The notes under the pieces were generated by a model. It ran no database searches and was not told the DNA's origin. It saw nothing but the letters and a program-made list of their open reading frames with translations. Positions 1 through 64,000 of a DNA stretch of 64,000 nt are shown here, piece after piece. Made by a program: the position numbers and the translations under genes. Positions within the stretch are counted from its first letter, which is position 1. Every line of letters starts with the position of its first letter. Source of the stretch: an uncultured Planctomycetaceae bacterium. GTDB lineage: Bacteria > Planctomycetota > Planctomycetia > Pirellulales > Pirellulaceae. The stretch is taken from positions 1 through 64,000 of the forward strand of contig CAIPEB010000336.1 of NCBI GenBank assembly GCA_903863885.1, given 5' to 3'.

Positions 1-3000
1 AGTTCCGTGTCAATGCCGTTGCCGAGGTAGAAGCCGGGCACCATCTGGTGGCTGGCCCCATTGTCATTCTGGAGCGTGCCATAGGACTCCGGAGCGTCGC
101 CGTAGTCGAGCCCGCGATCCACAAAGATGGTGAACCGTGTTGATCCGTCGTCCCGATTCGCCTTCAACGAGTTGCCGGCGATATCCGAAATGGCGGATCG
201 CAATGCGGCCGCCGCTCCTGTGACGTTGGACACGCCCGTCAGAACGACTTCGTTGATCGTCGCGGAAGTTCCGTCCGTTCGGACTGCGGCCGTGACGTTC
301 GTCAGGCGTCCGCCCGTGACCGCGGAGTTGATCGCATCACGAACGGCGAGGGCCATGTCATTCTCGTCGAAAACCGGTTCCCGCACGGGAACACCGGGCG
401 TGTAAGTCGTGCCGGGGATGAACGGCACGGGTTCGGCAGCCGGCACGCCAGGCAGTCCGATTTCCACCAGCGACGTGTTCGTCATGGTCAGGCGGTACGC
501 GGCGGTTCCGCCCAGCGTCACGACGCCCTCGGCTGAGCTGGTCGGATTCAGACCCAGGTTCGCGTTGCGGATAGCAATGGCGATTGCGGACGCCAGTTGG
601 GCAGCGGTCGTATTGACGGTGAAGGTGATGGCTCGGTTGCCGGCCGTTGTCTGGCCGTTGCTGTCGAGTTCAAACGTCACCGGGGTGGTGCCGTTCGTCA
701 ACACGAAGGTCTGTCCATCCTTGATCTGGGTGTAATCCGGAACTCCGGCAATCGTCGGAATTCGGATGCCCCAGCTCGGGCGAACGCCCGGTTTTCCGAT
801 GAGCGACAGCTTGCTCTTCGCCACGTTCACCTGGTAGGCAGAGGTGCCTCCCAGGTGTACCAGACCGTCGCTGTTGGCGGCGTGCGAGGGCGTGAGGCCG
901 ACGTTTGCGTTGACAACCGCCGTGACAATTGCGTCCGCGATCTCTTCGCGAGTCTGGCTCAGGGAGAACAGTACCGCCTTATTTCCGGTCGCAACGGTGC
1001 CGTTATCCGTGAATTCGAAGGTTACGACTTTCGACCCGTTGTCAATCGTGAAGGTCTGTCCGTCCTCGATGCCGCCGGCCTGGCCCGCTTGTACCAGAAC
1101 GGTCTTCGTGGTGTCGAGCGTAATGCCGGTCTTGCTACCCAGCTGAACGGCTCTCCCTACGTAGTTCACAATGTTGGTCGGGGAGAGGGCAAGCGTCGTA
1201 CTCTTGAGCGCCGTCAGGATCTTGGTGGCCAGGTCATTCGCTGTCGTGTTGTCGTCAATTGCGATGACGATGTTATTAGTGGTCGTTACGCCGTTCTTGT
1301 CGAACTCAAATACGACCGTTTGCGTGCCGTCGCCGATGGTGAAGGTCTCGCCATCCTTGACGGCCGCGCCGCCCGTCGCCGGAATCTGCAGCGTCAGGGT
1401 TTGCGGGACCTGGAAGTTGTAGCCGCTGTCGTACTCGAAAGTGACCGTGTGGGACGACTGATCCGAAACGGTGAAGGTGTCGCCATCCTGCACAGCGTTT
1501 CCGCTGGGCGTCGTGATGACGTAGCCTTCCTGGTTGGACAATTCGATCTCGTAGGTGTGATTGACTTCCCAGATCCCGGCGAGGGGAGTCAGGCGGATGA
1601 CGTTGTTCGTCGCGTCGTAACTGAAGGTGTAATCGACGCCCTGCGTGAGTTTCTCGTTGTCGCGGTAGAGCGTCACTCGATTGCCGAGGACCGTGTTGTC
1701 GTCCGCTCCGCTGCCGATCTGGGACGAGTTGGGTTCCACGCCGTCCACAAGCTGGATCGAGAAGTTCGTCATGATCACGTTGGTCAACGCGACGTAAGAG
1801 CTTCGCGAATCCGAGTCGTCGCCTTGCCGATCGTTGTCCTGCGGGGTGATCAGCAGTGCCGAGGGACCCGAGAAATCCGCCCGATCCAGCGCGCCTCGAT
1901 CCTTGAAGACGTCCGCACCCTGGCCCAACGGCGTGCTCACCGCCGGATCGTCAACCCGCAACTGTCCCAGGGCGTCCAGGTCCGGGGCCAGAATTGGCGA
2001 GAGTCCGATGCCCAGCGGAGTCTTGACCGACGCGAACTCGGGTCGATCCTGCAACGAATTGAGTGAGCTGTCGATCGCGCGGGAGCCGGATGCCAAGTAA
2101 TAGCTGTTTCTTGACGGATCGGCGAAGAGCGGATCTGTCGCACTGAGCTGAATCGGGAAACTGCCGAGTCCGATGCCGGCGGAGTTGTTCGTGTTTCCCT
2201 TATAGACAGTCCCGCCCAATACGGTTGTCGCCGAAGTCAGGTCAACCGAGACGCCGGTCTGTAGATCCGTGACGATATTGTTCAGGATCGTCGGACTGGC
2301 GTTGTCCTGCACTCGGATGCCCACGCCCGTGGCGTTGAGGCCAACCACGGTGTTATTGACAATTCGTCCGAACGGCACGACTCCCGGAGTCGTGTTGGTG
2401 GCTTCGCCGCGGAACTCGATGCCGGACGTGCCGGACTGGGCTACGATGTTGTTGACAATCGTGACGCCCGGGGCCAGTCGCTGCGAATTGAGTTCACTGA
2501 AGTTCTTCGGCGGTCCGGCGTGTGGCAGGTCGCCCGCGAGCGGAACGAGGTCGTTGCGAGTGCGCTGGCCGGCATCGACCAGGATGCCGGTCTGCAGCGA
2601 GTTGGTGATCGTGTTGGACTGGAGCAGCACCTGCCCCTGATCGCGGAACGTGTTGGAATCGCCGTGGTAGTCGTGCTCGTTGACGAAGTTATTCGTGGTG
2701 CCGTGGACTTTGGCGAAAATGCTGCCGAAGTCCTGCGCGCCGGTCACGTCGCCTACCGCGTTGCCGACGAGGTCGATCATGCCGCTCGTTCCTGCAGTGC
2801 CGGTCGCGGCGCCGTCAGAGAGTGCCGCCACGATCTCGATCACGGATTGAGCTTGCTGGCTGTTGATCGCGTCGCGAATTGCCTCGGCGATGACCTGATC
2901 GCTGTCGTAATTGTGGAACGGCACCCGCACGTTGCCTTGGGCTACGCCGGCATTGGCGTCACCGGCGGGAAGCGACGCGTCGTCATACTCGAAGACGACC

Positions 3001-6000
3001 GTATTGACACCGTCGCTGATTTGGAACGTCTGGCCGTCGTGCAGGACGCTTCCCATCGTCGCGGCGGCATGATTCCGATTCGAGACGTGGAGCGTGTAGT
3101 CTTGCGAGGTGCCTGTCGCTGCACTCAGGAGGTACACGACTGCATAGTAAGATCCGGCCGTCGCGGTAGTGGGCAGTCTGAACGACAGATCCGGGTTTGC
3201 GCCGAATTCGGATGCGAGCACCGCGCCGGTGGGACTCATCAGCTGGATGAAGAAGACCGAGTCGAGGTCGGCGTCGTCGATGTCGACACGGACCAAGTCG
3301 CCCGGACTCGCTGAGAACGAGTAGAAGTCCATCGGGTCGGTTACCGCGTCGAGGTCACCGCTGATGCTGATGTGCGGATCGGACGCGGATCCGAACACTT
3401 CGGGCGCCTGGCTGCGAGTCCACGTCAGCCGGTCGAGGTTCTGTGCGGTAAAGCGACTGTTGTTCGGTTCGCTTTCCGACGAAACCTGCGGAGTCACGAC
3501 GAGCGAGGTCTGCTGATCGAGGCGATCGTTGGAGTCGATCGATTTGAAGAGCATCGTGACCGGGCCGGGTGTGAAGGTGCCGGGCTGCGGGGACATCTGG
3601 ATGGTCGGGAGCGGATTGACTTGCGGCCATTCCGCGAATTCGATCCCGCGGCGGATCTCCAGATTGTATTCGCCGACGAGGATTTCCTGGTGGGGGATCG
3701 AGTTGACGGTGTTGCTCAACAGTTCCGTGTTGTCGATGAAGTTCGAGGTCTGGCCGGCGTTGCCGTTGATGACCATCTCGCCGCGTTCCGCCAGACCGAT
3801 GATCACGTCGTCGATCCAGGCTCCGAGGTGGTTATTCGACATGCCGCGTTGCGATCCGGAATAAGCGTTATACGACGCATTGAAGGCGCCGAACGAGTCG
3901 CCGGCGAGGCTTGTCTCAACTCCCAGCACCTGTCCGCCATTCGGGCCGGCGCTTTGTGTGGAGTAATCGTCGTTGATGATTCGGACGAGATCCTCGTGCC
4001 GCTTGATGTTGCCGATGTTCCCGGCGCCCGATGAAACCATCGTATGACCGACGTTGGACACGTGCAGAGTGTAATGGGTGCCAAGCGCCAGCGATGTGCC
4101 GAAAAGCGGTTCGACTTTCACGAAGTAAGTGCCGTCGACCGGAAGCGTCGCGTTGAAGATCTCGGGAGCCGCGCCGCCATAGATACCGGAAGCGAGTTGC
4201 GTCGTTCCGTCGGTGTCGTACAGGATAACCCGCACGGAATTCGTGGCCGAGTCGATGTCGATCGTGGCGGTTCCTGCCTTGCCGTCGAATTTGTAGTAAT
4301 CCACGCTGGCCGCATCGCCACCGCCCGTCAAAGTGACGTGCGGTACCGTCAGGGCGTTGACCACGTCCGTGCGATAGGACTGCGTCCACGGATAGGCCTC
4401 AAGGTCCTGCGCGGTGGCCGGAGTGTTGTTGGCTTCGATTTCGCGGTTCGTGTCGACAGAGAAAATATCGGCGAACCGCTGCTGGATTTCCGCCGCGACC
4501 TCATTGCGGGTCATCCCCGAGTTGACGTGGATGATGATGTTGTTGGTCAGGTTCGGCTGGAGGGTGTAATCGGCATCCGGCGTGCCTTCCAGGAACGTGG
4601 CGGGCATGCCTGAAGCCGACGCCGTCATGATGGTCGCAAGGTCACCGTCAATCAGGTTCACGCGGTGCCCCTGCACGTTCGTGGTCAGACCTGTGACTGC
4701 CGTCAGGGCAGTCGCGATCTTGGCGGCGATTTCCGCAGGGCTGTCGGTATCAGCAAACGGGATCGGGTTGGGGCCGGCATTGCCGAACGTGAACGTCGTC
4801 GAAGGGAGAATTCCCGTGGCGCCGTCCGGATCGACCGTGAAGGAGTCGCCGGCGTCAATGTTGGCGCCCGACGGGCTGACGAGGGTGTAGCCCAGGTCGA
4901 ACTCGAACGTCTGCGGGGTGGTACCCTGAGCGAGAAGCGTCAAGGTCTGGCCGTCCCGCAGCAGATATCCCGGAATCGCCCGCAGTTCGTCGCCGGTCGT
5001 GCGGCGATCTCCGGTGTTCATGGATCCAGCGGTTGCGAAGTCGAACCGCAGACGCACTCGCTCTTGGCCGGCATATGAGCCGAGAGGGATGCGGGCCTGC
5101 CGCCACGTACCCGTGTTGTTGAACAGCGGATAGACGCTCGGCGTCGTTTCGTTGGAAGAGTAGAAGCTGGTCGAATCGCCGGGCCCGATGTCATATTCGT
5201 CCTGATAGTTGTGGGCCTGGAATGAGTTATTTGTGCCGAGCAGCGTCCAGTTGCCGTCGTCTCCCGACACGAACACGCGGAACGAATCCCGCTGCAGACG
5301 GCCGACTGCGTTGTAGTCCTCGCTGTCCGCTTCGGTGTCGAGATAGTAATTGAAATAGAGCATCGGCTGGTCGGCAGCCGAGTAGCCCTTGAGGTTGAAT
5401 TCATTGCTGACCAGCGAGCCCTCGGCACCGCCCGGGAAGTCGTAGTGGTTGTTGGTGTGGTCACCGCTACCGTTGGTTCCGTTGGTGCTGCCGAAGTAAT
5501 ACGACAGCCCCGCGCTGCCCGAGTCGTTTCGGCTGTTGTCGAATGCCGGATCGACACCATGACCCGCCACGTTGGTTTGTTCGCCGTTGGTCTTCCACAG
5601 GTTCGTGGTCAAGGTCGAGAAGGCGAGCCCGCGTGCGGAGCTGATGCCGGTGGACACGTGACTCTGGCCACTCGCGAACATCGGCTGCAGTTGCCCCGAC
5701 GTGTTGAAAGCATAGAGCTCACCGTTGTTGTCGATCGCGAACAACGTATTCTGGTAGCGTCCGCCTTCGACGGAACCTTGCATCACGGCCAGACCCTGGA
5801 AGTTGATGCCCCACAGGTCTTGAGCCGAAGCCTGCACATAAGTTGCGGTCGCCGCTTCGCCCAATCCGTTGTAGCCGCTGACCGTATAAAGGCCGCCGGC
5901 ATTGGAGACCGCGTACATGACGCCATTCATCACGGCAATGCCCGTGATATCGCCACCGGGGCCGACGGCAAGCGTCCCGGCACCCGTGTTGATGTCCAGG

Positions 6001-9000
6001 ATTCCGCGTTCGACTTTTTGCGTGGCGGCCCCGACGGTGCCGCTGCCGCAGCGATTCTGATAGATCTCAGTCGGATCTTGGCCGGTGCGGCGATCGCTCG
6101 AGTTGAAGTAGCAGCTTGGATTGCTGTCGGCAGCGCCGTTTGCCGCATTGAACTGGTAGAGGATGTTGCGGATCCGGCCGGTGGCGCCGGGGACAAAGGT
6201 CCCGTCGCGATCACCCACGGCCCACAAGTTCTTGCCTTCGTCACTTGCGAATGTGATGGCGTTGAAGGTGATGCCGACGTCGGCGTTGACTTCTTGAATG
6301 CCGGCATTTGCCGGATCGTCGCGATACGTGACGATCCCGTCGTCGAGCGACTGAACATACGCGGCGGTTCCGGTGTCGAGTTGCCGGAACATGACGGAGC
6401 CGTCGGTCTGTCGATAGCCGTTGTTGGGATCCGTCCCCGAGAATGTCCACAACGAACCCTCAAGTTCCGACCTTTGGTCGTTGAACTCCGGCCGCATGGC
6501 GATATCGCCATGGCTGTGGGAGAAATCACCCAGCGTTGTTACAACCTGTCCGGTCAGTGGATTGACCGTCTGCACCTTCGACATGTCGTTGCCGTCGACT
6601 CCGCCGTTGGAACTGACGAAGAGGACCACGTTGCCGAGGGTGTAGGGGATAACGTTCGCCGTGGAACTGGTATCAAAGATCACCGGCAGGGTATCGCTGC
6701 CGACGACGTTGGAGCCGCCGGAAGTTCCGATGCGGTCCTCCGCGATGCGTGCCACCGAGTCGATCGGCTCGAGACGCAGCAGCGGATTGGTCGCGGCCGG
6801 ATTGTAGAAATTGTTCTGGACGCCCTGTCCCAGGTACTGGTCCATTTCCTGCGGGATGGTGCCGTTCGACGTGACCACGGTGGTGTACGTGCCTTCGGGC
6901 AGCAACACCGGGCCGATGAACGGATCCAGACTGCCGACCGAACCTCGCGACAGGTCGTCCAGGTTGGCCCCATTGAGGGCAGCCGGGCGGTCCTCGGCGA
7001 TGTTCGAGTCCTTGCTTCTCAGAATCAACCGTCCCTGGCTGTCGAAGACCCACAGGGACGTGTCGGGACGGGCGATGCCATCTGCGTAGTCCACATCGAA
7101 AACCGTGCTCGCATAATTTCCGCCGGTAACCTCAGTGGCGTCGTAGTTGACACTGAACCGATAGGAATCCACGTCGGAACGGGTGGACAGGTCACCCGCA
7201 ATGGACAGCGTGGCACGGTCCGTATTCAGAAGGTTCCCCAGGTTCATCGTGGCCCCGCTGGGGTCTTCCACCACCTCACCGGCAAGCGGCGAGTGGATCG
7301 GCATGCCGGCGACTTCAATGCCGACGGTGGCGTAACGGATGTCGGCATATCGAACCGTCGAGCCGGGAACTTCGTCGGTTCCGCGGAGACGGATCTGCAA
7401 CCGGTAGACGCCCGACGTCAGGCCGTCAGCCAACATCGATTCGTCCTGCAGGTTGGACGAAGGATCGCCTGCGTTCAGATTGCTGCTGCGGACTCGCACG
7501 TGGAACGTACCCGTTGCTCCGGCAGTGCCGGGCAGCACGACGCGGAAACCGGCGTCTCTGGGGTTCGTCGTGTAGTCGTCCTTGCGCCGCCACGAGTTGT
7601 TCTGGAGGATATTGACTTCGCGGGACGCTTGATCCTCGTACAGCGGAGATCCTGCGGCCGTTTCGCTGATGGAGTTGTCGGACTGGGCAATGATCTGTCC
7701 GCTGGCGTCGATCAACTCGATGACCGTGTCGAGCGAATGCGTGGTGCGATCGATATCGAACCAGACTTCGGTGCCGGACACGCCCAGGAAACTGTAGACG
7801 TCGACATCGTTGGCTTCATTGATGTAGCCCTGGATCTCGAAGCCGAGACGCAGGTTGTCGTCGCTCGATTTCTCGCCGCTGGCGAGCGAACCCAGGAACT
7901 GCGCGGACGACGGGGTCGCGTTTACGCCTGGCGCGGCCGAGTCCGGTGCTTCGCGCTCCAGCACTTCTTCGACGTTGCGGTCGTTGCTGTACTGGTCGAT
8001 CAGAATTCCGCGCCAGTCTCCGGGCGACGCCACGCTGGCGCCATTGCCGTTGGTGTCCGTCTGCGGACGGCCGGTCGGATCAAAACCGCCGCCAGCCGTA
8101 TCGTCCGACAGCGAGGTCAGGATTACCGGGAATCCTGGCTGTCCCACGATGTGCAGCGACCCGCCGATGCGGTCGTCGATGTCCAGCGGGCGTCCGGTCG
8201 AGGTGAAGCCGGCGTTGGCGCCCGATAATTTGACCACGAGGCTGGTGGTCGGGCTGCTTTCCAGTCGCAGGCCTCCGTAGGTGTGGAAGTCGGGAACGGT
8301 GACTTCGCTGCGCAGCACGTGCACGATGTCCGTGTCGTCCCACACGCCTTCGGTGCTGAGGATGCCGCCGCGGACTTCCATGCCGTTGATCAGGTTGCCC
8401 GACAGCCGGTTCTCGCGGACCAGCGGTCCCTGGTTGTCGCCGTAGCCGATGACTTGATCGACCGGTCCCGTGGTGCGTCCGGCATCGCTGACGAAGTCGG
8501 AGTTCAGCGCGTTCAGATTGATGTTAATCGCGGGGCCGGAATTGTCGCGGATGATGTTTCCGACGATGATCGGCTGCGCGCCGCGGACGAAGATCGCTGC
8601 TGCGGCATTCGAGCCGCGTCCCAGGCGATGGGCCTGCGCATTGCCGCCCAAACCGCTCGCATTGTCTTCGATGATCGAATTCGTCAGGCGCACGTCGGCC
8701 TGTTGAATCTCGACGGCGTTGAACCCGGCGAAGGCGCCTTCGATCGGCGTGATGCCGCCGCCGAAAGTGATCCGGGCGTAATCGATGCTGCCCTTGCTCA
8801 TCTGGCTGATGGACAACCCGCCCCAGTTGCCTCTGGCCGGCGAGTTGGTATTGCCGTCGTCGTTCGTGTCGAAAGTGCCGCCCGCACCGAACCGGTCATC
8901 CAGGCGGGATGTGAAGACGATTTCCCGGCCGTCCTGACCTTCGGCGATGAACTGTCCGCCCATCGTGGTTTCGATGCGTGAGGATTCGAGCTTGATAATC

Positions 9001-12000
9001 GTGCCCGGATCGATCGACAGGCGAGCATCAAGCCGGGGCCGGTCGATCGCTGCCGACAGGTTCGGAGCGCCTCCGGCCGTCTTGCCGGTATCGCGATATG
9101 TCGTAACGGTGGCATCGAGCGTTGTTACGAGCGTGTAAGTGCCAGGGCTGCCCGGAACACTGCGGTAGAGCTTGCGGCCGACGAAGGGGGAAGCTGCGAC
9201 GGGAAGGCTGCCCAACAGGATCGAATTGTGCCCGGCCGTCGTGAGCGTGATGTTCAGGGTTGCCGAAGATACTGCAGTCTCGAACCCGTACGCGTCGACA
9301 TACGTCAGCAGGTAGTTATACGGCTGGCCCTGCAGCAGGGTGCCGCCCGCTTGCGAGTTGAGGGTGACCAGCGACGTGGCCGGCGAGGCTTCGCCCGTGA
9401 TCGGTCCGCCGGGTGTTCCCTGCACGACAAGATTCTGGGTGATAATGTGCGTGATGTCGGTATCGTCGAACCGCGCCGCGACGGTCAACGGTTGCAGTTG
9501 GTTGCCGGCGGGGGTCGACACGCGGACGAACAAACCGTTGTTCGTGTTTCCGGCAAAAGTGTTTCCGCGGATGTGAGGGCCGACACGATCGTAATCGGAC
9601 GTGAATGCGCCCGACGCCTGGTATCGCGGCGTGTGGAAGTTCGTTTCTTCGAAGCTGTCCGGATCCGCGGCGATCGCAGCCTGCGCACTGTCCTTGATCG
9701 TGTTGAACGTGAGCGTCGGGCGTGCCTTCGACAGGTCGATCGGATTGACCGTCTGCAGCACCGAGTCCACGTACACGCTGCCGCCGCCGAAGCGGATGTC
9801 GGCGTGATTGACGTAATTGAGGAAAATGCCTTCGTTTTCGTAAACGAACCGCCCCTGAGCTCGCTCCACATCGTGACGGATGGAAATGCCGCCCCAGTCG
9901 CCCGGATTGGCGGACGTCTGCAGCGGATTCGTATCGTAGCCGAGTCCTTCATCGTTGTAGGACGTCAGGAAGACATCCTGGACCGGCGTGCCGAGAATCT
10001 GGATCGACGCGGAATTGCGATTCACGGACTCGGTCGAACTGCCGACGACGATCGCGGACTGCCGCAGTTTCAACACGGCGCCCGAGTCGACCATCAGAGT
10101 GACACCCTGCGGAACGGCGAGGATCGAGCCGTCGCTGAGCATCGAGTTGCCGGCGCCGCCGAAACCGATTTCGTAAGCGTACGCGTCTTCTTCGGTGCCC
10201 AGATTGCCATCCACGCCGCCGTTGCCCACAACCCGCACGATGTCGCCCGGCATGGCATTGCCGAATGCATTGACGACATTCGGGTTCGCCAGGTTGTTGA
10301 AAGGCTTCTGCAAGGAGCCATCCGCAGTCGCCGAAGCGGTCTTGTCGACGAAGATCGTCTTTCCCTCGGTGGCCAACGCCACGATGCTCGCGTCCAATGC
10401 GACCCGCCGCTCGCCCTTCAGGGTGACGCCGTCGGATCCCAGAGGACTTGCCGTGACGCCGAAACCGGCAGAATTGATTGCTGTGACAATGGCATCCCGG
10501 ACTTGCTGCGCGGTGACAGCCGAGAAAACGTCGATCTTCCGGTTGGTGCCTGAAACGCCGTTGTTCAGACGGTCAAACTCGAATACCCGGCTGACGCCCG
10601 CCGAGTCGACCAGAGTGATCTTCTGACCGTCGGTGAAAGCGTTCGCGGCCGCCGTAACCCGCAGGGTTCGGTCGAGCGGTTTGGCCTGGAACCAGAAATC
10701 GTAAACGACGCCGGGCGTGCCGTCCAAGTCGCCGTCCAACGCCGTGCCGGTCGCGTCGACGATGGTGGTGGAGACATCCGGCCGGAAATTCAATCGCAGA
10801 TCGTAATTGCCCTGCGAAAGACCGCCGATGCCGCTGTCGTTGATCGTCGGGTCGTAGTCGGCGTTGCCGCTGGCGCTGACGCCGAGGTAATACACGCCCG
10901 GCTTCAGCGAAAATTCGACGTAGGAGTCACTGCTGAAATAGTCGTCGTTCTGCGAAAGCAGTTCACGCGTTCCGTCGGCATTCTCGCGATACAGACGCAG
11001 ATTGGTATCCAGCAGGCTGGAGCTGGAGAGCCGCTCTGCGAACGTCTCGGCCGTGAACAGGCCGGCCGTGTCGACGGTGAACCGGTACATGTCGATGTCG
11101 TTGCTCTCGGGCCGATAGAGGTATTGCCCGTGCACGATGTCCTGGTCACCCGGGTAAACCGTCTCGCCCGCGTTGCTGAGACCGGGGGCGTCCGACACGG
11201 TCAGCTGGCCCTGCATCGTACGTCCGGTGAGGTCGTACGTGTGGCCCAGGCCGAGCATGTTTCCGATCTCGCCCATGGCGGTCTCGAACCAGCTTCGGGT
11301 GTTGATATCCACGTCGTCGCCGAAACCGTCGTACCATTTCTCGGCGTTGTCCAGGATGATCGTGGGACGGCCCGACGTGCCGACGGCCGAACCCAGAAGT
11401 CCAACCGTGCCGTTGAGGGCATACGGATACCCGGCGCCGTTGTTGATCAGTTCGTTCAGCGCTCGAAGGTCGCCTGTGGCAATGGTGATGTCTGTGTCGG
11501 AAATGCCTTTGCCCGTCGTCTCGACGAACTGAACCCCGAGGTACTGGCTGTAAAGTGCGAAGATCTCACGCGCCCGCTGCTTCTGAGCTTCGGTAATCGC
11601 ATTGCGGAGCGGGTTGCCGAAGGGGTCGTAACCGTAAATGTCCCGGAAGTTGTAGTGGATTTCCGCGATGCCGTCTTCGCTGTCGCCGCTGCGGTTCTGG
11701 TTGTAGTGGAACTCGAAGGGGATGTCCCGGTGCCCCGCCATGTCGCTGGCGCCCGGGAACTCGATTCCGTAGGGCTGGACATCGATCTTGGAGGAAATGA
11801 TCTGCGACGCGCCGCCGAGCGTTGCGAGATTGTAGGCGCCGGTGAAACTCGACCCGACGTCGGCGCCGATGCTCAACGCGCTCGGAGCGACGGGAATGCT
11901 CTCACTTGTCCCGATCCGCAATCGGTATGTCCCCGCGCCGCCGAGTTCGTCGATCGGCTTGGCAAAAGTGAGAACGGCCCGATCCGAGGCCGTGTCGTAC

Positions 12001-13421
12001 GATACGGAAATCGGCTTGTAGACCGTGTCGTCGGTGTTGCGCACGGTGTCCTGAGTCAAAATCAGCTGATAAAAATCGGGGTTCTCGGCCGAAGTGGCAT
12101 CGTCCCTCAGGTCGTCGTTGTTGAAGTAGACAATGATCTGGTCGCGTGCCTGCGACAGGGTATTATCGGAACTGTTGCGCGTGATGGGCTGCGGAACCAC
12201 CGCCAGGATCTTTGCGCCCAAGTCAAGCTCGAAATCAACGCCCAGATCGACTCCGTTGTCCACGCCGTCATCGGTCTTGTCGCCAAATGCGGCTCCGTTC
12301 ACACCACGCAGGGCGCTGGAACCGGTGCCGATGAAATCGACGCGATACAAATCGTCCGGCAGCGGGTCCTTGAATCGCACGACGACCTCATTGGCCGACG
12401 CACCCACGCCGATGTACCCGGGTTGAATCACGACGTCGTCGACGGCCACCAGACTCAACGGCGAGTAGTTGATCGTGCGGCTGCCGATCGCCGTGGTCGG
12501 ACTTCCCGCATTCAGGCGGGCTTTGACCAGCGCGCTGGCTGGCGCGTTCGCGTTGATCGCATCAATCAGTTCCTGCGCCGTCGTGGGGTTCGCGGTATTC
12601 GAATTGAGCTCTACCGATATGACCTTGTCCTTGACGGAAACCGTCGGCGGGCTTACGCCGCCCATGTCCCGTTTGGTGACCGCGATCTGGATTCCCTGGC
12701 CTGCCTGGCCGGGTTGCTGCGCAAGGAACTCGATTTCAAACGTGGCACCCACATTGAAACTGGATGCGACCGATGCCGTGCTCGCGCCGAGCAGAGTCAC
12801 CGGAGAATAGTTGATGGCCGGAGTGGCAATGTTGGTTGTGGCATTGCTTCCCGAGCGAATGGAAGCCGTGAGTAATCTGCTGGCGCTGGCGTCGGAGTTC
12901 AACGCGTCGCGAAGCTGCGAGGCTCGCGTTTCACTGCCGGTTGTCGTGTTCAATTCAACACGAATCGTCTTGTCCTGGACGGTGATCTTGGGGCCTAGGC
13001 CCGCCCCCAGCGGGTTCTTGATGAACTGCAGGCTGATCCCGTCGCCCGGGAAACCCGAATCCCTGGCCGTGAAGTCCATCACGACCGTACCGTTCGTGTT
13101 GAAATCCGTCGTTGCGGTGGCGCCGTCAAACTGCCCGTCCAGTCCGCTTCGCGTTATGTGGATTCCCGAAAGCGTGGAAGAATCCACGGCCTGGGAAAAC
13201 CGAAACGTGAGGTCGGTTGGTGCCACATTGAGAACTTGACCGTCAGTCAAGAGCGCGGCGTCGCTCAGCCGGATGCCCGCCAACTGCGGCCCGACGGCCA
13301 TCAGCTGCCTCGGCTCAAGCGATTCAAGCCGCATATCGCTGCGCGACTCTGCTCGCAATCTGCTGACTCGGGCTTTGCGGCTCTTACTTCCCCAGAACAG
13401 TTTCTTCGGACGGATGGTCAT
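1..13421 (-). CDS. Giant LEPR-XLL-type surface/adhesin-like protein (C-terminus outside window)
   Basis: The reading frame is open from an ATG at 13421 to the left edge, at least 4,473 residues with no stop; the stop lies outside the window. The N-terminus is about 30 basic residues followed by LEPRQLM (35-41), the planctomycete LEPR-XLL signature of very large exported proteins. Next come two tandem repeats of about 110 residues (about 80-300), a matrixin-like segment (about 555-741) containing AMGEIGNMLGLGH, and a PPC-like beta domain (about 760-840). Beta-helix stretches follow (about 1100-1670), then a beta-propeller-like region (about 2275-2605), more PPC-like domains (about 3010-3125 and 3325-3445), another beta-helix (about 3590-3740), and repeats of a DGQTF..G..VTFEFD unit (about 3975-4340). 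At about 4440 lies GDAPESYGTLQNDNGASH, a motif seen beside GEVED domains. The start is the first ATG after an in-frame TAA (13437-13439) and follows GAGGAA. A role in adhesion or the cell surface is inferred, not shown. Confidence 0.9.
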   Translation of the reverse strand, partial: MTIRPKKLFWGSKSRKARVSRLRAESRSDMRLESLEPRQLMAVGPQLAGIRLSDAALLTDGQVLNVAPTDLTFRFSQAVDSSTLSGIHITRSGLDGQFDGATATTDFNTNGTVVMDFTARDSGFPGDGISLQFIKNPLGAGLGPKITVQDKTIRVELNTTTGSETRASQLRDALNSDASASRLLTASIRSGSNATTNIATPAINYSPVTLLGASTASVASSFNVGATFEIEFLAQQPGQAGQGIQIAVTKRDMGGVSPPTVSVKDKVISVELNSNTANPTTAQELIDAINANAPASALVKARLNAGSPTTAIGSRTINYSPLSLVAVDDVVIQPGYIGVGASANEVVVRFKDPLPDDLYRVDFIGTGSSALRGVNGAAFGDKTDDGVDNGVDLGVDFELDLGAKILAVVPQPITRNSSDNTLSQARDQIIVYFNNDDLRDDATSAENPDFYQLILTQDTVRNTDDTVYKPISVSYDTASDRAVLTFAKPIDELGGAGTYRLRIGTSESIPVAPSALSIGADVGSSFTGAYNLATLGGASQIISSKIDVQPYGIEFPGASDMAGHRDIPFEFHYNQNRSGDSEDGIAEIHYNFRDIYGYDPFGNPLRNAITEAQKQRAREIFALYSQYLGVQFVETTGKGISDTDITIATGDLRALNELINNGAGYPYALNGTVGLLGSAVGTSGRPTIILDNAEKWYDGFGDDVDINTRSWFETAMGEIGNMLGLGHTYDLTGRTMQGQLTVSDAPGLSNAGETVYPGDQDIVHGQYLYRPESNDIDMYRFTVDTAGLFTAETFAERLSSSSLLDTNLRLYRENADGTRELLSQNDDYFSSDSYVEFSLKPGVYYLGVSASGNADYDPTINDSGIGGLSQGNYDLRLNFRPDVSTTIVDATGTALDGDLDGTPGVVYDFWFQAKPLDRTLRVTAAANAFTDGQKITLVDSAGVSRVFEFDRLNNGVSGTNRKIDVFSAVTAQQVRDAIVTAINSAGFGVTASPLGSDGVTLKGERRVALDASIVALATEGKTIFVDKTASATADGSLQKPFNNLANPNVVNAFGNAMPGDIVRVVGNGGVDGNLGTEEDAYAYEIGFGGAGNSMLSDGSILAVPQGVTLMVDSGAVLKLRQSAIVVGSSTESVNRNSASIQILGTPVQDVFLTSYNDEGLGYDTNPLQTSANPGDWGGISIRHDVERAQGRFVYENEGIFLNYVNHADIRFGGGSVYVDSVLQTVNPIDLSKARPTLTFNTIKDSAQAAIAADPDSFEETNFHTPRYQASGAFTSDYDRVGPHIRGNTFAGNTNNGLFVRVSTPAGNQLQPLTVAARFDDTDITHIITQNLVVQGTPGGPITGEASPATSLVTLNSQAGGTLLQGQPYNYLLTYVDAYGFETAVSSATLNITLTTAGHNSILLGSLPVAASPFVGRKLYRSVPGSPGTYTLVTTLDATVTTYRDTGKTAGGAPNLSAAIDRPRLDARLSIDPGTIIKLESSRIETTMGGQFIAEGQDGREIVFTSRLDDRFGAGGTFDTNDDGNTNSPARGNWGGLSISQMSKGSIDYARITFGGGITPIEGAFAGFNAVEIQQADVRLTNSIIEDNASGLGGNAQAHRLGRGSNAAAAIFVRGAQPIIVGNIIRDNSGPAININLNALNSDFVSDAGRTTGPVDQVIGYGDNQGPLVRENRLSGNLINGMEVRGGILSTEGVWDDTDIVHVLRSEVTVPDFHTYGGLRLESSPTTSLVVKLSGANAGFTSTGRPLDIDDRIGGSLHIVGQPGFPVILTSLSDDTAGGGFDPTGRPQTDTNGNGASVASPGDWRGILIDQYSNDRNVEEVLEREAPDSAAPGVNATPSSAQFLGSLASGEKSSDDNLRLGFEIQGYINEANDVDVYSFLGVSGTEVWFDIDRTTHSLDTVIELIDASGQIIAQSDNSISETAAGSPLYEDQASREVNILQNNSWRRKDDYTTNPRDAGFRVVLPGTAGATGTFHVRVRSSNLNAGDPSSNLQDESMLADGLTSGVYRLQIRLRGTDEVPGSTVRYADIRYATVGIEVAGMPIHSPLAGEVVEDPSGATMNLGNLLNTDRATLSIAGDLSTRSDVDSYRFSVNYDATEVTGGNYASTVFDVDYADGIARPDTSLWVFDSQGRLILRSKDSNIAEDRPAALNGANLDDLSRGSVGSLDPFIGPVLLPEGTYTTVVTSNGTIPQEMDQYLGQGVQNNFYNPAATNPLLRLEPIDSVARIAEDRIGTSGGSNVVGSDTLPVIFDTSSTANVIPYTLGNVVLFVSSNGGVDGNDMSKVQTVNPLTGQVVTTLGDFSHSHGDIAMRPEFNDQRSELEGSLWTFSGTDPNNGYRQTDGSVMFRQLDTGTAAYVQSLDDGIVTYRDDPANAGIQEVNADVGITFNAITFASDEGKNLWAVGDRDGTFVPGATGRIRNILYQFNAANGAADSNPSCYFNSSDRRTGQDPTEIYQNRCGSGTVGAATQKVERGILDINTGAGTLAVGPGGDITGIAVMNGVMYAVSNAGGLYTVSGYNGLGEAATATYVQASAQDLWGINFQGLAVMQGSVEGGRYQNTLFAIDNNGELYAFNTSGQLQPMFASGQSHVSTGISSARGLAFSTLTTNLWKTNGEQTNVAGHGVDPAFDNSRNDSGSAGLSYYFGSTNGTNGSGDHTNNHYDFPGGAEGSLVSNEFNLKGYSAADQPMLYFNYYLDTEADSEDYNAVGRLQRDSFRVFVSGDDGNWTLLGTNNSFQAHNYQDEYDIGPGDSTSFYSSNETTPSVYPLFNNTGTWRQARIPLGSYAGQERVRLRFDFATAGSMNTGDRRTTGDELRAIPGYLLRDGQTLTLLAQGTTPQTFEFDLGYTLVSPSGANIDAGDSFTVDPDGATGILPSTTFTFGNAGPNPIPFADTDSPAEIAAKIATALTAVTGLTTNVQGHRVNLIDGDLATIMTASASGMPATFLEGTPDADYTLQPNLTNNIIIHVNSGMTRNEVAAEIQQRFADIFSVDTNREIEANNTPATAQDLEAYPWTQSYRTDVVNALTVPHVTLTGGGDAASVDYYKFDGKAGTATIDIDSATNSVRVILYDTDGTTQLASGIYGGAAPEIFNATLPVDGTYFVKVEPLFGTSLALGTHYTLHVSNVGHTMVSSGAGNIGNIKRHEDLVRIINDDYSTQSAGPNGGQVLGVETSLAGDSFGAFNASYNAYSGSQRGMSNNHLGAWIDDVIIGLAERGEMVINGNAGQTSNFIDNTELLSNTVNSIPHQEILVGEYNLEIRRGIEFAEWPQVNPLPTIQMSPQPGTFTPGPVTMLFKSIDSNDRLDQQTSLVVTPQVSSESEPNNSRFTAQNLDRLTWTRSQAPEVFGSASDPHISISGDLDAVTDPMDFYSFSASPGDLVRVDIDDADLDSVFFIQLMSPTGAVLASEFGANPDLSFRLPTTATAGSYYAVVYLLSAATGTSQDYTLHVSNRNHAAATMGSVLHDGQTFQISDGVNTVVFEYDDASLPAGDANAGVAQGNVRVPFHNYDSDQVIAEAIRDAINSQQAQSVIEIVAALSDGAATGTAGTSGMIDLVGNAVGDVTGAQDFGSIFAKVHGTTNNFVNEHDYHGDSNTFRDQGQVLLQSNTITNSLQTGILVDAGQRTRNDLVPLAGDLPHAGPPKNFSELNSQRLAPGVTIVNNIVAQSGTSGIEFRGEATNTTPGVVPFGRIVNNTVVGLNATGVGIRVQDNASPTILNNIVTDLQTGVSVDLTSATTVLGGTVYKGNTNNSAGIGLGSFPIQLSATDPLFADPSRNSYYLASGSRAIDSSLNSLQDRPEFASVKTPLGIGLSPILAPDLDALGQLRVDDPAVSTPLGQGADVFKDRGALDRADFSGPSALLITPQDNDRQGDDSDSRSSYVALTNVIMTNFSIQLVDGVEPNSSQIGSGADDNTVLGNRVTLYRDNEKLTQGVDYTFSYDATNNVIRLTPLAGIWEVNHTYEIELSNQEGYVITTPSGNAVQDGDTFTVSDQSSHTVTFEYDSGYNFQVPQTLTLQIPATGGAAVKDGETFTIGDGTQTVVFEFDKNGVTTTNNIVIAIDDNTTANDLATKILTALKSTTLALSPTNIVNYVGRAVQLGSKTGITLDTTKTVLVQAGQAGGIEDGQTFTIDNGSKVVTFEFTDNGTVATGNKAVLFSLSQTREEIADAIVTAVVNANVGLTPSHAANSDGLVHLGGTSAYQVNVAKSKLSLIGKPGVRPSWGIRIPTIAGVPDYTQIKDGQTFVLTNGTTPVTFELDSNGQTTAGNRAITFTVNTTAAQLASAIAIAIRNANLGLNPTSSAEGVVTLGGTAAYRLTMTNTSLVEIGLPGVPAAEPVPFIPGTTYTPGVPVREPVFDENDMALAVRDAINSAVTGGRLTNVTAAVRTDGTSATINEVVLTGVSNVTGAAAALRSAISDIAGNSLKANRDDGSTRFTIFVDRGLDYGDAPESYGTLQNDNGASHQMVPGFYLGNGIDTE

Positions 13422-13525
13422 AAACCAATTCCTCGATTACCGAAATCAAAGACCGGTCAGTCCACGGGCACTCGGATAACCAGAGAACGCTGTTAAGCGG
13501 AGATTCCTAGTCAGAGTGACCCGCT

Positions 13526-13552
13526 CCAACTCCAGTGCTTGCTCGGAGTTGG
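13526..13552. repeat. 8-bp perfect inverted repeat (hairpin) in giant-gene leader
   Basis: CCAACTCC (13526-13533) and GGAGTTGG (13545-13552) are perfect reverse complements around an 11-base loop, about 105 bases upstream of the giant gene's start codon. Neither side has a T-run, so a transcription terminator is unlikely. A leader-RNA hairpin or an operator is possible. Confidence 0.45.
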
Positions 13553-13853
13553 CGTAAATTTAGATAAAACAGGGTGTATAAGCAAAATGGTTAGGCTGAG
13601 TGGGGCCATCTTTTGGATTGTAATTACCGTCAGGGCGATTGCAATGAAAAAGGGCGTTAACCCCTTGTTCCAATAGGGATTCGACGTTTCCGCCTTTGGC
13701 GAAAATACGGCCTTTTTGCACCCCCCGAATAGTGATTCAACCACCGCCTGAGCCATTTTTCCGGCCTAACCGTTGCATGTGGTGCAAAATACCCAGCATT
13801 TGTAAATTGCGCCTGGGAATGCCTGCATGCATTACTTCTTCGCAAAGGTGAGA

Positions 13854-13889
13854 CGTAACCAACCTGAAGTACGTTCCAGAGGGGTTACG
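13854..13889. repeat. 7-bp inverted repeat downstream of the PA14-protein operon
   Basis: CGTAACC (13854-13860) pairs with GGTTACG (13883-13889) across a 22-base loop. It lies about 120 bases past the stop of the 14012-14824 gene. The nearby T-run (about 13893-13897) is on the plus-strand side, so it does not fit a terminator for the minus-strand gene. Function unknown. Confidence 0.3.
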
Positions 13890-14011
13890 CAATTTTTGGG
13901 AGAGATGCAACGAAACTCCGCAAAATCCCCCCTGGAGGACTGTGGGCCGTGAGATGGCAACTGTGTGTCGCTGGGTAGTTGCCGAATAAGGCCAACAGAT
14001 CTGGCGGTCGA

Positions 14012-14824
14012 CTAGTAAGGAAGCAAGCCACGTGCGGAAGATTCGTTGAACTGTTGCGGAACCGTGTAACGGACAGCAGCGGCCCCTTTACCGACTTCCA
14101 GTCCCCCGAGAGACGGTTCCCATATCCAGGTCCATTGCCGAAGTTCGGATTTGGGAGCCAGCGTCCGGTCGAAGACCCGCGTGCGTTTCTCTTTCGACCA
14201 CGTGCCGTAGCGGTTGGTGTACTGCCATACTTCGTGGCGAAGGACCGCGACTTGTTGACCGTACTCGCCATCGTAGCTGGTGGCTTCGTCGCGCAGCAGT
14301 TGGACGAGTACGCGAACGTGCTGCCCGGTTCCGGCAAAGTGAAGCGGCTTAACCTTGTTCTCAAAGTGGGGGGACTTGGCGATGTCTTCGGAGACGACTT
14401 TGATATCTTCTTCCTGAGGCCGTTGATCGATCCGAACAAACGGATCGAACTCCAAGACGGGCGGAAAATCAAAACCCTCGATGCGAATCCGCTCGCCAAC
14501 GAGGATCACGAGGTCATACCGGCCGGGCTTCAGGTCCGAAATCAGCCACCGCCCGCTGGCTCCAGCCTCGGGTTTGCCGACCCCATCAACTTCGGGCTGG
14601 CCGAATTTGGCCTTGGGATTTACCGGGTGACGTGCATTTCCATCCGCATCCCATCTTCCGATCGCACCCACAAAAGACACCTTCGAGCCGTTCTTCAATT
14701 CGACGCGCAGCGAATCCGCTGCGATGGCCGCAGGGCAGAGCGTCAATGCGGGCAACAAGCAGGAAAGAACCGTCAATAACGAAGGGTAGGAGCATCCTGG
14801 CTTGTTTGTCGTCGATGGGGTCAC
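14012..14824 (-). CDS. Secreted hypothetical protein, 270 aa
   Basis: The N-terminus has a hydrophobic core (LLTVLSCLLPALTLCPAA) ending in AIAA, a plausible Sec signal peptide cleaved near residue 36. The mature part begins with a beta-rich segment of the kind SLRVELKNGSKVSFVG and continues GRWLISDLKPGRYDLVILVGE, which resembles a small transthyretin/carboxypeptidase-regulatory-like beta sandwich. No catalytic motif is visible. Its ATG overlaps the stop of the upstream PA14 gene by four bases (ATGA), so the two are translationally coupled and probably act together in the envelope. Family not recognised. Confidence 0.8.
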   Translation of the reverse strand: MTPSTTNKPGCSYPSLLTVLSCLLPALTLCPAAIAADSLRVELKNGSKVSFVGAIGRWDADGNARHPVNPKAKFGQPEVDGVGKPEAGASGRWLISDLKPGRYDLVILVGERIRIEGFDFPPVLEFDPFVRIDQRPQEEDIKVVSEDIAKSPHFENKVKPLHFAGTGQHVRVLVQLLRDEATSYDGEYGQQVAVLRHEVWQYTNRYGTWSKEKRTRVFDRTLAPKSELRQWTWIWEPSLGGLEVGKGAAAVRYTVPQQFNESSARGLLPY

Positions 14825-17016
14825 TTGGGCTGACTCTCCTTCGAATCGGGTGGTTTGGGAGCCGCCGAGCCGGATTCAGGCGGCTTCTTGGCTGCTTCGG
14901 TGGAGGCTTGCCACTGGCGGATCTGGTCTTTCGCGCGGTCCTTCAGGGGGCTGCCCGGATAGTCCGTAATCAGCGACTGCAGCGTGGCGATTGCCCGTTC
15001 GCGGCGCCCCAGTTGCTCTTCGCAATCGGCCGAAAGCAGCAGAATCTGGTCCGCATAGGCCGATTCGTGGTTCAGGGTCAGCAGGTCCGACGCGGTCGCG
15101 ATTGCCTGTTCGGCCTTCTTCGCGGCCAGCCAATAGCGCATGAGCAGCAGAGACAGATATCCTTCGGCCTTGTCCCCGGGAAAATCTGCCTGCCACTTTT
15201 CGATTTCCATCCTGGCACGTACCGGCTCCTGGGAGCGCAGAAAAGCCTCCGCCGACCGGCTGTGCGCGCCGCGCCACGCATCGCGTTCGGTTGCGCTGTA
15301 GGAGAGTTGTCTTGTGGCCACGGCGTTCTTCAGGGCTGAGCGTGCGTTTTCGCGTTCGCCGGTTCTTGCGAAGTAATCCGCCATCACTCGGAAGTACTGG
15401 CTTTTTGCTTCGGCCGATGCATCGGCTATGTCCTCTTTCGCGGCGTCGAGCACCGGTTTTGCTTTGTTTGCCGCGAGGAGATCGTTGATCAGAATGTCAG
15501 CCGCCTGAACTGCGCACGCCGCCCGCCAGGCCTTTCGACCGATCTGGCGGCTCGCCGAGTACCACATTTCTCCCGCTTCCCGCGCCTGGTTCATTTCAAA
15601 ACGCAGCAGCGGGCCGATTCGCGACACGATGGCCCAGCGGCTTTCGTCGTTCTGGTTCGCGTTGGCTGAAAATGCAGCCTTGGCGGCCGCAACGGCTTTC
15701 TCCTTCTGATCGGCTTCCAGATATATGGACACGATTCGCTGCGAGCCGGCCGGGTCCAGCTTGGCCGCGTCGTACTTGTCCAGCGCGGGCAGATAGTCCG
15801 CCAGACTCTGCGCCTGGCCGAGATCCTTCGGGTCCAGCACGAATTGCCGCGGGATATACACGGCCGATCGAATCGATGGAGTCCGCTGGCCTCGCGTGAC
15901 CTGCAATTCGATTTGATAGAGGCCCGGATGAAGATAAACGTGTGCCGGCTTCTCCTGATCGCTCGTCTGCCCATCGCCGAAATTCCAGGTGAAACGTCCG
16001 TTGGCGGCGATTGTGGCCGGGGTGGTATTGATGAATTGTGCCCGTACGAGAGCCGAGTCGTCTTCCGACGAGGGAAGGTCGCCGGTAATCGCGACTTGAA
16101 AATCGGGAAGCAGACCCTGCTCACGATGTTCCAGTTCGTTTGCCGGGAGATGGGCGACTCGGTCGCTCCCGAATGCGGAAGCTTCGATCGGGGCCGGGGC
16201 GGCGACTCCCGGCACCTGCCACGCCGCGACCATGCAAGCCTCTCCGCCGGCGGCTGCGTGGTGGTACTCGAACTGATGGGGTCCGGCCTGAAGCGTCACT
16301 TCGCCTTTCCATCTCGCCACATTCTGCGGACCATGGTGGCCCGGCGCCGACACCACCTGTTTGCCGTCGATCAGCAGAAAGCTGCAATCCTGGCTCGAAG
16401 TGAAAAACGAATATTTTCCCGACTGCGGGACCTGCAGCGTCCCGGTGTAGCGGCTCAGGAACGGAGCGGACACACCGCTGAACGGATCAAACCGGTGAAA
16501 AACCTGCGGGACATAGTCCGCGCCGATCCGCTGCGAAGTGTCGAACGCGGTTCGCACGGAATCGAGGTTGCCCGCATCGCAGTTCTTCCAGCGCCGCGTC
16601 TCCAGCATGAGTCCGTTGCGTGCCGTCCACTTTGGCGGCGTCTCGGCCGACTTGCCTTGTCCGCCGTAGTAGATGGAGTAACGAGTCTCGCCGGACGTTG
16701 TCTGCAGGGCAACCCGGCAGAAGTCACCCGGGCCGGTCTGCAGCACCTCGCATGGCACCCGATCGCGTCGCCCGTACACTGCCACCTGAGGTTTCTCGGC
16801 GTTGATCGCGCCGTGGGCGAAGAACTGGCACACTGCGACTTCCGGGAAGGAACTAGCGGCTGCGTTGACTTGCACGACCCGCCGGAAGGAAAAGCCCTCG
16901 TCGTGCCACTTCTGCGCCGAGGCGGTTGACGGCCAGCCGCACAAGGCGGCCGCGAGTGCTGCCAGCGCGAGCCGGCAGTGTACACTTGCCGGTTTGGTTG
17001 CCAGATGCATTGCCAT
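14821..17016 (-). CDS. Secreted PA14/PKD/TPR-like protein, 731 aa
   Basis: The start at 17016 gives a clean signal peptide (MAMHLATKPASVHCRLALAA, then a hydrophobic core, STASA|Q). An upstream in-frame ATG at 17079 would overlap the divergent MoxR gene and adds a polar, Arg-rich leader, so it is less likely. After an N-terminal beta domain comes a PA14-like region (about 165-270: YTGTLQVPQSGKYSFFTSSQ, SFLLIDGKQVV), a carbohydrate/adhesion-type fold. A PKD domain follows (about 325-385: FTWNFGDGQTSD, HVYLHPGLYQIELQV). The C-terminal half (about 430-720) is Ala-rich and helical with TPR-like periodicity (RERAIATLQSLITDYPGSPL). It probably acts outside the inner membrane, binding glycan or protein partners. 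The downstream secreted gene is coupled to it by a 4-base overlap. Confidence 0.85.
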   Translation of the reverse strand: MAMHLATKPASVHCRLALAALAAALCGWPSTASAQKWHDEGFSFRRVVQVNAAASSFPEVAVCQFFAHGAINAEKPQVAVYGRRDRVPCEVLQTGPGDFCRVALQTTSGETRYSIYYGGQGKSAETPPKWTARNGLMLETRRWKNCDAGNLDSVRTAFDTSQRIGADYVPQVFHRFDPFSGVSAPFLSRYTGTLQVPQSGKYSFFTSSQDCSFLLIDGKQVVSAPGHHGPQNVARWKGEVTLQAGPHQFEYHHAAAGGEACMVAAWQVPGVAAPAPIEASAFGSDRVAHLPANELEHREQGLLPDFQVAITGDLPSSEDDSALVRAQFINTTPATIAANGRFTWNFGDGQTSDQEKPAHVYLHPGLYQIELQVTRGQRTPSIRSAVYIPRQFVLDPKDLGQAQSLADYLPALDKYDAAKLDPAGSQRIVSIYLEADQKEKAVAAAKAAFSANANQNDESRWAIVSRIGPLLRFEMNQAREAGEMWYSASRQIGRKAWRAACAVQAADILINDLLAANKAKPVLDAAKEDIADASAEAKSQYFRVMADYFARTGERENARSALKNAVATRQLSYSATERDAWRGAHSRSAEAFLRSQEPVRARMEIEKWQADFPGDKAEGYLSLLLMRYWLAAKKAEQAIATASDLLTLNHESAYADQILLLSADCEEQLGRRERAIATLQSLITDYPGSPLKDRAKDQIRQWQASTEAAKKPPESGSAAPKPPDSKESQPK

Positions 17017-17072
17017 TACAATAGCTCGGGTTCGGCTCCCGCCGCGGTTCGATAAAGCCTTGGAGTGACGAG

Positions 17073-18341
17073 ATGGCATCCGTTCCGGCCCCGACCCCTA
17101 CACCCATGCAACCCGACGAGATCGTGCGTCGCGTGGCGCGTGTACGGGAAGTCCTGGTTTCGGAAGTACACAAGATCATCGTAGGCCAGGACGAGATGAT
17201 CGAGCAGATGCTGATCACCCTTTTTGCCAAGGGGCATTGCCTGACCATCGGCGTTCCGGGCCTGGCAAAGACGCTGACCGTGTCAACGCTCGCGCGGGCC
17301 CTGCAACTCAAATTCAGCCGGATTCAGTTTACTCCGGACCTGATGCCCAGCGACATCACCGGGACGGAGATTATCGAAGAGGATCCTCAGACCGGCCGGC
17401 GCGTGTTCCGCTTTGTGAGAGGACCGATTTTCGCCAACATTGTGCTGGCGGACGAAATCAACCGGACTCCGCCGAAAACCCAGTCCGCGTTGCTGCAGGC
17501 CATGCAGGAATATCAGGTCACGGCCGGCGGAAATACGCACGACCTCGAAATGCCGTTCTTTGTCATGGCGACTCAGAACCCGATCGAGCAGGAAGGAACC
17601 TATCCGCTTCCCGAGGCTCAGCTGGACCGGTTCATGCTGTCGATCAATATCGGCTATCCGACCCGCGACGAGGAACGCCAGATCGTCAATGCGACGACCC
17701 AGACCAGCGCACCGGAAATCCGATCGGTGCTGAGGGCCCGCGATATTCTCTGGATCCAGCAGTTGGTGCGGCAGATTCCCGCCACGCCCCACATCGTCGA
17801 TTATGCCGTGGATCTGGTTCGGGCGACTCGTCCGAACGAATCGGAGTCCCCGGATTTCGTAAAGAACTGGTTGGCCTGGGGGGCCGGTCCGCGCGCAGCG
17901 CAGTACCTGATCCTCGGCGCGAAAGCCCGCGCACTTCTGAAGGGGCGTTTTGCCGTTCAGGCAGCCGATGTGCGGGCGCTGGCCAAACCCGTTCTCCGGC
18001 ATCGGATCTTCACGAACTTCAATGCGGACGCTGAAGGTATCGACGCGGATCAGGTCATCGAACGCCTCTTGAAGAGTGTCAAGGAACCGTCCTACGGCGA
18101 AAAGTCCGTGGCGCCGACCGTCGTCATGCTGGACCGAATGCCCGAAGAACCGCTGGCATCTCCTTCGCCTGCGGCTTCACCGGCGACCGCAGCTTCGCCC
18201 GCTAACGTCACATCGCCGATTGCTCCCGCAGCACCCGCAGCCAGTGCTGCGCCGTCGCCGGCTGCGTTGCCGTCTGGAGATGCATCCACGGGAGGCGGTC
18301 AGCATAACTGGCCGCCGGGAGCGAAGCCGGGCGGCCGCTAG
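17073..18341 (+). CDS. MoxR-family AAA+ ATPase
   Basis: This is a 422-residue AAA+ ATPase of the MoxR class, chaperone-like ATPases that act with VWA-domain proteins. Walker A is GVPGLAKT (60-67), Walker B is IVLADEIN with D127/E128, followed by PPKTQSALLQAMQEYQVT and the sensor-like MATQNP. The AAA lid follows, then a Pro/Ala/Ser-rich tail of about 70 residues that is probably disordered. GGAG at 17062-17065 lies seven bases before the ATG. The minus-strand BatA/DUF58/VWA block converges on it with a 10-base gap. In many bacteria these genes are co-directional, so the tail-to-tail arrangement is a local variation. Confidence 0.95.
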   Translation: MASVPAPTPTPMQPDEIVRRVARVREVLVSEVHKIIVGQDEMIEQMLITLFAKGHCLTIGVPGLAKTLTVSTLARALQLKFSRIQFTPDLMPSDITGTEIIEEDPQTGRRVFRFVRGPIFANIVLADEINRTPPKTQSALLQAMQEYQVTAGGNTHDLEMPFFVMATQNPIEQEGTYPLPEAQLDRFMLSINIGYPTRDEERQIVNATTQTSAPEIRSVLRARDILWIQQLVRQIPATPHIVDYAVDLVRATRPNESESPDFVKNWLAWGAGPRAAQYLILGAKARALLKGRFAVQAADVRALAKPVLRHRIFTNFNADAEGIDADQVIERLLKSVKEPSYGEKSVAPTVVMLDRMPEEPLASPSPAASPATAASPANVTSPIAPAAPAASAAPSPAALPSGDASTGGGQHNWPPGAKPGGR

Positions 18342-18351
18342 ATCGGGCGAT

Positions 18352-20550
18352 TCAAATTCCAGTTCGTGCAGCTTCTCCAGCCGGTTGCGCCCGCGTACTG
18401 CTCGGAACGGGCTCGGCGTCGTCCGGGATCGGTTCGACTCGTCGATTGGCAACGTATGCCTCGAGGACGAGAGCCAGCAGCACCAGGATCAGAAACGGTT
18501 CGACGAGACTTTGCCCGTTGCGGAGCGATCGCACCGTGCTCGCCAGATCAGTCACCTTCTCGGCAAAGACCGGCCGCAATTGGCCGAATCGTTCGGCCAG
18601 TGCCTCGTGAGCAAGCACAGCTGGGGCTGTTTCGGCCGGGTCGAAGTTCATCGCGAATGCCCGCAATTGACGCCTCTTCCCGTCGATCACTCGAACTTCG
18701 TAAACCCCCGCCTCGTCGGTTTCGTTGTACCGGTACTCATTATCTTTGATCTCCGATGGCTCGACTCGCACCATGTCTCCGTTCGGGCGAACGACTTCAA
18801 CCGTGGGCTTGCTGGCCGCGGACAGCGGGATTCGCAGCGGAGCGCCTGCGACGAGTTGCGGCTGAATTGCCTCAGCCCCGGCCAGTTGGAATGTGAGGCG
18901 GGCGATCAACGGCAGGAAGATCGGCCGCAGCGGCAGGTTCGACCAATCCACATGCGTCGAAATGCCGAGCATCAGAGCGATGCCGGAGCCGATGGGCCGT
19001 TGCACGAGCAGTGGTTCTCCATCGTCGAGCCGCAGCAACGGGCGTACGCCGCTCCCCTCCGGACTCGGAATCACCACGTGCTGCGTGACGTGTACCGACT
19101 GATACAGCGATGCGGGCTCGGACAACGGAGCCAGGGCCGGATGTTGTGCGTCAATCCAGCCAATGTGCCAGCCGTCGGGCCGTTCGGTCGAGACCGTCCT
19201 CAGCGTCTTGATGGTTGAGGGAATCAGTTCATGCTGCAGCGAATCGTCCAGGGCCGAATAAAGCACGGGATCGACATTGGTACCGCAGATCCAAAACAGG
19301 CGGCCGCCGCCTTTGACGTAGTCTCGCAGTCTTCTCGCGCTCTCCTCGGTAGGCACCGGAAGGTTGACGCAGAATATGACGGCGTAGGGCGAGAGGGGTT
19401 CGGTCGCCAGTTTGTCCGCGGTCAGTTTCGTGATTTGGATGGCCCAGTTCTCACCGACAACCGGTGTCAGAGCCCGCTCCAGGTAGTAACCGTCCTCGAG
19501 GTAGCTGATTTCCTGAATCCTCGGCTGCACGATCGCAACGGGAATGTTGGGATCCACGGTCAGAGCAAAGAAGAGTCGGTTATCGATGGGCGACGCATCA
19601 TCGCCGACCAGTCGCACTTCTCCGCGATGCACGCCCGGTTGTTCGGGCACCACGCGAAACGTCTGTTCGGCAGTGGAGCCCGGAGGGATGCTCAGCGTAG
19701 GACTTGTGCCGGCCGGCTTGCCATCGAACAGCAACTCGATGTGGCGTTTCTGTTCGACCGCGGCGTCCCCGGCAAGTTTGACCGATACGGTGGCCGGCAC
19801 TCCCGCGACCGGGCCTGCCGTGCGGACGGCGATTCCCTGCAGGGCGACGTTGGGCAGGGCAGGGCGGTGGGTATCCGCGATGATCACCGGAATCGGCTTT
19901 TTCGGCGGTGGGCCGGCCGACTGCTCCTTCTTTAATGAATCCCACGAGACAGACTGCATGTCCGTGATGACGTAGATTTCCTTGTTGGACGATTCGTCGG
20001 CCTCAAGCAACTGCCGGGCCTGAGTCAGCCGGCTTGCCAGATCGGCCTTCTCGGGACTGACGCGACAGACCTCGACGGCCTGCCGAACGACTTCGTGATT
20101 CTTGTACAGCCGCCCCAGGTCCGGGCGGGCCGGTCCGCAGGACGGAATCAGCGCCACGGAATCCCCGTCATTCAACTCGTCGAGCAATTGCTCGGCGGCT
20201 TTGACGGCCAGTTCCCAACGAACGCCCCCCTCGTCGCGCGTCGACATGCTGGCCGAATTGTCCAGGACGATCGCGACGGACGATGAAGAGCTGCCGAACA
20301 GGCCTCCAATTCGGCTGATGGCGGGACTGGCAAGAGCGATCGCGATCAGCACCAGACCGGCGATCCGCAGCACGAGCAGCAGCACGTCGTGCAGATACTT
20401 GCGGCGACGCGTACGCTGCACGCTGATTCGAAGGAAACGCAGCGTGCTGAATGGCAGCACCGGAGCCTGCTGCCGGTTGATCATGTGCAGCACGAGCGGA
20501 ATGAGACCGGCCAGTGCGGCCAGCAGGAACAGCGGAGTGGCGAACGTCAT
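18352..20550 (-). CDS. BatA-like membrane protein with VWA domain, 732 aa
   Basis: The N-terminus (MTFATPLFLLAALAGLIPLV, then LHMINRQQ) is the BatA/aerotolerance-regulator type membrane anchor. A second membrane segment lies at about 55-78. A von Willebrand A domain follows with an intact MIDAS start, DNSAS (97-101). The middle resembles bacterial Ig-like/CARDB regions (about 230-340) and a glutamine-amidotransferase-like fold (about 340-470: YAVIFCVNLPVPTEESARRL, GGRLFWICG). A C-terminal helix (about 685-705) anchors the end in the membrane, so the VWA and beta domains face one compartment as a tethered metal-dependent binder. Its start overlaps the DUF58 stop (ATGA at 20547-20550), implying one operon. 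Confidence 0.88.
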   Translation of the reverse strand: MTFATPLFLLAALAGLIPLVLHMINRQQAPVLPFSTLRFLRISVQRTRRRKYLHDVLLLVLRIAGLVLIAIALASPAISRIGGLFGSSSSSVAIVLDNSASMSTRDEGGVRWELAVKAAEQLLDELNDGDSVALIPSCGPARPDLGRLYKNHEVVRQAVEVCRVSPEKADLASRLTQARQLLEADESSNKEIYVITDMQSVSWDSLKKEQSAGPPPKKPIPVIIADTHRPALPNVALQGIAVRTAGPVAGVPATVSVKLAGDAAVEQKRHIELLFDGKPAGTSPTLSIPPGSTAEQTFRVVPEQPGVHRGEVRLVGDDASPIDNRLFFALTVDPNIPVAIVQPRIQEISYLEDGYYLERALTPVVGENWAIQITKLTADKLATEPLSPYAVIFCVNLPVPTEESARRLRDYVKGGGRLFWICGTNVDPVLYSALDDSLQHELIPSTIKTLRTVSTERPDGWHIGWIDAQHPALAPLSEPASLYQSVHVTQHVVIPSPEGSGVRPLLRLDDGEPLLVQRPIGSGIALMLGISTHVDWSNLPLRPIFLPLIARLTFQLAGAEAIQPQLVAGAPLRIPLSAASKPTVEVVRPNGDMVRVEPSEIKDNEYRYNETDEAGVYEVRVIDGKRRQLRAFAMNFDPAETAPAVLAHEALAERFGQLRPVFAEKVTDLASTVRSLRNGQSLVEPFLILVLLALVLEAYVANRRVEPIPDDAEPVPSSTRAQPAGEAARTGI

Positions 20551-21476
20551 AGCGTGCTCCGCTTGTGAAGGTAGCGCGAGAGCATGACGTCGTAGGGAAC
20601 CGAGGTGTTGGTCATGACATAGTCGATCTGGCAGTCGCCGCAGCTCTTGCGATAGCGGGCGACGAACTCCTGGATCTGGCGCTGATATTCGTCACGGACG
20701 TAGCTCGGGTCGACCTGGAGCCGTTCCCCCGTTTCCAGGTCCACGAAGCGAACTGTGTCGCGGAACGGGAAGTCCAGTTCCGCCGCATCGAAGATATGAA
20801 AGACGATCAGTTCGTGACGGCGATGTCGGAAATGATGCAAGGCCTTCATCACGGCCTCCGGTTCGTCGTAAAGGTCGCTGATCAGGATGATCAGGCAGCG
20901 GCGTTTGAATCGCTCCGCCAGTCGATGAAGTGTCTCGGCGACCATTGTGCCCGAGCCCGGATCGATTTCGCTGCGCGAGCGCAGTCGATCAGCGGTTCCT
21001 TCGAGTTGGCGCATCATCTCGCCGAAGTGACGGGGCGATGTGCGGGCGGGCATATCGAGCCTGACCTTTTCGTCGAACGTGGTCAGGCCGACCGCGTCCT
21101 GCTGACGAGTCATCAGGTAGGCAAGTATCGCGGCGAGGTACGAGCCGTAATCCAGCTTGGTCATTGATGGCCCGTGCCGGTACAGCATCGAACCGCTTGT
21201 GTCGAGGATGATCTGGGCCTTGAGGTTGGTTTCTTCTTCGTACTGCTTGATGTACAGGCGGTCGGTTCGAGCCAGCATCCTCCAGTCGAGATAGCGCAGG
21301 TTGTCGCCGCGGACATATTCGCGATGCTCGGCGAATTCCACGCTGAAGCCCCGCATCGGGCTGGAGTGCATGCCGCTGATGAATCCCTCGACCACGCCGC
21401 GTGCAGCCAGCGACAGGTTCTTGACTCGCGCCAGAGCGGACGGATCGAGGTAACGATAGCCGGTGTCCCGTTTCAT
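20547..21476 (-). CDS. DUF58 domain protein (VWA-like), 309 aa
   Basis: This is a DUF58-family protein, the usual partner of MoxR ATPases. The signature GDNLRYLDWRMLARTDRL matches the family's GDxxRxIDWxxxAR core. It is followed by a VWA-like motif DTSGS beginning at D92 and LISDLYDEPE. The start at 21476 (MKRDTGYRYLDP) is preferred because its ATG overlaps the TGA of the preceding gene (21473-21476). A longer frame to 21554 would run deep into that gene. No membrane segment is seen, so it is probably cytoplasmic and works with the two membrane VWA proteins flanking it. Confidence 0.9.
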   Translation of the reverse strand: MKRDTGYRYLDPSALARVKNLSLAARGVVEGFISGMHSSPMRGFSVEFAEHREYVRGDNLRYLDWRMLARTDRLYIKQYEEETNLKAQIILDTSGSMLYRHGPSMTKLDYGSYLAAILAYLMTRQQDAVGLTTFDEKVRLDMPARTSPRHFGEMMRQLEGTADRLRSRSEIDPGSGTMVAETLHRLAERFKRRCLIILISDLYDEPEAVMKALHHFRHRRHELIVFHIFDAAELDFPFRDTVRFVDLETGERLQVDPSYVRDEYQRQIQEFVARYRKSCGDCQIDYVMTNTSVPYDVMLSRYLHKRSTL

Positions 21477-23728
21477 CGCAGCAGAAACCTCCGTCGCAGT
21501 ATCCACTCGGCCGTCAGCACCAGGACGAACAGTGGCCAGATTGCCGGGGGCCACGCCAGCCGCATTTCATACTGGATCTTCCGCTTCTCCTGGCCGCTGC
21601 AGAGGCGATCGATCAGGCGGTCGGCAGTGGTAAGGTGCGCGTAGCGGCCGCGCCCGGCGTCTGCCAGCGCGATCAGCATTTTTTCGTCCAGATCGAGCCG
21701 GTCGAATTCCAGGTTGGGACGGCCGACATCGATCTGCAGGGGCGGAGCCTGCAGAGTCGAACCGCCGATCGTGCCTTTGACGAGCAGTTCGTAATGGCCC
21801 GATTGTTGCGGATCAAAGACGGCCTCGTAATTCCCGGCCGGCCCCGATACGGCAGTCAGCTTCAATTCCGTGGCGAGTCCATTGGGTCCGCTGATCGCGA
21901 CCGCAACCGCTGCGCCGCCGGCGGCTTCGCCTTCCTTGCCGCGAACCACCGCCGAAATGCGGACGGATGAATCGGGCTCGTAATAGGCTTTGTCGGTCGT
22001 GGCGGTGACGCCCGCTTCAGCGGTAATCGTGCCGTCGCGACGGGCCAGCCAGCGGATCGTCTGCCCCCAGAACCTCAGGAACGGAGTTTCGCGGTCCATA
22101 GTCCGCAGCGTCTGGTGCCAGTTCCGCGTCGTGTCGGCGGTGAATACGGCCGTGCGACCCTCGCCGAATGGCTGGACGGCCATGACGGGCATCGGAGACC
22201 CGCCGGCCTTTTCTTTCGGGTGGACGGCCAGGAGCGTGGCCGCCGGGGATGTTCCCAGCACACGGACGCAGCCCTCCAGCGGCGGCAGCGCCGAAGCGTC
22301 GTTGGAATTTTCACCGCCCGGAAAGAACGACGCGATGTTCGCGAAGATCGGATGCTGGCGGCCTTCGGCCGTCAACTGGAGACGGAACGGGTCGCCCGCC
22401 TGACCGACATTTCGGTCGCCCAACTGAACGGGGAGCAACTCCGCCAGGGCTGTGTCGCGATACCCGCCGGGTCCGAGGCTGTGGTATCCGCCCAGCATGA
22501 TCAAGCCGGCACCCTGCTTGACCCGATCGCGGATTGCCTCGAGTTGGCCCTGGCGAAGATACGTGCTGTCCAAATCTCCCATGATGAACACATCAAACTT
22601 GGCGAGCGTTTCGCGGTCCTGCGGGATCGTCGTGAGTTCCAGTCCCTGGATGTTGGACCGGCGCACAAAGACGTTCGGCCGCGTCTGCACCAGAGCGCAG
22701 AACTCGACGTTCGGGTCCTTTGCGAGACATCGGCCGACCAGGGCGCCGTATTCGGCCCGAAGCGTCCCTTCGACGTACAGGACGCGAATGCGGGCGTCGG
22801 TAACCAGGCTGCTGGCCGAACGCTCGTTGTTTTCGGGGATCTTTTCTTCGGCCGCTGCCGGAATATGCACGCGGTAGTTGTGGACGCCTTTGACGGTCGG
22901 CGTGAAGTCGAACGCAATTTCCTGAGTTCCCTCGGCGTCGTCGAGCACGGCTTCGGTTTCGGCGACCTGCTTGCCGTCCTCGCTTAACGTGGCTTTGACC
23001 ACTCGGCCCGGAAAACCGACCGCATCGACGTATGCCTTGACTCGCGCCAGGTTCTGCAGGGCCATCTGGGGCGGTACTTCGATATCCACCACCCGCAGGT
23101 CACGCGAGGCGGAACGATCCCGCAGCGCATTGCCCACGCCGATCGTGTAGACCGGCACTCCGATCCGCTGCGCGACGGCCAGCGGATCGCCCGCCGAATT
23201 GTGCACGCCGTCGGAAATCAGAAAGACGCCGTCCAGCCGCCTGGAGGACTTTGCCTGCATTGCCGACGAGAGCGCTCGCGAGAGCGACGTTGCCGGACCG
23301 TCCGCCTTGAGCTTTGGAAGTTCGTCGAGGTTCGCGATCTGGACTGCCGAATCGGAGAAAGAGAGGAGGTGCGTCTCGAATTCCGAAGAGAGCTTTTTCA
23401 CCCAGCCGGGCAGTCGGTCCAGCGCCAGTTCGAATCGCGTGGCTCCCGCCGCATCGTCCGCGATCCCCATCGAGGCCGATCGGTCGACGAGCAACACCAT
23501 GGCCGCACGTTCTCGCGATTCGCGCTGGAAACTGAAGACGGGACGGAACAGAAGCAGCAGTACCAGCGCGACCGCGAACATCCGCAGCCCGTAGAGAACC
23601 GCCCAGGGAATCGGACGAAGTGCGCGAAACGCCCGGGCGTAAAACGCGGCAATGACGATCATTGCCAGGCCGGCGGCCGCCAGCAGCAGCACCCCACTGA
23701 AACCAGAATGAAAGGAGACGGTTGGCAT
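21473..23728 (-). CDS. Membrane VWA / glutamine-amidotransferase-like protein, 751 aa
   Basis: Two N-terminal membrane helices (about 12-32 and 44-62) precede a VWA domain with the MIDAS motif DRSAS (82-86). Next is a beta-sandwich region, then a class I glutamine-amidotransferase-like fold (about 400-520: FDVFIMGDLDSTYL, GAGLIMLGGYHSLGPGGY). No clear amidotransferase cysteine nucleophile is visible, so enzymatic activity is doubtful. A C-terminal helix (WPLFVLVLTAEWILRRRF) completes the planctomycete-style arrangement. It is the first gene of a coupled block with the DUF58 and BatA-like genes. The start has no obvious Shine-Dalgarno sequence, but the N-terminal helix is intact from the called ATG. 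Confidence 0.88.
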   Translation of the reverse strand: MPTVSFHSGFSGVLLLAAAGLAMIVIAAFYARAFRALRPIPWAVLYGLRMFAVALVLLLLFRPVFSFQRESRERAAMVLLVDRSASMGIADDAAGATRFELALDRLPGWVKKLSSEFETHLLSFSDSAVQIANLDELPKLKADGPATSLSRALSSAMQAKSSRRLDGVFLISDGVHNSAGDPLAVAQRIGVPVYTIGVGNALRDRSASRDLRVVDIEVPPQMALQNLARVKAYVDAVGFPGRVVKATLSEDGKQVAETEAVLDDAEGTQEIAFDFTPTVKGVHNYRVHIPAAAEEKIPENNERSASSLVTDARIRVLYVEGTLRAEYGALVGRCLAKDPNVEFCALVQTRPNVFVRRSNIQGLELTTIPQDRETLAKFDVFIMGDLDSTYLRQGQLEAIRDRVKQGAGLIMLGGYHSLGPGGYRDTALAELLPVQLGDRNVGQAGDPFRLQLTAEGRQHPIFANIASFFPGGENSNDASALPPLEGCVRVLGTSPAATLLAVHPKEKAGGSPMPVMAVQPFGEGRTAVFTADTTRNWHQTLRTMDRETPFLRFWGQTIRWLARRDGTITAEAGVTATTDKAYYEPDSSVRISAVVRGKEGEAAGGAAVAVAISGPNGLATELKLTAVSGPAGNYEAVFDPQQSGHYELLVKGTIGGSTLQAPPLQIDVGRPNLEFDRLDLDEKMLIALADAGRGRYAHLTTADRLIDRLCSGQEKRKIQYEMRLAWPPAIWPLFVLVLTAEWILRRRFLLR

Positions 23729-23836
23729 CGACAGTATTCAGCGCCGAGACCGGGTGTCGCGGTGTGGTAGTTTCATTTCAACTGGGCGAGGTCAGTTCCG
23801 TTTCAAAGCTCATTTTCGGCCCGCGCTTCCGCTGCT

Positions 23837-24442
23837 TCACCGCTTGGCCGCCGCCGCGGAAGCTCGTTTGGCTGCGGCCTTCCCGCGGCGCAGAGCTTCT
23901 TCGCCAAACTCGGCCGATCGGACATACACCAGCGAACTCAGGTCCATCCCGAATTCGCCTTTGTCCCGCTTGTGCAGCAGAAGCTTGACTGGCTTCGCCT
24001 CGCCTTCGGGCGCTACATACAGGATACCCGACAGCGGTCCGGAGATTTTTTGGCCATTCTTGAGTGTCAGGATGTAGCTGTAGATGCGAGCCGGGTAGCT
24101 ACGCCCCGTGTAGACTTTCTCGTCGTTGGCGTTTTCGCGGAATCGCCACTCGCGTTCCTGCCACTCCTTGTCCACGCGGCATTCGATCTTGCTGATCGCA
24201 TTGAGCGGCACTTCCCGCTGCCGCTGCATTTCCCCGTCGAAGATCTGAAGCCTTGCGTCCCGGGTCAGGTAAACCTGGCCGGCATACACCTTGCCGTCGG
24301 ATAGCTCGACATATCCGGGCAATGCATCCTCGCGAGTCTCTTGCCGGGGACCGAAAGGATTGATGGCCGGCGGCTCTTCGCCAATGGCAGCCACTCCAGC
24401 CGCGATTCCCAGCCACAAAGCAACGACGGATTGCCTGACCAT
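23837..24442 (-). CDS. Small secreted hypothetical protein, 201 aa
   Basis: A short signal peptide (MVRQSVVALWLGIAAGVAAIG) is followed by two beta-rich segments with similar phrases: VELSDGKVYAGQVYLTRD and ILTLKNGQKISGPLSGIL. The C-terminus is rich in Ala, Arg and Lys. GAGG lies seven bases before the ATG. It precedes the VWA/DUF58/BatA block on the same strand with a 108-base gap, so it may be the promoter-proximal member. It probably acts in the periplasm. Family not recognised. Confidence 0.8.
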   Translation of the reverse strand: MVRQSVVALWLGIAAGVAAIGEEPPAINPFGPRQETREDALPGYVELSDGKVYAGQVYLTRDARLQIFDGEMQRQREVPLNAISKIECRVDKEWQEREWRFRENANDEKVYTGRSYPARIYSYILTLKNGQKISGPLSGILYVAPEGEAKPVKLLLHKRDKGEFGMDLSSLVYVRSAEFGEEALRRGKAAAKRASAAAAKR

Positions 24443-24676
24443 GGTCTGCCCTCGCCGGTCCGTGTACCCGCTCCGGGGGCGTATTGCCCGGAGCTGATTT
24501 TGCTACACGTTTCTCCTTTGCTTCTCTATACTTGGGTTATCAGGTATTATCCAGCGGGCTTGGGGCGAACGACAGTTCGTACACACTAATCCGCGCAAAC
24601 TCTCGCGCCTGCGGTCCATACGCTGCCCAAGCATCGGGGCCCACCGCCTCGGGCTTGCGGCGTCGAGGAGTCCTCC

Positions 24677-26230
24677 ATGACAAATCCGGCCGGGGAATAT
24701 GTGTCGAGACGGCGGTTCTTTCAGCACGTGGCGCTCGGCTACGTGGCGGCCAATGCGAACTTCCTTGCGAATTCTGCGATGGGCGAAGAACGCAGCGGGC
24801 CGGTCGATTGCGGGCCTCCTCCGCCGCCGAAACGGCAGAGTCGATCCGGGGGAGAATCGTTCCCTCCTCTTCCGCTTCCGGCCACTCCACTGAGGCGGAC
24901 TGAAAACAAACGTCCGCCGGCGCCGCCCGCTCTGATCGGCAAAACGGCGATGGGTCCCGTCAAGTTCATCACGCAGGAAGGGAAGCAGGTTCAGTACCGG
25001 GACTGGATGACCGACCCGGCCGACATGACAAGCCTCTTGTCGTGGACCAACGAGAAACTGGGCATTCAGTATCGATCGATGGAGGTCGACTTCACCCACT
25101 TCTCCTACGATCCGCGAGAACTGCCCGCGCTGCTGTTTTCAGGGCACAACGAATTCACGCTGGACCCGGAAGTGCGAGCTAAACTGGCCCGCTACGTGCT
25201 CGACGGCGGCACCATACTCGCCGATGCGTGCTGCGGCTGGAAGGACTTTGACGCGGCATTCCGTCGCGAGTTTCAAGCCATCTTCTCGCAGCGGCCGCTC
25301 CGCAAGCTGACGCCCGACGATCCGGTTTACTCGTCCTACTACAAGCTGGATTCGCTGCAGTATCAGAAAGAGGACGGCTCGCGGTACGGGGACCAGCCGT
25401 GCGTCGAGGGGATCTCGGTCGGCTGCCGGCTGGGCGTCATCTATTCGCCGGTCGACCTCACCTGCGGCTGGGACGGGCACGACCATCCCCGAGGTCTGCG
25501 GGTCGTGGTGGATCAGGCACGACAAGTCGGCGCCAATTATGTGACCTATCTGCTGGCCAACTATCAGCTCGGCCGGTTTCTCAGTTCGACCAAGGTCTAC
25601 TACGAGGCGGGCGAGCCGTCGCGGGACGACTTTGTCATGGCACAGCTCGTCCACGAGGGCGATTGGGATCCGGATCCGTCGGCCATTCATAACCTTCTGC
25701 GGTTCGCCAAAGAAAGCTCGACGCTCGAGGTGAAATTCAAACGCATGGACGTCCGCGTGAAAGATCCTCAGGCGGCAAGCTATCCGCTTTGGTACATGAC
25801 CGGGCATCACGAATTCGCGTGGAGCGAGGAAGAGGCCACGCTGATCCGGCGATATTTGACCGCGGGGGGCATGCTCGTAGCCGATGCCTGTTGCGGACGC
25901 AAGACTTTCGACAAGGCATTCCGTCGTGAAATCGCCAAGGTGCTGCCCGACAACAAGCTGGAGGAACTCCCCGCGGACCATCCGCTGTACAGCGCGCATC
26001 ACGAAATCAAGCAGGTGGACTATACGCCGAGAACCCGCGAGGATTTCGGAGCAAACAACCGGCCGACCCTCGAAGGCATCTCCCTCGACGGCCGGCTCGC
26101 CGTCGTTTACAGCCGATTCGATCTGGGAGACGGCTGGGAGCAGTTCACGCATCCTTACAGCTACGGGTACCAGCAGGACGATGCACTGAAGATCGGCACC
26201 AACCTTCTGGTCTACGCCGTCACCCATTGA
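24677..26230 (+). CDS. Tat-exported protein with two DUF4159 domains, 517 aa
   Basis: The N-terminus has a twin-arginine motif (SRRRFF, residues 10-15) followed by a modest hydrophobic stretch, so export by Tat is likely. After a Pro-rich linker (about 45-85) come two homologous DUF4159 domains. Parallel motifs are GHNEFTL (156) and GHHEFAW (about 376), LADACCGWKDF and VADACCGRKTF, AFRREF and AFRREI, and LTPDDPVYSSYY and LPADHPLYSAHH. This shows an internal duplication. DUF4159 commonly accompanies MoxR/DUF58/VWA genes, as here. GAGGAG lies six bases before the ATG. Biochemical function unknown. Confidence 0.9.
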   Translation: MTNPAGEYVSRRRFFQHVALGYVAANANFLANSAMGEERSGPVDCGPPPPPKRQSRSGGESFPPLPLPATPLRRTENKRPPAPPALIGKTAMGPVKFITQEGKQVQYRDWMTDPADMTSLLSWTNEKLGIQYRSMEVDFTHFSYDPRELPALLFSGHNEFTLDPEVRAKLARYVLDGGTILADACCGWKDFDAAFRREFQAIFSQRPLRKLTPDDPVYSSYYKLDSLQYQKEDGSRYGDQPCVEGISVGCRLGVIYSPVDLTCGWDGHDHPRGLRVVVDQARQVGANYVTYLLANYQLGRFLSSTKVYYEAGEPSRDDFVMAQLVHEGDWDPDPSAIHNLLRFAKESSTLEVKFKRMDVRVKDPQAASYPLWYMTGHHEFAWSEEEATLIRRYLTAGGMLVADACCGRKTFDKAFRREIAKVLPDNKLEELPADHPLYSAHHEIKQVDYTPRTREDFGANNRPTLEGISLDGRLAVVYSRFDLGDGWEQFTHPYSYGYQQDDALKIGTNLLVYAVTH

Positions 26231-26282
26231 TTACTCACAAATTGACCCGATGAATTCCATCGGATTCGCGGAGCCGCATTCG

Positions 26283-29200
26283 ATGTCACCTGTCGCACAA
26301 GCCGTCCTCGATCAACTGGATGACACGCGTCAGCGTTGGTGGTTGTTCAGCCTGCTGTGCAATATCCTGCTGGCGGGATGTTCATCGCTCGCCATGATCG
26401 TGGCTTTCATCATGGCGGACGTGCTGCTTCTGCTGCCGCAGAAGATCCTCGGAGCGCTGCTGGTCGTCTGGCTGGCTGCGACCGTCTCGCTGCTGCTGGT
26501 GACCGTGCTTCGCATCCTGCGATACCAGAGGGGACTGGAAGCCGCCGCGCGTCGCGTCGAGTTGTCGTTCCCGGAAGTGGGCAGCGATCTGATCAATCTG
26601 ATCCAGCTCGTGCACAGTGCGGAGCCGGACACGAGCGGCTTCCATGAGGCAGCCATCACCGATGCGGCACATCGCATGGAGGGCGTACGTTTTTCCGCCG
26701 CGGCCGGACGTCATACGGCCTGGCAGAGATGGCGACTGGGGCTGCAGACGCCGCACGATCTGGCAATATTCACCGCACTGGCGGCGGTTGTGGTGGGGCT
26801 GTCCGTGTCACTCGGCATGGCTTTTCCCACCTGGGCCTCGTCGATGGATCGGCTGTTCAAGCCCTGGACGTTCGTTCCCCAGGTCGGCGCCGTGAAGATC
26901 GTCGAAGTTGCTCCGGGCAACGCGGAACTGCTGGTCGGCTCGCGATTGGAGGTCACAGCACGCGTGGACGTGCCCGAGGAAATGAGGGCCCCGCGCGGGA
27001 AGTTCTACTTCCAAGTCGATGGCGAAAACGCAGAAAACGAACGTGAATTGGCGATCGGGAACGATCCGAGGTTGTTCCGCTACACGATTCCGACCGTAAC
27101 CAGATCCCTGAGATACCGGCTGCAGATCGGCGACTCCCAGAGCGACATTTACCGGGTCACGGCGAGTGAACTGCCCACCATTACGAGCGTGCGGGTGACC
27201 TACGAATATCCGTCTTATCTCGGCATGCCCGAGCGGCAGGTCCAGCAGCAGCAGGCAGATCTCGAGGGCCCGCAGTACGCAATCGCGCATCTTCAAGTCG
27301 CCAGCGCCGCGGCTCTTTCACGCGGCCACGCGCAGATCAAAGACCGTCAGATTCCCGGCGAAGTGGGGCGTGACGGCAAGACGCTGACCCTGTCGATTCC
27401 GCTGGTCGAGACGACGAACTACACGCTCCACCTGTACAACACATCGCGTCAGACAGATTCGGCTCCCCGCGTGAATTGCATCCGCGTGGCGGTCGATGCG
27501 CCGCCGACAGTGCAGTTGCTGAAACCGCTCCGCGAGTCAAGTTGTCCGCCCGGCGAGGAAGTTTCGCTGGCGATGCGGGCCGCGGACGATCATGGACTGG
27601 GGGCGGCGCGTTTCGAATGGAAGCCTTCGGCACCGGAGGCTGCGGACGCGAAGAATGGATCCGGCGATATCGCGGCCGTGCGAAAATGGGACTCGCTGCA
27701 GAACGCGGCCGCCATGACGCTTGCGCATTCCTGGAAGCTCGAAGGGTCGCAGTTCACGCCCGGCAAAGAGCTGATGGTCAGGGCTGTGGTAAGCGACGCC
27801 CGCCAGTTGTCACGGACTGGACTTGAACTCAAGCCTCAGGAAGCAGTCAGCGAGTGGCATCGCATCCGGATTGCCGACCCTCAACAGATTGCCGCGCAAT
27901 CGCTCGAGCAGATCGACGGGATCAACGCCAAGCTGCGTGAGATACTGAAACTGCAGGTGCTGGCTCGCGTATCCGCCGCTGAAGCGGCTCGCCAGGAGGA
28001 TTCGACGGCTGTGGCCAAATCAGGCCAGGACATCCGCCAGCGGCAGGTTCAGATTCAGACGCGGACCGCCGAGATCTCTCGCGCCGGAAAAGCCGCCAAG
28101 GAAATTGACCGGGCCGACTTGCGCCAGTCGCTGGCCAAACTGGCCAACGGCGAAATGCTGAAGGCGGTCCAGCAGGCCGATGCACTGGCTCGGTTAAAGC
28201 ACACGGGCGAGTTGCCGCAGACCGCTCCGCCGTTGATGGAAACACAGGACGCGATAATTGAGGCGCTGCGAGCCCTGCTTGATGAAGCCCGCCAGGCCGC
28301 GAATGAAGCACTCGCCGAGATGAAGGACCGCCCTGGCGGCGATCTGCCGAAAGATGTGCAGGAGAAGCTCATGAAGCTCTCCGAAAAGCTCCAGGAATTC
28401 CTCCACCAGCAGAAGAAAGTGGTTGAAGCGAGCGAGAATCTGGCCAAGAAGCCGGTCGATGACTTTACGGACGAGGACGAGAAACAACTCGCGGACCTTG
28501 CCGCCATCGAAGACAGCTGGTCGCAGTTCATGGGGGAAACGCACAGCGATTTCAGCAAATTGCCCGAGCAGGACTTCGCGAACGCGAGTATCGCGAAGGA
28601 ACTTGTGGAGGTCCAGACCGAACTCAAGATGGCCGAGGGCGCGCTGACCAAGAAGACGGCCGACATCGCAGTCCCGCTCGAACAACTCGGCGTGGAAATG
28701 GCCGAAGAGATGTTGACCAATATCGAGAAGTGGCTGCCGGATACGCCCGACCGCGAACGATGGAGCCAGGAAGAGTCGCTGGCCGACGACATGAAAGAAG
28801 CTCCGATGGCGGAACTTCCCGGCGAATTGGAGGATATCGTCGGTGAGTTGATGGAAGAGGAAGAAGATCTGTTCGATGAAATGGAGGACGTGTCGAGCAG
28901 CATGGCGGATTCGATCGACAAGGGGGCGGGCTGGGACGCGATGGACGGTCCGATCTCGAACATGAGTGCCCGCGGCGTGACGGGAAACCGCCTGCCCAAT
29001 TCGAGTGAAATCGGAGGACGCAGCGGGGAAGGACGTCAGGGAAAATCAAGCGGTGAATTCGTTTCCGATACGGCGGTCGGCAAGGGCGGCCGAAAGACCC
29101 CCACTCGCCTTTCATCCGATGCGTACCAGAAAGGGCAAGTCAAGGATGTTAGCAAGGACCCGACTGGCGGGGCCACGGGGGGCGGCAAGGAGAGCGGCGC

Positions 29201-29753
29201 CGGCGGCGAAGGTCTGGAGGGCCCGGTGCCTCCGCAAAAGCAACGCGAACTCGATCGCATGGCGCAACGCCAGGCCGATCTGCGAAATCGCGCCGAAGCC
29301 GTCGATGTGAAATTCCAGGTGATGAACTATCACCATACCGACCTGCAGAAAATGATCGAAATGATGGCGGCCGTAGAGCAGGATCTCAAGAGCGGCCGCT
29401 ATCAGAGTGCGATGCGCCGCCGGCAGGTACTGCTGGACGGACTCGGAAACGTAAAGACGTATGCCGAGGGCGAGTTCGAGGTTCGCAAGGACGAGACATC
29501 CAATTTGCCCGGCGACATCCAGAAGGAACTGCTCGGCAGCATGAGCGAAGCATCGCCCGCCGGTTGGGAGGAACTGAACCGCAAGTACTTCCAGCGGCTT
29601 TCGGCGTCGGATGCGGCTTCCGCTCCCTCCACGACACCGTCTGCTGAAAGGCCGCCCGCTGAAGGGAATGCCGCCGAGAAGCCGACGTCTGACAAGCCTG
29701 CAGCCGAGATGCCGGCCGCTGAGAAGCAGCCTGGCGGTGGAGTGAAACCGTGA
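26283..29753 (+). CDS. Large membrane coiled-coil protein (DUF4175-like), 1156 aa
   Basis: The start at 26283 is preferred because GGAG lies nine bases before it; the upstream in-frame ATG at 26250 has no ribosome binding site. Three membrane helices (about 20-45, 58-80 and 160-182) are followed by beta-sandwich-like segments (about 200-510), long charged coiled-coil helices (about 550-830), an acidic stretch, a Gly/Ser-rich linker (about 900-1000), another helical region, and a C-terminal tail of Ala/Glu/Lys/Pro repeats (AEKP, AAEMPAAEKQ). The layout resembles large DUF4175-type planctomycete/proteobacterial membrane proteins found next to DUF4159 and VWA genes. Most of the protein probably faces the periplasm. 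Its stop overlaps the next gene's GTG start. Confidence 0.85.
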   Translation: MSPVAQAVLDQLDDTRQRWWLFSLLCNILLAGCSSLAMIVAFIMADVLLLLPQKILGALLVVWLAATVSLLLVTVLRILRYQRGLEAAARRVELSFPEVGSDLINLIQLVHSAEPDTSGFHEAAITDAAHRMEGVRFSAAAGRHTAWQRWRLGLQTPHDLAIFTALAAVVVGLSVSLGMAFPTWASSMDRLFKPWTFVPQVGAVKIVEVAPGNAELLVGSRLEVTARVDVPEEMRAPRGKFYFQVDGENAENERELAIGNDPRLFRYTIPTVTRSLRYRLQIGDSQSDIYRVTASELPTITSVRVTYEYPSYLGMPERQVQQQQADLEGPQYAIAHLQVASAAALSRGHAQIKDRQIPGEVGRDGKTLTLSIPLVETTNYTLHLYNTSRQTDSAPRVNCIRVAVDAPPTVQLLKPLRESSCPPGEEVSLAMRAADDHGLGAARFEWKPSAPEAADAKNGSGDIAAVRKWDSLQNAAAMTLAHSWKLEGSQFTPGKELMVRAVVSDARQLSRTGLELKPQEAVSEWHRIRIADPQQIAAQSLEQIDGINAKLREILKLQVLARVSAAEAARQEDSTAVAKSGQDIRQRQVQIQTRTAEISRAGKAAKEIDRADLRQSLAKLANGEMLKAVQQADALARLKHTGELPQTAPPLMETQDAIIEALRALLDEARQAANEALAEMKDRPGGDLPKDVQEKLMKLSEKLQEFLHQQKKVVEASENLAKKPVDDFTDEDEKQLADLAAIEDSWSQFMGETHSDFSKLPEQDFANASIAKELVEVQTELKMAEGALTKKTADIAVPLEQLGVEMAEEMLTNIEKWLPDTPDRERWSQEESLADDMKEAPMAELPGELEDIVGELMEEEEDLFDEMEDVSSSMADSIDKGAGWDAMDGPISNMSARGVTGNRLPNSSEIGGRSGEGRQGKSSGEFVSDTAVGKGGRKTPTRLSSDAYQKGQVKDVSKDPTGGATGGGKESGAGGEGLEGPVPPQKQRELDRMAQRQADLRNRAEAVDVKFQVMNYHHTDLQKMIEMMAAVEQDLKSGRYQSAMRRRQVLLDGLGNVKTYAEGEFEVRKDETSNLPGDIQKELLGSMSEASPAGWEELNRKYFQRLSASDAASAPSTTPSAERPPAEGNAAEKPTSDKPAAEMPAAEKQPGGGVKP

Positions 29754-30970
29754 TCCGTTCCGTTGCCTGGCAGGGTCGTCGCGTGTCCGCAATCAGATCG
29801 CTGTTCTGCACGTTTGGGGCTGCTCTGCTCATTCTCGTCGCCGTGCGGGGAATCGGCGCGGAAGAGGGCAAGGTTGCGACCAAAAGGGTGGTGATTCCAT
29901 TCGATTTCGAATCGAAATTCGATAACGGGCGATATGGCCAGATGGTCGGGGACCTTATTTGGAAAAAGCTCGAACGCGACGGAACGTGCATTATCCCCGA
30001 GTCGATGCTGGACGTGCGCGACTGGCAGGAACGCCGGCGAACGGTGCCCAACCCGGATACGCCGCTTGCGGAACTCCAGCGTTATGTGCGAGACGATTTC
30101 GGCGGGCAGGCGTGCATCTGGGGAAAAATCGAGCGTGTCGAAGGTGCTGCGACGGACGAATATGACGTATGGATTCGCATTGCCGACTTTTCGGAATCGG
30201 AACCGCGGCTTGTGTTCAGCAAACAGGCAAGAACGAAGACCGTCAGCGAAATTCCGCACCTGTATGTGAAAGAGGCGCTCGACCAGTTGCTGGGGCGGAA
30301 GCCCGAGGCGAAGTCGGGGCCCGACCCGGAGGTCGAGCGGCTGTGGCAAACGGCTGCCAATCTCGTCCAAGGTGATTTTGAGAAGGGCGACCCGAGGCCC
30401 GAGGGGTGGGATCCGCCGACGGAGTACATATCGAAGGCGGTAGTCACCGGCGAGGATGGTACCGCGAATCATGTGATTCGATTTCAGTTCCCCTCGAGCG
30501 TGGCGGAAACGACGGGCGTTCTTTATTACAGCGACTATTTCCCTGTTGAAGCGAATGCCACTTACCGGTTTCAGTGCCGGTGGCGTACGACCGGGTCGGC
30601 GGTCAAGGTCTTCATCAAATGCTATGACGAACTGACGACCGATTACTCGAAGGGACGCAAGGAAGACTCGCCCCGCGAAAAGCGCGAAGTCTACCGCAGC
30701 CAGCAGAATCTGCAGGGGCCTGCCAAAACGTGGAACGTGCAGACGGAGGACTTCACTCCGAAGCACACTCAGTTCACGCCAAAATGGGGGCGGGTCATGC
30801 TGTACGCCTATTTCCCGCCGGGAACGGTGGATTTCGACGATGTAATCGTCAAGCAGATCAAGCCGGCTCCCGCGTCTCAGACGCCGCGAGTTCGGCGTCC
30901 CTCGCTGGAAACCAAGGTGCTGAGCGACGAACTGGAGAAACCGGAACGCTCGCGGCCCAAGCAGGATTGA
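29750..30970 (+). CDS. Secreted TolB-like protein, 406 aa
   Basis: The start is GTG at 29750, overlapping the previous stop by four bases (GTGA), so it is translationally coupled. A signal peptide (RSLFCTFGAALLILVAVRGI) precedes a domain beginning KRVVIPFDFES with GRYGQMVGDLIWKKLERDG and YVRDDFGGQACIWGKIERV, which looks like the N-terminal fold of TolB/curli-secretion-like lipoproteins. The C-terminal half (about 215-370) has a beta-sandwich flavour (YYSDYFPVEANATYRFQCRW), like a carbohydrate-binding-type jelly roll. The tail is charged. Probably a periplasmic partner of the upstream membrane protein. Specific role unknown. Confidence 0.82.
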   Translation: MIRSVAWQGRRVSAIRSLFCTFGAALLILVAVRGIGAEEGKVATKRVVIPFDFESKFDNGRYGQMVGDLIWKKLERDGTCIIPESMLDVRDWQERRRTVPNPDTPLAELQRYVRDDFGGQACIWGKIERVEGAATDEYDVWIRIADFSESEPRLVFSKQARTKTVSEIPHLYVKEALDQLLGRKPEAKSGPDPEVERLWQTAANLVQGDFEKGDPRPEGWDPPTEYISKAVVTGEDGTANHVIRFQFPSSVAETTGVLYYSDYFPVEANATYRFQCRWRTTGSAVKVFIKCYDELTTDYSKGRKEDSPREKREVYRSQQNLQGPAKTWNVQTEDFTPKHTQFTPKWGRVMLYAYFPPGTVDFDDVIVKQIKPAPASQTPRVRRPSLETKVLSDELEKPERSRPKQD

Positions 30971-30982
30971 CCGGCGATTGGA

Positions 30983-31012
30983 AATGGGAGGCGTATCCCG
31001 CTAATTCCCATT
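30983..31012. repeat. 7-bp inverted repeat after the envelope-cluster operon
   Basis: AATGGGA (30983-30989) and TCCCATT (31006-31012) are perfect reverse complements starting 13 bases past the stop of the 29750-30970 gene. There is no T-run, so only a weak or factor-assisted terminator is possible. Confidence 0.35.
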
Positions 31013-31015
31013 CGC

Positions 31016-31045
31016 TTGACCTGAGTTATCGGCTCGTCCTACGAT
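31016..31045 (+). promoter_or_regulatory. Candidate sigma-70-type promoter for the cytochrome operon
   Basis: TTGACC (31016-31021) is followed after 18 bases by TACGAT (31040-31045). This pair would start transcription about 285 bases before the HzsA-related gene. Motif match only; planctomycete promoter consensus is poorly defined. Confidence 0.35.
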
Positions 31046-31222
31046 GAGCTTACTAATCGTTCTGAATCGGTCGCACCGGTCAGATTGGCGAAACGGTCAA
31101 ACCGCAGCCCGCCGATCGTTCGTGCGGTCCCGCCTGGGCAAGGCACAAGTGGCCATTACGGCTTTGTGAAGTGTTTTGCCTCGAAAGCACGAAATTGAGT
31201 GAACCGGCAGTGTGCGTCAATC

Positions 31223-31240
31223 GTACCACCGACGTGGTAC
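31223..31240. promoter_or_regulatory. 18-base perfect dyad (possible operator)
   Basis: GTACCAC, a CGAC spacer and GTGGTAC form a perfect 7-bp dyad about 100 bases before the HzsA-related start. The short loop and symmetry fit a dimeric repressor site or an RNA hairpin in the leader. Confidence 0.4.
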
Positions 31241-31336
31241 ATGGCGCATTAAGCGTAACTCCAGCCCAGTCGGATTGAACGGGTGTTCGGGCCGACGGCG
31301 GACTGCACAACACGTAACGGTTTTCGGATCTATTTC

Positions 31337-33319
31337 ATGCACACACTCCGCATCATGCGCGTGGTAGGGAAGCGGCGATCGCAGTGGGGGAGTGGTTTTG
31401 TTCCGGTCCTCGGTTCTGCTGGGGGCCTGGGCATTGCCAGTTGGGTAGCCTGCGTCGCGGCACTGCTGGTCGGGGGGACCGTTGGGCGGTGCGAGTCGGG
31501 CGCACCACCGCTGGCAGGGCAAAGACTCAAGGATCCGGTTCTGGTCGTCCAGTTTCCAGGGCGGCCGCAGGCGGTTGTTGCGTCCGCTTCTTCTCCGATG
31601 CGTTCGTTCGAGGCCGATCGCGGTCGAATAGTGCTGGTCGGTCCCGACGGGGCGGCCAGGGTTCTCACTCGGGCCTTCTACAGTGCCTGTGAACCGGACG
31701 TCTCGTTCGATGCGAAGCGATTCCTCTTTGCCGGCAAGCCGAATCGAGAAGATCGCTGGAATATCTACGAAATGTCGTTCGATGGCGGGCAAGTTCGCCA
31801 GATCACGAAAGACCTCGGCGACTGCCGCAGTCCGGGTTATCAGTCGCGTCATTACCAGATTTCCGAGAGCAACGACACGTGGTTTCAGATCACGTTTGTG
31901 CGCAGCGATTCAGGGCAGCGGGCGGAGCAGGGGGGCGGGACGGCGTCGAGTCTCTGGACTTGCAAGCTCGACGGCAGCCTGGTGCGGCCGATCACGTTCA
32001 ATCTGGCCAACGATTTCGACCCCTCGCTCATGTGGGATGGGAGGCTGCTGTTCGCGAGTTGGCGGCCTTCGGACCGCGAAGCGGGGGGCGATCGCATTTC
32101 GCTGCTGGAAATCAACGCGGATGGCACCGATTACTCGCCGTTTGTCGGCCGCGCCGGTAAGCGAATCAAGCAGATGCCTTGCACGACTCCGCGGCAGTTG
32201 GCGGTGTTTGTCGAATCGGATTCGCCGCATTCGGATGGAGCGGGAACGCTTGGCAGTGTCTCTTTGCTGCGGCCTCAGCACACCTACCGGTCACTGACAG
32301 GACCCAACGAGGGGCTTTACCATTCGCCATCCCCGCTGCCCGATGGATCCTTGCTCGTGTCGCGCCGGCCGAACGACGGTTCGGCCGGTTTCGCCGTGTA
32401 TCGTTTTGACGTGCAGACGGCGAAAACTACGCTGGTTTTCGATGACCCTGAGTTCGATGACGTGCAGGCCCGGGTGGTCGTGGCTCGGCGGGAACCCGAT
32501 GGCCGATCCAGTTCGGTAATCGATACCGATCCGTTGGGTAAGTTGTACTGCATGAACGTCTATAACAACGATTCGCGGGACGGCATCGCTCTGCCCGAGG
32601 GCTCGGTGAAGCGGCTTCGCGTCGTTGAGGGACTCCCTTCGTCGGCGTCGAGCGATGTGCTGTCGGCGATTCGGCGCGTGATCGGCGAGTGCGAGGTTCC
32701 GAGCGACGGATCGTTTAACGTTCAACTGCCTGCGAATATGCCGGTCGAACTGCAGTTGCTTGACGATCAAGGCATGACGTTGCGCCGTTGCGGATGGGTC
32801 TGGACCCGGAACCACTTCAACCAGGGGTGTGTCGGCTGCCATGAGGATCCGGAAATAGCCCCGGACAATTATGCGACGGCTGCTTTGAATCAGTCGAGTG
32901 TGGTGATGAATCCACCGGACGACGCGAAGAAGACCGTGACGTTTCTGAAGGATGTTCTGCCGATCGTGGAGTCCAAGTGCCTGCCGTGCCACGCCGAAAA
33001 AGGTTCGCCGCCCGCCCTTCCGCCGGCAGCCCAGCGTGAAGCTCTCTACCGGTCGCTCGTTGGAACCGGTGTGTCGGGTAGTGGCAGTTGTGTCCACCCT
33101 GGGCAGGCGCGAACGAGTCCTCTGATCTGGCACGTGCTGGGCCGGAACTCGTCGCGGCCTTGGGACGGCGAGTTTGCAGCCAAGTCCGCGAAACCCATTC
33201 CAGCCGACTCGAAGGTCCAGTTTACTGCGGCCGAGCAGGCTTTACTCATCCAGTGGATCGATCTTGGCGCGTCCTACGGGCCCGCCGATCCTGAATCCTC
33301 GTCTACGAGGTCTCCATGA
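31337..33319 (+). CDS. HzsA-related diheme c-type protein, 660 aa
   Basis: An exported protein with a basic N-terminus and a hydrophobic segment (GGLGIASWVACVAALLVGG). The middle is TolB/propeller-like with phrases typical of the hydrazine-synthase alpha-subunit family: FDAKRFLFAGKPNREDRWNIY and MSFDGGQVRQITKDLGDCRS. Two CXXCH heme sites follow, CVGCH (C498) and CLPCH (C548), the latter preceded by LPIVESK as in cytochrome-like modules. The family is best known from anammox hydrazine synthase, but related 'HzsA-related' proteins occur widely in planctomycetes with unknown substrates; no other anammox gene is here. The start is uncertain: in-frame ATGs occur at 31337 and 31355 and none has a good ribosome binding site. 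Its stop overlaps the next start (ATGA). Confidence 0.85.
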   Translation: MHTLRIMRVVGKRRSQWGSGFVPVLGSAGGLGIASWVACVAALLVGGTVGRCESGAPPLAGQRLKDPVLVVQFPGRPQAVVASASSPMRSFEADRGRIVLVGPDGAARVLTRAFYSACEPDVSFDAKRFLFAGKPNREDRWNIYEMSFDGGQVRQITKDLGDCRSPGYQSRHYQISESNDTWFQITFVRSDSGQRAEQGGGTASSLWTCKLDGSLVRPITFNLANDFDPSLMWDGRLLFASWRPSDREAGGDRISLLEINADGTDYSPFVGRAGKRIKQMPCTTPRQLAVFVESDSPHSDGAGTLGSVSLLRPQHTYRSLTGPNEGLYHSPSPLPDGSLLVSRRPNDGSAGFAVYRFDVQTAKTTLVFDDPEFDDVQARVVVARREPDGRSSSVIDTDPLGKLYCMNVYNNDSRDGIALPEGSVKRLRVVEGLPSSASSDVLSAIRRVIGECEVPSDGSFNVQLPANMPVELQLLDDQGMTLRRCGWVWTRNHFNQGCVGCHEDPEIAPDNYATAALNQSSVVMNPPDDAKKTVTFLKDVLPIVESKCLPCHAEKGSPPALPPAAQREALYRSLVGTGVSGSGSCVHPGQARTSPLIWHVLGRNSSRPWDGEFAAKSAKPIPADSKVQFTAAEQALLIQWIDLGASYGPADPESSSTRSP

Positions 33320-34965
33320 ACGCCGCTCGAACTCTGGCCATGGTCGTGCTCGCGGCAGTTGCCGCCGGAATTGCGCAGAACAGCGCGGCCCAATCCGAAC
33401 CATCGTCTCAGCTGCCGACGTTCACCGACGTGACGCAGCAGGCGGGAATCGATTTTCGCCACAACTGCGGCGACAGCAAGATGGACAACATCGTCGAGGG
33501 GACTGGCGCCGGGGCGATGTTCTTCGATTTTGACGGCGACGGCTGGCTCGATATTTATCTGGTCAACGGCCGGTGGCACCCGGATTTCAGTGACAACCGC
33601 GGCCGGAATCTGCGCGGAAAGCTGGCTAATAAGCTGTACCGCAACAATCACGACGGGACTTTTGCGGACGTCACGCAGAAAGCGGGGGTGGCGGGCAGGA
33701 GTTACGCCTGCGGCGCATCCGCGGCCGATATCGACAACGACGGCGATCTCGATCTTTACGTGCTGTGTTACGGGCCAAACGAGTTGTACCGGAACAACGG
33801 CAACGGCACATTCACCGACATCTCGCAGGAGTCGGGACTGGCAGACCCGCGATGGAGTCTTCAGGCCGTCTGGTTCGACTACGATCACGACGGAGATGCG
33901 GACGTCTATGTCGTCAATTACCTGGAATACGACAAGGGAGCATTCCGCGCCTTTTACGCTCCCACGGGATATCCGGGGCCATTGAGTTACCATGGCCAGC
34001 CGGACGCTCTTTATCTGAACGACGGCTCCGGAAAATTCACGGAAGCCACGGAGAAAGCGAAGTTGCTGAATCCCGAAGGCCGCGGCATGGGGGCCACGAT
34101 GGCGGACTTCGACAATGACGGCCGGCTGGATATCTACGTCGCCAACGACGCCATGGCGAATGACTTCTATCGCGACAAGGGGGACGGCACCTACGAGGAG
34201 GAAGCGCTGCTGCGGGGCGCAGCTTTCGGTGAAGCAGGGCAGGGGGTGTCCTCGATGGGCCCGACGTTCGGCGATGTGGACCGCGACGGCCGCCTCGATC
34301 TGTACATCCCCGACATGGACTACGGTTGCCTTCTGATGAACCGCGGCGATTTCTTCGAGGACAAGACAACGCCGGCCGGTCTGGCCGTGGTGTGCGGACA
34401 GTATGTCGGCTGGGGCGGAATCCTGTTCGACTACGACAACGACGGCAATCTGGACCTCTTCGTGGCCAACGGCGACGCGCACAAGGAGTTCCCCGACGAA
34501 GCCGTGCTCTGTCGCAACGACGGCAAAGGCAACTTCGTAGACGTGGCGCGTTTGTCGGGCGACTTCTTTCACAAAGAGTACCTGGCTCGGGGCGCAACCT
34601 GGGGTGATTTCGACAACGACGGCGATTTGGATCTGCTTGTCGCTTGTCTGAACGACGGTCCGCGCCTGCTTCGCAACGACGGTGGGAATCGCAATCACTG
34701 GCTGACGGTCGAAGCCAAGTTGCCCAACGGCAAAACGGATGCCCTCGGGGCCCGCATCACCGTCACGGCCAACGGAATGAAACAGATCCAGGACCTGATT
34801 CCCGTTCGCGGCTTTCTCTCCCAGGGGGATCCTCGCGTGAGTTTCGGCCTGGGCCAGGCAGCCACGGTGGACGAAGTCGAGATTCGCTGGCCGAACGGGC
34901 GTACGACGAAGATGACCCAAGTCCCCGCGAATCAGTTTCTGCGGGTCGTGCAACCGGCCGAGTAA
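33316..34965 (+). CDS. CRTAC1-family FG-GAP/VCBS and ASPIC/UnbV protein, 549 aa
   Basis: A signal peptide (MVVLAAVAAGIAQNSAAQ region) is followed by many FG-GAP/VCBS blades with calcium-loop motifs such as DFDGDGWLDIYLVNG, DIDNDGDLDLYV, DYDHDGDADVYVVNY, DFDNDGRLDIYVAND and DYDNDGNLDLFVANG. These form an extracellular beta-propeller. The C-terminus carries the ASPIC/UnbV domain (LGARITVTANGMKQIQDL, SFGLGQAATVDEVEIRWPNG). The length is typical for CRTAC1-like proteins. It overlaps the HzsA-related stop by four bases and precedes the ten-heme cytochrome by 16 bases, so the three are likely co-expressed. Probably a calcium-binding exported scaffold or ligand-binding protein. Confidence 0.93.
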   Translation: MNAARTLAMVVLAAVAAGIAQNSAAQSEPSSQLPTFTDVTQQAGIDFRHNCGDSKMDNIVEGTGAGAMFFDFDGDGWLDIYLVNGRWHPDFSDNRGRNLRGKLANKLYRNNHDGTFADVTQKAGVAGRSYACGASAADIDNDGDLDLYVLCYGPNELYRNNGNGTFTDISQESGLADPRWSLQAVWFDYDHDGDADVYVVNYLEYDKGAFRAFYAPTGYPGPLSYHGQPDALYLNDGSGKFTEATEKAKLLNPEGRGMGATMADFDNDGRLDIYVANDAMANDFYRDKGDGTYEEEALLRGAAFGEAGQGVSSMGPTFGDVDRDGRLDLYIPDMDYGCLLMNRGDFFEDKTTPAGLAVVCGQYVGWGGILFDYDNDGNLDLFVANGDAHKEFPDEAVLCRNDGKGNFVDVARLSGDFFHKEYLARGATWGDFDNDGDLDLLVACLNDGPRLLRNDGGNRNHWLTVEAKLPNGKTDALGARITVTANGMKQIQDLIPVRGFLSQGDPRVSFGLGQAATVDEVEIRWPNGRTTKMTQVPANQFLRVVQPAE

Positions 34966-34981
34966 AGGGAGAAACGGAGAT

Positions 34982-37861
34982 ATGCTCTCTCGCGGAGTTT
35001 GGCTTGCGGCGATTGCCGCGGTCTTTTGCTGGGGCGATTGGATTTCCATGACGGCTACGGCCGCGCCGGCTCGTCCGAAGCAACCGGTGTATGTCGGGGC
35101 CAAAGTGTGTGCCGAATGCCATGACGGCGCGCACATGGGCAACCAGTTCAACATCTGGCTGCAGTCCCGTCACGCCGGCGCTTTCACGAGTCTGGCGATG
35201 CCCGAGGCTCGGCAGATCGCTCGCTGGAGCGGAATCCCCGGCGAACCGCAGCAATCCGTATACTGCCTCGGCTGCCACGCCACAGCCGCCGAAGCCGAAC
35301 CATGGGAACGCGATGCGACGTTTTTTGCCAAGGACGGCATTCAATGCGAGAAGTGTCACGGGCCGGGGAGCGAATACGCGGACGAAGACGTTATGATGGA
35401 TCGTGAGGCGGCGATGCGTGCGGGGTTGGTGATCCCCACGAAAGACTTCTGCGTGAATTGCCACGTCGAAAAGGGCTCGCACCGCATTGTGCTCGGCCCG
35501 GCCAAATTCAATCTCGACGATGCCTGGAACCAGATCGCCCATCCGACGCCAAAGGACTGGAAACTGGAAGTCAACGGGCTGGTTGTGAAATCGCAGCCCA
35601 ACGACGCAACCGGAGCTAAGTACACGGGTTCTGCAGCGTGCTCGGAATGCCACTTCGGGTCGTCCAGTGGCTATCAATTCAGCAAGTGGCGCGATAGCGC
35701 TCATGCCGATGCCTATGCGAAACTCGGCACGGCTGAGGCATTGGAAATCGCGGCGAAGGCGGGCGTGAAAGACGATCCGCGCCAGAGCACCGACTGCCTC
35801 AAGTGCCACGCGTCCGCCTACCGAGATACCGCGGGATATCTCGATTCGTACGTCGATTACGAGGGAGTCGGGTGCGAAGCGTGTCACGGGCCCGGCAGCG
35901 ACCACGCGGACGAAGTGTCAAGTCGGACGGACCCCCAGGTTGCGCTGAAGGTCAAGATGAAGAAGGCCGCCCGCGAGGACTGCATGGTCTGCCATGCGGA
36001 CGCGCACGGCAAGCCCTTTGACTTTGACGCGGCGCTGAAGAAAATCGCGCACCCGAGCGTCGCGCCGGTCGTGGAAAACGAACCGACGTACAAGTCGCCG
36101 CTGAACGTGACGCTGCGTCCGGGCGCCCGGGAACTCTACGTTGTCTGCAATACTTCGAACTCGGTCGTCATCGTGGACGCGGCGGCTGGGAAACCTGTGG
36201 GAGAGATTCCGGTTGGCGGTCAGCCGATCGACGTTGCGTTTACGGACGACGGCGCAAGGGCGTTTGTAAGCAATCGATTGGATGACTCCGTCTCGGTCAT
36301 CGATACGCAGACTCGCAAAGTGACGGCGACGATACACGTGGGGGATGAGCCGCACGGGGTGCTTGTCGATACGGCTCGCAAGCATCTGTACGTGCTGAAC
36401 ACGTCGTCTGACACGATTGCGGTCATCGACATTGAAACCCTCGAGCCGATCAAACGTCTGGCGGCCGGACGCAGCCCCTGGGATCTGGCAATGACCGCGG
36501 ACGGTCAGCGGATCTATGTCTCGAACATGTACTCCAATTTCGTACCGCGTCATCGGCCGTCGGTTTCCGAGGTGTCCGTGATCGATGCCGAGCGGGTTGT
36601 TGCCGACAGTCGCCCGCTGGTGAACGGAGCGAACCTGATTCAGGGCGTGGCGACGCACCCGAGCGGCCGCTTCACTCTCGTGACGCTGTTGAGAACCAAG
36701 AACCTGGTTCCCATGACGCGAGCGCTTCAAGGCTGGACGATTACAAACGGACTGGGGGTTATATGGGCGGATGGCAAGGTGGATCAGGTTCTGCTCGATC
36801 AGCCGGGCCTGTTTTTTCCGGACCCTGCCGCGATGGCGATTACGCCGGACGGCAAATGGGCGCTGGTGATCAGTTCCAGCACGGATCGAGTGGCCGTGGT
36901 GGACATCGAGAAACTGATCGCCATGCTGGAGAGTGCCACCCCGCAGGAACGAGAGAAGATCATTCCAAATCACTTGGGCAAGTCGTCCGAATTCGTTGTC
37001 GGCATGATTTCCACGGGCGTCTGTCCTCGCGGCTTGCTGATAACGCCTGACGGAAAGACAGCCTATGTCGCCAACTCGCTCGACGATACGCTGTCGGTGA
37101 TCGACATCGCCCGGCGCGAGTTGGTTGGCTCGATCGATCTGGGCGGCCCCAGGGTGATTACGCAGGTCCGCTACGGCGATCGCCTGTTTCACAGCGCCAA
37201 CATCACGTTCCGTCGCCAGTTCTCGTGCAGTTCCTGCCACCCGGACGGGCACATCGACAAGATCACCTACGATACGGAACCCGACGGAATCGGCGTGGAT
37301 CCGGTGGACAACAAGACGCTGCGAGGCATTCTGGACACCGCGCCATTCAAGTGGAACGGAAAGAATCCGACCTTCTCGCGGCAGTGCGGTGCGAGGCTGT
37401 CGTGCTTCTTCACCCGCATCCAGCCGTTCAACGCCGAGGAATTGGCGGCGCTGGACCTTTTCATCTGCACGATTCCGCGGCCGCCGAATTACTTCCGGCC
37501 GCTCGGCGCTCCGTTGACCGACACCCAGAGTCGCGGTCGGGCCATCTTCACTCGCACGATGACGAACGACGGACGCGTGATTCCTGTCGAAAACCGCTGC
37601 ACGACCTGCCACTTTCCGCCGCTGTACACCGACCGCCGTTTGCACGATGTCGGGACCCGGGTTGACGATGACACGAGCGGGGTGTTCGATACGCCCCACT
37701 TGAGCAACATCTACGATTCCGCACCTTTCCTGCACAACGGCATGGCGCCTTCGCTGGAGGAGATCTGGACTCGTTACAATCCCAACGATACGCATGGGAT
37801 TTCCAACGACATGACCAAAGACCAGTTGAACGATCTGGTTGAGTACTTGAAGACGCTTTAA
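34982..37861 (+). CDS. Ten-CXXCH cytochrome c with YVTN propeller and peroxidase-like C-terminus, 959 aa
   Basis: After a signal peptide come two homologous four-heme units, each cytochrome c554-like. Unit 1 has CAECH (C43), CLGCH, CEKCH and CVNCH; unit 2 has CSECH, CLKCH, CEACH and CMVCH. Shared phrases such as CHGPGSEYAD and CHGPGSDHAD show a duplication. A YVTN-type beta-propeller follows (about 370-720: VVCNTSNSVVIVDAAAGKPV, FVSNRLDDSVSVIDTQTRKV). The C-terminal part has CSSCH (C749) and CTTCH (C873) plus RGILDTAPFKWNGKNPTFSR and SNIYDSAPFLHNG, as in MauG/cytochrome c peroxidase-like proteins. The ten hemes could carry electrons through the envelope. Redox partner unknown. Confidence 0.93.
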   Translation: MLSRGVWLAAIAAVFCWGDWISMTATAAPARPKQPVYVGAKVCAECHDGAHMGNQFNIWLQSRHAGAFTSLAMPEARQIARWSGIPGEPQQSVYCLGCHATAAEAEPWERDATFFAKDGIQCEKCHGPGSEYADEDVMMDREAAMRAGLVIPTKDFCVNCHVEKGSHRIVLGPAKFNLDDAWNQIAHPTPKDWKLEVNGLVVKSQPNDATGAKYTGSAACSECHFGSSSGYQFSKWRDSAHADAYAKLGTAEALEIAAKAGVKDDPRQSTDCLKCHASAYRDTAGYLDSYVDYEGVGCEACHGPGSDHADEVSSRTDPQVALKVKMKKAAREDCMVCHADAHGKPFDFDAALKKIAHPSVAPVVENEPTYKSPLNVTLRPGARELYVVCNTSNSVVIVDAAAGKPVGEIPVGGQPIDVAFTDDGARAFVSNRLDDSVSVIDTQTRKVTATIHVGDEPHGVLVDTARKHLYVLNTSSDTIAVIDIETLEPIKRLAAGRSPWDLAMTADGQRIYVSNMYSNFVPRHRPSVSEVSVIDAERVVADSRPLVNGANLIQGVATHPSGRFTLVTLLRTKNLVPMTRALQGWTITNGLGVIWADGKVDQVLLDQPGLFFPDPAAMAITPDGKWALVISSSTDRVAVVDIEKLIAMLESATPQEREKIIPNHLGKSSEFVVGMISTGVCPRGLLITPDGKTAYVANSLDDTLSVIDIARRELVGSIDLGGPRVITQVRYGDRLFHSANITFRRQFSCSSCHPDGHIDKITYDTEPDGIGVDPVDNKTLRGILDTAPFKWNGKNPTFSRQCGARLSCFFTRIQPFNAEELAALDLFICTIPRPPNYFRPLGAPLTDTQSRGRAIFTRTMTNDGRVIPVENRCTTCHFPPLYTDRRLHDVGTRVDDDTSGVFDTPHLSNIYDSAPFLHNGMAPSLEEIWTRYNPNDTHGISNDMTKDQLNDLVEYLKTL

Positions 37862-37891
37862 TTCATCGATCTTATTCATCCGGAGAATTCG

Positions 37892-39229
37892 ATGGCCAAT
37901 CGAAGAATTCTGTGGGCCGCGGCCGTGGCCTGTTGTCTTGCCTGGTCGGCTCGTGCGGCCGAGCCTGCTGCGCCAACTTCTCCCCCAAAGCCCGAGAATC
38001 CTCCGGCCAGCAGTCCTCCACCAAAGCCAGAGAGCCCGCCCCCCAGCAGCCCCCCGCCGACGCCGGCGGCACCCGATGAACTGCCCTACGTCTACACCAA
38101 CTGGAAGCACTTCACGGTTGCGGATGGACTTCCCAACGACCACATCTTTGCGGTGAAAGCCGATGGCAATAAGGTCTGGGTCGGCACGGAAAACGGCCTG
38201 GCTCTGATCGACAAGAGGCAGGGCAAGGTAGTTCGATCCTGGCAGGAGAAGGACGGGCTGCCGTTTCAGGCAGTGACAGCGATCGAAGTGGACAAGAAGA
38301 CGGGCGATGTGTGGCTCGGTCTTTTCGGCGGCGGCTTGGCCCGCTACAGCGGCGGCCGCTTCGACCATTTCAATCAGTTCAACAGCGGACTGGTCAACGA
38401 CGTCGTGTACGGCATCGCGATGCAGGGGGACAATGTCTGGGCAGCAACCACCGCCGGTTGCAGTCGCTACAACACGGTGACCGGCGAGTGGAAGATCTTC
38501 AACGAGAAGAACGCGCCGATGGAGGAGATCTGGAATTACGGCGTTGCCTACGACGGCAAGGACAAGATGTACCTCGCCGTCTGGGGCAGCGGCTGCCTCG
38601 AGTTCGATCTGAAGAAGGACGCCGAGAAGCGGGGCGATCCGTGGAAGGTTTATCTTGACCCAGATGGCGAAATGGAGATCGACCTGTACCGCGACGACGG
38701 TATCGTGCATGTGATCATCACCGGCGTGAGTCCCGTGAATGAAGTGCTGTGGATTTCATCCTACTTCGGTTGCTGCCGGTATGACGGGCGTCATTGGCGC
38801 GGCATTTATGCCCACGAAACCGGATTGCCGAGCGACTTCACGAACAACGTCAAGGCGCGAAGCGAGAACGAGTGCTGGTTCGCCCACGACAAGGGACTCG
38901 GAGTCTTCGCGGACTTCCCGACCGAAACGGTCGTGACCTATACTCGCGATCCGAACACCCTCCGCGGCAAAGCCGAGGTGTTTCGCAACGGAAAAGTTCT
39001 CAAGACGGTGGACATGGAGCGTGCAGTCCCCCACAGTTTCATTATCAACATTGATCACGACGGCAGCGATACCTGGGTGGCGACCGGCAAAGGCCTCGGG
39101 TGGGCCATCGGCGACGGATACTATGCCGGACTGAAAAAGGACCCCGACTGGATGAAGGGAGCCGTCAAGATTTCCGATCCGGTGCCAAGTTCCGAGACCG
39201 CGCCTGCTCCCGCACCTGCAAAGCAGTAA
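37892..39229 (+). CDS. Secreted propeller protein (two-component-regulator-propeller-like), 445 aa
   Basis: A signal peptide (MANRRILWAAAVACCLAWSA) is followed by a Pro-rich linker (about 25-65) and then propeller blades with phrases typical of regulator-propeller repeats: HFTVADGLPNDHIFAVKADG, VWVGTENGLALIDK, VWLGLFGGGLARYSGG and NNVKARSENECWFAHDKGLG. No histidine kinase or other output domain follows, so it is a stand-alone secreted propeller. GGAG lies seven bases before the ATG. It is 30 bases behind the ten-heme cytochrome and probably belongs to the same operon, perhaps as a docking or sensing component. Confidence 0.85.
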   Translation: MANRRILWAAAVACCLAWSARAAEPAAPTSPPKPENPPASSPPPKPESPPPSSPPPTPAAPDELPYVYTNWKHFTVADGLPNDHIFAVKADGNKVWVGTENGLALIDKRQGKVVRSWQEKDGLPFQAVTAIEVDKKTGDVWLGLFGGGLARYSGGRFDHFNQFNSGLVNDVVYGIAMQGDNVWAATTAGCSRYNTVTGEWKIFNEKNAPMEEIWNYGVAYDGKDKMYLAVWGSGCLEFDLKKDAEKRGDPWKVYLDPDGEMEIDLYRDDGIVHVIITGVSPVNEVLWISSYFGCCRYDGRHWRGIYAHETGLPSDFTNNVKARSENECWFAHDKGLGVFADFPTETVVTYTRDPNTLRGKAEVFRNGKVLKTVDMERAVPHSFIINIDHDGSDTWVATGKGLGWAIGDGYYAGLKKDPDWMKGAVKISDPVPSSETAPAPAPAKQ

Positions 39230-39251
39230 CCTGTTCATCATCGCCGTGTCT

Positions 39252-39256
39252 GGAGG
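39252..39256 (+). promoter_or_regulatory. Ribosome binding site fixing the start of the first binding protein
   Basis: GGAGG lies seven bases before the ATG at 39264. An upstream in-frame GTG at 39246 precedes this site and can be ruled out as the main start. Confidence 0.75.
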
Positions 39257-39263
39257 TTATTCG

Positions 39264-40754
39264 ATGCGTTGTTCCATCTGCGTTTTCCTGACGGCCCTCG
39301 TCGTAATCTCGTGCGTTTTCGCGGCCGAACCGGCCGAGAAGCCGGAAGCCGGCGCGGCGGCGAGTCAATCCGAGGCCAGCGTCGCCAAGCCCGAACCGCC
39401 CGCCGATGCACACACGAAGACCGTGGTTGACAAGATCAACTCCCTCAATCCGTATCAGGCGCCGGATCTGCCGTTGAGGGAAGATCCTCGGTACGCGGAA
39501 ACGGACTCGGAACTGCTGCCGTTCCGTCACGTCGAACCGTTCAAACGCCACTTCCTCAAGCAAATGGAATACACGGGACCCGGACGGTCGATTCCGGAGC
39601 CCACCGACGTCAAGACGGTTCGCATCGGTTTCCTCGGTCCCATCTACCCAACCGTGTCGGCCGCCACGGGCGGGCGCAGCCATGAAGAATCGATAGGCCG
39701 GCAGATGTTGCACGGTTGCGAATTGGCCATCGAGCAGGCGAATGCCGCAGGCGGCTACACGGCCCGCAAGATACCGTTTGAACTGGCCGTGAGCAACGAC
39801 AACGGTCTGTGGGGCTCGTCGGGGGAAGAGATCATCAAGATGGCTTACAAGAAGGGTTGCTGGGCTCTGCTGGGCAGCATCGACGGCGCGAACAGCCATA
39901 TCGCCATCCGCGTCGGTCTGAAGTGTGAGATTCCGATGATGAACAGCGGCGACACCGATCCGACATTTATCGAAACCAACATTCCCTGGGTCTTTCGCTG
40001 CATCGGCGACGACCGGCAGCAGTGCTACCTTTTGGCCGACTATTTCTACCGCAAGTTGAATTTCAGCCGTGTGGGAGTGGTTCGAGCGAGCAATCGCTAC
40101 GGCCGCTTCGGCATTCGCGAGATGCGCGACGCAAGCCGCCGCCTCGGCAAGCCGATTCCGGTCGAAATGGCCTACTCGCTCGGCACGACGGACTTCTCCC
40201 TCCAGTTGGATCGACTGCAGGAAGCCAAGGCCGAGGCGGTCGTGCACTGGGGCGATGCGGCCGATAGCGCGGCTTTGCTGAAGCAGATGCGGGCCCGGGG
40301 CATGAACCAGCCGTTTTTCGGCGGTGATCGCACGCTGCTGAAGGAGTTCACCGATGAAGCCGGCGATGCCGCGGAAGGCGTCATCTGCGTTTCTCCCTGG
40401 AACCCTCAGCGCCAGGATCCGAAACTGGATGCGTTCCGCAAGGCGTTCCAGGAAAAATTTCAAGAGGAACCCGACACCTACGGGGCGCATGCTTACGATG
40501 GCATGAACTTGTTGATTTGGGGGATACAGAACGCCGGATTGAACCGTGCGAAAATTCGCGACGTGCTCGCCTATCGCACGGATCCCTGGCCCGGGGTGAC
40601 GGGTGACATCTCGTTCAGCGCTGCTTTGGATGACGTTGGCGAGGTCTTTCTCGCGAAACGCGAGAAGGGACAGTGGAATTACTATTCTCGAAAAGACCTG
40701 GGTCTTGAGGTGAAGAGCACGCCGGTTGCCGCTTCGTCTTCGCCGGAAAAGTGA
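39264..40754 (+). CDS. Type-1 periplasmic binding protein (LivJ-like), 496 aa
   Basis: A signal peptide (MRCSICVFLTALVVISCVFAA) and an Ala/Glu-rich linker precede a two-lobed type-1 periplasmic-binding fold of the branched-chain amino acid/amide family (VRIGFLGPIYP, CWALLGSIDGANSHIAIRVG, GAHAYDGMNLLIWGIQNAGL). No ABC permease or ATPase gene is adjacent, so it may act as a receptor or feed a transporter encoded elsewhere. It shares the pre-domain phrase EYTGPGR with the next gene's EYVGPGR and the same C-terminal phrases (GLNRAKIRDVLA and GLNRARIRDAIA), showing the two are paralogs from a tandem duplication. Ligand unknown. Confidence 0.9.
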   Translation: MRCSICVFLTALVVISCVFAAEPAEKPEAGAAASQSEASVAKPEPPADAHTKTVVDKINSLNPYQAPDLPLREDPRYAETDSELLPFRHVEPFKRHFLKQMEYTGPGRSIPEPTDVKTVRIGFLGPIYPTVSAATGGRSHEESIGRQMLHGCELAIEQANAAGGYTARKIPFELAVSNDNGLWGSSGEEIIKMAYKKGCWALLGSIDGANSHIAIRVGLKCEIPMMNSGDTDPTFIETNIPWVFRCIGDDRQQCYLLADYFYRKLNFSRVGVVRASNRYGRFGIREMRDASRRLGKPIPVEMAYSLGTTDFSLQLDRLQEAKAEAVVHWGDAADSAALLKQMRARGMNQPFFGGDRTLLKEFTDEAGDAAEGVICVSPWNPQRQDPKLDAFRKAFQEKFQEEPDTYGAHAYDGMNLLIWGIQNAGLNRAKIRDVLAYRTDPWPGVTGDISFSAALDDVGEVFLAKREKGQWNYYSRKDLGLEVKSTPVAASSSPEK

Positions 40755-40757
40755 TGG

Positions 40758-40789
40758 GGTCCGGAGTCTGGAGGGGGGCTGGAGTCCGC
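40758..40789. repeat. Degenerate heptamer repeat remnant
   Basis: Read on the plus strand, units of the form AGTCYGG (GGTCCGG, AGTCTGG, then AGTCCGC) start right after the stop of the first binding-protein gene. On the opposite strand they match the CYRGACT heptamer array at 63222-63270. Confidence 0.4.
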
Positions 40790-40800
40790 GAACAAGTCGC

Positions 40801-40830
40801 CATCCGTGTGCATCCGCGCCCATCCGTGGC
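40801..40830. repeat. Three tandem decamers CATCCGYGYN
   Basis: CATCCGTGTG, CATCCGCGCC and CATCCGTGGC are consecutive 10-base units immediately before the second binding-protein gene. The CATCCGTG word is of a kind often seen as dispersed intergenic repeats; that comparison is from memory and needs a genome count. Confidence 0.5.
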
Positions 40831-40863
40831 TTCCCCCCGGACGGCAACTGTGTGGGCAGAACC

Positions 40864-42138
40864 GTGTTGACATCATCATCCTCACGAACCCTTGACGGGC
40901 CGCTCGCCGCGGCCCTTTATGTTTGTGCGGTCACTATTACCGCGGTGCTGGTCTGCGCATCGGGTTCGGCGGGCGAGGCGACGGCGCCCTTCTTCAATGC
41001 TCGGAAACACCAAGCTGAATATGTGGGGCCCGGCCGCGAAGAGCCGCCCCCGTCCGATTTGCATGAAATCGAAATCGGGTACTTCGGGCCGAGTGACCCG
41101 GACGATCCGCGCGCGGGCGACATGTGGCGGGCCGCGGAACTGGCGGTCGCCGATGCAAACGCCGAGGGAGGCGTGCGGGGCAAGCCGATTCGACTGGTCA
41201 CTGCGTGGTCCGGCAATCCTTGGCAGGCGGCCGTCAAACAACTGACGGACCTCGTGTTTGTCCGGAAAGTCTGGGCGATTGTGGGCGGAGCGGACAGCGC
41301 ATCGTCCCATCTGGCCGAGCAGGTGGTCGCCAAAGCGAACGTGCCGCTCGTGTGTCCGGTCAGCAGCGACAAGACCGTGAATCTCGCGAATGTTCCGTGG
41401 ACGTTCGCCGTGGTGCCGGGCGATCAGTTGCTTGCGCCGCTGCTGGTCGATGCGATGGCTCAGCAACTCGCGCCGCGCCGATTGGCACGGCTGACGACCG
41501 ACGATCACGACAGTCGGATGTTCTCGCGCGAGTTGGATCACGCATTGCAGAAGCGGCAGATGGCCGTTGCATTCGATTTTGTCCTGCCCGCGGCCTCACC
41601 GGACTTCTCCGATGCGATTGCCCGCGCTGTCGGGGCCGACCCCGACGCGGTCATGGTGATTGCCAACACCGAAGATTCGGCAAGGCTCGTCAAATCGCTG
41701 CGGGTGTCAGGCTTTCAAGGACTGCTTGTTGGAGGTCCGGGCATGGGGCGGCGGGCGTTTCTGAACGCGGCCGGCGGGGCAGGGGAGGGGGCCATCTTCC
41801 CCCTGCTGTTTGATGCCGGGCAGTCGCCGAAAAACGAGTTCGTTACCCGTTTCAGGAAGGCGCACGGATGCGAACCTGACTTTGCCGCAGCCCACACTTA
41901 CGATGCAGTGCGGCTGACCGTGGAAGCCATTCGAGTCGGCGGTTTGAACCGGGCGCGAATCCGCGATGCGATTGCCGGACTGTCGCCGTGGAACGGCGTC
42001 AGCGGCCGCATCACGTGGGACGGTCTGGGGAGCAACACCCGCTCTGCCCAGGTGGGGACGATTCGCGAAGGCTGCTTTCAAGTCGCGCCAAAGCCTCTCG
42101 CCCCGCCTTCGTCGCCTCCTCGTTCCGCTGAACCGTAG
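40864..42138 (+). CDS. Second type-1 periplasmic binding protein, 424 aa
   Basis: This is a paralog of the gene just upstream. The periplasmic-binding domain runs from IEIGYFGPSDPDDPR through VWAIVGGADSASSHLAEQVV to AAHTYDAVRLTVEAIRVGGL. The frame is open back to 40726, but that segment crosses the short-repeat region and looks non-coding. GTG at 40864 gives a credible signal peptide (LAAALYVCAVTITAVLVCAS) and is preferred, with moderate certainty, as no strong ribosome binding site is seen. The C-terminal 128 bases overlap the nitrilase gene on the other strand, and the protein ends in a Pro/Ser-rich tail. Ligand unknown. Confidence 0.85.
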   Translation: MLTSSSSRTLDGPLAAALYVCAVTITAVLVCASGSAGEATAPFFNARKHQAEYVGPGREEPPPSDLHEIEIGYFGPSDPDDPRAGDMWRAAELAVADANAEGGVRGKPIRLVTAWSGNPWQAAVKQLTDLVFVRKVWAIVGGADSASSHLAEQVVAKANVPLVCPVSSDKTVNLANVPWTFAVVPGDQLLAPLLVDAMAQQLAPRRLARLTTDDHDSRMFSRELDHALQKRQMAVAFDFVLPAASPDFSDAIARAVGADPDAVMVIANTEDSARLVKSLRVSGFQGLLVGGPGMGRRAFLNAAGGAGEGAIFPLLFDAGQSPKNEFVTRFRKAHGCEPDFAAAHTYDAVRLTVEAIRVGGLNRARIRDAIAGLSPWNGVSGRITWDGLGSNTRSAQVGTIREGCFQVAPKPLAPPSSPPRSAEP

Positions 42139-43189
42139 GCGGTCCGCTCCGGCCGGCCTCCGGCGGATAGACCGCGTGGCCATAGCTGCGATAAGCCTCC
42201 ATGCGCAGGTGGGCCAGTAACTGGTGTCCGCGGCGCCGCTGACGTTCGCTCCGCAGCGCGGCAATGTCGATCGGTCCGACGACGATGCGTTCTCCGGGAC
42301 CGGACTCCGCCTGACGCAGCACGACTCCGTCAAAGTCCACGATCATGCTGCCGCCCGGCCAGCTGAAAGGCGGGTAATTCCTCAGGCTGGACGATTGATT
42401 GGCGGCCACGACGTAACACATGTTCTCCAGCGCCCGCGTGCGGTTGATCGTCGTCCACCAGTCGAGCGGCGCCGCGGTGCCCCACGGATCCATGTAAGCG
42501 GAAACGCGAATCAGCACATCGGCCCCCTGCAATGCCAGTTGCCGGATGGCTTCCGGAAACAGCCAGTCATAGCAGATTGCCGCGCCCAACCGGCCGATCG
42601 GAGTGTCCGCAACGGGAAAAAGCGGCTCGTCGTAACCGGCCAGATCGTGCGGGCTGGTGTGCACTTCCCATGGCACCCAGGGGTGGACTTTGCGGTACTT
42701 GTAGAGGATCCCCTCCGGGCCGATCAGGCAAGTTGTATTGAACACGTGTCCCGGCCATCGCTGGTCGCACTCGAGAAACGTGCCGGTCTGGATGTAGACT
42801 CCCAGCGACTTTGCCTGTTCGATGTAGCGATCCGTGTGCTCGTTGGGAATCGGAACCGCGAGATGCCGCAGCAGTTCCTCGGCCGTCGCGTAGACCGGCG
42901 CTGCGTGAGCGAATTCGGGGAACACGACCAGCTTGACATCGTGGAACGGCGCATAGCCGTTCACTGCGAAGTCGACCATGCGGAGCATATGCCCGACCCG
43001 CTCCGCGATTTCGTCCCGCGATTGCGGGTTCGGCAGATCGATCTGACATGCGGCGGCGTAATAACGTTCACAGGGCGGTTGGACCGCCAGCGAAAGCGGT
43101 GCTGCCGAACCGGGCGAATCGCCGGCTTCCGCTGGGCGCTGGTCTTGGCGCGAAAGACAGTCATTCTGACGGTTAGTGCCGCTGGTCAT
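42011..43189 (-). CDS. Nitrilase-superfamily carbon-nitrogen hydrolase, 392 aa
   Basis: The catalytic triad of the nitrilase superfamily is visible: E92 in VVFPEF, K167 in YRKVHPW and C206 in AAICYDW. Family phrases such as GADVLIRVSAYMDPWG and MCYVVAANQSS support it. It should hydrolyse an amide or related C-N bond in the cytoplasm (no signal peptide); the substrate cannot be read from sequence. The N-terminus has about 40 extra polar residues before the domain. The start lies four bases after the stop of the upstream TPR/FG-GAP gene on the same strand, suggesting co-transcription. Its last 42 codons overlap the second binding-protein gene antisense. Confidence 0.9.
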   Translation of the reverse strand: MTSGTNRQNDCLSRQDQRPAEAGDSPGSAAPLSLAVQPPCERYYAAACQIDLPNPQSRDEIAERVGHMLRMVDFAVNGYAPFHDVKLVVFPEFAHAAPVYATAEELLRHLAVPIPNEHTDRYIEQAKSLGVYIQTGTFLECDQRWPGHVFNTTCLIGPEGILYKYRKVHPWVPWEVHTSPHDLAGYDEPLFPVADTPIGRLGAAICYDWLFPEAIRQLALQGADVLIRVSAYMDPWGTAAPLDWWTTINRTRALENMCYVVAANQSSSLRNYPPFSWPGGSMIVDFDGVVLRQAESGPGERIVVGPIDIAALRSERQRRRGHQLLAHLRMEAYRSYGHAVYPPEAGRSGPPTVQRNEEATKAGREALARLESSLRESSPPGQSGCCSPDRPT

Positions 43190-43193
43190 CGCG

Positions 43194-46100
43194 TCAGGGC
43201 CCCGCTCGCCGCGTGTTGTACTCTTGTCGGTATTTGATCGTCTCCGGCGTCTGAGGATATTGCTCGCCGGCGCCGTACGGATAGCCGCTCATGCCGTGGA
43301 AGGGCAGGGGAGTGACGGTGTCCGGAAACGCGGTGTAGAGATCCATATCCTTGCAGTAACTGTCGGTTTTCAGCAGGAAGGACCGCTGAAAGCCCTCGGC
43401 CACCGGCGGCAGTTCCGTCGCGGAGAACTCCATGGCGACCTCGTCACCGTGCCCCATGATCACGAACCGGTCGTCGGCTGAGGTCAAGAGATCGCGCACA
43501 TCGCCGAACCGTGTGTAGTCGCCGGCCATCAGCTTCCAAGCCACGTCGCGATCGATGTTGTCGTAGTCCGACAGATTGGGGCGAGCCCCGTCCGGCGAGT
43601 ACTCGCGCGGATAGCCAAGACGCCTCAACTCGGCGTGCGTGGCACTCAATTCGCGCACGGACCCGACATCCTTGCCGCGGCTGACGGCAAGGAAAATGCG
43701 ATCCCAGTACAGGTCCATGTTCGTCTCGATGCGAAGTCGCGAGTCGCCCCCAATCCAGACGCCCGTCATGTCGACGGTCATGATGTGATTGACGCCCGCC
43801 GGGTAACCGACTTGGACGAGCACCGGCACCCATTTGCCGTCGCGCCACACGGAGATCGTCGGAGCTTTCAATTCGACGCCGGCCTGGCTGGCCGCATAAT
43901 TCGTCGAGGAATAGCCGTACTCGACCCACCCGTTCAATACGAGAACAAGTTTCTCGTGGTCTGATGGTCTGCCGATGCCCGCGGGGAATTCCAGATCCAC
44001 ATGGTGGGGTTGGGCCACTCCCATGAATCGGACGTCCTGCTCCGTCGGGCCGACGTATCGCCGATCGACCCGACGCAGCAAATCCGTCACATCGCGGTTG
44101 TTGCCGTCCACCGCATGCACAGGATCGATGGCCTCGCGAACGCAGAAAATCTCGAAAGGCGGGGCCGGACCGTTGACCGCCATCATCTCGTTGGGATAGA
44201 TGCGGGTGCCGGCCGGATGATCGACGGCGACGAGTTTCGCTTCGTCAAAGTAAGTAACCTCTTCCAGCGGCGTGACGCTGCGAAACGCGAACTTCCCGTT
44301 GAGAGGCTTGAGATTCGGCAGAGGAACGTATTCCGTCGGATCGGGAGGTGCATACTTGCCCGGCGAGAGCAGGAATCCCAGGCCGCCCGTGCCCCCGAAG
44401 TCGCACACGAACTCGAATCGAGAGCCGTTCCAGGCGAACAGGTAAGGGCAGGATGAGCCCTTTCGGTTCAATTCGGTGATTGTCGCCGTTCGATCGGCCG
44501 GCAACTCCAATTCGGCCTGCAGCACAGCGTCCGGCCACAGAATTCGCAGCCACTCGACCTTTGCCTGGTCGCCCAGGCCCGCGTGGACACGCAGAGGGGC
44601 CGAAGATGTCGGGCCGGTCGAAGCGCCGATCACGTACTGCTGAAGGATGCGGCCGGACTTGATCTCGACTCGCGCGCCGATCGCCGAATTGTTGGACCGC
44701 GACTTCTGGTCTTTGGTTGCCGTTCCCAGCAGATCGAACTGTATCCAGTGGCCGCCCTGGGTCGCGTTTTCCAGCAGCATGGGCTGTTCGCCCTCCGGCC
44801 AAAGCAGCAGGTCGCAGCGTCCGTCACCCGTGAAATCCGCGACGACGCAGCTGGCATTCGCTTTGAAGCTGATACTGTTCAGGAGATTGCCCGGATCGCC
44901 GGTACAGGCATTGAAGAAGCCCTGAGCCGGCGAGCGATTGATGAGGAGCACCGGACCGAACTCGCCGTCGGCTCGCTGCGCATCGGCGAATAAGAGGTCG
45001 AGGTCGCCGTCGTTGTCGATGTCAGCGAAACAGCCGCCCGTCGGTTTCAGCGGCCCGAATTGCCGTGTGAAGTCGGCATGCTCCTCAAAGCGGAAGCCGC
45101 CGAGATTTCTAAACAATCGCACTCCGCTCCGCGTGCAGACCAACAGATCCTGGAATCCGTCTTTGTCCGGATCGCCCGTCGTCGCGCTGATCACCTCATT
45201 GGCATCGCATCCCATCGACTTGCCGTCCAGACGACGGTATGCGCCGCCGCGATCGTTGAGCCATCCGCTCGGCGCGCGTTTGCCATCCGGAAAGACGATC
45301 AGATCGAGGTCGCGGTCGTTGTCGAAATCAGCTGCCGCAATGGCGGCAATCGGAGTATCGCCCGAGGCCAGTCCCCATGGCTCCGCCTGATTTGCCCAGG
45401 AACCGTCCCGGTTGTTGATCCACAGACGGGAGGCCGCGGCCTGAGAATCGCTCTGTGCCGGAATGCTGCCGCTCTTGATCTGCGTGCTGAGAAGATCGAG
45501 ATCGCCATCGCTGTCGATGTCGAGAAGGCTCGCGCCGTTGGCAAGCGACGACTCCTGCAGCTTGGGAGCCTCGGCCCGCGTCAACTTTCCTTTACCGTCG
45601 TTGAGCAGCAGCCAGTCCTCTCCCTCGCGCCCCGCCCAGACATCGAGGTCTCCGTCGTTGTCCACATCTCCCAGGGCGACGGAGACCGTGCGGTCGCACA
45701 GCGGCGAGCCTGCGGTGAAGTTCCCGCTTCCGTCGTTGGTGCACAGGACAAGTTGGCCGCCGGCGCCCGTCAGGCAGAGATCCAGGTCGCCATCGCCGTC
45801 GAGGTCACCCGCCGCAATGCCCGGAAGGCGAATGTCGCCCCCCGCCCACTTCCAGGCAGCACTCGCCTCGCCGAACTTGCGCACGTTCGGCGAAAGCACG
45901 ACCCGCCGTCCCGTCTTCTGCTCGGCGTCCGGCAGCGGCAAATTGTCGGCGCCGAGTGCCTGGTAGTACTTTCCGCCTTCGCTGTACGCCTCGCCCGCGA
46001 CAAAGGTCCCGCCGGCAAGTTCGAACGTGCGCAGTTTGCTGAAGCGTTCGAGAAGCGTTTTCACGCGATCACGCTTGCCGGCTCGTTGGTATTGCTGGGA

Positions 46101-46730
46101 AAGCCGATAAAGAGCCGAGACAAATCCCGGGTCCAACTCGATCACCTGCTCAAGCACCTTCGTGGCTTCATCGGTTCTGCCCAGCCGCAGCAGAACCTCG
46201 GCATATTTGTAGAGAACGTACGGATCCTTGGCGTCGACTTCCCGGACCGCCTCGTAGCACTTGGCTGCCGCCTCTGCGTCGCCGACGTGCTGGTAGTAGA
46301 TGCCCAGTATGAAATTCGCACGCGCGCTCTTCGGATCTTTGGCGAGCACCGCCTCCAGCGACTTGCGGCAGTTTTCGAGTTGTTCCTTTGCGTTGCTCTT
46401 GCCCTTGGCCGCCTGCCCCTCGAGGTTGAGCTGAGCCAGCGCCAGATTGAATCTGGCCGCTGTCCAGTCAGGGAAGACGCTCAACGCTCTCTCGAACGCT
46501 GCGGCCGCCGGCGCGTACTCGAACTGGTCGAGCAGCGCACAGCCCCGGTTGAAATCGGCCAGGCTTGCGGCCAGCGCGGCCGGATCGGTGCCCTTTGCTG
46601 CGGACGACTCGCCGGAGTTTGCCGACGCAATGAAAAACAGGCTCAACAGGAGGATTGGCCCAACGAGCCACAGACTTGAAGGGTCGTGCGTCGCAACTTG
46701 TTTGCTGCGAATGACTTCCTGTTGTTTCAT
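43194..46730 (-). CDS. TPR plus FG-GAP/VCBS plus ASPIC/UnbV exported protein, 1178 aa
   Basis: The start at 46730 is chosen because GGAGG lies eight bases upstream. A longer frame to 46943 begins with a low-complexity Arg-rich leader. A membrane or signal segment (LWLVGPILLLSLFFIASANS) is followed by TPR repeats (about 60-260: KSARANFILGIYYQHVGDAE, AEVLLRLGRTDEATKVLEQV). FG-GAP/VCBS repeats come next (about 300-650: DLDGDGDLDLCL, DVDNDGDLDVWAG, DIDSDGDLDLLS, DIDNDGDLDLLF), then an ASPIC/UnbV-type domain (about 700-790: GARVEIKSGRILQQYVIGAS). About 350 further residues (CPYLFAWNGSRFEFVCDFGG onward) are not recognised. Probably an exported protein with a helical adaptor and calcium-propeller. 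Confidence 0.88.
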   Translation of the reverse strand: MKQQEVIRSKQVATHDPSSLWLVGPILLLSLFFIASANSGESSAAKGTDPAALAASLADFNRGCALLDQFEYAPAAAAFERALSVFPDWTAARFNLALAQLNLEGQAAKGKSNAKEQLENCRKSLEAVLAKDPKSARANFILGIYYQHVGDAEAAAKCYEAVREVDAKDPYVLYKYAEVLLRLGRTDEATKVLEQVIELDPGFVSALYRLSQQYQRAGKRDRVKTLLERFSKLRTFELAGGTFVAGEAYSEGGKYYQALGADNLPLPDAEQKTGRRVVLSPNVRKFGEASAAWKWAGGDIRLPGIAAGDLDGDGDLDLCLTGAGGQLVLCTNDGSGNFTAGSPLCDRTVSVALGDVDNDGDLDVWAGREGEDWLLLNDGKGKLTRAEAPKLQESSLANGASLLDIDSDGDLDLLSTQIKSGSIPAQSDSQAAASRLWINNRDGSWANQAEPWGLASGDTPIAAIAAADFDNDRDLDLIVFPDGKRAPSGWLNDRGGAYRRLDGKSMGCDANEVISATTGDPDKDGFQDLLVCTRSGVRLFRNLGGFRFEEHADFTRQFGPLKPTGGCFADIDNDGDLDLLFADAQRADGEFGPVLLINRSPAQGFFNACTGDPGNLLNSISFKANASCVVADFTGDGRCDLLLWPEGEQPMLLENATQGGHWIQFDLLGTATKDQKSRSNNSAIGARVEIKSGRILQQYVIGASTGPTSSAPLRVHAGLGDQAKVEWLRILWPDAVLQAELELPADRTATITELNRKGSSCPYLFAWNGSRFEFVCDFGGTGGLGFLLSPGKYAPPDPTEYVPLPNLKPLNGKFAFRSVTPLEEVTYFDEAKLVAVDHPAGTRIYPNEMMAVNGPAPPFEIFCVREAIDPVHAVDGNNRDVTDLLRRVDRRYVGPTEQDVRFMGVAQPHHVDLEFPAGIGRPSDHEKLVLVLNGWVEYGYSSTNYAASQAGVELKAPTISVWRDGKWVPVLVQVGYPAGVNHIMTVDMTGVWIGGDSRLRIETNMDLYWDRIFLAVSRGKDVGSVRELSATHAELRRLGYPREYSPDGARPNLSDYDNIDRDVAWKLMAGDYTRFGDVRDLLTSADDRFVIMGHGDEVAMEFSATELPPVAEGFQRSFLLKTDSYCKDMDLYTAFPDTVTPLPFHGMSGYPYGAGEQYPQTPETIKYRQEYNTRRAGP

Positions 46731-46738
46731 GCGTGCAT

Positions 46739-46743
46739 CCTCC
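46739..46743 (-). promoter_or_regulatory. Ribosome binding site fixing the start of the TPR/FG-GAP gene
   Basis: GGAGG on the minus strand lies eight bases before the ATG at 46730 and decides between that start and the longer open frame. Confidence 0.7.
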
Positions 46744-46754
46744 GCGTGTCGGCG

Positions 46755-46768
46755 TCGGCGATCGCCGA
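46755..46768. promoter_or_regulatory. 14-base perfect palindrome
   Basis: TCGGCGATCGCCGA is perfectly self-complementary and lies 24 bases upstream of the TPR/FG-GAP start, so it could be an operator overlapping the leader. No second copy was noticed here. Confidence 0.35.
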
Positions 46769-47000
46769 ATGGGTCTTTTGGGGTAAACGAAGCTTGCCGC
46801 GCCGCACCATTATTGCGGCCGAAGCGAGTTTCGGGGATCGGGGGCCCCGGCAACTGCCCGCATGCAGTACGAACGCGCGGCATGCTGCGTTCGCTGAGCA
46901 GTGGAGAATGGCGGCGGAAAACGGCGCAAGTCGCTGCACGCACGTCACTCGGCCGGTCGGCACGCGAAGGTAAGCACGCGAAGGCCGTCCGCCGCCCGCT

Positions 47001-48551
47001 TCAAACGAGCAATCGCTCCGTGCCCGATTTCGCGTCGCGTCCGCCGGTTGCGATGGCCGGTTTCCTCGCTCCCTCGTAGCGCGACACTCCGAACGCGAAT
47101 GCGCGCATGTCGAGAAAGCGGAGACGCAACGTCGCCAGGACGCGGGCTTCAATCCGCAAAAAGACGGGGCGCAGAGTGCTGCCCGCCGCGTATGTAACCC
47201 GCGCCGGCAATGCCACCCGCCCCGACTCGCTCTTGCGGGTCCAAATCAGGACTGCCAACGCCGCCAGCCGAGCCAGAGACGACCAGCCGAAGAGCATCAG
47301 GTAAATCGACGTACTTCGCCCCAGGTAGCCGAGCAGCGCCGCGCCGAAGAGGCCGCCCACGACCATTGCAGCAGCGTTGCCGACATTGTAGAGCGTCAGC
47401 AGGACGACCCGGTGCTGCCGCGGAATTGCCTCAAGCAGCACCATCGCCATGGCCAGTTCGTACCCGGCCCACAGTATTCCGGCCAACAACTGGACGCAGA
47501 CCAAGTACCAGAACGACTGGCTGACCAGCCACATCGCCGAGATCGGGATGATCCCGATTGCGCCCGCCCACAAGAGACGACGCATGCCGTACCGGGCGGC
47601 AAATCGTCCCCATGCGGACAAGGCCAGTACCTTGCCCAGGTATCCGAGCGCGACCAGAGTCATGAAGTCGATGTATGACAGGTGCAGTTTCTTCAACATG
47701 AAGGGAGCGAAGTAGGGCCCCGATGTGTAGACGGCTGCCTGGACAACCACCAGGTAAAGGAGCAGTCCGGCATTGCCGCTGGCACCGATCTGCCGAAGCG
47801 AAGCCCAAACGTCCATTCTCGTCCCGTTTGTTTCGACGTGCTGCGGCTCGCTTTGGCGAGCCAGATAACATGACGAGGCGAAACGGAAGGCGGCAGACGA
47901 GGCAAAGAGAGCGGCGAATGCCCAGGCCGTGACCGTGGTGCCGGCACATCGGTCGAGCACGATCCCGCCGATCACGAACCCGCACATCACCGTCGCCTGA
48001 CAGATTTTCACTCGGCGTGCGAAGAAACGCGGGCGGATCTGCTTGGGAATCAGCTCCTCCATCCACGTATTCCAGACCGGCGACGAGGCCATGCCGGTCC
48101 CCCAGTAGAGGCTGGCCCCGACGAACACCAGCCACGAATAACGCGAGTCCATTGCGGGGATGGTAGCTAGCAACAATAAGCTGAGTGCCTGCCCGCGTGC
48201 GCAGCCGACTACCCACCGGCGACGCGATTGCAGTTTGGTCACGGCCCAGGGCGTGATCAGTTGGAGCACGGCTCCGACGAGCAGAGGCACAGTCGTGATC
48301 ATCCCGGAAGCGATTTCGCCCATGCCGAGAGCTAGCACGAACGCCGGCAGGTACGTCTCGCCCATCCCGACCATGACGCTGGCAGTGAGTCCATCACCAA
48401 CGGTCGAGTGAAGGTCGCTGTGCAGCACATCTTTCGAGCTCCGCGAGGTGCCGGCACTCGTCGAGGCGTCTGCATTCCTTTTGAGAACTCCACCCGGCCT
48501 GACCATGCGAAACGGCGACCAATTGCCAAGCGTCCAATTGTGCAGTGTCAT
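47001..48551 (-). CDS. Major facilitator superfamily transporter
   Basis: About twelve hydrophobic helices are visible from SVMVGMGETYLPAFVLALGM to SIYLMLFGWSSLARLAALAV, with basic loops (TKLQSRRRWVVG, RRVKICQ) and a duplicated six-helix layout, so it is an MFS permease of unknown substrate. About 70 polar C-terminal residues follow the last helix. The start is uncertain: in-frame ATGs exist at 48659, 48551 and 48506 and none has a good ribosome binding site. 48551 was chosen as a compromise because the upstream part looks non-coding. It stands alone, 270 bases from the TPR/FG-GAP gene. Confidence 0.85.
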   Translation of the reverse strand: MTLHNWTLGNWSPFRMVRPGGVLKRNADASTSAGTSRSSKDVLHSDLHSTVGDGLTASVMVGMGETYLPAFVLALGMGEIASGMITTVPLLVGAVLQLITPWAVTKLQSRRRWVVGCARGQALSLLLLATIPAMDSRYSWLVFVGASLYWGTGMASSPVWNTWMEELIPKQIRPRFFARRVKICQATVMCGFVIGGIVLDRCAGTTVTAWAFAALFASSAAFRFASSCYLARQSEPQHVETNGTRMDVWASLRQIGASGNAGLLLYLVVVQAAVYTSGPYFAPFMLKKLHLSYIDFMTLVALGYLGKVLALSAWGRFAARYGMRRLLWAGAIGIIPISAMWLVSQSFWYLVCVQLLAGILWAGYELAMAMVLLEAIPRQHRVVLLTLYNVGNAAAMVVGGLFGAALLGYLGRSTSIYLMLFGWSSLARLAALAVLIWTRKSESGRVALPARVTYAAGSTLRPVFLRIEARVLATLRLRFLDMRAFAFGVSRYEGARKPAIATGGRDAKSGTERLLV

Positions 48552-48800
48552 TTGCGCCGGGAAGAGGGCTTCCGCATCTCCATTCCGATTTCGGTCGAAT
48601 TTATATCCCACTACGAATCGGCCGAACTCGAGGTACTCTTTAGCCGCAGTCGCGCACAATGCCCGAGATCGCGGAAGTCGTCGCTCGAACTCGTGTCCCG
48701 CTGCACACTGATGACACTCAAGTCGGGAACAAGTTCGCGCGATCGCATGAATATGGGCTTCACCCCCTGACGCTGAGCAAGTAACCTACATGCTTTCGCG

Positions 48801-48829
48801 AATTGTGCATCGATCAATTGTGCATCGAT
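48801..48829. repeat. Two perfect 14-base direct repeats
   Basis: AATTGTGCATCGAT occurs at 48801-48814 and 48816-48829, a 15-base period, ending 37 bases before the zinc-ribbon micro-gene. The spacing of about 1.5 helical turns could suit an operator. Each copy contains the palindrome ATCGAT. Confidence 0.55.
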
Positions 48830-48853
48830 GAACGGATAGACATATATCTGGCT

Positions 48854-48858
48854 AGGAG
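48854..48858 (+). promoter_or_regulatory. Ribosome binding site of the zinc-ribbon micro-gene
   Basis: AGGAG lies eight bases before the ATG at 48867, close to ideal spacing, which is the main argument that this very short frame is translated. Confidence 0.6.
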
Positions 48859-48866
48859 TCACTCCC

Positions 48867-48995
48867 ATGGGTCTGCGTCCACGCACGCCGCGAGCGCTGA
48901 GAATGAAACGACGTCGTTGTCCGAAGTGCGGTTGCCATCTCAACCGACTGCTCAAACGCTGCAAGCGTTGCAGCCGCACTGTGAAGCTCGGGTGA
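48867..48995 (+). CDS. 42-residue basic zinc-ribbon micro-protein
   Basis: The protein is 42 residues, starts MGLRPRTPRALRMKRRR and holds CPKC (18-21), C23/H24 and CKRC (32-35), two knuckles spaced like a treble-clef/zinc-ribbon. It is strongly basic (Arg and Lys exceed a third of residues), so it could bind nucleic acid or the ribosome. AGGAG is eight bases upstream. A pair of 14-base direct repeats precedes it. It sits between the MFS gene and the cyclase-kinase gene, with no coupled neighbour. It may be a real but unannotated gene; a pseudogene fragment of a larger zinc protein cannot be excluded. Family not recognised. Confidence 0.6.
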   Translation: MGLRPRTPRALRMKRRRCPKCGCHLNRLLKRCKRCSRTVKLG

Positions 48996-49114
48996 TGTTC
49001 GGCTGACCCCACTGTTTGGGACGAGGGCCTTGCCAAGCGTAATGCCCTCGTTGGTCGCTGCGCAGACAGCTCTTTCGGCCGTGAGGTTTCCGTTCGTTGC
49101 TGCGCGTGTCGGTC

Positions 49115-52100
49115 TTACTTCGGTGCTATCCTCGCTTGCAACTGCGAGAGCAGATTCTGTGCATCCGGAGAATCCGGCCCTGCCAGCTCTGCCAGTCGCT
49201 TGGCTCGAGTGACGGCGGCTTGCAGTTCCTCGGGCGTGGCTGATTGTCGGGCGAGCGTGGTGTAGCAGCTGGCGGTTAGTGCGGCCACGAGGTCTTCTTT
49301 TGCGGTGGCGTCTTTTGGCGAGGCCGCGAGCACTTTCTCGAACTGACTCGGCGCTCCCTGGATGGCTTCACGCAGACGATCCGGATTGCCGGCCTTCTCG
49401 AAAATCGCAAGCGCTTTGATGTAGCTGACGCCGAGGTCGCGCTGCGCTCGCATGTTGTTCGGATCGCTTGTCGCGTTTTGGCGGGCGAGTTCGATCGATT
49501 CCTCGATGGAGGCCGCTGCGTTGGCGGTTTCCTCGAGTTGCATCTGGATTCCCGCCGTCTTGTTCAGCAGCACCGATAGGCTGCGTTTCACTTCTGCGTC
49601 CGCCGGGTCTTGCTGAGTCAGTCGCCGACCGATATCGAGCGCCTCTCGGTAGTTTGACAGGGCTTTCTGAGGCGATCCCATTGCGAGCAGCGCGTTGCCG
49701 ACTTTCGTCGCGCCAACGAGAAGGTCGAACTGGATGGAAGCACTGTTCGGGTCTTTTTCCGCCATTCGGCGGCTTTTGGCCAGGCCCGACTCGTAGAGAC
49801 GGAAGGCTTCATCCGGCTTGTTCATTTCCATCGCCAGATCCGCGAGGCGGTCGTTGGAAATGGAAAGATCGCGCTGCAATTGAGTATTTTCGGGGTCCTT
49901 TGCGGCCAGCGACTCGCTGATTTTCAACGCTTCGCGGTAGGCGTCCAGTGCCGCGTCCTTGCGGCCAAGTTTGAGGTAGGCGCTGCCGAGTTTGTCCCAG
50001 CCGACCGACATGTCGCGCAGGGACTCCTCGCTGCCGGGACGTTTGGCCACGTTCTGCCTGCCCATTTCCATGCCACGCTCGTATGCGGCGAGGGCCTCTT
50101 CGGTCTGCCCCAGCTGCATCCGCAAGTCGCCGATCCGCTCGAGGCACAGCGACAGGTCGCGAGCCGCCGTTTCGTCATCAGGATCTTCCTTGACCAGTTC
50201 CTCGGCGATGGACAAGGCCTCCTCGTAAGCATTTCGTGCATCGTCCGTCCTGCCGAGACGAAGGTAGACGCCGCCCAGGCGGTCGAGCCCCAACCACAGA
50301 TCGCGGCGGTTGCCTCGATCGCTGGGGGCTCGCTTGGCCATCTCGCGCGTCATATCCATGCTTGTCTGGAAAGACCGCAGGGCTTCCGCGACCTTGCCCT
50401 TTGCCAGCTGGACGCTGCCGATTCGATCGTGTGCGATCGACACATCGTGCTGGTAGACGATCTCGTTCGGGTTCTCGCTCGCCAGCTGCCTGGCGATCTT
50501 CAGCCCCTCGGCAAAGGAGGCCGATGCCCGGTCGGTATCTCCGATCAGCATCCATCGATCGCCGATGGACATGAAATTCACGCCCCGTTCGCGTTGTGCC
50601 AGGGGCGTGTTCGGTTCGATCGCGAGAATCCGGTCGATCAGTTTGAGGTTCTCTTCGAGCATTTGCCTAAGGATCGGCAGGGTGCCGGGCACTTCGCGCA
50701 GTCGCAGCGGCACATCGTGCGTCAGGCGGCTGATCGCGTCCAGGGCGAGCCGCTTCTGCGCAAGCGCCAGATCGCGTTGTCGGGCAGCTTCCCGCCACTG
50801 GTAGATTGCGATCCCGCCGGCCACGAGCAGAATTGCGACCATGCCCGCGGCCAGCATTGCCGCGCGCCGGAAACGGTGAGCTTTGATCCGCTGTGCCTGA
50901 TGTGCCTTTTCCAGTCGCCGCTGCTCGAGTCGCTGGTCATGACTTCGAAGGGCCTGGGCCAATTCGGCGGCGCGCGGCCAGCGTTCCTGCGGCGACTGAC
51001 AGATGCAGCGCCGGATGTCGTCACGCAGCACGTCGCTGGAAATCTGCTGTTCCCAGTCGGCCGTCAGCGGACGTTCCACGTCCCCGACGGTGATCTGATA
51101 AAGCGTCATGCCGAGGCTGAAGATGTCGCTCTGTGCGGAAGCGATTCCGCCATGCCGCAATTCGGGCGCGAGATAGTCCCACGTGCCGGAAAGACCTTTG
51201 ATTCTCGATGTGTAAATGCTTTTTAGCAGATCCGGATCCTCGGCAGCGCCGAGCCCGAAATCGCCGAGCTTCGCACGGAGTTCGCCGTCTTCGCGGCGCG
51301 TGAGGAGAATGTTCGGCGGCTTGATGTCGCGATGGAAAATGCCGGCAGCGTGCACGGTGTCCAATGCGTCGGCCACCTGCGCGATCGCTTCGAGCCGCTG
51401 GCCGAGCGGCGGGTCTTCCTTGAGCCACTCGTGCAGCGGCGGGCCGTCGACGAACTCCATCTCGAGATAATGGGGCGGACGCTCGCCTTCCGTGACGTCG
51501 TAGACTTCCACGAGGCTTGGATGCGCATACTTGCGCAGCCGCTTCAGCAGTCGTGCTTCGCGTTTCAGGGCCGGCAGTCGGTCCCTTTTGAAACAGAACT
51601 TGAAAACCTGGTAGGATTTGTCGCTGAGGTTGAACGCTTTCCAGACCTCGCCGAATTCGCCCTCGCCGAGCTTGGCCGTCAGTTGCCAGTTCGTTTCGGG
51701 AACCGTGATGCCCGCGGCGGGCCGCCATCCCGGTTCCTCGAGCGTGCGCTCGGCCGGCCAGCCCTTCAGGCTGGCCTTGGGCGGAGTCAGCGGTGCAAGG
51801 CCGTCCTCGCCCACCTCGCACACTTCGTGGTCGTCCTCGACCCCTTTGAACCGATAATGCCCGTGATTGCGCCAGGCCAGTCGGGCGAACCCGTCAAAGT
51901 CCTCCTGCCGCAGAATAGCCCGGGCGTCGTCGAACACGGAGCGGCTCAGCAGTACCTGGCCGGCTTCGGCGAGGTCCATGATGCGGGCGGCCGTGGAGAC
52001 CTGGAGGCCGTAGATATCCACCACGGTCGCTCCGCCGCGGTCTTTTTCCAGCACCACCTGCCCCTGATGCACGCCCGCCCGCATCGGCGGAAGGTGACGC

Positions 52101-52468
52101 TCGGTCCTGGCGTGCTCCCGCATCGAACGTTGGGCTACCAGGGCGAATTTCACCGCCTCCGACGGCGCTGCGAATACGATCAGCATCGAGTCGCCGGCCG
52201 TCTTGATCTCGCGTCCATCGAAGGACCGCAGCGCGTCCCGCACGATTCGGTAGTGCCGGTAGACCAGTTCGGTGGCGACCAGATTGCCTTGCTCGGTCTG
52301 CAGCCTGGTCGAGCCGACAAGGTCGCTGAAGAAGATCGTCAGCACCTGGGTTTCGTGTGTCCGGCGAAATTGCTCCAGTTCGGCTCGCTCGTCCTCGGAC
52401 AGCGGCACGAGACGGTCCGTCGAGTCTTCCGGTCCAGTGGCGTCTGAGAGGTTGGACGCGTTCTGCAT
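49115..52468 (-). CDS. Class III cyclase / serine-threonine kinase / TPR fusion, 1117 aa
   Basis: Residues about 40-215 form a class III nucleotide cyclase domain: FFSDLVGST (metal D49), IKTAGDS (K89 and D93), D151 and VSTAAR. The usual transition-state Asn (in VNxAAR) is Ser158, while R162 is kept. Residues about 262-510 are a Hanks-type kinase with GEGEFGEVW (268-276), HRDIKPPN (D381), DFG (403-405) and APE. K290 in VFKF is the likely ATP-binding lysine. One membrane helix (539-557) follows, then about 13 TPR-like repeats to the end. Kinase and cyclase are predicted cytoplasmic and the TPRs outside, so the protein may couple an envelope signal to phosphorylation and/or cyclic nucleotide level. 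Confidence 0.9.
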   Translation of the reverse strand: MQNASNLSDATGPEDSTDRLVPLSEDERAELEQFRRTHETQVLTIFFSDLVGSTRLQTEQGNLVATELVYRHYRIVRDALRSFDGREIKTAGDSMLIVFAAPSEAVKFALVAQRSMREHARTERHLPPMRAGVHQGQVVLEKDRGGATVVDIYGLQVSTAARIMDLAEAGQVLLSRSVFDDARAILRQEDFDGFARLAWRNHGHYRFKGVEDDHEVCEVGEDGLAPLTPPKASLKGWPAERTLEEPGWRPAAGITVPETNWQLTAKLGEGEFGEVWKAFNLSDKSYQVFKFCFKRDRLPALKREARLLKRLRKYAHPSLVEVYDVTEGERPPHYLEMEFVDGPPLHEWLKEDPPLGQRLEAIAQVADALDTVHAAGIFHRDIKPPNILLTRREDGELRAKLGDFGLGAAEDPDLLKSIYTSRIKGLSGTWDYLAPELRHGGIASAQSDIFSLGMTLYQITVGDVERPLTADWEQQISSDVLRDDIRRCICQSPQERWPRAAELAQALRSHDQRLEQRRLEKAHQAQRIKAHRFRRAAMLAAGMVAILLVAGGIAIYQWREAARQRDLALAQKRLALDAISRLTHDVPLRLREVPGTLPILRQMLEENLKLIDRILAIEPNTPLAQRERGVNFMSIGDRWMLIGDTDRASASFAEGLKIARQLASENPNEIVYQHDVSIAHDRIGSVQLAKGKVAEALRSFQTSMDMTREMAKRAPSDRGNRRDLWLGLDRLGGVYLRLGRTDDARNAYEEALSIAEELVKEDPDDETAARDLSLCLERIGDLRMQLGQTEEALAAYERGMEMGRQNVAKRPGSEESLRDMSVGWDKLGSAYLKLGRKDAALDAYREALKISESLAAKDPENTQLQRDLSISNDRLADLAMEMNKPDEAFRLYESGLAKSRRMAEKDPNSASIQFDLLVGATKVGNALLAMGSPQKALSNYREALDIGRRLTQQDPADAEVKRSLSVLLNKTAGIQMQLEETANAAASIEESIELARQNATSDPNNMRAQRDLGVSYIKALAIFEKAGNPDRLREAIQGAPSQFEKVLAASPKDATAKEDLVAALTASCYTTLARQSATPEELQAAVTRAKRLAELAGPDSPDAQNLLSQLQARIAPK

Positions 52469-52635
52469 GGCAATTACATTTGACCCGGTATTCGGATGGT
52501 TCGACGCCGAACGATTTCGAGCAGACCGCGCTGCATGATTTTCGTATCCATCCTGTTTATCGCTCGCCGCAACCGGTCGGGCAAGTTCCTGAACCGGAAT
52601 TGACAGGATGACTCGCGGCAGGACGAAAGACCGCT

Positions 52636-52664
52636 TTGCAATTTCCGATTAGCGCCAGTATCCT
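52636..52664 (+). promoter_or_regulatory. Candidate promoter for the WD-repeat kinase
   Basis: TTGCAA (52636-52641) and TATCCT (52659-52664) are separated by 17 bases, giving a leader of about 70 bases to the TTG start at 52740. Motif match only. A TTGACA also occurs at 52600 but lacks a good -10. Confidence 0.35.
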
Positions 52665-52725
52665 AGCCTGCGCCCTTTCTTGTTGCGGTCTTCGCGCGCT
52701 TTTCGATCTTCGGATTGATGCAGGC

Positions 52726-52731
52726 AGGAGG
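52726..52731 (+). promoter_or_regulatory. Ribosome binding site supporting a TTG start
   Basis: AGGAGG lies eight bases before the TTG at 52740. There is no in-frame ATG nearby, so this site decides the non-ATG start of the WD-repeat kinase. Confidence 0.7.
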
Positions 52732-52739
52732 CTCGTCCG

Positions 52740-55700
52740 TTGCCAATCGAGGCTGATGAGGTGCCGAGCGGACAAGGCACGCCGTCCCGATATGCTCTGC
52801 TGGAAATCTGCGGGCGGGGAGGATTCGGCGCGGTCTGGCGGGCCTTCGATTCAAAGCTGGGCCGGGAAATCGCGGTCAAGTGTCTCGGCGAACGGCTCGC
52901 CGGGGATCCCGAAGCCCGCCGGCGGTTCGTCGAGGAAGCCAGGCTCACCTCCCGGCTTGAACACCCGGGCATCGTGCCCGTCTACGACCTGCTCGAATCG
53001 TCGGGCGACGAGGCTCCGCGATATGCCATGAAGCTCGTTCGGGGCGAGACTCTGTCCGCTGCGATCGAGCGGTTTCATCAGCGGCCGCCGGCGAGCGACG
53101 AGCGACTGCAGCTGCTCGGCCTGTTGAATGTGTTTGTCGCCGTGGCGCGGACAATGGAATTCTCGCACTCGCGCGGCGTGCTCCATCGGGACCTGAAGCC
53201 CCAGAACATCATCGTCGGCGAGTTTGGCGAGACGATCATTCTCGACTGGGGATTGGCCAAGGATCGCAACGATTCCCGCTCCGAAGAGCCCGCATCGCCG
53301 GCCGGGTTCGGCGAGTCGCCGGCTGTCACCCAGCCGGGGACCGTTCAGGGAACGCCCGCTTACATGGCTCCCGAACAGGCGTCCGGGCGGGTTGAAGACG
53401 TGGACGAGCGGACGGATGTTTACGGGCTGGGGGTGATACTGTACGAGTTGCTGACCGGCCGTCTTCCTTTTTGCGGCGATACGGCGGAAGACGTTCGGCA
53501 GCGAGTGCTCGATGAGCACGTTGTGCGGCCGCGCAGCTTGAACCGCCACATCGCGCCTCAACTCGAAGCCATCTGCATGAAGGCCATGTCCAAGTCGCCG
53601 GCGGAACGATACCAGACCGTCCGCGAGTTGCGCGAAGATATCGAATGCGTTCTGGCGGATGAGCCTGTCAAGGCCTGCCGCGAATCCTATCGCGAGCGGT
53701 TGGCGAGATGGACCCGCAGGCATCGAACGCTGACCGGATCCATTGCAGCTTCGCTGGCTGCGGCCTGTCTGGTGCTGATCGTCGCGGTGGCGATCATCTC
53801 AGATTCCCGCGGTCGCGAAACAGCAGCCCGCCAGGATGCAGACCGGCAGCGCGACGAAGCTCGCAGGCAGGCCCGGTTGGCGGCCGAGCGTTTGGACCAT
53901 GTGGTGCACGAAACGTACAACATGGAACTCCTGCGAGTCCGCGATCTCTGGGCAAGCGAACCGGCAAAGGCTCTCGCGGCTCTCGATAACCCGCAGCGCT
54001 GCCCCGATTCGCTGCGTGACTTCGCGTGGGGTTATTTTCACCGAATGGCCCGGAGGCAACGCTGGCTGCAGAAGGTCGGAAGCGGTTTTCTGTCTGCTGT
54101 GGCCCTTGCTCCGGACGGCCAATTGATTGCGACGGGAGGCGAAGATCATGTCGTGCGGTTGCTGGATGCGGCGACGGGAAAAGTGCAGCGAGAACTGGCC
54201 GGCCATGATGGCTGGGTGACGGATCTGGCGTTCTCTCCCGATGGAAGCATGCTCGTCTCGGCAGGGGCCGACCGAACCGTTCGAATCTGGTCCATTCCCG
54301 CAGGCCGGACCATTCGCACCATTGCGGCTCACGAGTCGCACGTCAACGCCGTTGCGATTTCGCGCGACGCAGTGAGGATCGTGTCGGGCGGTTCGGACGG
54401 CAAGATCAAGAGTTGGTCGCTGGCCAATGGCGAGCTGCTGAAGGAGTCGCAGGTTCAGGACGGCGAAGTGGCGGACCTCTGCTTTGTCGGAGACTCCGTC
54501 GCGTCAGCCTCTGAGGACGGCCTCGTCCGATTATGGGACCGCGAGCTTTCCAACCCCAGGACGCTCTCCGGGCACGAGGCTCCCGTCGACGCAGTGCTTG
54601 CCCTGAATGAAGACCGCGAAGTCGCTTCCGCCGACCAGAACGGAGTTATTATTGTGTGGAATGCGGCCGATGGGAGCAGGCGGCTGCGGTTGTCCGGCCA
54701 TGCGGACCGGGTCCAGTCGCTGGCCTGTGCGTCCACGCGGCACTGGCTGGTTTCCGCGAGTTGGGACAAGACGGTCCGAGTCTGGGATCTGGATGCGGGA
54801 CAAATGAAGGTCACCTTCGAGGGGCCGGGAAGCTCGGCGCTGGCCACGGCATGTTCTCCCGACGGTGAATGCCTTGTTTCCGCTGACAGGGACGGCCGCC
54901 TCACCGCTTGGATCGTTGTGCCTGATGCGTGCGTTTCCACGCTGCGGGATGAACCGAAGCCCCTTGCGGTGGCGTTTGTGCCCGATAATCGAGCCGCGCC
55001 CGGCAGGAGACGGCTGATTGTGGCGGGCGGAGATCCTCTGTTCGAAAAGCCGGGCGGATATCTGCACGTTTGGGGTTTAGATAAAGCGGAAAGGGCGGAC
55101 ACGTTCGGCGGAGTGTCCGGAACGGTGACGTCGGTCTCTGCTGCGCCGTCGCGGCGCTGGTTTGCTTCGGGCGGCAGTGATCGCTGGGTACGTATCTGGG
55201 ACCTCGATTCGGGTCGCGAATTGCGGCGAATGGGCCCGCATGCGGGTTATGTCTGGTCGGTCGTTTTTTCCCCGGACGGCCGCAGGCTGGTTTCCGCGGG
55301 CGGCGACAAGCGGATTTGCGTGTGGGATGCCGAGACCGGGGAACTGCTGCAACAGTTGGATGGGCACGGCGCGGCGGTATCGCACCTGGCATTTGACGCG
55401 GGTGGCCGGCGATTGGCTTCGAGCGACTGGGATCGCACGGTAATTGTGTGGTCGGTTGCCGAAGGCCGCGAAGTGTGGCGGACCTCGGGCAAGTCCAAGG
55501 GATCGTCGCTGCTTGCGTTTTCGGCGGAGGGGAACCTGATCGCTACGCTCAGCGACAGTACATTCGCCGTGTGGCGTTTGCCCGGCGAGCGACCGATCTT
55601 CGAATTCACCGGTCGCGGCCCACGGGTCAACGCGATGTGCATGTCTCCCGATTTTCGCAGTCTGGCCTCGGCGGATGACAAGGGAGCGGTATGCATCTGG

Positions 55701-55907
55701 GACCCGGACCGCGGGCAGCAGCGTGCCGTGTTTCAGGCCGGCGACCGGCCGATTCTCGCGCTCGCTTTTTCGCCCGATAGCCGCCAACTGGCCTCTGCCG
55801 ATTCGGACGGAACGGTAAGAATATGGTTGTCGGAAAACACGTCGCCCCAGCAACCCGTCGGGAAAGGAACTCCGGTTTCGAGCGAGTCTTTCAAACAAAG
55901 ACCATAG
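52740..55907 (+). CDS. Serine/threonine kinase with 14 WD-like repeats, 1055 aa
   Basis: The start is TTG with AGGAGG eight bases upstream. The kinase (about 18-310) shows GRGGFGAVW, AVK (K47), HRDLKPQN (D151) and DWG (169-171) instead of DFG, then GTPAYMAPEQ. A membrane helix lies at 331-353, followed by a short charged helix and a WD40-rich region (about 445-1045). Fourteen WD-like units can be counted by their terminal phrases (for example VRIW, VRLWD, ICVWD), enough for two seven-blade propellers; unit eight is degenerate. The kinase would be cytoplasmic with the propellers outside. It is divergent from the cyclase-kinase gene across 271 bases. Confidence 0.9.
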   Translation: MPIEADEVPSGQGTPSRYALLEICGRGGFGAVWRAFDSKLGREIAVKCLGERLAGDPEARRRFVEEARLTSRLEHPGIVPVYDLLESSGDEAPRYAMKLVRGETLSAAIERFHQRPPASDERLQLLGLLNVFVAVARTMEFSHSRGVLHRDLKPQNIIVGEFGETIILDWGLAKDRNDSRSEEPASPAGFGESPAVTQPGTVQGTPAYMAPEQASGRVEDVDERTDVYGLGVILYELLTGRLPFCGDTAEDVRQRVLDEHVVRPRSLNRHIAPQLEAICMKAMSKSPAERYQTVRELREDIECVLADEPVKACRESYRERLARWTRRHRTLTGSIAASLAAACLVLIVAVAIISDSRGRETAARQDADRQRDEARRQARLAAERLDHVVHETYNMELLRVRDLWASEPAKALAALDNPQRCPDSLRDFAWGYFHRMARRQRWLQKVGSGFLSAVALAPDGQLIATGGEDHVVRLLDAATGKVQRELAGHDGWVTDLAFSPDGSMLVSAGADRTVRIWSIPAGRTIRTIAAHESHVNAVAISRDAVRIVSGGSDGKIKSWSLANGELLKESQVQDGEVADLCFVGDSVASASEDGLVRLWDRELSNPRTLSGHEAPVDAVLALNEDREVASADQNGVIIVWNAADGSRRLRLSGHADRVQSLACASTRHWLVSASWDKTVRVWDLDAGQMKVTFEGPGSSALATACSPDGECLVSADRDGRLTAWIVVPDACVSTLRDEPKPLAVAFVPDNRAAPGRRRLIVAGGDPLFEKPGGYLHVWGLDKAERADTFGGVSGTVTSVSAAPSRRWFASGGSDRWVRIWDLDSGRELRRMGPHAGYVWSVVFSPDGRRLVSAGGDKRICVWDAETGELLQQLDGHGAAVSHLAFDAGGRRLASSDWDRTVIVWSVAEGREVWRTSGKSKGSSLLAFSAEGNLIATLSDSTFAVWRLPGERPIFEFTGRGPRVNAMCMSPDFRSLASADDKGAVCIWDPDRGQQRAVFQAGDRPILALAFSPDSRQLASADSDGTVRIWLSENTSPQQPVGKGTPVSSESFKQRP

Positions 55908-55917
55908 GAGCATCGAA

Positions 55918-56658
55918 ATGTTGCGGCTTTCCGGTATCTCGGTTGCAGTATGTTTGTTGCTGCCCGTGTCAGTCAGCGGCCAGTTGACGTACGAGGAACT
56001 TCAGAAACTGGCACGCGACGCGGTTCGCAATGAAGAAGTCGGCATCGAACCGGCCGAGTTCCGCGTGGATGACGGTTCGTTTTACTACACGCTGGGCGGT
56101 GCCCGGACCATACTCGACCCGCACTTCGACCATTTCAACCCGGTCAATCAGGCAATCGAAGCCCAGTTGCAGGTCGAGGTTCTGCGTCAGACCCGCACAA
56201 CTACTCGCAAGCGGGAGTTCTGGGAGCCGATACTCAAGAAGGTGGAGGCGGTCATTGCCGACAAGCTCCCTGGTTTGCAGGACGAGAAGCTGACTGAGCG
56301 GGAACGCAACGACCTGTCGGCGCAGCTCAACAAGCAGGTCGAGGATGTCTATCATCGGGCGATGGCCGAGTACGCGAAAAAGCAGGGGCTGAAATTGGGG
56401 CAACAGGCCCGCTATCGTCCGCCGCACACGGTGACGCTGGTCACCAGTCCGCCGGGCGGCCGCATTTTCCTGACTCATGCAATCCAGATGCGAATCGCAC
56501 AGGGACAGAAGAAAGATCCGGACTGGCGGCTGATTGAGGATCCCAGTTCGATCGAACTGGAGGGAAAGTACTTCTACCTCCTGCAATGGGGAGCAAAAAC
56601 AGTCCGGAGCGACCAGCCAATTCAGATCGACCGCAGCGGCAAGTTCGTGTTACGCTAG
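55918..56658 (+). CDS. Secreted hypothetical protein, 246 aa
   Basis: A signal peptide (LRLSGISVAVCLLLPVSVSG) is followed by a charged helical domain (about 30-160) and a C-terminal beta segment (VTLVTSPPGGRIFLTHA) that resembles a PEGA-type strand pair. AGGAG lies eight bases before the ATG. It follows the WD-repeat kinase by 10 bases and is likely co-transcribed, so it may be a partner of the kinase's outer propeller. Family not recognised. Confidence 0.82.
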   Translation: MLRLSGISVAVCLLLPVSVSGQLTYEELQKLARDAVRNEEVGIEPAEFRVDDGSFYYTLGGARTILDPHFDHFNPVNQAIEAQLQVEVLRQTRTTTRKREFWEPILKKVEAVIADKLPGLQDEKLTERERNDLSAQLNKQVEDVYHRAMAEYAKKQGLKLGQQARYRPPHTVTLVTSPPGGRIFLTHAIQMRIAQGQKKDPDWRLIEDPSSIELEGKYFYLLQWGAKTVRSDQPIQIDRSGKFVLR

Positions 56659-56764
56659 TGCGCCGCCAAGGCCGGCACACCGCTGTCCCGGGTGCCGGCA
56701 ATCGTCGCTCGGGCATTGAATAGACGTAATCGGATTTCCAAACGACTCGGAACGGAAGCTAATC

Positions 56765-58018
56765 GTGATCAAGAAACTGGCCGTTTTCATCGTGGGATTG
56801 GCCGTGGGTATCGGAGCGGCGGTCTCGTACCAGTTGCAGTTTGGGCCTCTGACGGCACGCCCCGGCGCTGCGGCACCGGTTTCGGCCGGCGCGCAGCCCG
56901 CCGGTCCGGTTGCGGGTCCTGCGACCGCCGGCGGCAGTTCGGTGGTGGTGGCGTTGGGAACGATTGAACCGAAAGGCGGGATCATCAATGTGGCCAGTCC
57001 GCTCATCGGACATCGCATCGAAAAGATCAACGTCGCGGAAGGCGGACCGGCCAATATGAACGAAGTGGTCGTCGAACTGGACAAGTCGCTCGACCAGAAA
57101 GAAATGCAGCTGGTCGATATCCAGCTTGAAGAAGCGAAAGTTCGCCAGGCGGCGGAGGTGGAGCGGGCCCAGCAGGGGCTTGATGCGGCGGCTCGCGCTC
57201 TGCAGATCCTGCAGGGAAGCCGCGAACTGGATATTGCGGTCCAGGACGCCAAGCAGAAAGTGCTGGCGGCCAAAGCCAAGCAGGCTGCCACGGACCTCGC
57301 GCGGTTGCGGCAGTTGCGTCAGCTGTCCGATCCGCCGGTTTCGGACCAGCAGGTGGAACAGCAGGCGGTGCTGGTGGAAGTTGCACAAGCCGAGCAGCAG
57401 GCGGGCGACGTGGGCGTAAAGAAGCTGAAGCAATCGCTCGATTTCCAGATCACCAATGCGGAGGCTGAACAGAAGGCCGCCAAACGGATGCTGGATCTGG
57501 CCACCACCGGAGCGGGAATTCGTTCACTGGAAATGCAGAAGGAACTGACCGGCCTGAAATTGAAACAGTCCACCATTACCGCTCCGATCACGGGCACGGT
57601 GTTGAGCGTCCCGGCCCACGCCGGCGAGGTCGTGACCCAGTCGCCTCTGTTGCGGATGGCCGACCTGACGGAGATCGTGTGCAAAGTCGAGGTCGATGCG
57701 ACGGATGTGCAGCGACTTGCATTGGGCGAAACGGCCAAGGTCGCATGCCGCGCCTTCAGCGGGCCATTTCCGGAAACCACAGTGTCTGGCACGATCGAGC
57801 GGTTCGGCAGCGTGGTTGCCCAGGCGACCGTCCAGCCGCTGGATCCCCGCAAACCTGTGGACCGCCATGTGGTCGAAGTGATCGTGTCGCTCAGCGCGGA
57901 AGACGTGCTCAAGCGGATCTACGGCACGAAAACGCCCGATGCCACGGCGCTGGTGGGCCTCCAGGTCGAGGCGAGGTTTGACGAAAAGTCCAGCGGGGAC
58001 AAGCCATCATCGCCATGA
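56765..58018 (+). CDS. HlyD/DevB-type periplasmic adaptor of an ABC exporter, 417 aa
   Basis: The start is GTG. An N-terminal membrane anchor (LAVFIVGLAVGIGAAVSYQL) is followed by a biotinyl-lipoyl-like half, long coiled-coil helices (about 115-270, Gln/Ala/Lys-rich), the second lipoyl half (SPLLRMADLTEIVCKVEVDA) and a beta-barrel. This is the membrane-fusion layout that bridges inner-membrane permeases to a TolC-like channel. The next gene (permease) overlaps it by four bases, so the complex is made as one unit. Substrate unknown. Confidence 0.9.
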   Translation: MIKKLAVFIVGLAVGIGAAVSYQLQFGPLTARPGAAAPVSAGAQPAGPVAGPATAGGSSVVVALGTIEPKGGIINVASPLIGHRIEKINVAEGGPANMNEVVVELDKSLDQKEMQLVDIQLEEAKVRQAAEVERAQQGLDAAARALQILQGSRELDIAVQDAKQKVLAAKAKQAATDLARLRQLRQLSDPPVSDQQVEQQAVLVEVAQAEQQAGDVGVKKLKQSLDFQITNAEAEQKAAKRMLDLATTGAGIRSLEMQKELTGLKLKQSTITAPITGTVLSVPAHAGEVVTQSPLLRMADLTEIVCKVEVDATDVQRLALGETAKVACRAFSGPFPETTVSGTIERFGSVVAQATVQPLDPRKPVDRHVVEVIVSLSAEDVLKRIYGTKTPDATALVGLQVEARFDEKSSGDKPSSP

Positions 58019-59172
58019 AGACACCGCTTGCCTGGCTGAACTTGATCCATAATCGGGTGCGCACGGCCGTGGCCGTGTCGGGCGTGGCGTTCGCCATTGT
58101 CCTGATGTTCATGCAATTGGGCTTCCTCGAAGCAGTCAAGGCGAGTGCGACCCTGATCTACAAGGGGCTGGATTTCGATATCTGCATCCGGTCGCCCGAC
58201 TACTTGAATATGGCCGATGCACGCACATTTCCCGGCAGTCGGCTGCTGCAGGCGAAAGGCACGGAGGGTGTGGCCCGCGGGGCTGCTTTTCAGACTTCCG
58301 TGGCGCCGTGGCGAAATCCGACCAGCGGCGAGAAACGGGGCATCCTCGTCATGGGGATCGGAACGGCGGACGACGTGTTTCTCGATCCGCAGCTGAACCG
58401 CACGGTGCGTCAGTCGCTCAAAGCACCCGAGGATGTGCTGATCGACACGAAGACTTCGCTCGAGTTCGGTCCTCGCAACGGCAGTTGGCTTGACGATGCG
58501 AACGTCGGCCTGCAGACCGAGATCGGCGGCAGCAGGATACGCGTGGCGGGGCACTTCACTCGGGGTGCGGGGCTCATTGCAAGCGGCGCCGTGCTGATAA
58601 ACGACCGCGGCTTTCGTGATGTGGTGACTATTCACCCGCCGGAACAGGTCAGTTTCGGGTTCCTCAAGCTCAAGGCCGGCGCCCGCCCCGACGAGGTTGC
58701 CGCCCGCATGCGCAAGTCGCTGCCCGACGACGTGGAGGTGCTGACTCGCGCCGAGACGTTAACGCGTGAAACCAGACGCTGGGTCTGGGAAACGAACTAC
58801 GGCTTGATCTTCTTCGCCGGCGTGGTTGTGGCCGTGATCGTCGGCACGGCGATTGTGTACCAGGTTCTCGTCAGCGAAGTGACGTCGCTGCTGCCCGAGT
58901 ATGCGACGATGCGCGCCATGGGGTATCGCGACCGGTACCTGGCCGGCATCGTGCTGCAGCAGGCGCTCGCCCTGGCGCTGGGAGGGTTCGTCCCGGGTCT
59001 GGTTCTTTCACAGATCATGTACCGCATTACGTCGTCCCGCGCAGGCATCCCCGTCGAATTCACGTGGTTTAATTTCTTCCTCGTCCTCGGCCTGTCGATT
59101 GTCATGTGCATGGTGTCGGGCCTCCTCGCGATGCGCAAAACGTTTCTGGCCGATCCCGCGGACCTGTTCTGA
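58015..59172 (+). CDS. DevC-like ABC exporter permease 1, 385 aa
   Basis: The FtsX/MacB-type permease layout is present: an N-terminal helix (VAVSGVAFAIVLMFMQLGFL), a periplasmic domain of about 200 residues, and three C-terminal helices (LIFFAGVVVAVIVGTAIVYQ, then LQQALALALGGFVPGLVLS and FNFFLVLGLSIVMCMVSGLL). The segment EYATMRAMGYRDRYL before the second-last helices is the usual cytoplasmic coupling loop. Its ATG overlaps the adaptor's stop (ATGA) and it is one base from the next permease. Confidence 0.9.
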   Translation: MKTPLAWLNLIHNRVRTAVAVSGVAFAIVLMFMQLGFLEAVKASATLIYKGLDFDICIRSPDYLNMADARTFPGSRLLQAKGTEGVARGAAFQTSVAPWRNPTSGEKRGILVMGIGTADDVFLDPQLNRTVRQSLKAPEDVLIDTKTSLEFGPRNGSWLDDANVGLQTEIGGSRIRVAGHFTRGAGLIASGAVLINDRGFRDVVTIHPPEQVSFGFLKLKAGARPDEVAARMRKSLPDDVEVLTRAETLTRETRRWVWETNYGLIFFAGVVVAVIVGTAIVYQVLVSEVTSLLPEYATMRAMGYRDRYLAGIVLQQALALALGGFVPGLVLSQIMYRITSSRAGIPVEFTWFNFFLVLGLSIVMCMVSGLLAMRKTFLADPADLF

Positions 59173-59173
59173 C

Positions 59174-60355
59174 ATGCTGCGAAAAACTCCACTGGCTTGG
59201 AAAAACCTGACGCACGAGCCCCGGCGCATGATGATTGCCGTCGGAGGAGTGGGGTTTGCCGTGCTGTTGATGTTCATCGAAATGGGATTCCTCAATGCGC
59301 TGCTCGACAGCACCGTGGAGGTGCTTCGAGTGATGCGAGGCGAACTGGTCATCGTCAGCCAGACGAAGTTCGCCATGGCGGCCCGCGAGCGATTCGACCT
59401 GCAGCGGGCATACCAGGCGCAGGCAATTCCCGGCGTGGAGGGCGTCTATCCGGTCTATATGGAGACGATGGGGGCGATTCTGCGCCGCCGCGATGCCACG
59501 CCCCCGCCCCGCGGCTATCCGATCCGCGTGTTCGGCTTCCGGCCGGGGGATCCCCTGTGGAAGATCCCCGCGGTCGCCGAGCGGTTGAGCGAACTGCGGC
59601 AACCGGGCGTCGCGCTGCTCGACGAAGCCAGCCGGCGACAGTACGGACTTTCGCGGCGCGGTTCGCAGCTCGCGAAGCAGGACGTGGAACTGACGGGCCG
59701 CCGTCTGCGTTTTGCGGGGACGTTCTATCTCGGCGTCGATTTCACGAACGATGGAAATCTGATCATGACCGCCGAGAATTTTGCGCACTACTTTCCCTAC
59801 CGCCTCCGCGGATCCAATCCTCTCAACGTCGTCGATCTGGCCCTCGTCAAACTCCAGCCCGGCGCGGATCCTCTCGCAGTGCAGCGGCAGCTGATCGAAC
59901 GGCTGCCGGACGATGTTCGCGTCGAGACCAAAGAGAAGTTCATCGAAAGCGAAAAGAAATTCTGGCGCAAGAGTACGCCGATCGGCTACATCTTTTTTGT
60001 CGGGACGGTGGTAGGGTTCGTCGTCGGCGTGATCATCTGCTACCAGATCATCTATGCGGATATCTCGGATCATATGCGGGAGTTCGCCACCATGAAGGCG
60101 ATGGGTTACCGCACAACGTACTTTTTCCAGCTGGTCCTCACCCAGGCCGCGTGTCTCTCCGTGTTTGGTTTTGTTCCCGGGTGCCTTGCCGCAGCGGGTG
60201 TCTATTGGCTGATCGCCAGCATTACCGGCCTGACGATGGAGATGAAACTGGCCACGACCGTCGAGATTCTCGCGGCTACCCTGTGCATGTGCTCGATATC
60301 CGGTCTGCTGGCGGTGCGGAAGCTGCTGTCGGCCGACCCGGCGGAATTGTTCTGA
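59174..60355 (+). CDS. DevC-like ABC exporter permease 2, 393 aa
   Basis: A paralog of the preceding permease with the same layout: N-terminal helix (MMIAVGGVGFAVLLMFIEMG), a periplasmic domain, three C-terminal helices and the coupling loop EFATMKAMGYRTTYF. The start MLRKTPLAWKNL at 59174 mirrors the first permease's MKTPLAWLNL, and the longer open frame upstream lies inside the first permease gene. Two distinct permeases suggest a heterodimeric membrane unit rather than a homodimer. Confidence 0.9.
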   Translation: MLRKTPLAWKNLTHEPRRMMIAVGGVGFAVLLMFIEMGFLNALLDSTVEVLRVMRGELVIVSQTKFAMAARERFDLQRAYQAQAIPGVEGVYPVYMETMGAILRRRDATPPPRGYPIRVFGFRPGDPLWKIPAVAERLSELRQPGVALLDEASRRQYGLSRRGSQLAKQDVELTGRRLRFAGTFYLGVDFTNDGNLIMTAENFAHYFPYRLRGSNPLNVVDLALVKLQPGADPLAVQRQLIERLPDDVRVETKEKFIESEKKFWRKSTPIGYIFFVGTVVGFVVGVIICYQIIYADISDHMREFATMKAMGYRTTYFFQLVLTQAACLSVFGFVPGCLAAAGVYWLIASITGLTMEMKLATTVEILAATLCMCSISGLLAVRKLLSADPAELF

Positions 60356-60392
60356 TTCGAAACATCGCCACCCCGGTCGAACGGACGATTTG

Positions 60393-61544
60393 ATGGGAAC
60401 TGAACCGAACATCCGAGCGACAAGTTCCACGATGTGGGTGCGCACCAGCGCTCCCCGCTCTCGCACGATTCGCATCCGCGACGTGCAGCACTATTTCGGC
60501 GAGGGAGAAGCTCGCAAGCAGGCGCTGTTCAACAATAACCTCGACGTCTACGAGGGCGAGATCGTCATCATGACCGGACCGTCCGGCTCCGGGAAAACGA
60601 CCTTGCTGACGCTGATCGGGACGCTGCGCACCGTGCAGGAAGGAAGCCTCCGCGTGCTGGGCAGGGAACTGGCCGGAGCCTCGCGCGACGAACTGGTTGC
60701 GACCCGGCGCGACATCGGGTTCATCTTTCAGGCCCATAATCTCTTTGGCTCGCTGACCGCGATGCAGAACGTAAAGATGGGAATGGAGCTGTTTGATTTC
60801 AGCCCGAAGGAGATGAAAGACCGCGCAACCACGCTGCTCGAACGGCTCGACCTGGGCAAACGACTTAATTACAAGCCGGAGTCGCTGTCGGGCGGCCAGA
60901 AGCAGCGGGTCGCCATCGCCCGCGGACTTGCGCACGGTCCCCGCATCGTCCTGGCCGACGAACCGACCGCCGCGCTCGACGAAAAGACCGGGCGCACGGT
61001 GGTCACGCTCTTTCAGGAACTCGCGCAGCAGCAGGGTGTGACGATTGTCATGGTGACCCACGACAGTCGAATCCTGGATGTGGCCGATCGCATCGTTAAT
61101 ATGGTGGATGGCGAAATCAGGTCCGACGTGGTCGTGCAGGAGGCCGCATTGATCTGCGAGTTCCTGCAGAAACTCCGCGCTTTCGAGAAACTCACTCCCG
61201 CCACGCTTGCGTCCATTGCCGATAAGATGCAGGCCGAGCAGCACTCCGCCGGCGATGTCATCACCCGGCAGGGCGAGCCGGGCGACAAGTTCTATTTGAT
61301 TCGCTCAGGCGAAGTGGACGTAGTCATCGATGACGGCACGCGGAAGCGACTCGTCGCGCGATTGAAGGACGGCGATTTCTTCGGCGAAACCGCGCTGCTG
61401 ACCGGCGAACCCCGCAATGCCACGATCACCGCCACCAAACTCTCGCTGCTCTACTCGCTCGGCAAGGAAGACTTCCAGGCGGCGATTTCCGCGAGCGCGT
61501 CGCTGAGGGAAGAACTGCAGAAAGTGCTGTTTGAGCGGCAATAG
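60393..61544 (+). CDS. DevA-like ABC ATPase fused to a cyclic-nucleotide-binding domain, 383 aa
   Basis: The ATPase half shows Walker A GPSGSGKT (62-69), a Q-loop phrase FQAHNLFG, signature LSGGQ (165-169), Walker B IVLADEP (D189/E190) and H-loop H223. It belongs to the LolD/MacB/DevA class that powers export with the upstream permeases. Residues about 265-380 form a Crp-like cyclic-nucleotide-binding domain with [18 protein letters not shown]; the phosphate-contact Glu332 and Arg341 of the phosphate-binding cassette are kept. The natural start is the ATG at 60393. The fusion suggests exporter activity could be gated by cyclic nucleotide. This is inferred from domains only. Confidence 0.92.
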
Positions 61545-61563
61545 GCCCGGCGTCGGCTGCCGC

Positions 61564-61584
61564 GGGACTGCATGGTCCCTTTTT
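61564..61584 (+). terminator. Rho-independent terminator after the exporter operon
   Basis: GGGAC (61564-61568), a 6-base loop and GTCCC (61575-61579) are followed by five T. A T-G wobble can add a sixth pair. It lies 20 bases past the stop of the ABC ATPase gene on the plus strand, in the gap before the convergent TolC-like gene. Confidence 0.55.
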
Positions 61585-61664
61585 GCCCGGCGAAAAGCCT
61601 GTCGCACGTTACGAAACACCGGCTTTCCGCGGAAGGAAGATCGGCCAACGTGCGGACGACAACT

Positions 61665-63011
61665 TCATTCTGACGAATCGTCGTCCGACAGGCTTTCGTG
61701 CGACACTTCTTCGCCTGCGGGTTCTTTGTCCGGCAGTTCTTTGTCCGACGGTTCGTCTCCGGAAGGGGCGACGGTGGGCTCCTGCGAAATTCCGTAGCCG
61801 TATTCCGCGGCGAGCTGCCCCTGGACTTCTCGCAGCCGCACGACCGCGATCTTCCACTTCACGACGTCGTGGAACAGCTGCTGCTGCTTGCGGATCAGGT
61901 CCAGGCGGCCCTGTCGCACATCGATGGTCGTTGATGCTCCGATGGCACGCTGCTGGTGCAGATTCTCCACCCGCTGTTCCTGGGACTTCACCTGCTCGCG
62001 GCTGTTGACGACCTGCCTCAGCGAACTCTCAATTTCTGCCACGGCCTCGCGCACGTCGCGAGTCACGGATTGCCGGCGGTAGGACAGCAGTTCGTCCAAC
62101 TGGCCGCGGCGATGATCGGATTCGCCCGTGTCGGTGTGGCCCGCGAAATGTCCGACGGCAGCCGCCAAGGTCACGCCCAGACCGCCCGAAAGGCCGCCCA
62201 GCGCCTCGCGAATTGCGGGCAATGTCTGCGGGTTCACGGCGGATCGCAGATACTCGAGCATAGCGAGATCGGCCCGAGTAGCCAGCGCGGTTGCGACTTC
62301 CGCATCGACCTCCAACGGAGCCGTATCGACCTTCAAATCGACTTCAGGCCAGATGTGCCGCGTCTCCGCAGCGTCCATGGAAAGCAGTTCCGCCAGTTTT
62401 CCGTTCAGATTCCGCGAGGCGGCCTGCGTCTCTTCCATCTGATGCTGAAGTGCCAGACGCTGCTGGTCGATTTCGGTCTGTGTCACGGGGACCGCCAGGC
62501 CTTTGGAACGCACTTGATTCAAGTCGTTGCCCATGCCCTCGACTTCAGCCAGGCTCTCCTTGATTCGAACCAGACCATCCTCGGCTTCGGCCAAAAGCAG
62601 GAAGGACTCCAATGCATCGCCCGCCGAGCGATTTCGCTCCATTACCGACTGAGCGAACAGCATCGACCGGAGGATTTCCACTGAACACGGATTCACTCCC
62701 CGCTGAAGCCCTTGGGCTGCTACTGCATCGCTTTCCCGAGCAAGAAGATTGCCGGTGAGCGACCGAGTCGCGGCGATCTGCTGCGCGTCGCTTTCGCTCA
62801 GTTTGCAGAAGCCGGCATCTTCCTCGGTGGAAGACGCGGTTGCCTCGGTGACGTCCACCACCAGCGCCGGCCGCTGGTTGTCTGAGTCCGAGAGGTAAAC
62901 GGGGGGAAGCTGTCCAGCAGGCGCCGGCGCGGTCCGCGTATAGCCACTGTGCGCGCAGCCTGACAGCATGAGCAGCAGGCCGGCCAACAGTCTTCGAGGC
63001 GCGCGACGCAT
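61665..63011 (-). CDS. TolC-like outer-membrane efflux lipoprotein, 448 aa
   Basis: The N-terminus has a lipobox (LMLSGC, C19) after a short basic and hydrophobic leader, so it is a lipoprotein. Long helices with Glu/Gln/Leu periodicity (about 110-225 and 315-415) flank a beta-prone segment, the two-repeat layout of TolC-type outer-membrane factors; conservation is weaker than in classical TolC. The C-terminal tail is Asp/Glu/Ser-rich. It converges on the DevBCA-like exporter genes with a 120-base gap, so it is the likely outer-membrane exit for that pump. AAAGG lies about eight bases before the ATG. Confidence 0.82.
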   Translation of the reverse strand: MRRAPRRLLAGLLLMLSGCAHSGYTRTAPAPAGQLPPVYLSDSDNQRPALVVDVTEATASSTEEDAGFCKLSESDAQQIAATRSLTGNLLARESDAVAAQGLQRGVNPCSVEILRSMLFAQSVMERNRSAGDALESFLLLAEAEDGLVRIKESLAEVEGMGNDLNQVRSKGLAVPVTQTEIDQQRLALQHQMEETQAASRNLNGKLAELLSMDAAETRHIWPEVDLKVDTAPLEVDAEVATALATRADLAMLEYLRSAVNPQTLPAIREALGGLSGGLGVTLAAAVGHFAGHTDTGESDHRRGQLDELLSYRRQSVTRDVREAVAEIESSLRQVVNSREQVKSQEQRVENLHQQRAIGASTTIDVRQGRLDLIRKQQQLFHDVVKWKIAVVRLREVQGQLAAEYGYGISQEPTVAPSGDEPSDKELPDKEPAGEEVSHESLSDDDSSE

Positions 63012-63221
63012 TCAGAAACACCTTTCGTGCGCGTTGGGGAAGGAATGCGCACTCTGACAATTATTTCATCGCCACCGATCGTAGGAGTCTTGAGGTACGT
63101 CCGGTGTATTCGGGTCAGCTGGATTGCGGGGTATGGCGAGGTTGAGTGGACTTTGCGGTCGCGCTCGGCCGTACTAAGAGCGATGCCGGATGCCGGTGGT
63201 CGGATGGATGGTGTTATTTCT

Positions 63222-63270
63222 CCGGACTCCGGACTCTGGACTCCAGACTCTGGACTCCAGACTCCAGATT
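63222..63270. repeat. Seven tandem 7-base units CYRGACT
   Basis: Units are CCGGACT twice, CTGGACT, CCAGACT, CTGGACT, CCAGACT and CCAGATT, a 49-base array in the gap upstream of the TolC-like gene. A degenerate inverted form is at 40758-40789. The pattern resembles the short tandem heptamers known in cyanobacteria. Confidence 0.7.
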
Positions 63271-63294
63271 CCACCAGTCGCTTCGAGATGCGGA

Positions 63295-64000
63295 TTACGC
63301 TCGAGCGAGCTTACGAAGCACGTCGATTCCGCGTTCAAGCACCGAGTCTTCGGCTGCGTAGGCAAGACGGAAGTGCGTGTCGCGTTGGCTGAAGATGCCC
63401 CCCGGAATGATCAGCAGGTCGTTTTCGATCGCGCGTGAGACGAACTCGGTCCCCGAGCCCCGCGGCGCTTTGGGGAACATATAGAATGAGCCGCCGGGCT
63501 TCGTAATCTCGTAGCAATCGCTCAGTCCGGCCAGCATCAAGTCCCGCTTGCGCCGGTAGTCGGCGATGTGTCCGCTGACATCGACATCCATTGCGACGGC
63601 ACAGGCCCATTGTGCGGGTTGAGGAGCACAGACAAAGGAATACTGCTGCAGCTTCACCATCGCTTCGATGACTTCCGCCGGACCGTGTGCGAAGCCAACT
63701 CGCCATCCCGTCAGCGCATGGCTCTTCGAGAAACCGTCGACGACGATGGTGCGATCGTTGAACCGAGCGGCCGAAACGACGGGCTGCTCGTAACAGAACG
63801 CGCTGTATATCTCGTCGGACAACAGTGCGATATTGCGCTCGGCTGCCAGTTCAGCCAGTTCGCGAGTTTCATTTTCGCCGGCGACGGCGCCGGTCGGGTT
63901 GGCCGGCGTGTTCAGCAGGATCATCTTGGTGCGGGGCGTGATCGCCGCTCGGACTTTGTCGACATCCACTCGGAAGTCAGGGTACGTATCCACCCAGACG
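63295..64000 (-). CDS. PLP-dependent aminotransferase class I (N-terminus outside window)
   Basis: The frame is open to the right edge, so only the C-terminal 234 residues are seen. Motifs typical of fold type I aspartate-like aminotransferases are NTPANPTGAV, SDEIYSAFCY and SKSHALTGWRVG, where the Lys of SKSHALTG is the PLP-binding residue. The C-terminal small domain (LIIPGGIFSQRDTHFRLAYA) holds the substrate-carboxylate Arg in FRLAYA. It transfers an amino group between amino and keto acids in the cytoplasm; substrate not resolved. It is separated from the TolC-like gene by a repeat-bearing gap of 283 bases. Confidence 0.93.
   Translation of the reverse strand, partial: VWVDTYPDFRVDVDKVRAAITPRTKMILLNTPANPTGAVAGENETRELAELAAERNIALLSDEIYSAFCYEQPVVSAARFNDRTIVVDGFSKSHALTGWRVGFAHGPAEVIEAMVKLQQYSFVCAPQPAQWACAVAMDVDVSGHIADYRRKRDLMLAGLSDCYEITKPGGSFYMFPKAPRGSGTEFVSRAIENDLLIIPGGIFSQRDTHFRLAYAAEDSVLERGIDVLRKLARA

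What the first reader, a model, noticed from the sequence alone, without database searches (positions are those of the whole stretch)
60393..61544. ABC exporter ATPase fused to a cyclic-nucleotide-binding domain
Seen: intact ATPase motifs and a Crp-like domain with Glu332 and Arg341 in its phosphate cassette. Inference: a direct small-molecule gate on export, unusual for DevA-type ATPases.
Basis: partly seen in the sequence, partly recalled or inferred. Interest (0 to 1): 0.6.

Follow-up and report, generated by a model that had tools for sequence, protein, structure and literature searches.

The report
Lipid-type exporter ATPase with cyclic-nucleotide sensor
The motor protein of a bacterial cell-envelope export pump carries a built-in cyclic-nucleotide sensor domain; the same fusion, with an intact sensor pocket, recurs in many Planctomycetota and Verrucomicrobiota, so the pump is probably switched by a second messenger such as cAMP or cGMP, although no binding has been measured.

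Summary
ORF 60393-61544 (383 aa) is a DevA-family ABC ATPase (TIGR02982, 339 bits) followed by a cyclic-nucleotide-binding (CNB) domain (PF00027, 81.6 bits), with Glu332 and Arg341 in the phosphate cassette. It is the last gene of devB-devC-devC-devA; a TolC-like lipoprotein gene lies convergent downstream.

It is not a one-off. About 85 distinct fusions were collected, mostly Planctomycetota and Opitutales. In all of them the cassette's Phe-Gly-Glu, Arg and Ala are invariant, while the CNB domain averages 44% identity. A Pro-Arg-Asn-Ala signature is near-fixed, and the ATPase-CNB linker has the same length in 87 of 88. The domain folds like cAMP/cGMP-bound PKA, PKG and MlotiK1 domains. HetC-like cyanobacterial exporters, the nearest precedent, have lost both Glu and Arg.

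Best explanation: a MacB/DevBCA-type tripartite envelope exporter, probably of lipid-like cargo, whose ATPase is modulated by a cyclic mononucleotide. Ligand, sign of the effect and cargo are inferred. In Opitutales the operon sits against a conserved sphingolipid-like synthesis cluster. A class III cyclase-kinase gene lies 8 kb away in the window, but cyclases occur near only a few relatives.

Verdict: real, conserved, a new variant of a known kind.

The parts
60393..61544 (+). [quoted passage not shown]
   Evidence: full-length homologs
60468..61118 (+). ATPase domain (aa 26-242), all catalytic motifs intact
   Evidence: TIGR02982 339.3 bits; model matches MacB 5lj6 Z 32.3 over 226 residues
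61116..61184 (+). ATPase-CNB junction (aa 242-264), 23 residues in 87 of 88 sequences
61161..61541 (+). CNB domain (aa 257-383), no helix-turn-helix after it
   Evidence: PF00027 81.6 bits; model pLDDT 91.9; Euglena PKA-R 6rsx Z 21.6, 1.1 A over 127 residues
61380..61427 (+). phosphate-binding cassette (aa 330-345) [16 protein letters not shown] with Glu332, Arg341 and the family-typical Asn342
56765..58018 (+). DevB-type membrane fusion (adaptor) protein
   Evidence: TIGR02971 171.6 bits, cutoff 129
58015..59172 (+). DevC-type FtsX-fold permease 1
   Evidence: TIGR01185 288.9 bits (cutoff 290.35), PF02687
59174..60355 (+). DevC-type FtsX-fold permease 2
   Evidence: TIGR01185 311.7 bits, above cutoff
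61665..63011 (-). candidate outer-membrane partner: TolC-like lipoprotein gene, convergent, conserved beside 29 fusion loci
   Evidence: PF02321 21.5 bits (cutoff 22), TIGR01844 32 bits (below cutoff); neighbourhood cluster
49115..52468 (-). candidate (unproven) source of ligand: class III cyclase domain (aa 39-180) + Ser/Thr kinase + TPR; both metal Asp, the Lys/Asp pair and the Arg kept, catalytic Asn replaced by Ser
   Evidence: alignment

Best explanation
A DevBCA/MacB-type tripartite exporter with an on-board second-messenger sensor. Two DevA-CNB ATPases power a pair of FtsX-type permeases (DevC1/DevC2) by mechanotransmission; DevB and a TolC-like channel complete the conduit across the envelope. 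A cyclic mononucleotide (cAMP or cGMP most likely, cUMP/cCMP possible) enters the CNB beta-barrel, Glu332 holding the ribose 2'-OH and Arg341 the cyclic phosphate. Movement of the C-terminal helices is passed through the fixed-length linker to the ATPase, so envelope export follows the messenger level. The cargo is probably an envelope lipid or similar amphiphile. SHOWN by computation: architecture, operon, family-wide cassette invariance, constant linker, folds, co-inheritance of the two domains. INFERRED: the ligand, that it changes ATPase activity, the sign of the effect, dimeric assembly, and the cargo.
For: Domain assignments above curated cutoffs. Six of the eight invariant CNB columns lie in the 16-residue cassette (6/16 against 2/110, Fisher p = 4e-5), against 44% mean CNB identity. 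The cassette is degenerate in most other CNB domains sampled from the same group of genomes and in HetC-like exporters, so its retention here is selective. ATPase-CNB linker identical in length in 87 of 88, and ATPase and CNB distances correlate (Mantel r 0.72, 0/999 permutations): one long-maintained unit. Model of the CNB alone (pLDDT 91.9) matches cAMP- or cGMP-bound domains: 5j3u Z 20.9, PKA RI-alpha 5kjx Z 20.7, PKG 4qxk Z 20.5, MlotiK1 3cl1 Z 19.5 at 39% identity. All 18 fusion-bearing relatives encode class III cyclases. Operon devB-devC-devC-devA retained, collinear in 41 and divergent in 23 of 71 loci. Lipid cargo: DevBCA exports heterocyst glycolipids (PMC5985334, PMC8277102); in Opitutales the operon is convergent with PAP2, GNAT and ketosynthase-ACP-oxoamine synthase genes.
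Against: No ligand has been measured. Class III cyclases are nearly universal in this order (55 of 60 genomes), so co-occurrence does not discriminate. Cyclases lie close to only about five fusion loci. Asn342 sits where PKA has Ala and PKG/HCN have Thr or Ser (own knowledge), so specificity may be unusual. HetC's CNB domain binds ppGpp, not cAMP (PMC10986499). The lipid-synthesis linkage is seen in Opitutales only. The tools gave no inter-domain error matrix or coordinates, so the CNB position relative to the ATPase dimer is unknown.
Confidence: 0.58

Rival explanations
1. The CNB domain senses a nucleotide other than a cyclic mononucleotide, for example ppGpp, as reported for the CNB domain of the exporter HetC; export would then follow starvation.
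For: HetC, the only exporter with a tested CNB domain found here, binds ppGpp (Kd 59 uM) and not cAMP or cCMP, and needs the domain in vivo (PMC10986499). Asn342 is atypical for known cAMP/cGMP sites.
Against: HetC-like cyanobacterial exporters with N-terminal CNB have lost Glu (to Trp, Val or Ser) and Arg (to Cys), whereas both are invariant in the DevA-CNB family. The solved relatives matched best hold cAMP or cGMP.
Confidence: 0.17
2. The CNB domain is a structural or assembly module (dimerisation, docking to a kinase or other partner) and no ligand is bound; the cassette is kept for folding.
For: Many CNB folds act without ligand (own knowledge); no ligand data exist for this family.
Against: In other planctomycete CNB proteins the cassette is free to degenerate while the fold stays, so folding alone does not demand Glu and Arg; invariance in about 85 sequences at 44% identity points to ligand contact.
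Confidence: 0.15
3. The ligand is a cyclic pyrimidine (cUMP or cCMP) made by a class III cyclase, so the exporter answers a stress or phage-defence type signal.
For: The CNB domain of PycTIR bound to cUMP (8jsk) is among the matches, Z 19.6.
Against: It ranks with many cAMP/cGMP domains and is not the best; no defence genes were seen beside the fusion loci, though no defence-library search was run.
Confidence: 0.07
4. Chance read-through or assembly artefact joining a DevA gene to an unrelated CNB gene.
For: None found in any call.
Against: Full-length fusions in many independent genomes, complete isolate genomes included, with constant linker.
Confidence: 0.01

Closest known systems
DevBCA-TolC/HgdD glycolipid exporter of Anabaena (MacB-type tripartite pump)
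   Same: DevA, DevB and DevC family membership and gene order; FtsX-type permease; TolC-like gene nearby; in cyanobacteria also often two tandem devC
   Different: cyanobacterial DevA ends at about residue 250 with no CNB domain; cargo here unknown
MacAB-TolC and LolCDE (mechanotransmission ABC systems)
   Same: ATPase fold: MacB Z 32.3, LolD Z 31.2
   Different: no C-terminal sensor domain on the ATPase; MacB ATPase is fused to its permease
HetC, cyanobacterial peptidase-containing ABC exporter with CNB domain (PMC10986499)
   Same: an ABC exporter polypeptide carrying a CNB domain
   Different: CNB at the N-terminus, C39 peptidase, own transmembrane domain; HetC-like cassettes degenerate; binds ppGpp
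MetNI, ModBC, MalFGK2: ATPases with C-terminal regulatory domains (own knowledge)
   Same: same logic: a ligand-responsive C-terminal domain on the ATPase tunes transport
   Different: importers with ACT-like, molbindin or OB domains; no CNB
MlotiK1, SthK and HCN channels; PKA/PKG regulatory domains
   Same: CNB fold and cassette; C-terminal CNB domain coupled to a membrane transporter in the channels
   Different: gates ion channels or kinases, not an ABC ATPase

Membership tests
DevA subfamily of ABC ATPases (TIGR02982) | HMM score above curated cutoff | tested here: met
   339.3 against 295.8 bits
DevA subfamily of ABC ATPases (TIGR02982) | operon with devB and devC | tested here: met
   DevB 171.6 bits above cutoff; DevC 311.7 above and 288.9 marginally below cutoff 290.35
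DevA subfamily of ABC ATPases (TIGR02982) | intact ATPase motifs | tested here: met
   invariant or nearly so in homologs
DevBCA-TolC tripartite exporter | outer-membrane TolC-type partner | tested here: inconclusive
   window gene just below OEP cutoff (21.5 against 22) but conserved in 29 loci; clear OEP 86-98 bits in L072 and L083 operons
DevBCA-TolC tripartite exporter | exports glycolipid | not testable with these tools
   needs biochemistry or lipidomics
Cyclic-nucleotide-binding domain (PF00027) with functional cassette | HMM above gathering score | tested here: met
   81.6 against 27.5 bits
Cyclic-nucleotide-binding domain (PF00027) with functional cassette | ribose-binding Glu and phosphate-binding Arg nine residues apart | tested here: met
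   E332, R341; 87/87 homologs
Cyclic-nucleotide-binding domain (PF00027) with functional cassette | CNB fold | tested here: met
   model pLDDT 91.9, Z up to 21.6
Cyclic-nucleotide-binding domain (PF00027) with functional cassette | binds a cyclic nucleotide | not testable with these tools
   needs ITC, DSF or FP assay
Crp/Fnr transcription factors | C-terminal helix-turn-helix DNA-binding domain | tested here: not met
   protein ends at the C-helix of the CNB domain, no HTH match
HetC-type peptidase-containing ABC exporters | C39 peptidase and N-terminal CNB on an exporter with its own transmembrane domain | tested here: not met
   no peptidase or transmembrane domain match in the 383-aa protein; CNB is C-terminal

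The most novel reading that the evidence does not exclude
A previously undescribed class of second-messenger-gated envelope exporters: MacB/DevBCA-type pumps whose ATPase reads cyclic-nucleotide level through its own CNB domain and so times the export of sphingolipid- or glycolipid-like envelope material in Planctomycetota and Verrucomicrobiota, in some genomes with the cyclase encoded next door.
Probability: 0.3. Interest if true: 0.72.

Novelty: new variant of a known kind. Interest (0 to 1): 0.5.

Why it matters
If the gate is real, it is a direct, post-translational link from cyclic-nucleotide signalling to envelope export by a mechanotransmission ABC machine. Two large reviews of these pumps (PMC5985334, PMC8277102) contain no mention of cyclic nucleotides in the text held. 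It would give planctomycete class III cyclases, which are nearly universal in this order, a concrete target. The conserved pairing with a lipid-synthesis cluster in Opitutales makes cargo and control testable in one locus.

Tried and rejected
Genome-wide cyclase presence as a discriminator: 55 of 60 related genomes have a class III cyclase, fused or not, so it is uninformative. Cyclase next door as a general rule: rejected. Only the window, L038/L121 (same genome), L040, L030 and L094 have one within about 8 kb; against about 0.3 expected this is an excess (rough Poisson p about 2e-5), but L030 and L040 are close relatives and the density is an order-wide average, so it is only suggestive. Upstream Ser/Thr kinase-WD40 gene and 246-aa gene as operon partners: not conserved beside other fusions. 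Ketosynthase-oxoamine-synthase homologs in planctomycetes: present in 56 of 60 genomes regardless of the fusion, with matches to the ketosynthase or the oxoamine-synthase part alone, so the sphingolipid link is not extended to the window organism. Single origin of the fusion: not excluded, not proven; the ATPase tree needs 2 changes, starred branches force 1, and L094 is unstable. Structure search with the full-length model was filled by ATPases, so the CNB was modelled alone. Literature search for a DevA- or MacB-CNB fusion found none (on CNB evolution also empty), but the library holds open-licence papers only.

Full report
WHAT IS THERE. ORF 60393-61544 (+) encodes 383 aa. Residues 26-242 are a DevA-family ABC ATPase (TIGR02982, 339.3 bits, cutoff 295.8) with complete Walker A, Q-loop, signature, Walker B/catalytic Glu and switch His. 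The gene ends an operon of DevB adaptor (56765-58018), two DevC permeases (58015-59172, 59174-60355) and DevA-CNB. Convergent with it is a TolC-like lipoprotein gene (61665-63011), weak by HMM (21.5 bits, cutoff 22) but conserved beside 29 fusion loci.

IS IT A ONE-OFF? No. Among 60 genomes of the same family and order, 17 carry the full fusion and one more a fusion cut by a contig end. In a collection-wide scan 71 of the best 80 loci are fusions (a few cut by contig ends): mainly Planctomycetota, also Opitutaceae and other Verrucomicrobiota, and single MAGs labelled Gammaproteobacteria, Deltaproteobacteria and Syntrophaceae; the other nine are cyanobacterial DevA that end near residue 250. 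Even draws show it is rare at phylum scale: 3 of 294 Planctomycetota genomes with full-length fusions, 5 of 240 from the Verrucomicrobiota draw, 1 of 274 Gammaproteobacteria; the last two counts include or may include the genomes that prompted them. The ATPase tree clusters fused forms strongly (2 label changes against 20 in shuffles) but does not settle one or more origins.

IS THE CASSETTE KEPT? In 87 aligned homologs (three pairs are the same genome reached twice) F330, G331, E332, L335, R341 and A343 are invariant; Asn342 is present in 79, otherwise Lys, Ala, Ser or Thr. The collection scan used a peptide seed that includes the cassette Glu, so it could be biased; the 17 sequences found by whole-genome search all keep Glu and Arg as well. 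Mean identity is 65% for the ATPase and 44% for the CNB domain; 6 of 16 cassette columns but only 2 of 110 other CNB columns are invariant (Fisher p = 4e-5). The junction between the domains (aa 242-264) has 23 residues in 87 of 88 sequences, and ATPase and CNB distances correlate (Mantel r 0.72, 0 of 999). Other CNB proteins sampled from these genomes mostly lack the cassette, and none of them has Pro-Arg-Asn-Ala.

STRUCTURE. AlphaFold2 from 60 family members gives pLDDT 88.6, pTM 0.81; the ATPase matches MacB (Z 32.3), MJ0796, YbbA and LolD. The CNB domain alone (pLDDT 91.9) matches PKA regulatory subunits (Euglena 6rsx Z 21.6; RI-alpha with cAMP 5kjx Z 20.7), PKG with cGMP (4qxk Z 20.5) and MlotiK1 (3cl1 Z 19.5, 39% identity). 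A cUMP-bound PycTIR domain also matches (8jsk Z 19.6). Relative placement of the domains could not be read out.

PRECEDENT AND CONTRAST. HetC of Nostoc is an ABC exporter with an N-terminal CNB domain that binds ppGpp (Kd 59 uM), not cAMP, and needs the domain in vivo (PMC10986499). In four HetC-like cyanobacterial exporters examined here the cassette reads FGWVGLVRGVPCETV, VGWIGLVRGVPCETV, LGVISLIRDVPCETA and MGSLSLIRNVACETV: Glu and Arg both gone. HetC itself was not aligned. The contrast makes a HetC-like ppGpp site less likely in DevA-CNB but does not exclude it.

SOURCE OF LIGAND. The organism has three class III cyclase domains. One is in the window: 49115-52468 (-), cyclase + Ser/Thr kinase + TPR, about 8 kb from the fusion. 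It keeps both metal Asp, the Lys/Asp pair and the Arg, but has Ser for the catalytic Asn (alignment), so its activity is uncertain. Nearby cyclases were also found at L038/L121 (FHA-GAF-type cyclase protein by inspection), L040, L030 and L094 (response regulator-cyclase). That is more than chance by a rough count (about 0.3 expected) but covers few loci and partly related genomes; it is a lead, not a rule.

CARGO. DevBCA exports heterocyst glycolipids with TolC/HgdD (PMC5985334, PMC8277102, PMC6161253). In Opitutales the full operon TolC-DevB-DevC-DevC-DevA-CNB is convergent with a PAP2 enzyme resembling phosphoinositol dihydroceramide synthase (157.9 bits, below cutoff 480), a GNAT acyltransferase and a 1305-aa ketosynthase-ACP-dehydratase-oxoamine synthase (serine-palmitoyltransferase-like) protein. 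This arrangement recurs in most Opitutales loci examined, including genomes drawn independently. That supports a sphingolipid-like cargo there. The planctomycete loci lack this linkage, and the enzyme's presence elsewhere in planctomycete genomes does not track the fusion, so for the window the cargo is an extrapolation.

CONCLUSION. The gate is the best-supported explanation (0.58) but remains an inference until binding and ATPase assays are done. Nothing found in the held literature describes it; as a kind it is a known exporter plus a known sensor in a new combination.

Noticed in passing
L072:9114-13031 (-), with L070, L076, L078, L080, L082, L086, L207-L209: Opitutales encode a single ketosynthase-ACP-dehydratase-alpha-oxoamine synthase protein (1305 aa) next to a GNAT and a PAP2 ceramide-phosphoinositol-synthase-like gene, convergent with the DevBCCA-CNB-TolC operon: a candidate polyketide-type sphingolipid pathway.
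   Followed up: partly
window 49115-52468 (-): Class III cyclase domain fused to a Ser/Thr kinase domain and TPR repeats (1117 aa), with the catalytic Asn replaced by Ser; weak similarity to TIGR04510 and TOMM kinase/cyclase models.
   Followed up: partly
L055:453-4358 and L083:3299-7077: Two non-planctomycete loci have OEP-DevB-DevA-CNB with no recognisable DevC between or beside them, so the permease must be elsewhere or of another type.
   Followed up: no
L094:7088-9250 (-): Next to the gammaproteobacterial fusion lie a PhoB-like regulator and a response regulator-class III cyclase, suggesting a two-component route to the exporter's possible ligand.
   Followed up: partly
L191, L194, L197, L198: HetC-like cyanobacterial C39 exporters share a degenerate CNB cassette with Pro-Cys-Glu-Thr (or Ala-Cys-Glu-Thr) where Pro-Arg-x-Ala is expected: possibly a signature of a non-cyclic-nucleotide site such as ppGpp.
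   Followed up: no
window 52740-55907 (+): Ser/Thr kinase fused to WD40 propellers (1055 aa), 10 bases upstream of a 246-aa protein without Pfam match, both just before devB; neither is conserved beside other fusions.
   Followed up: partly
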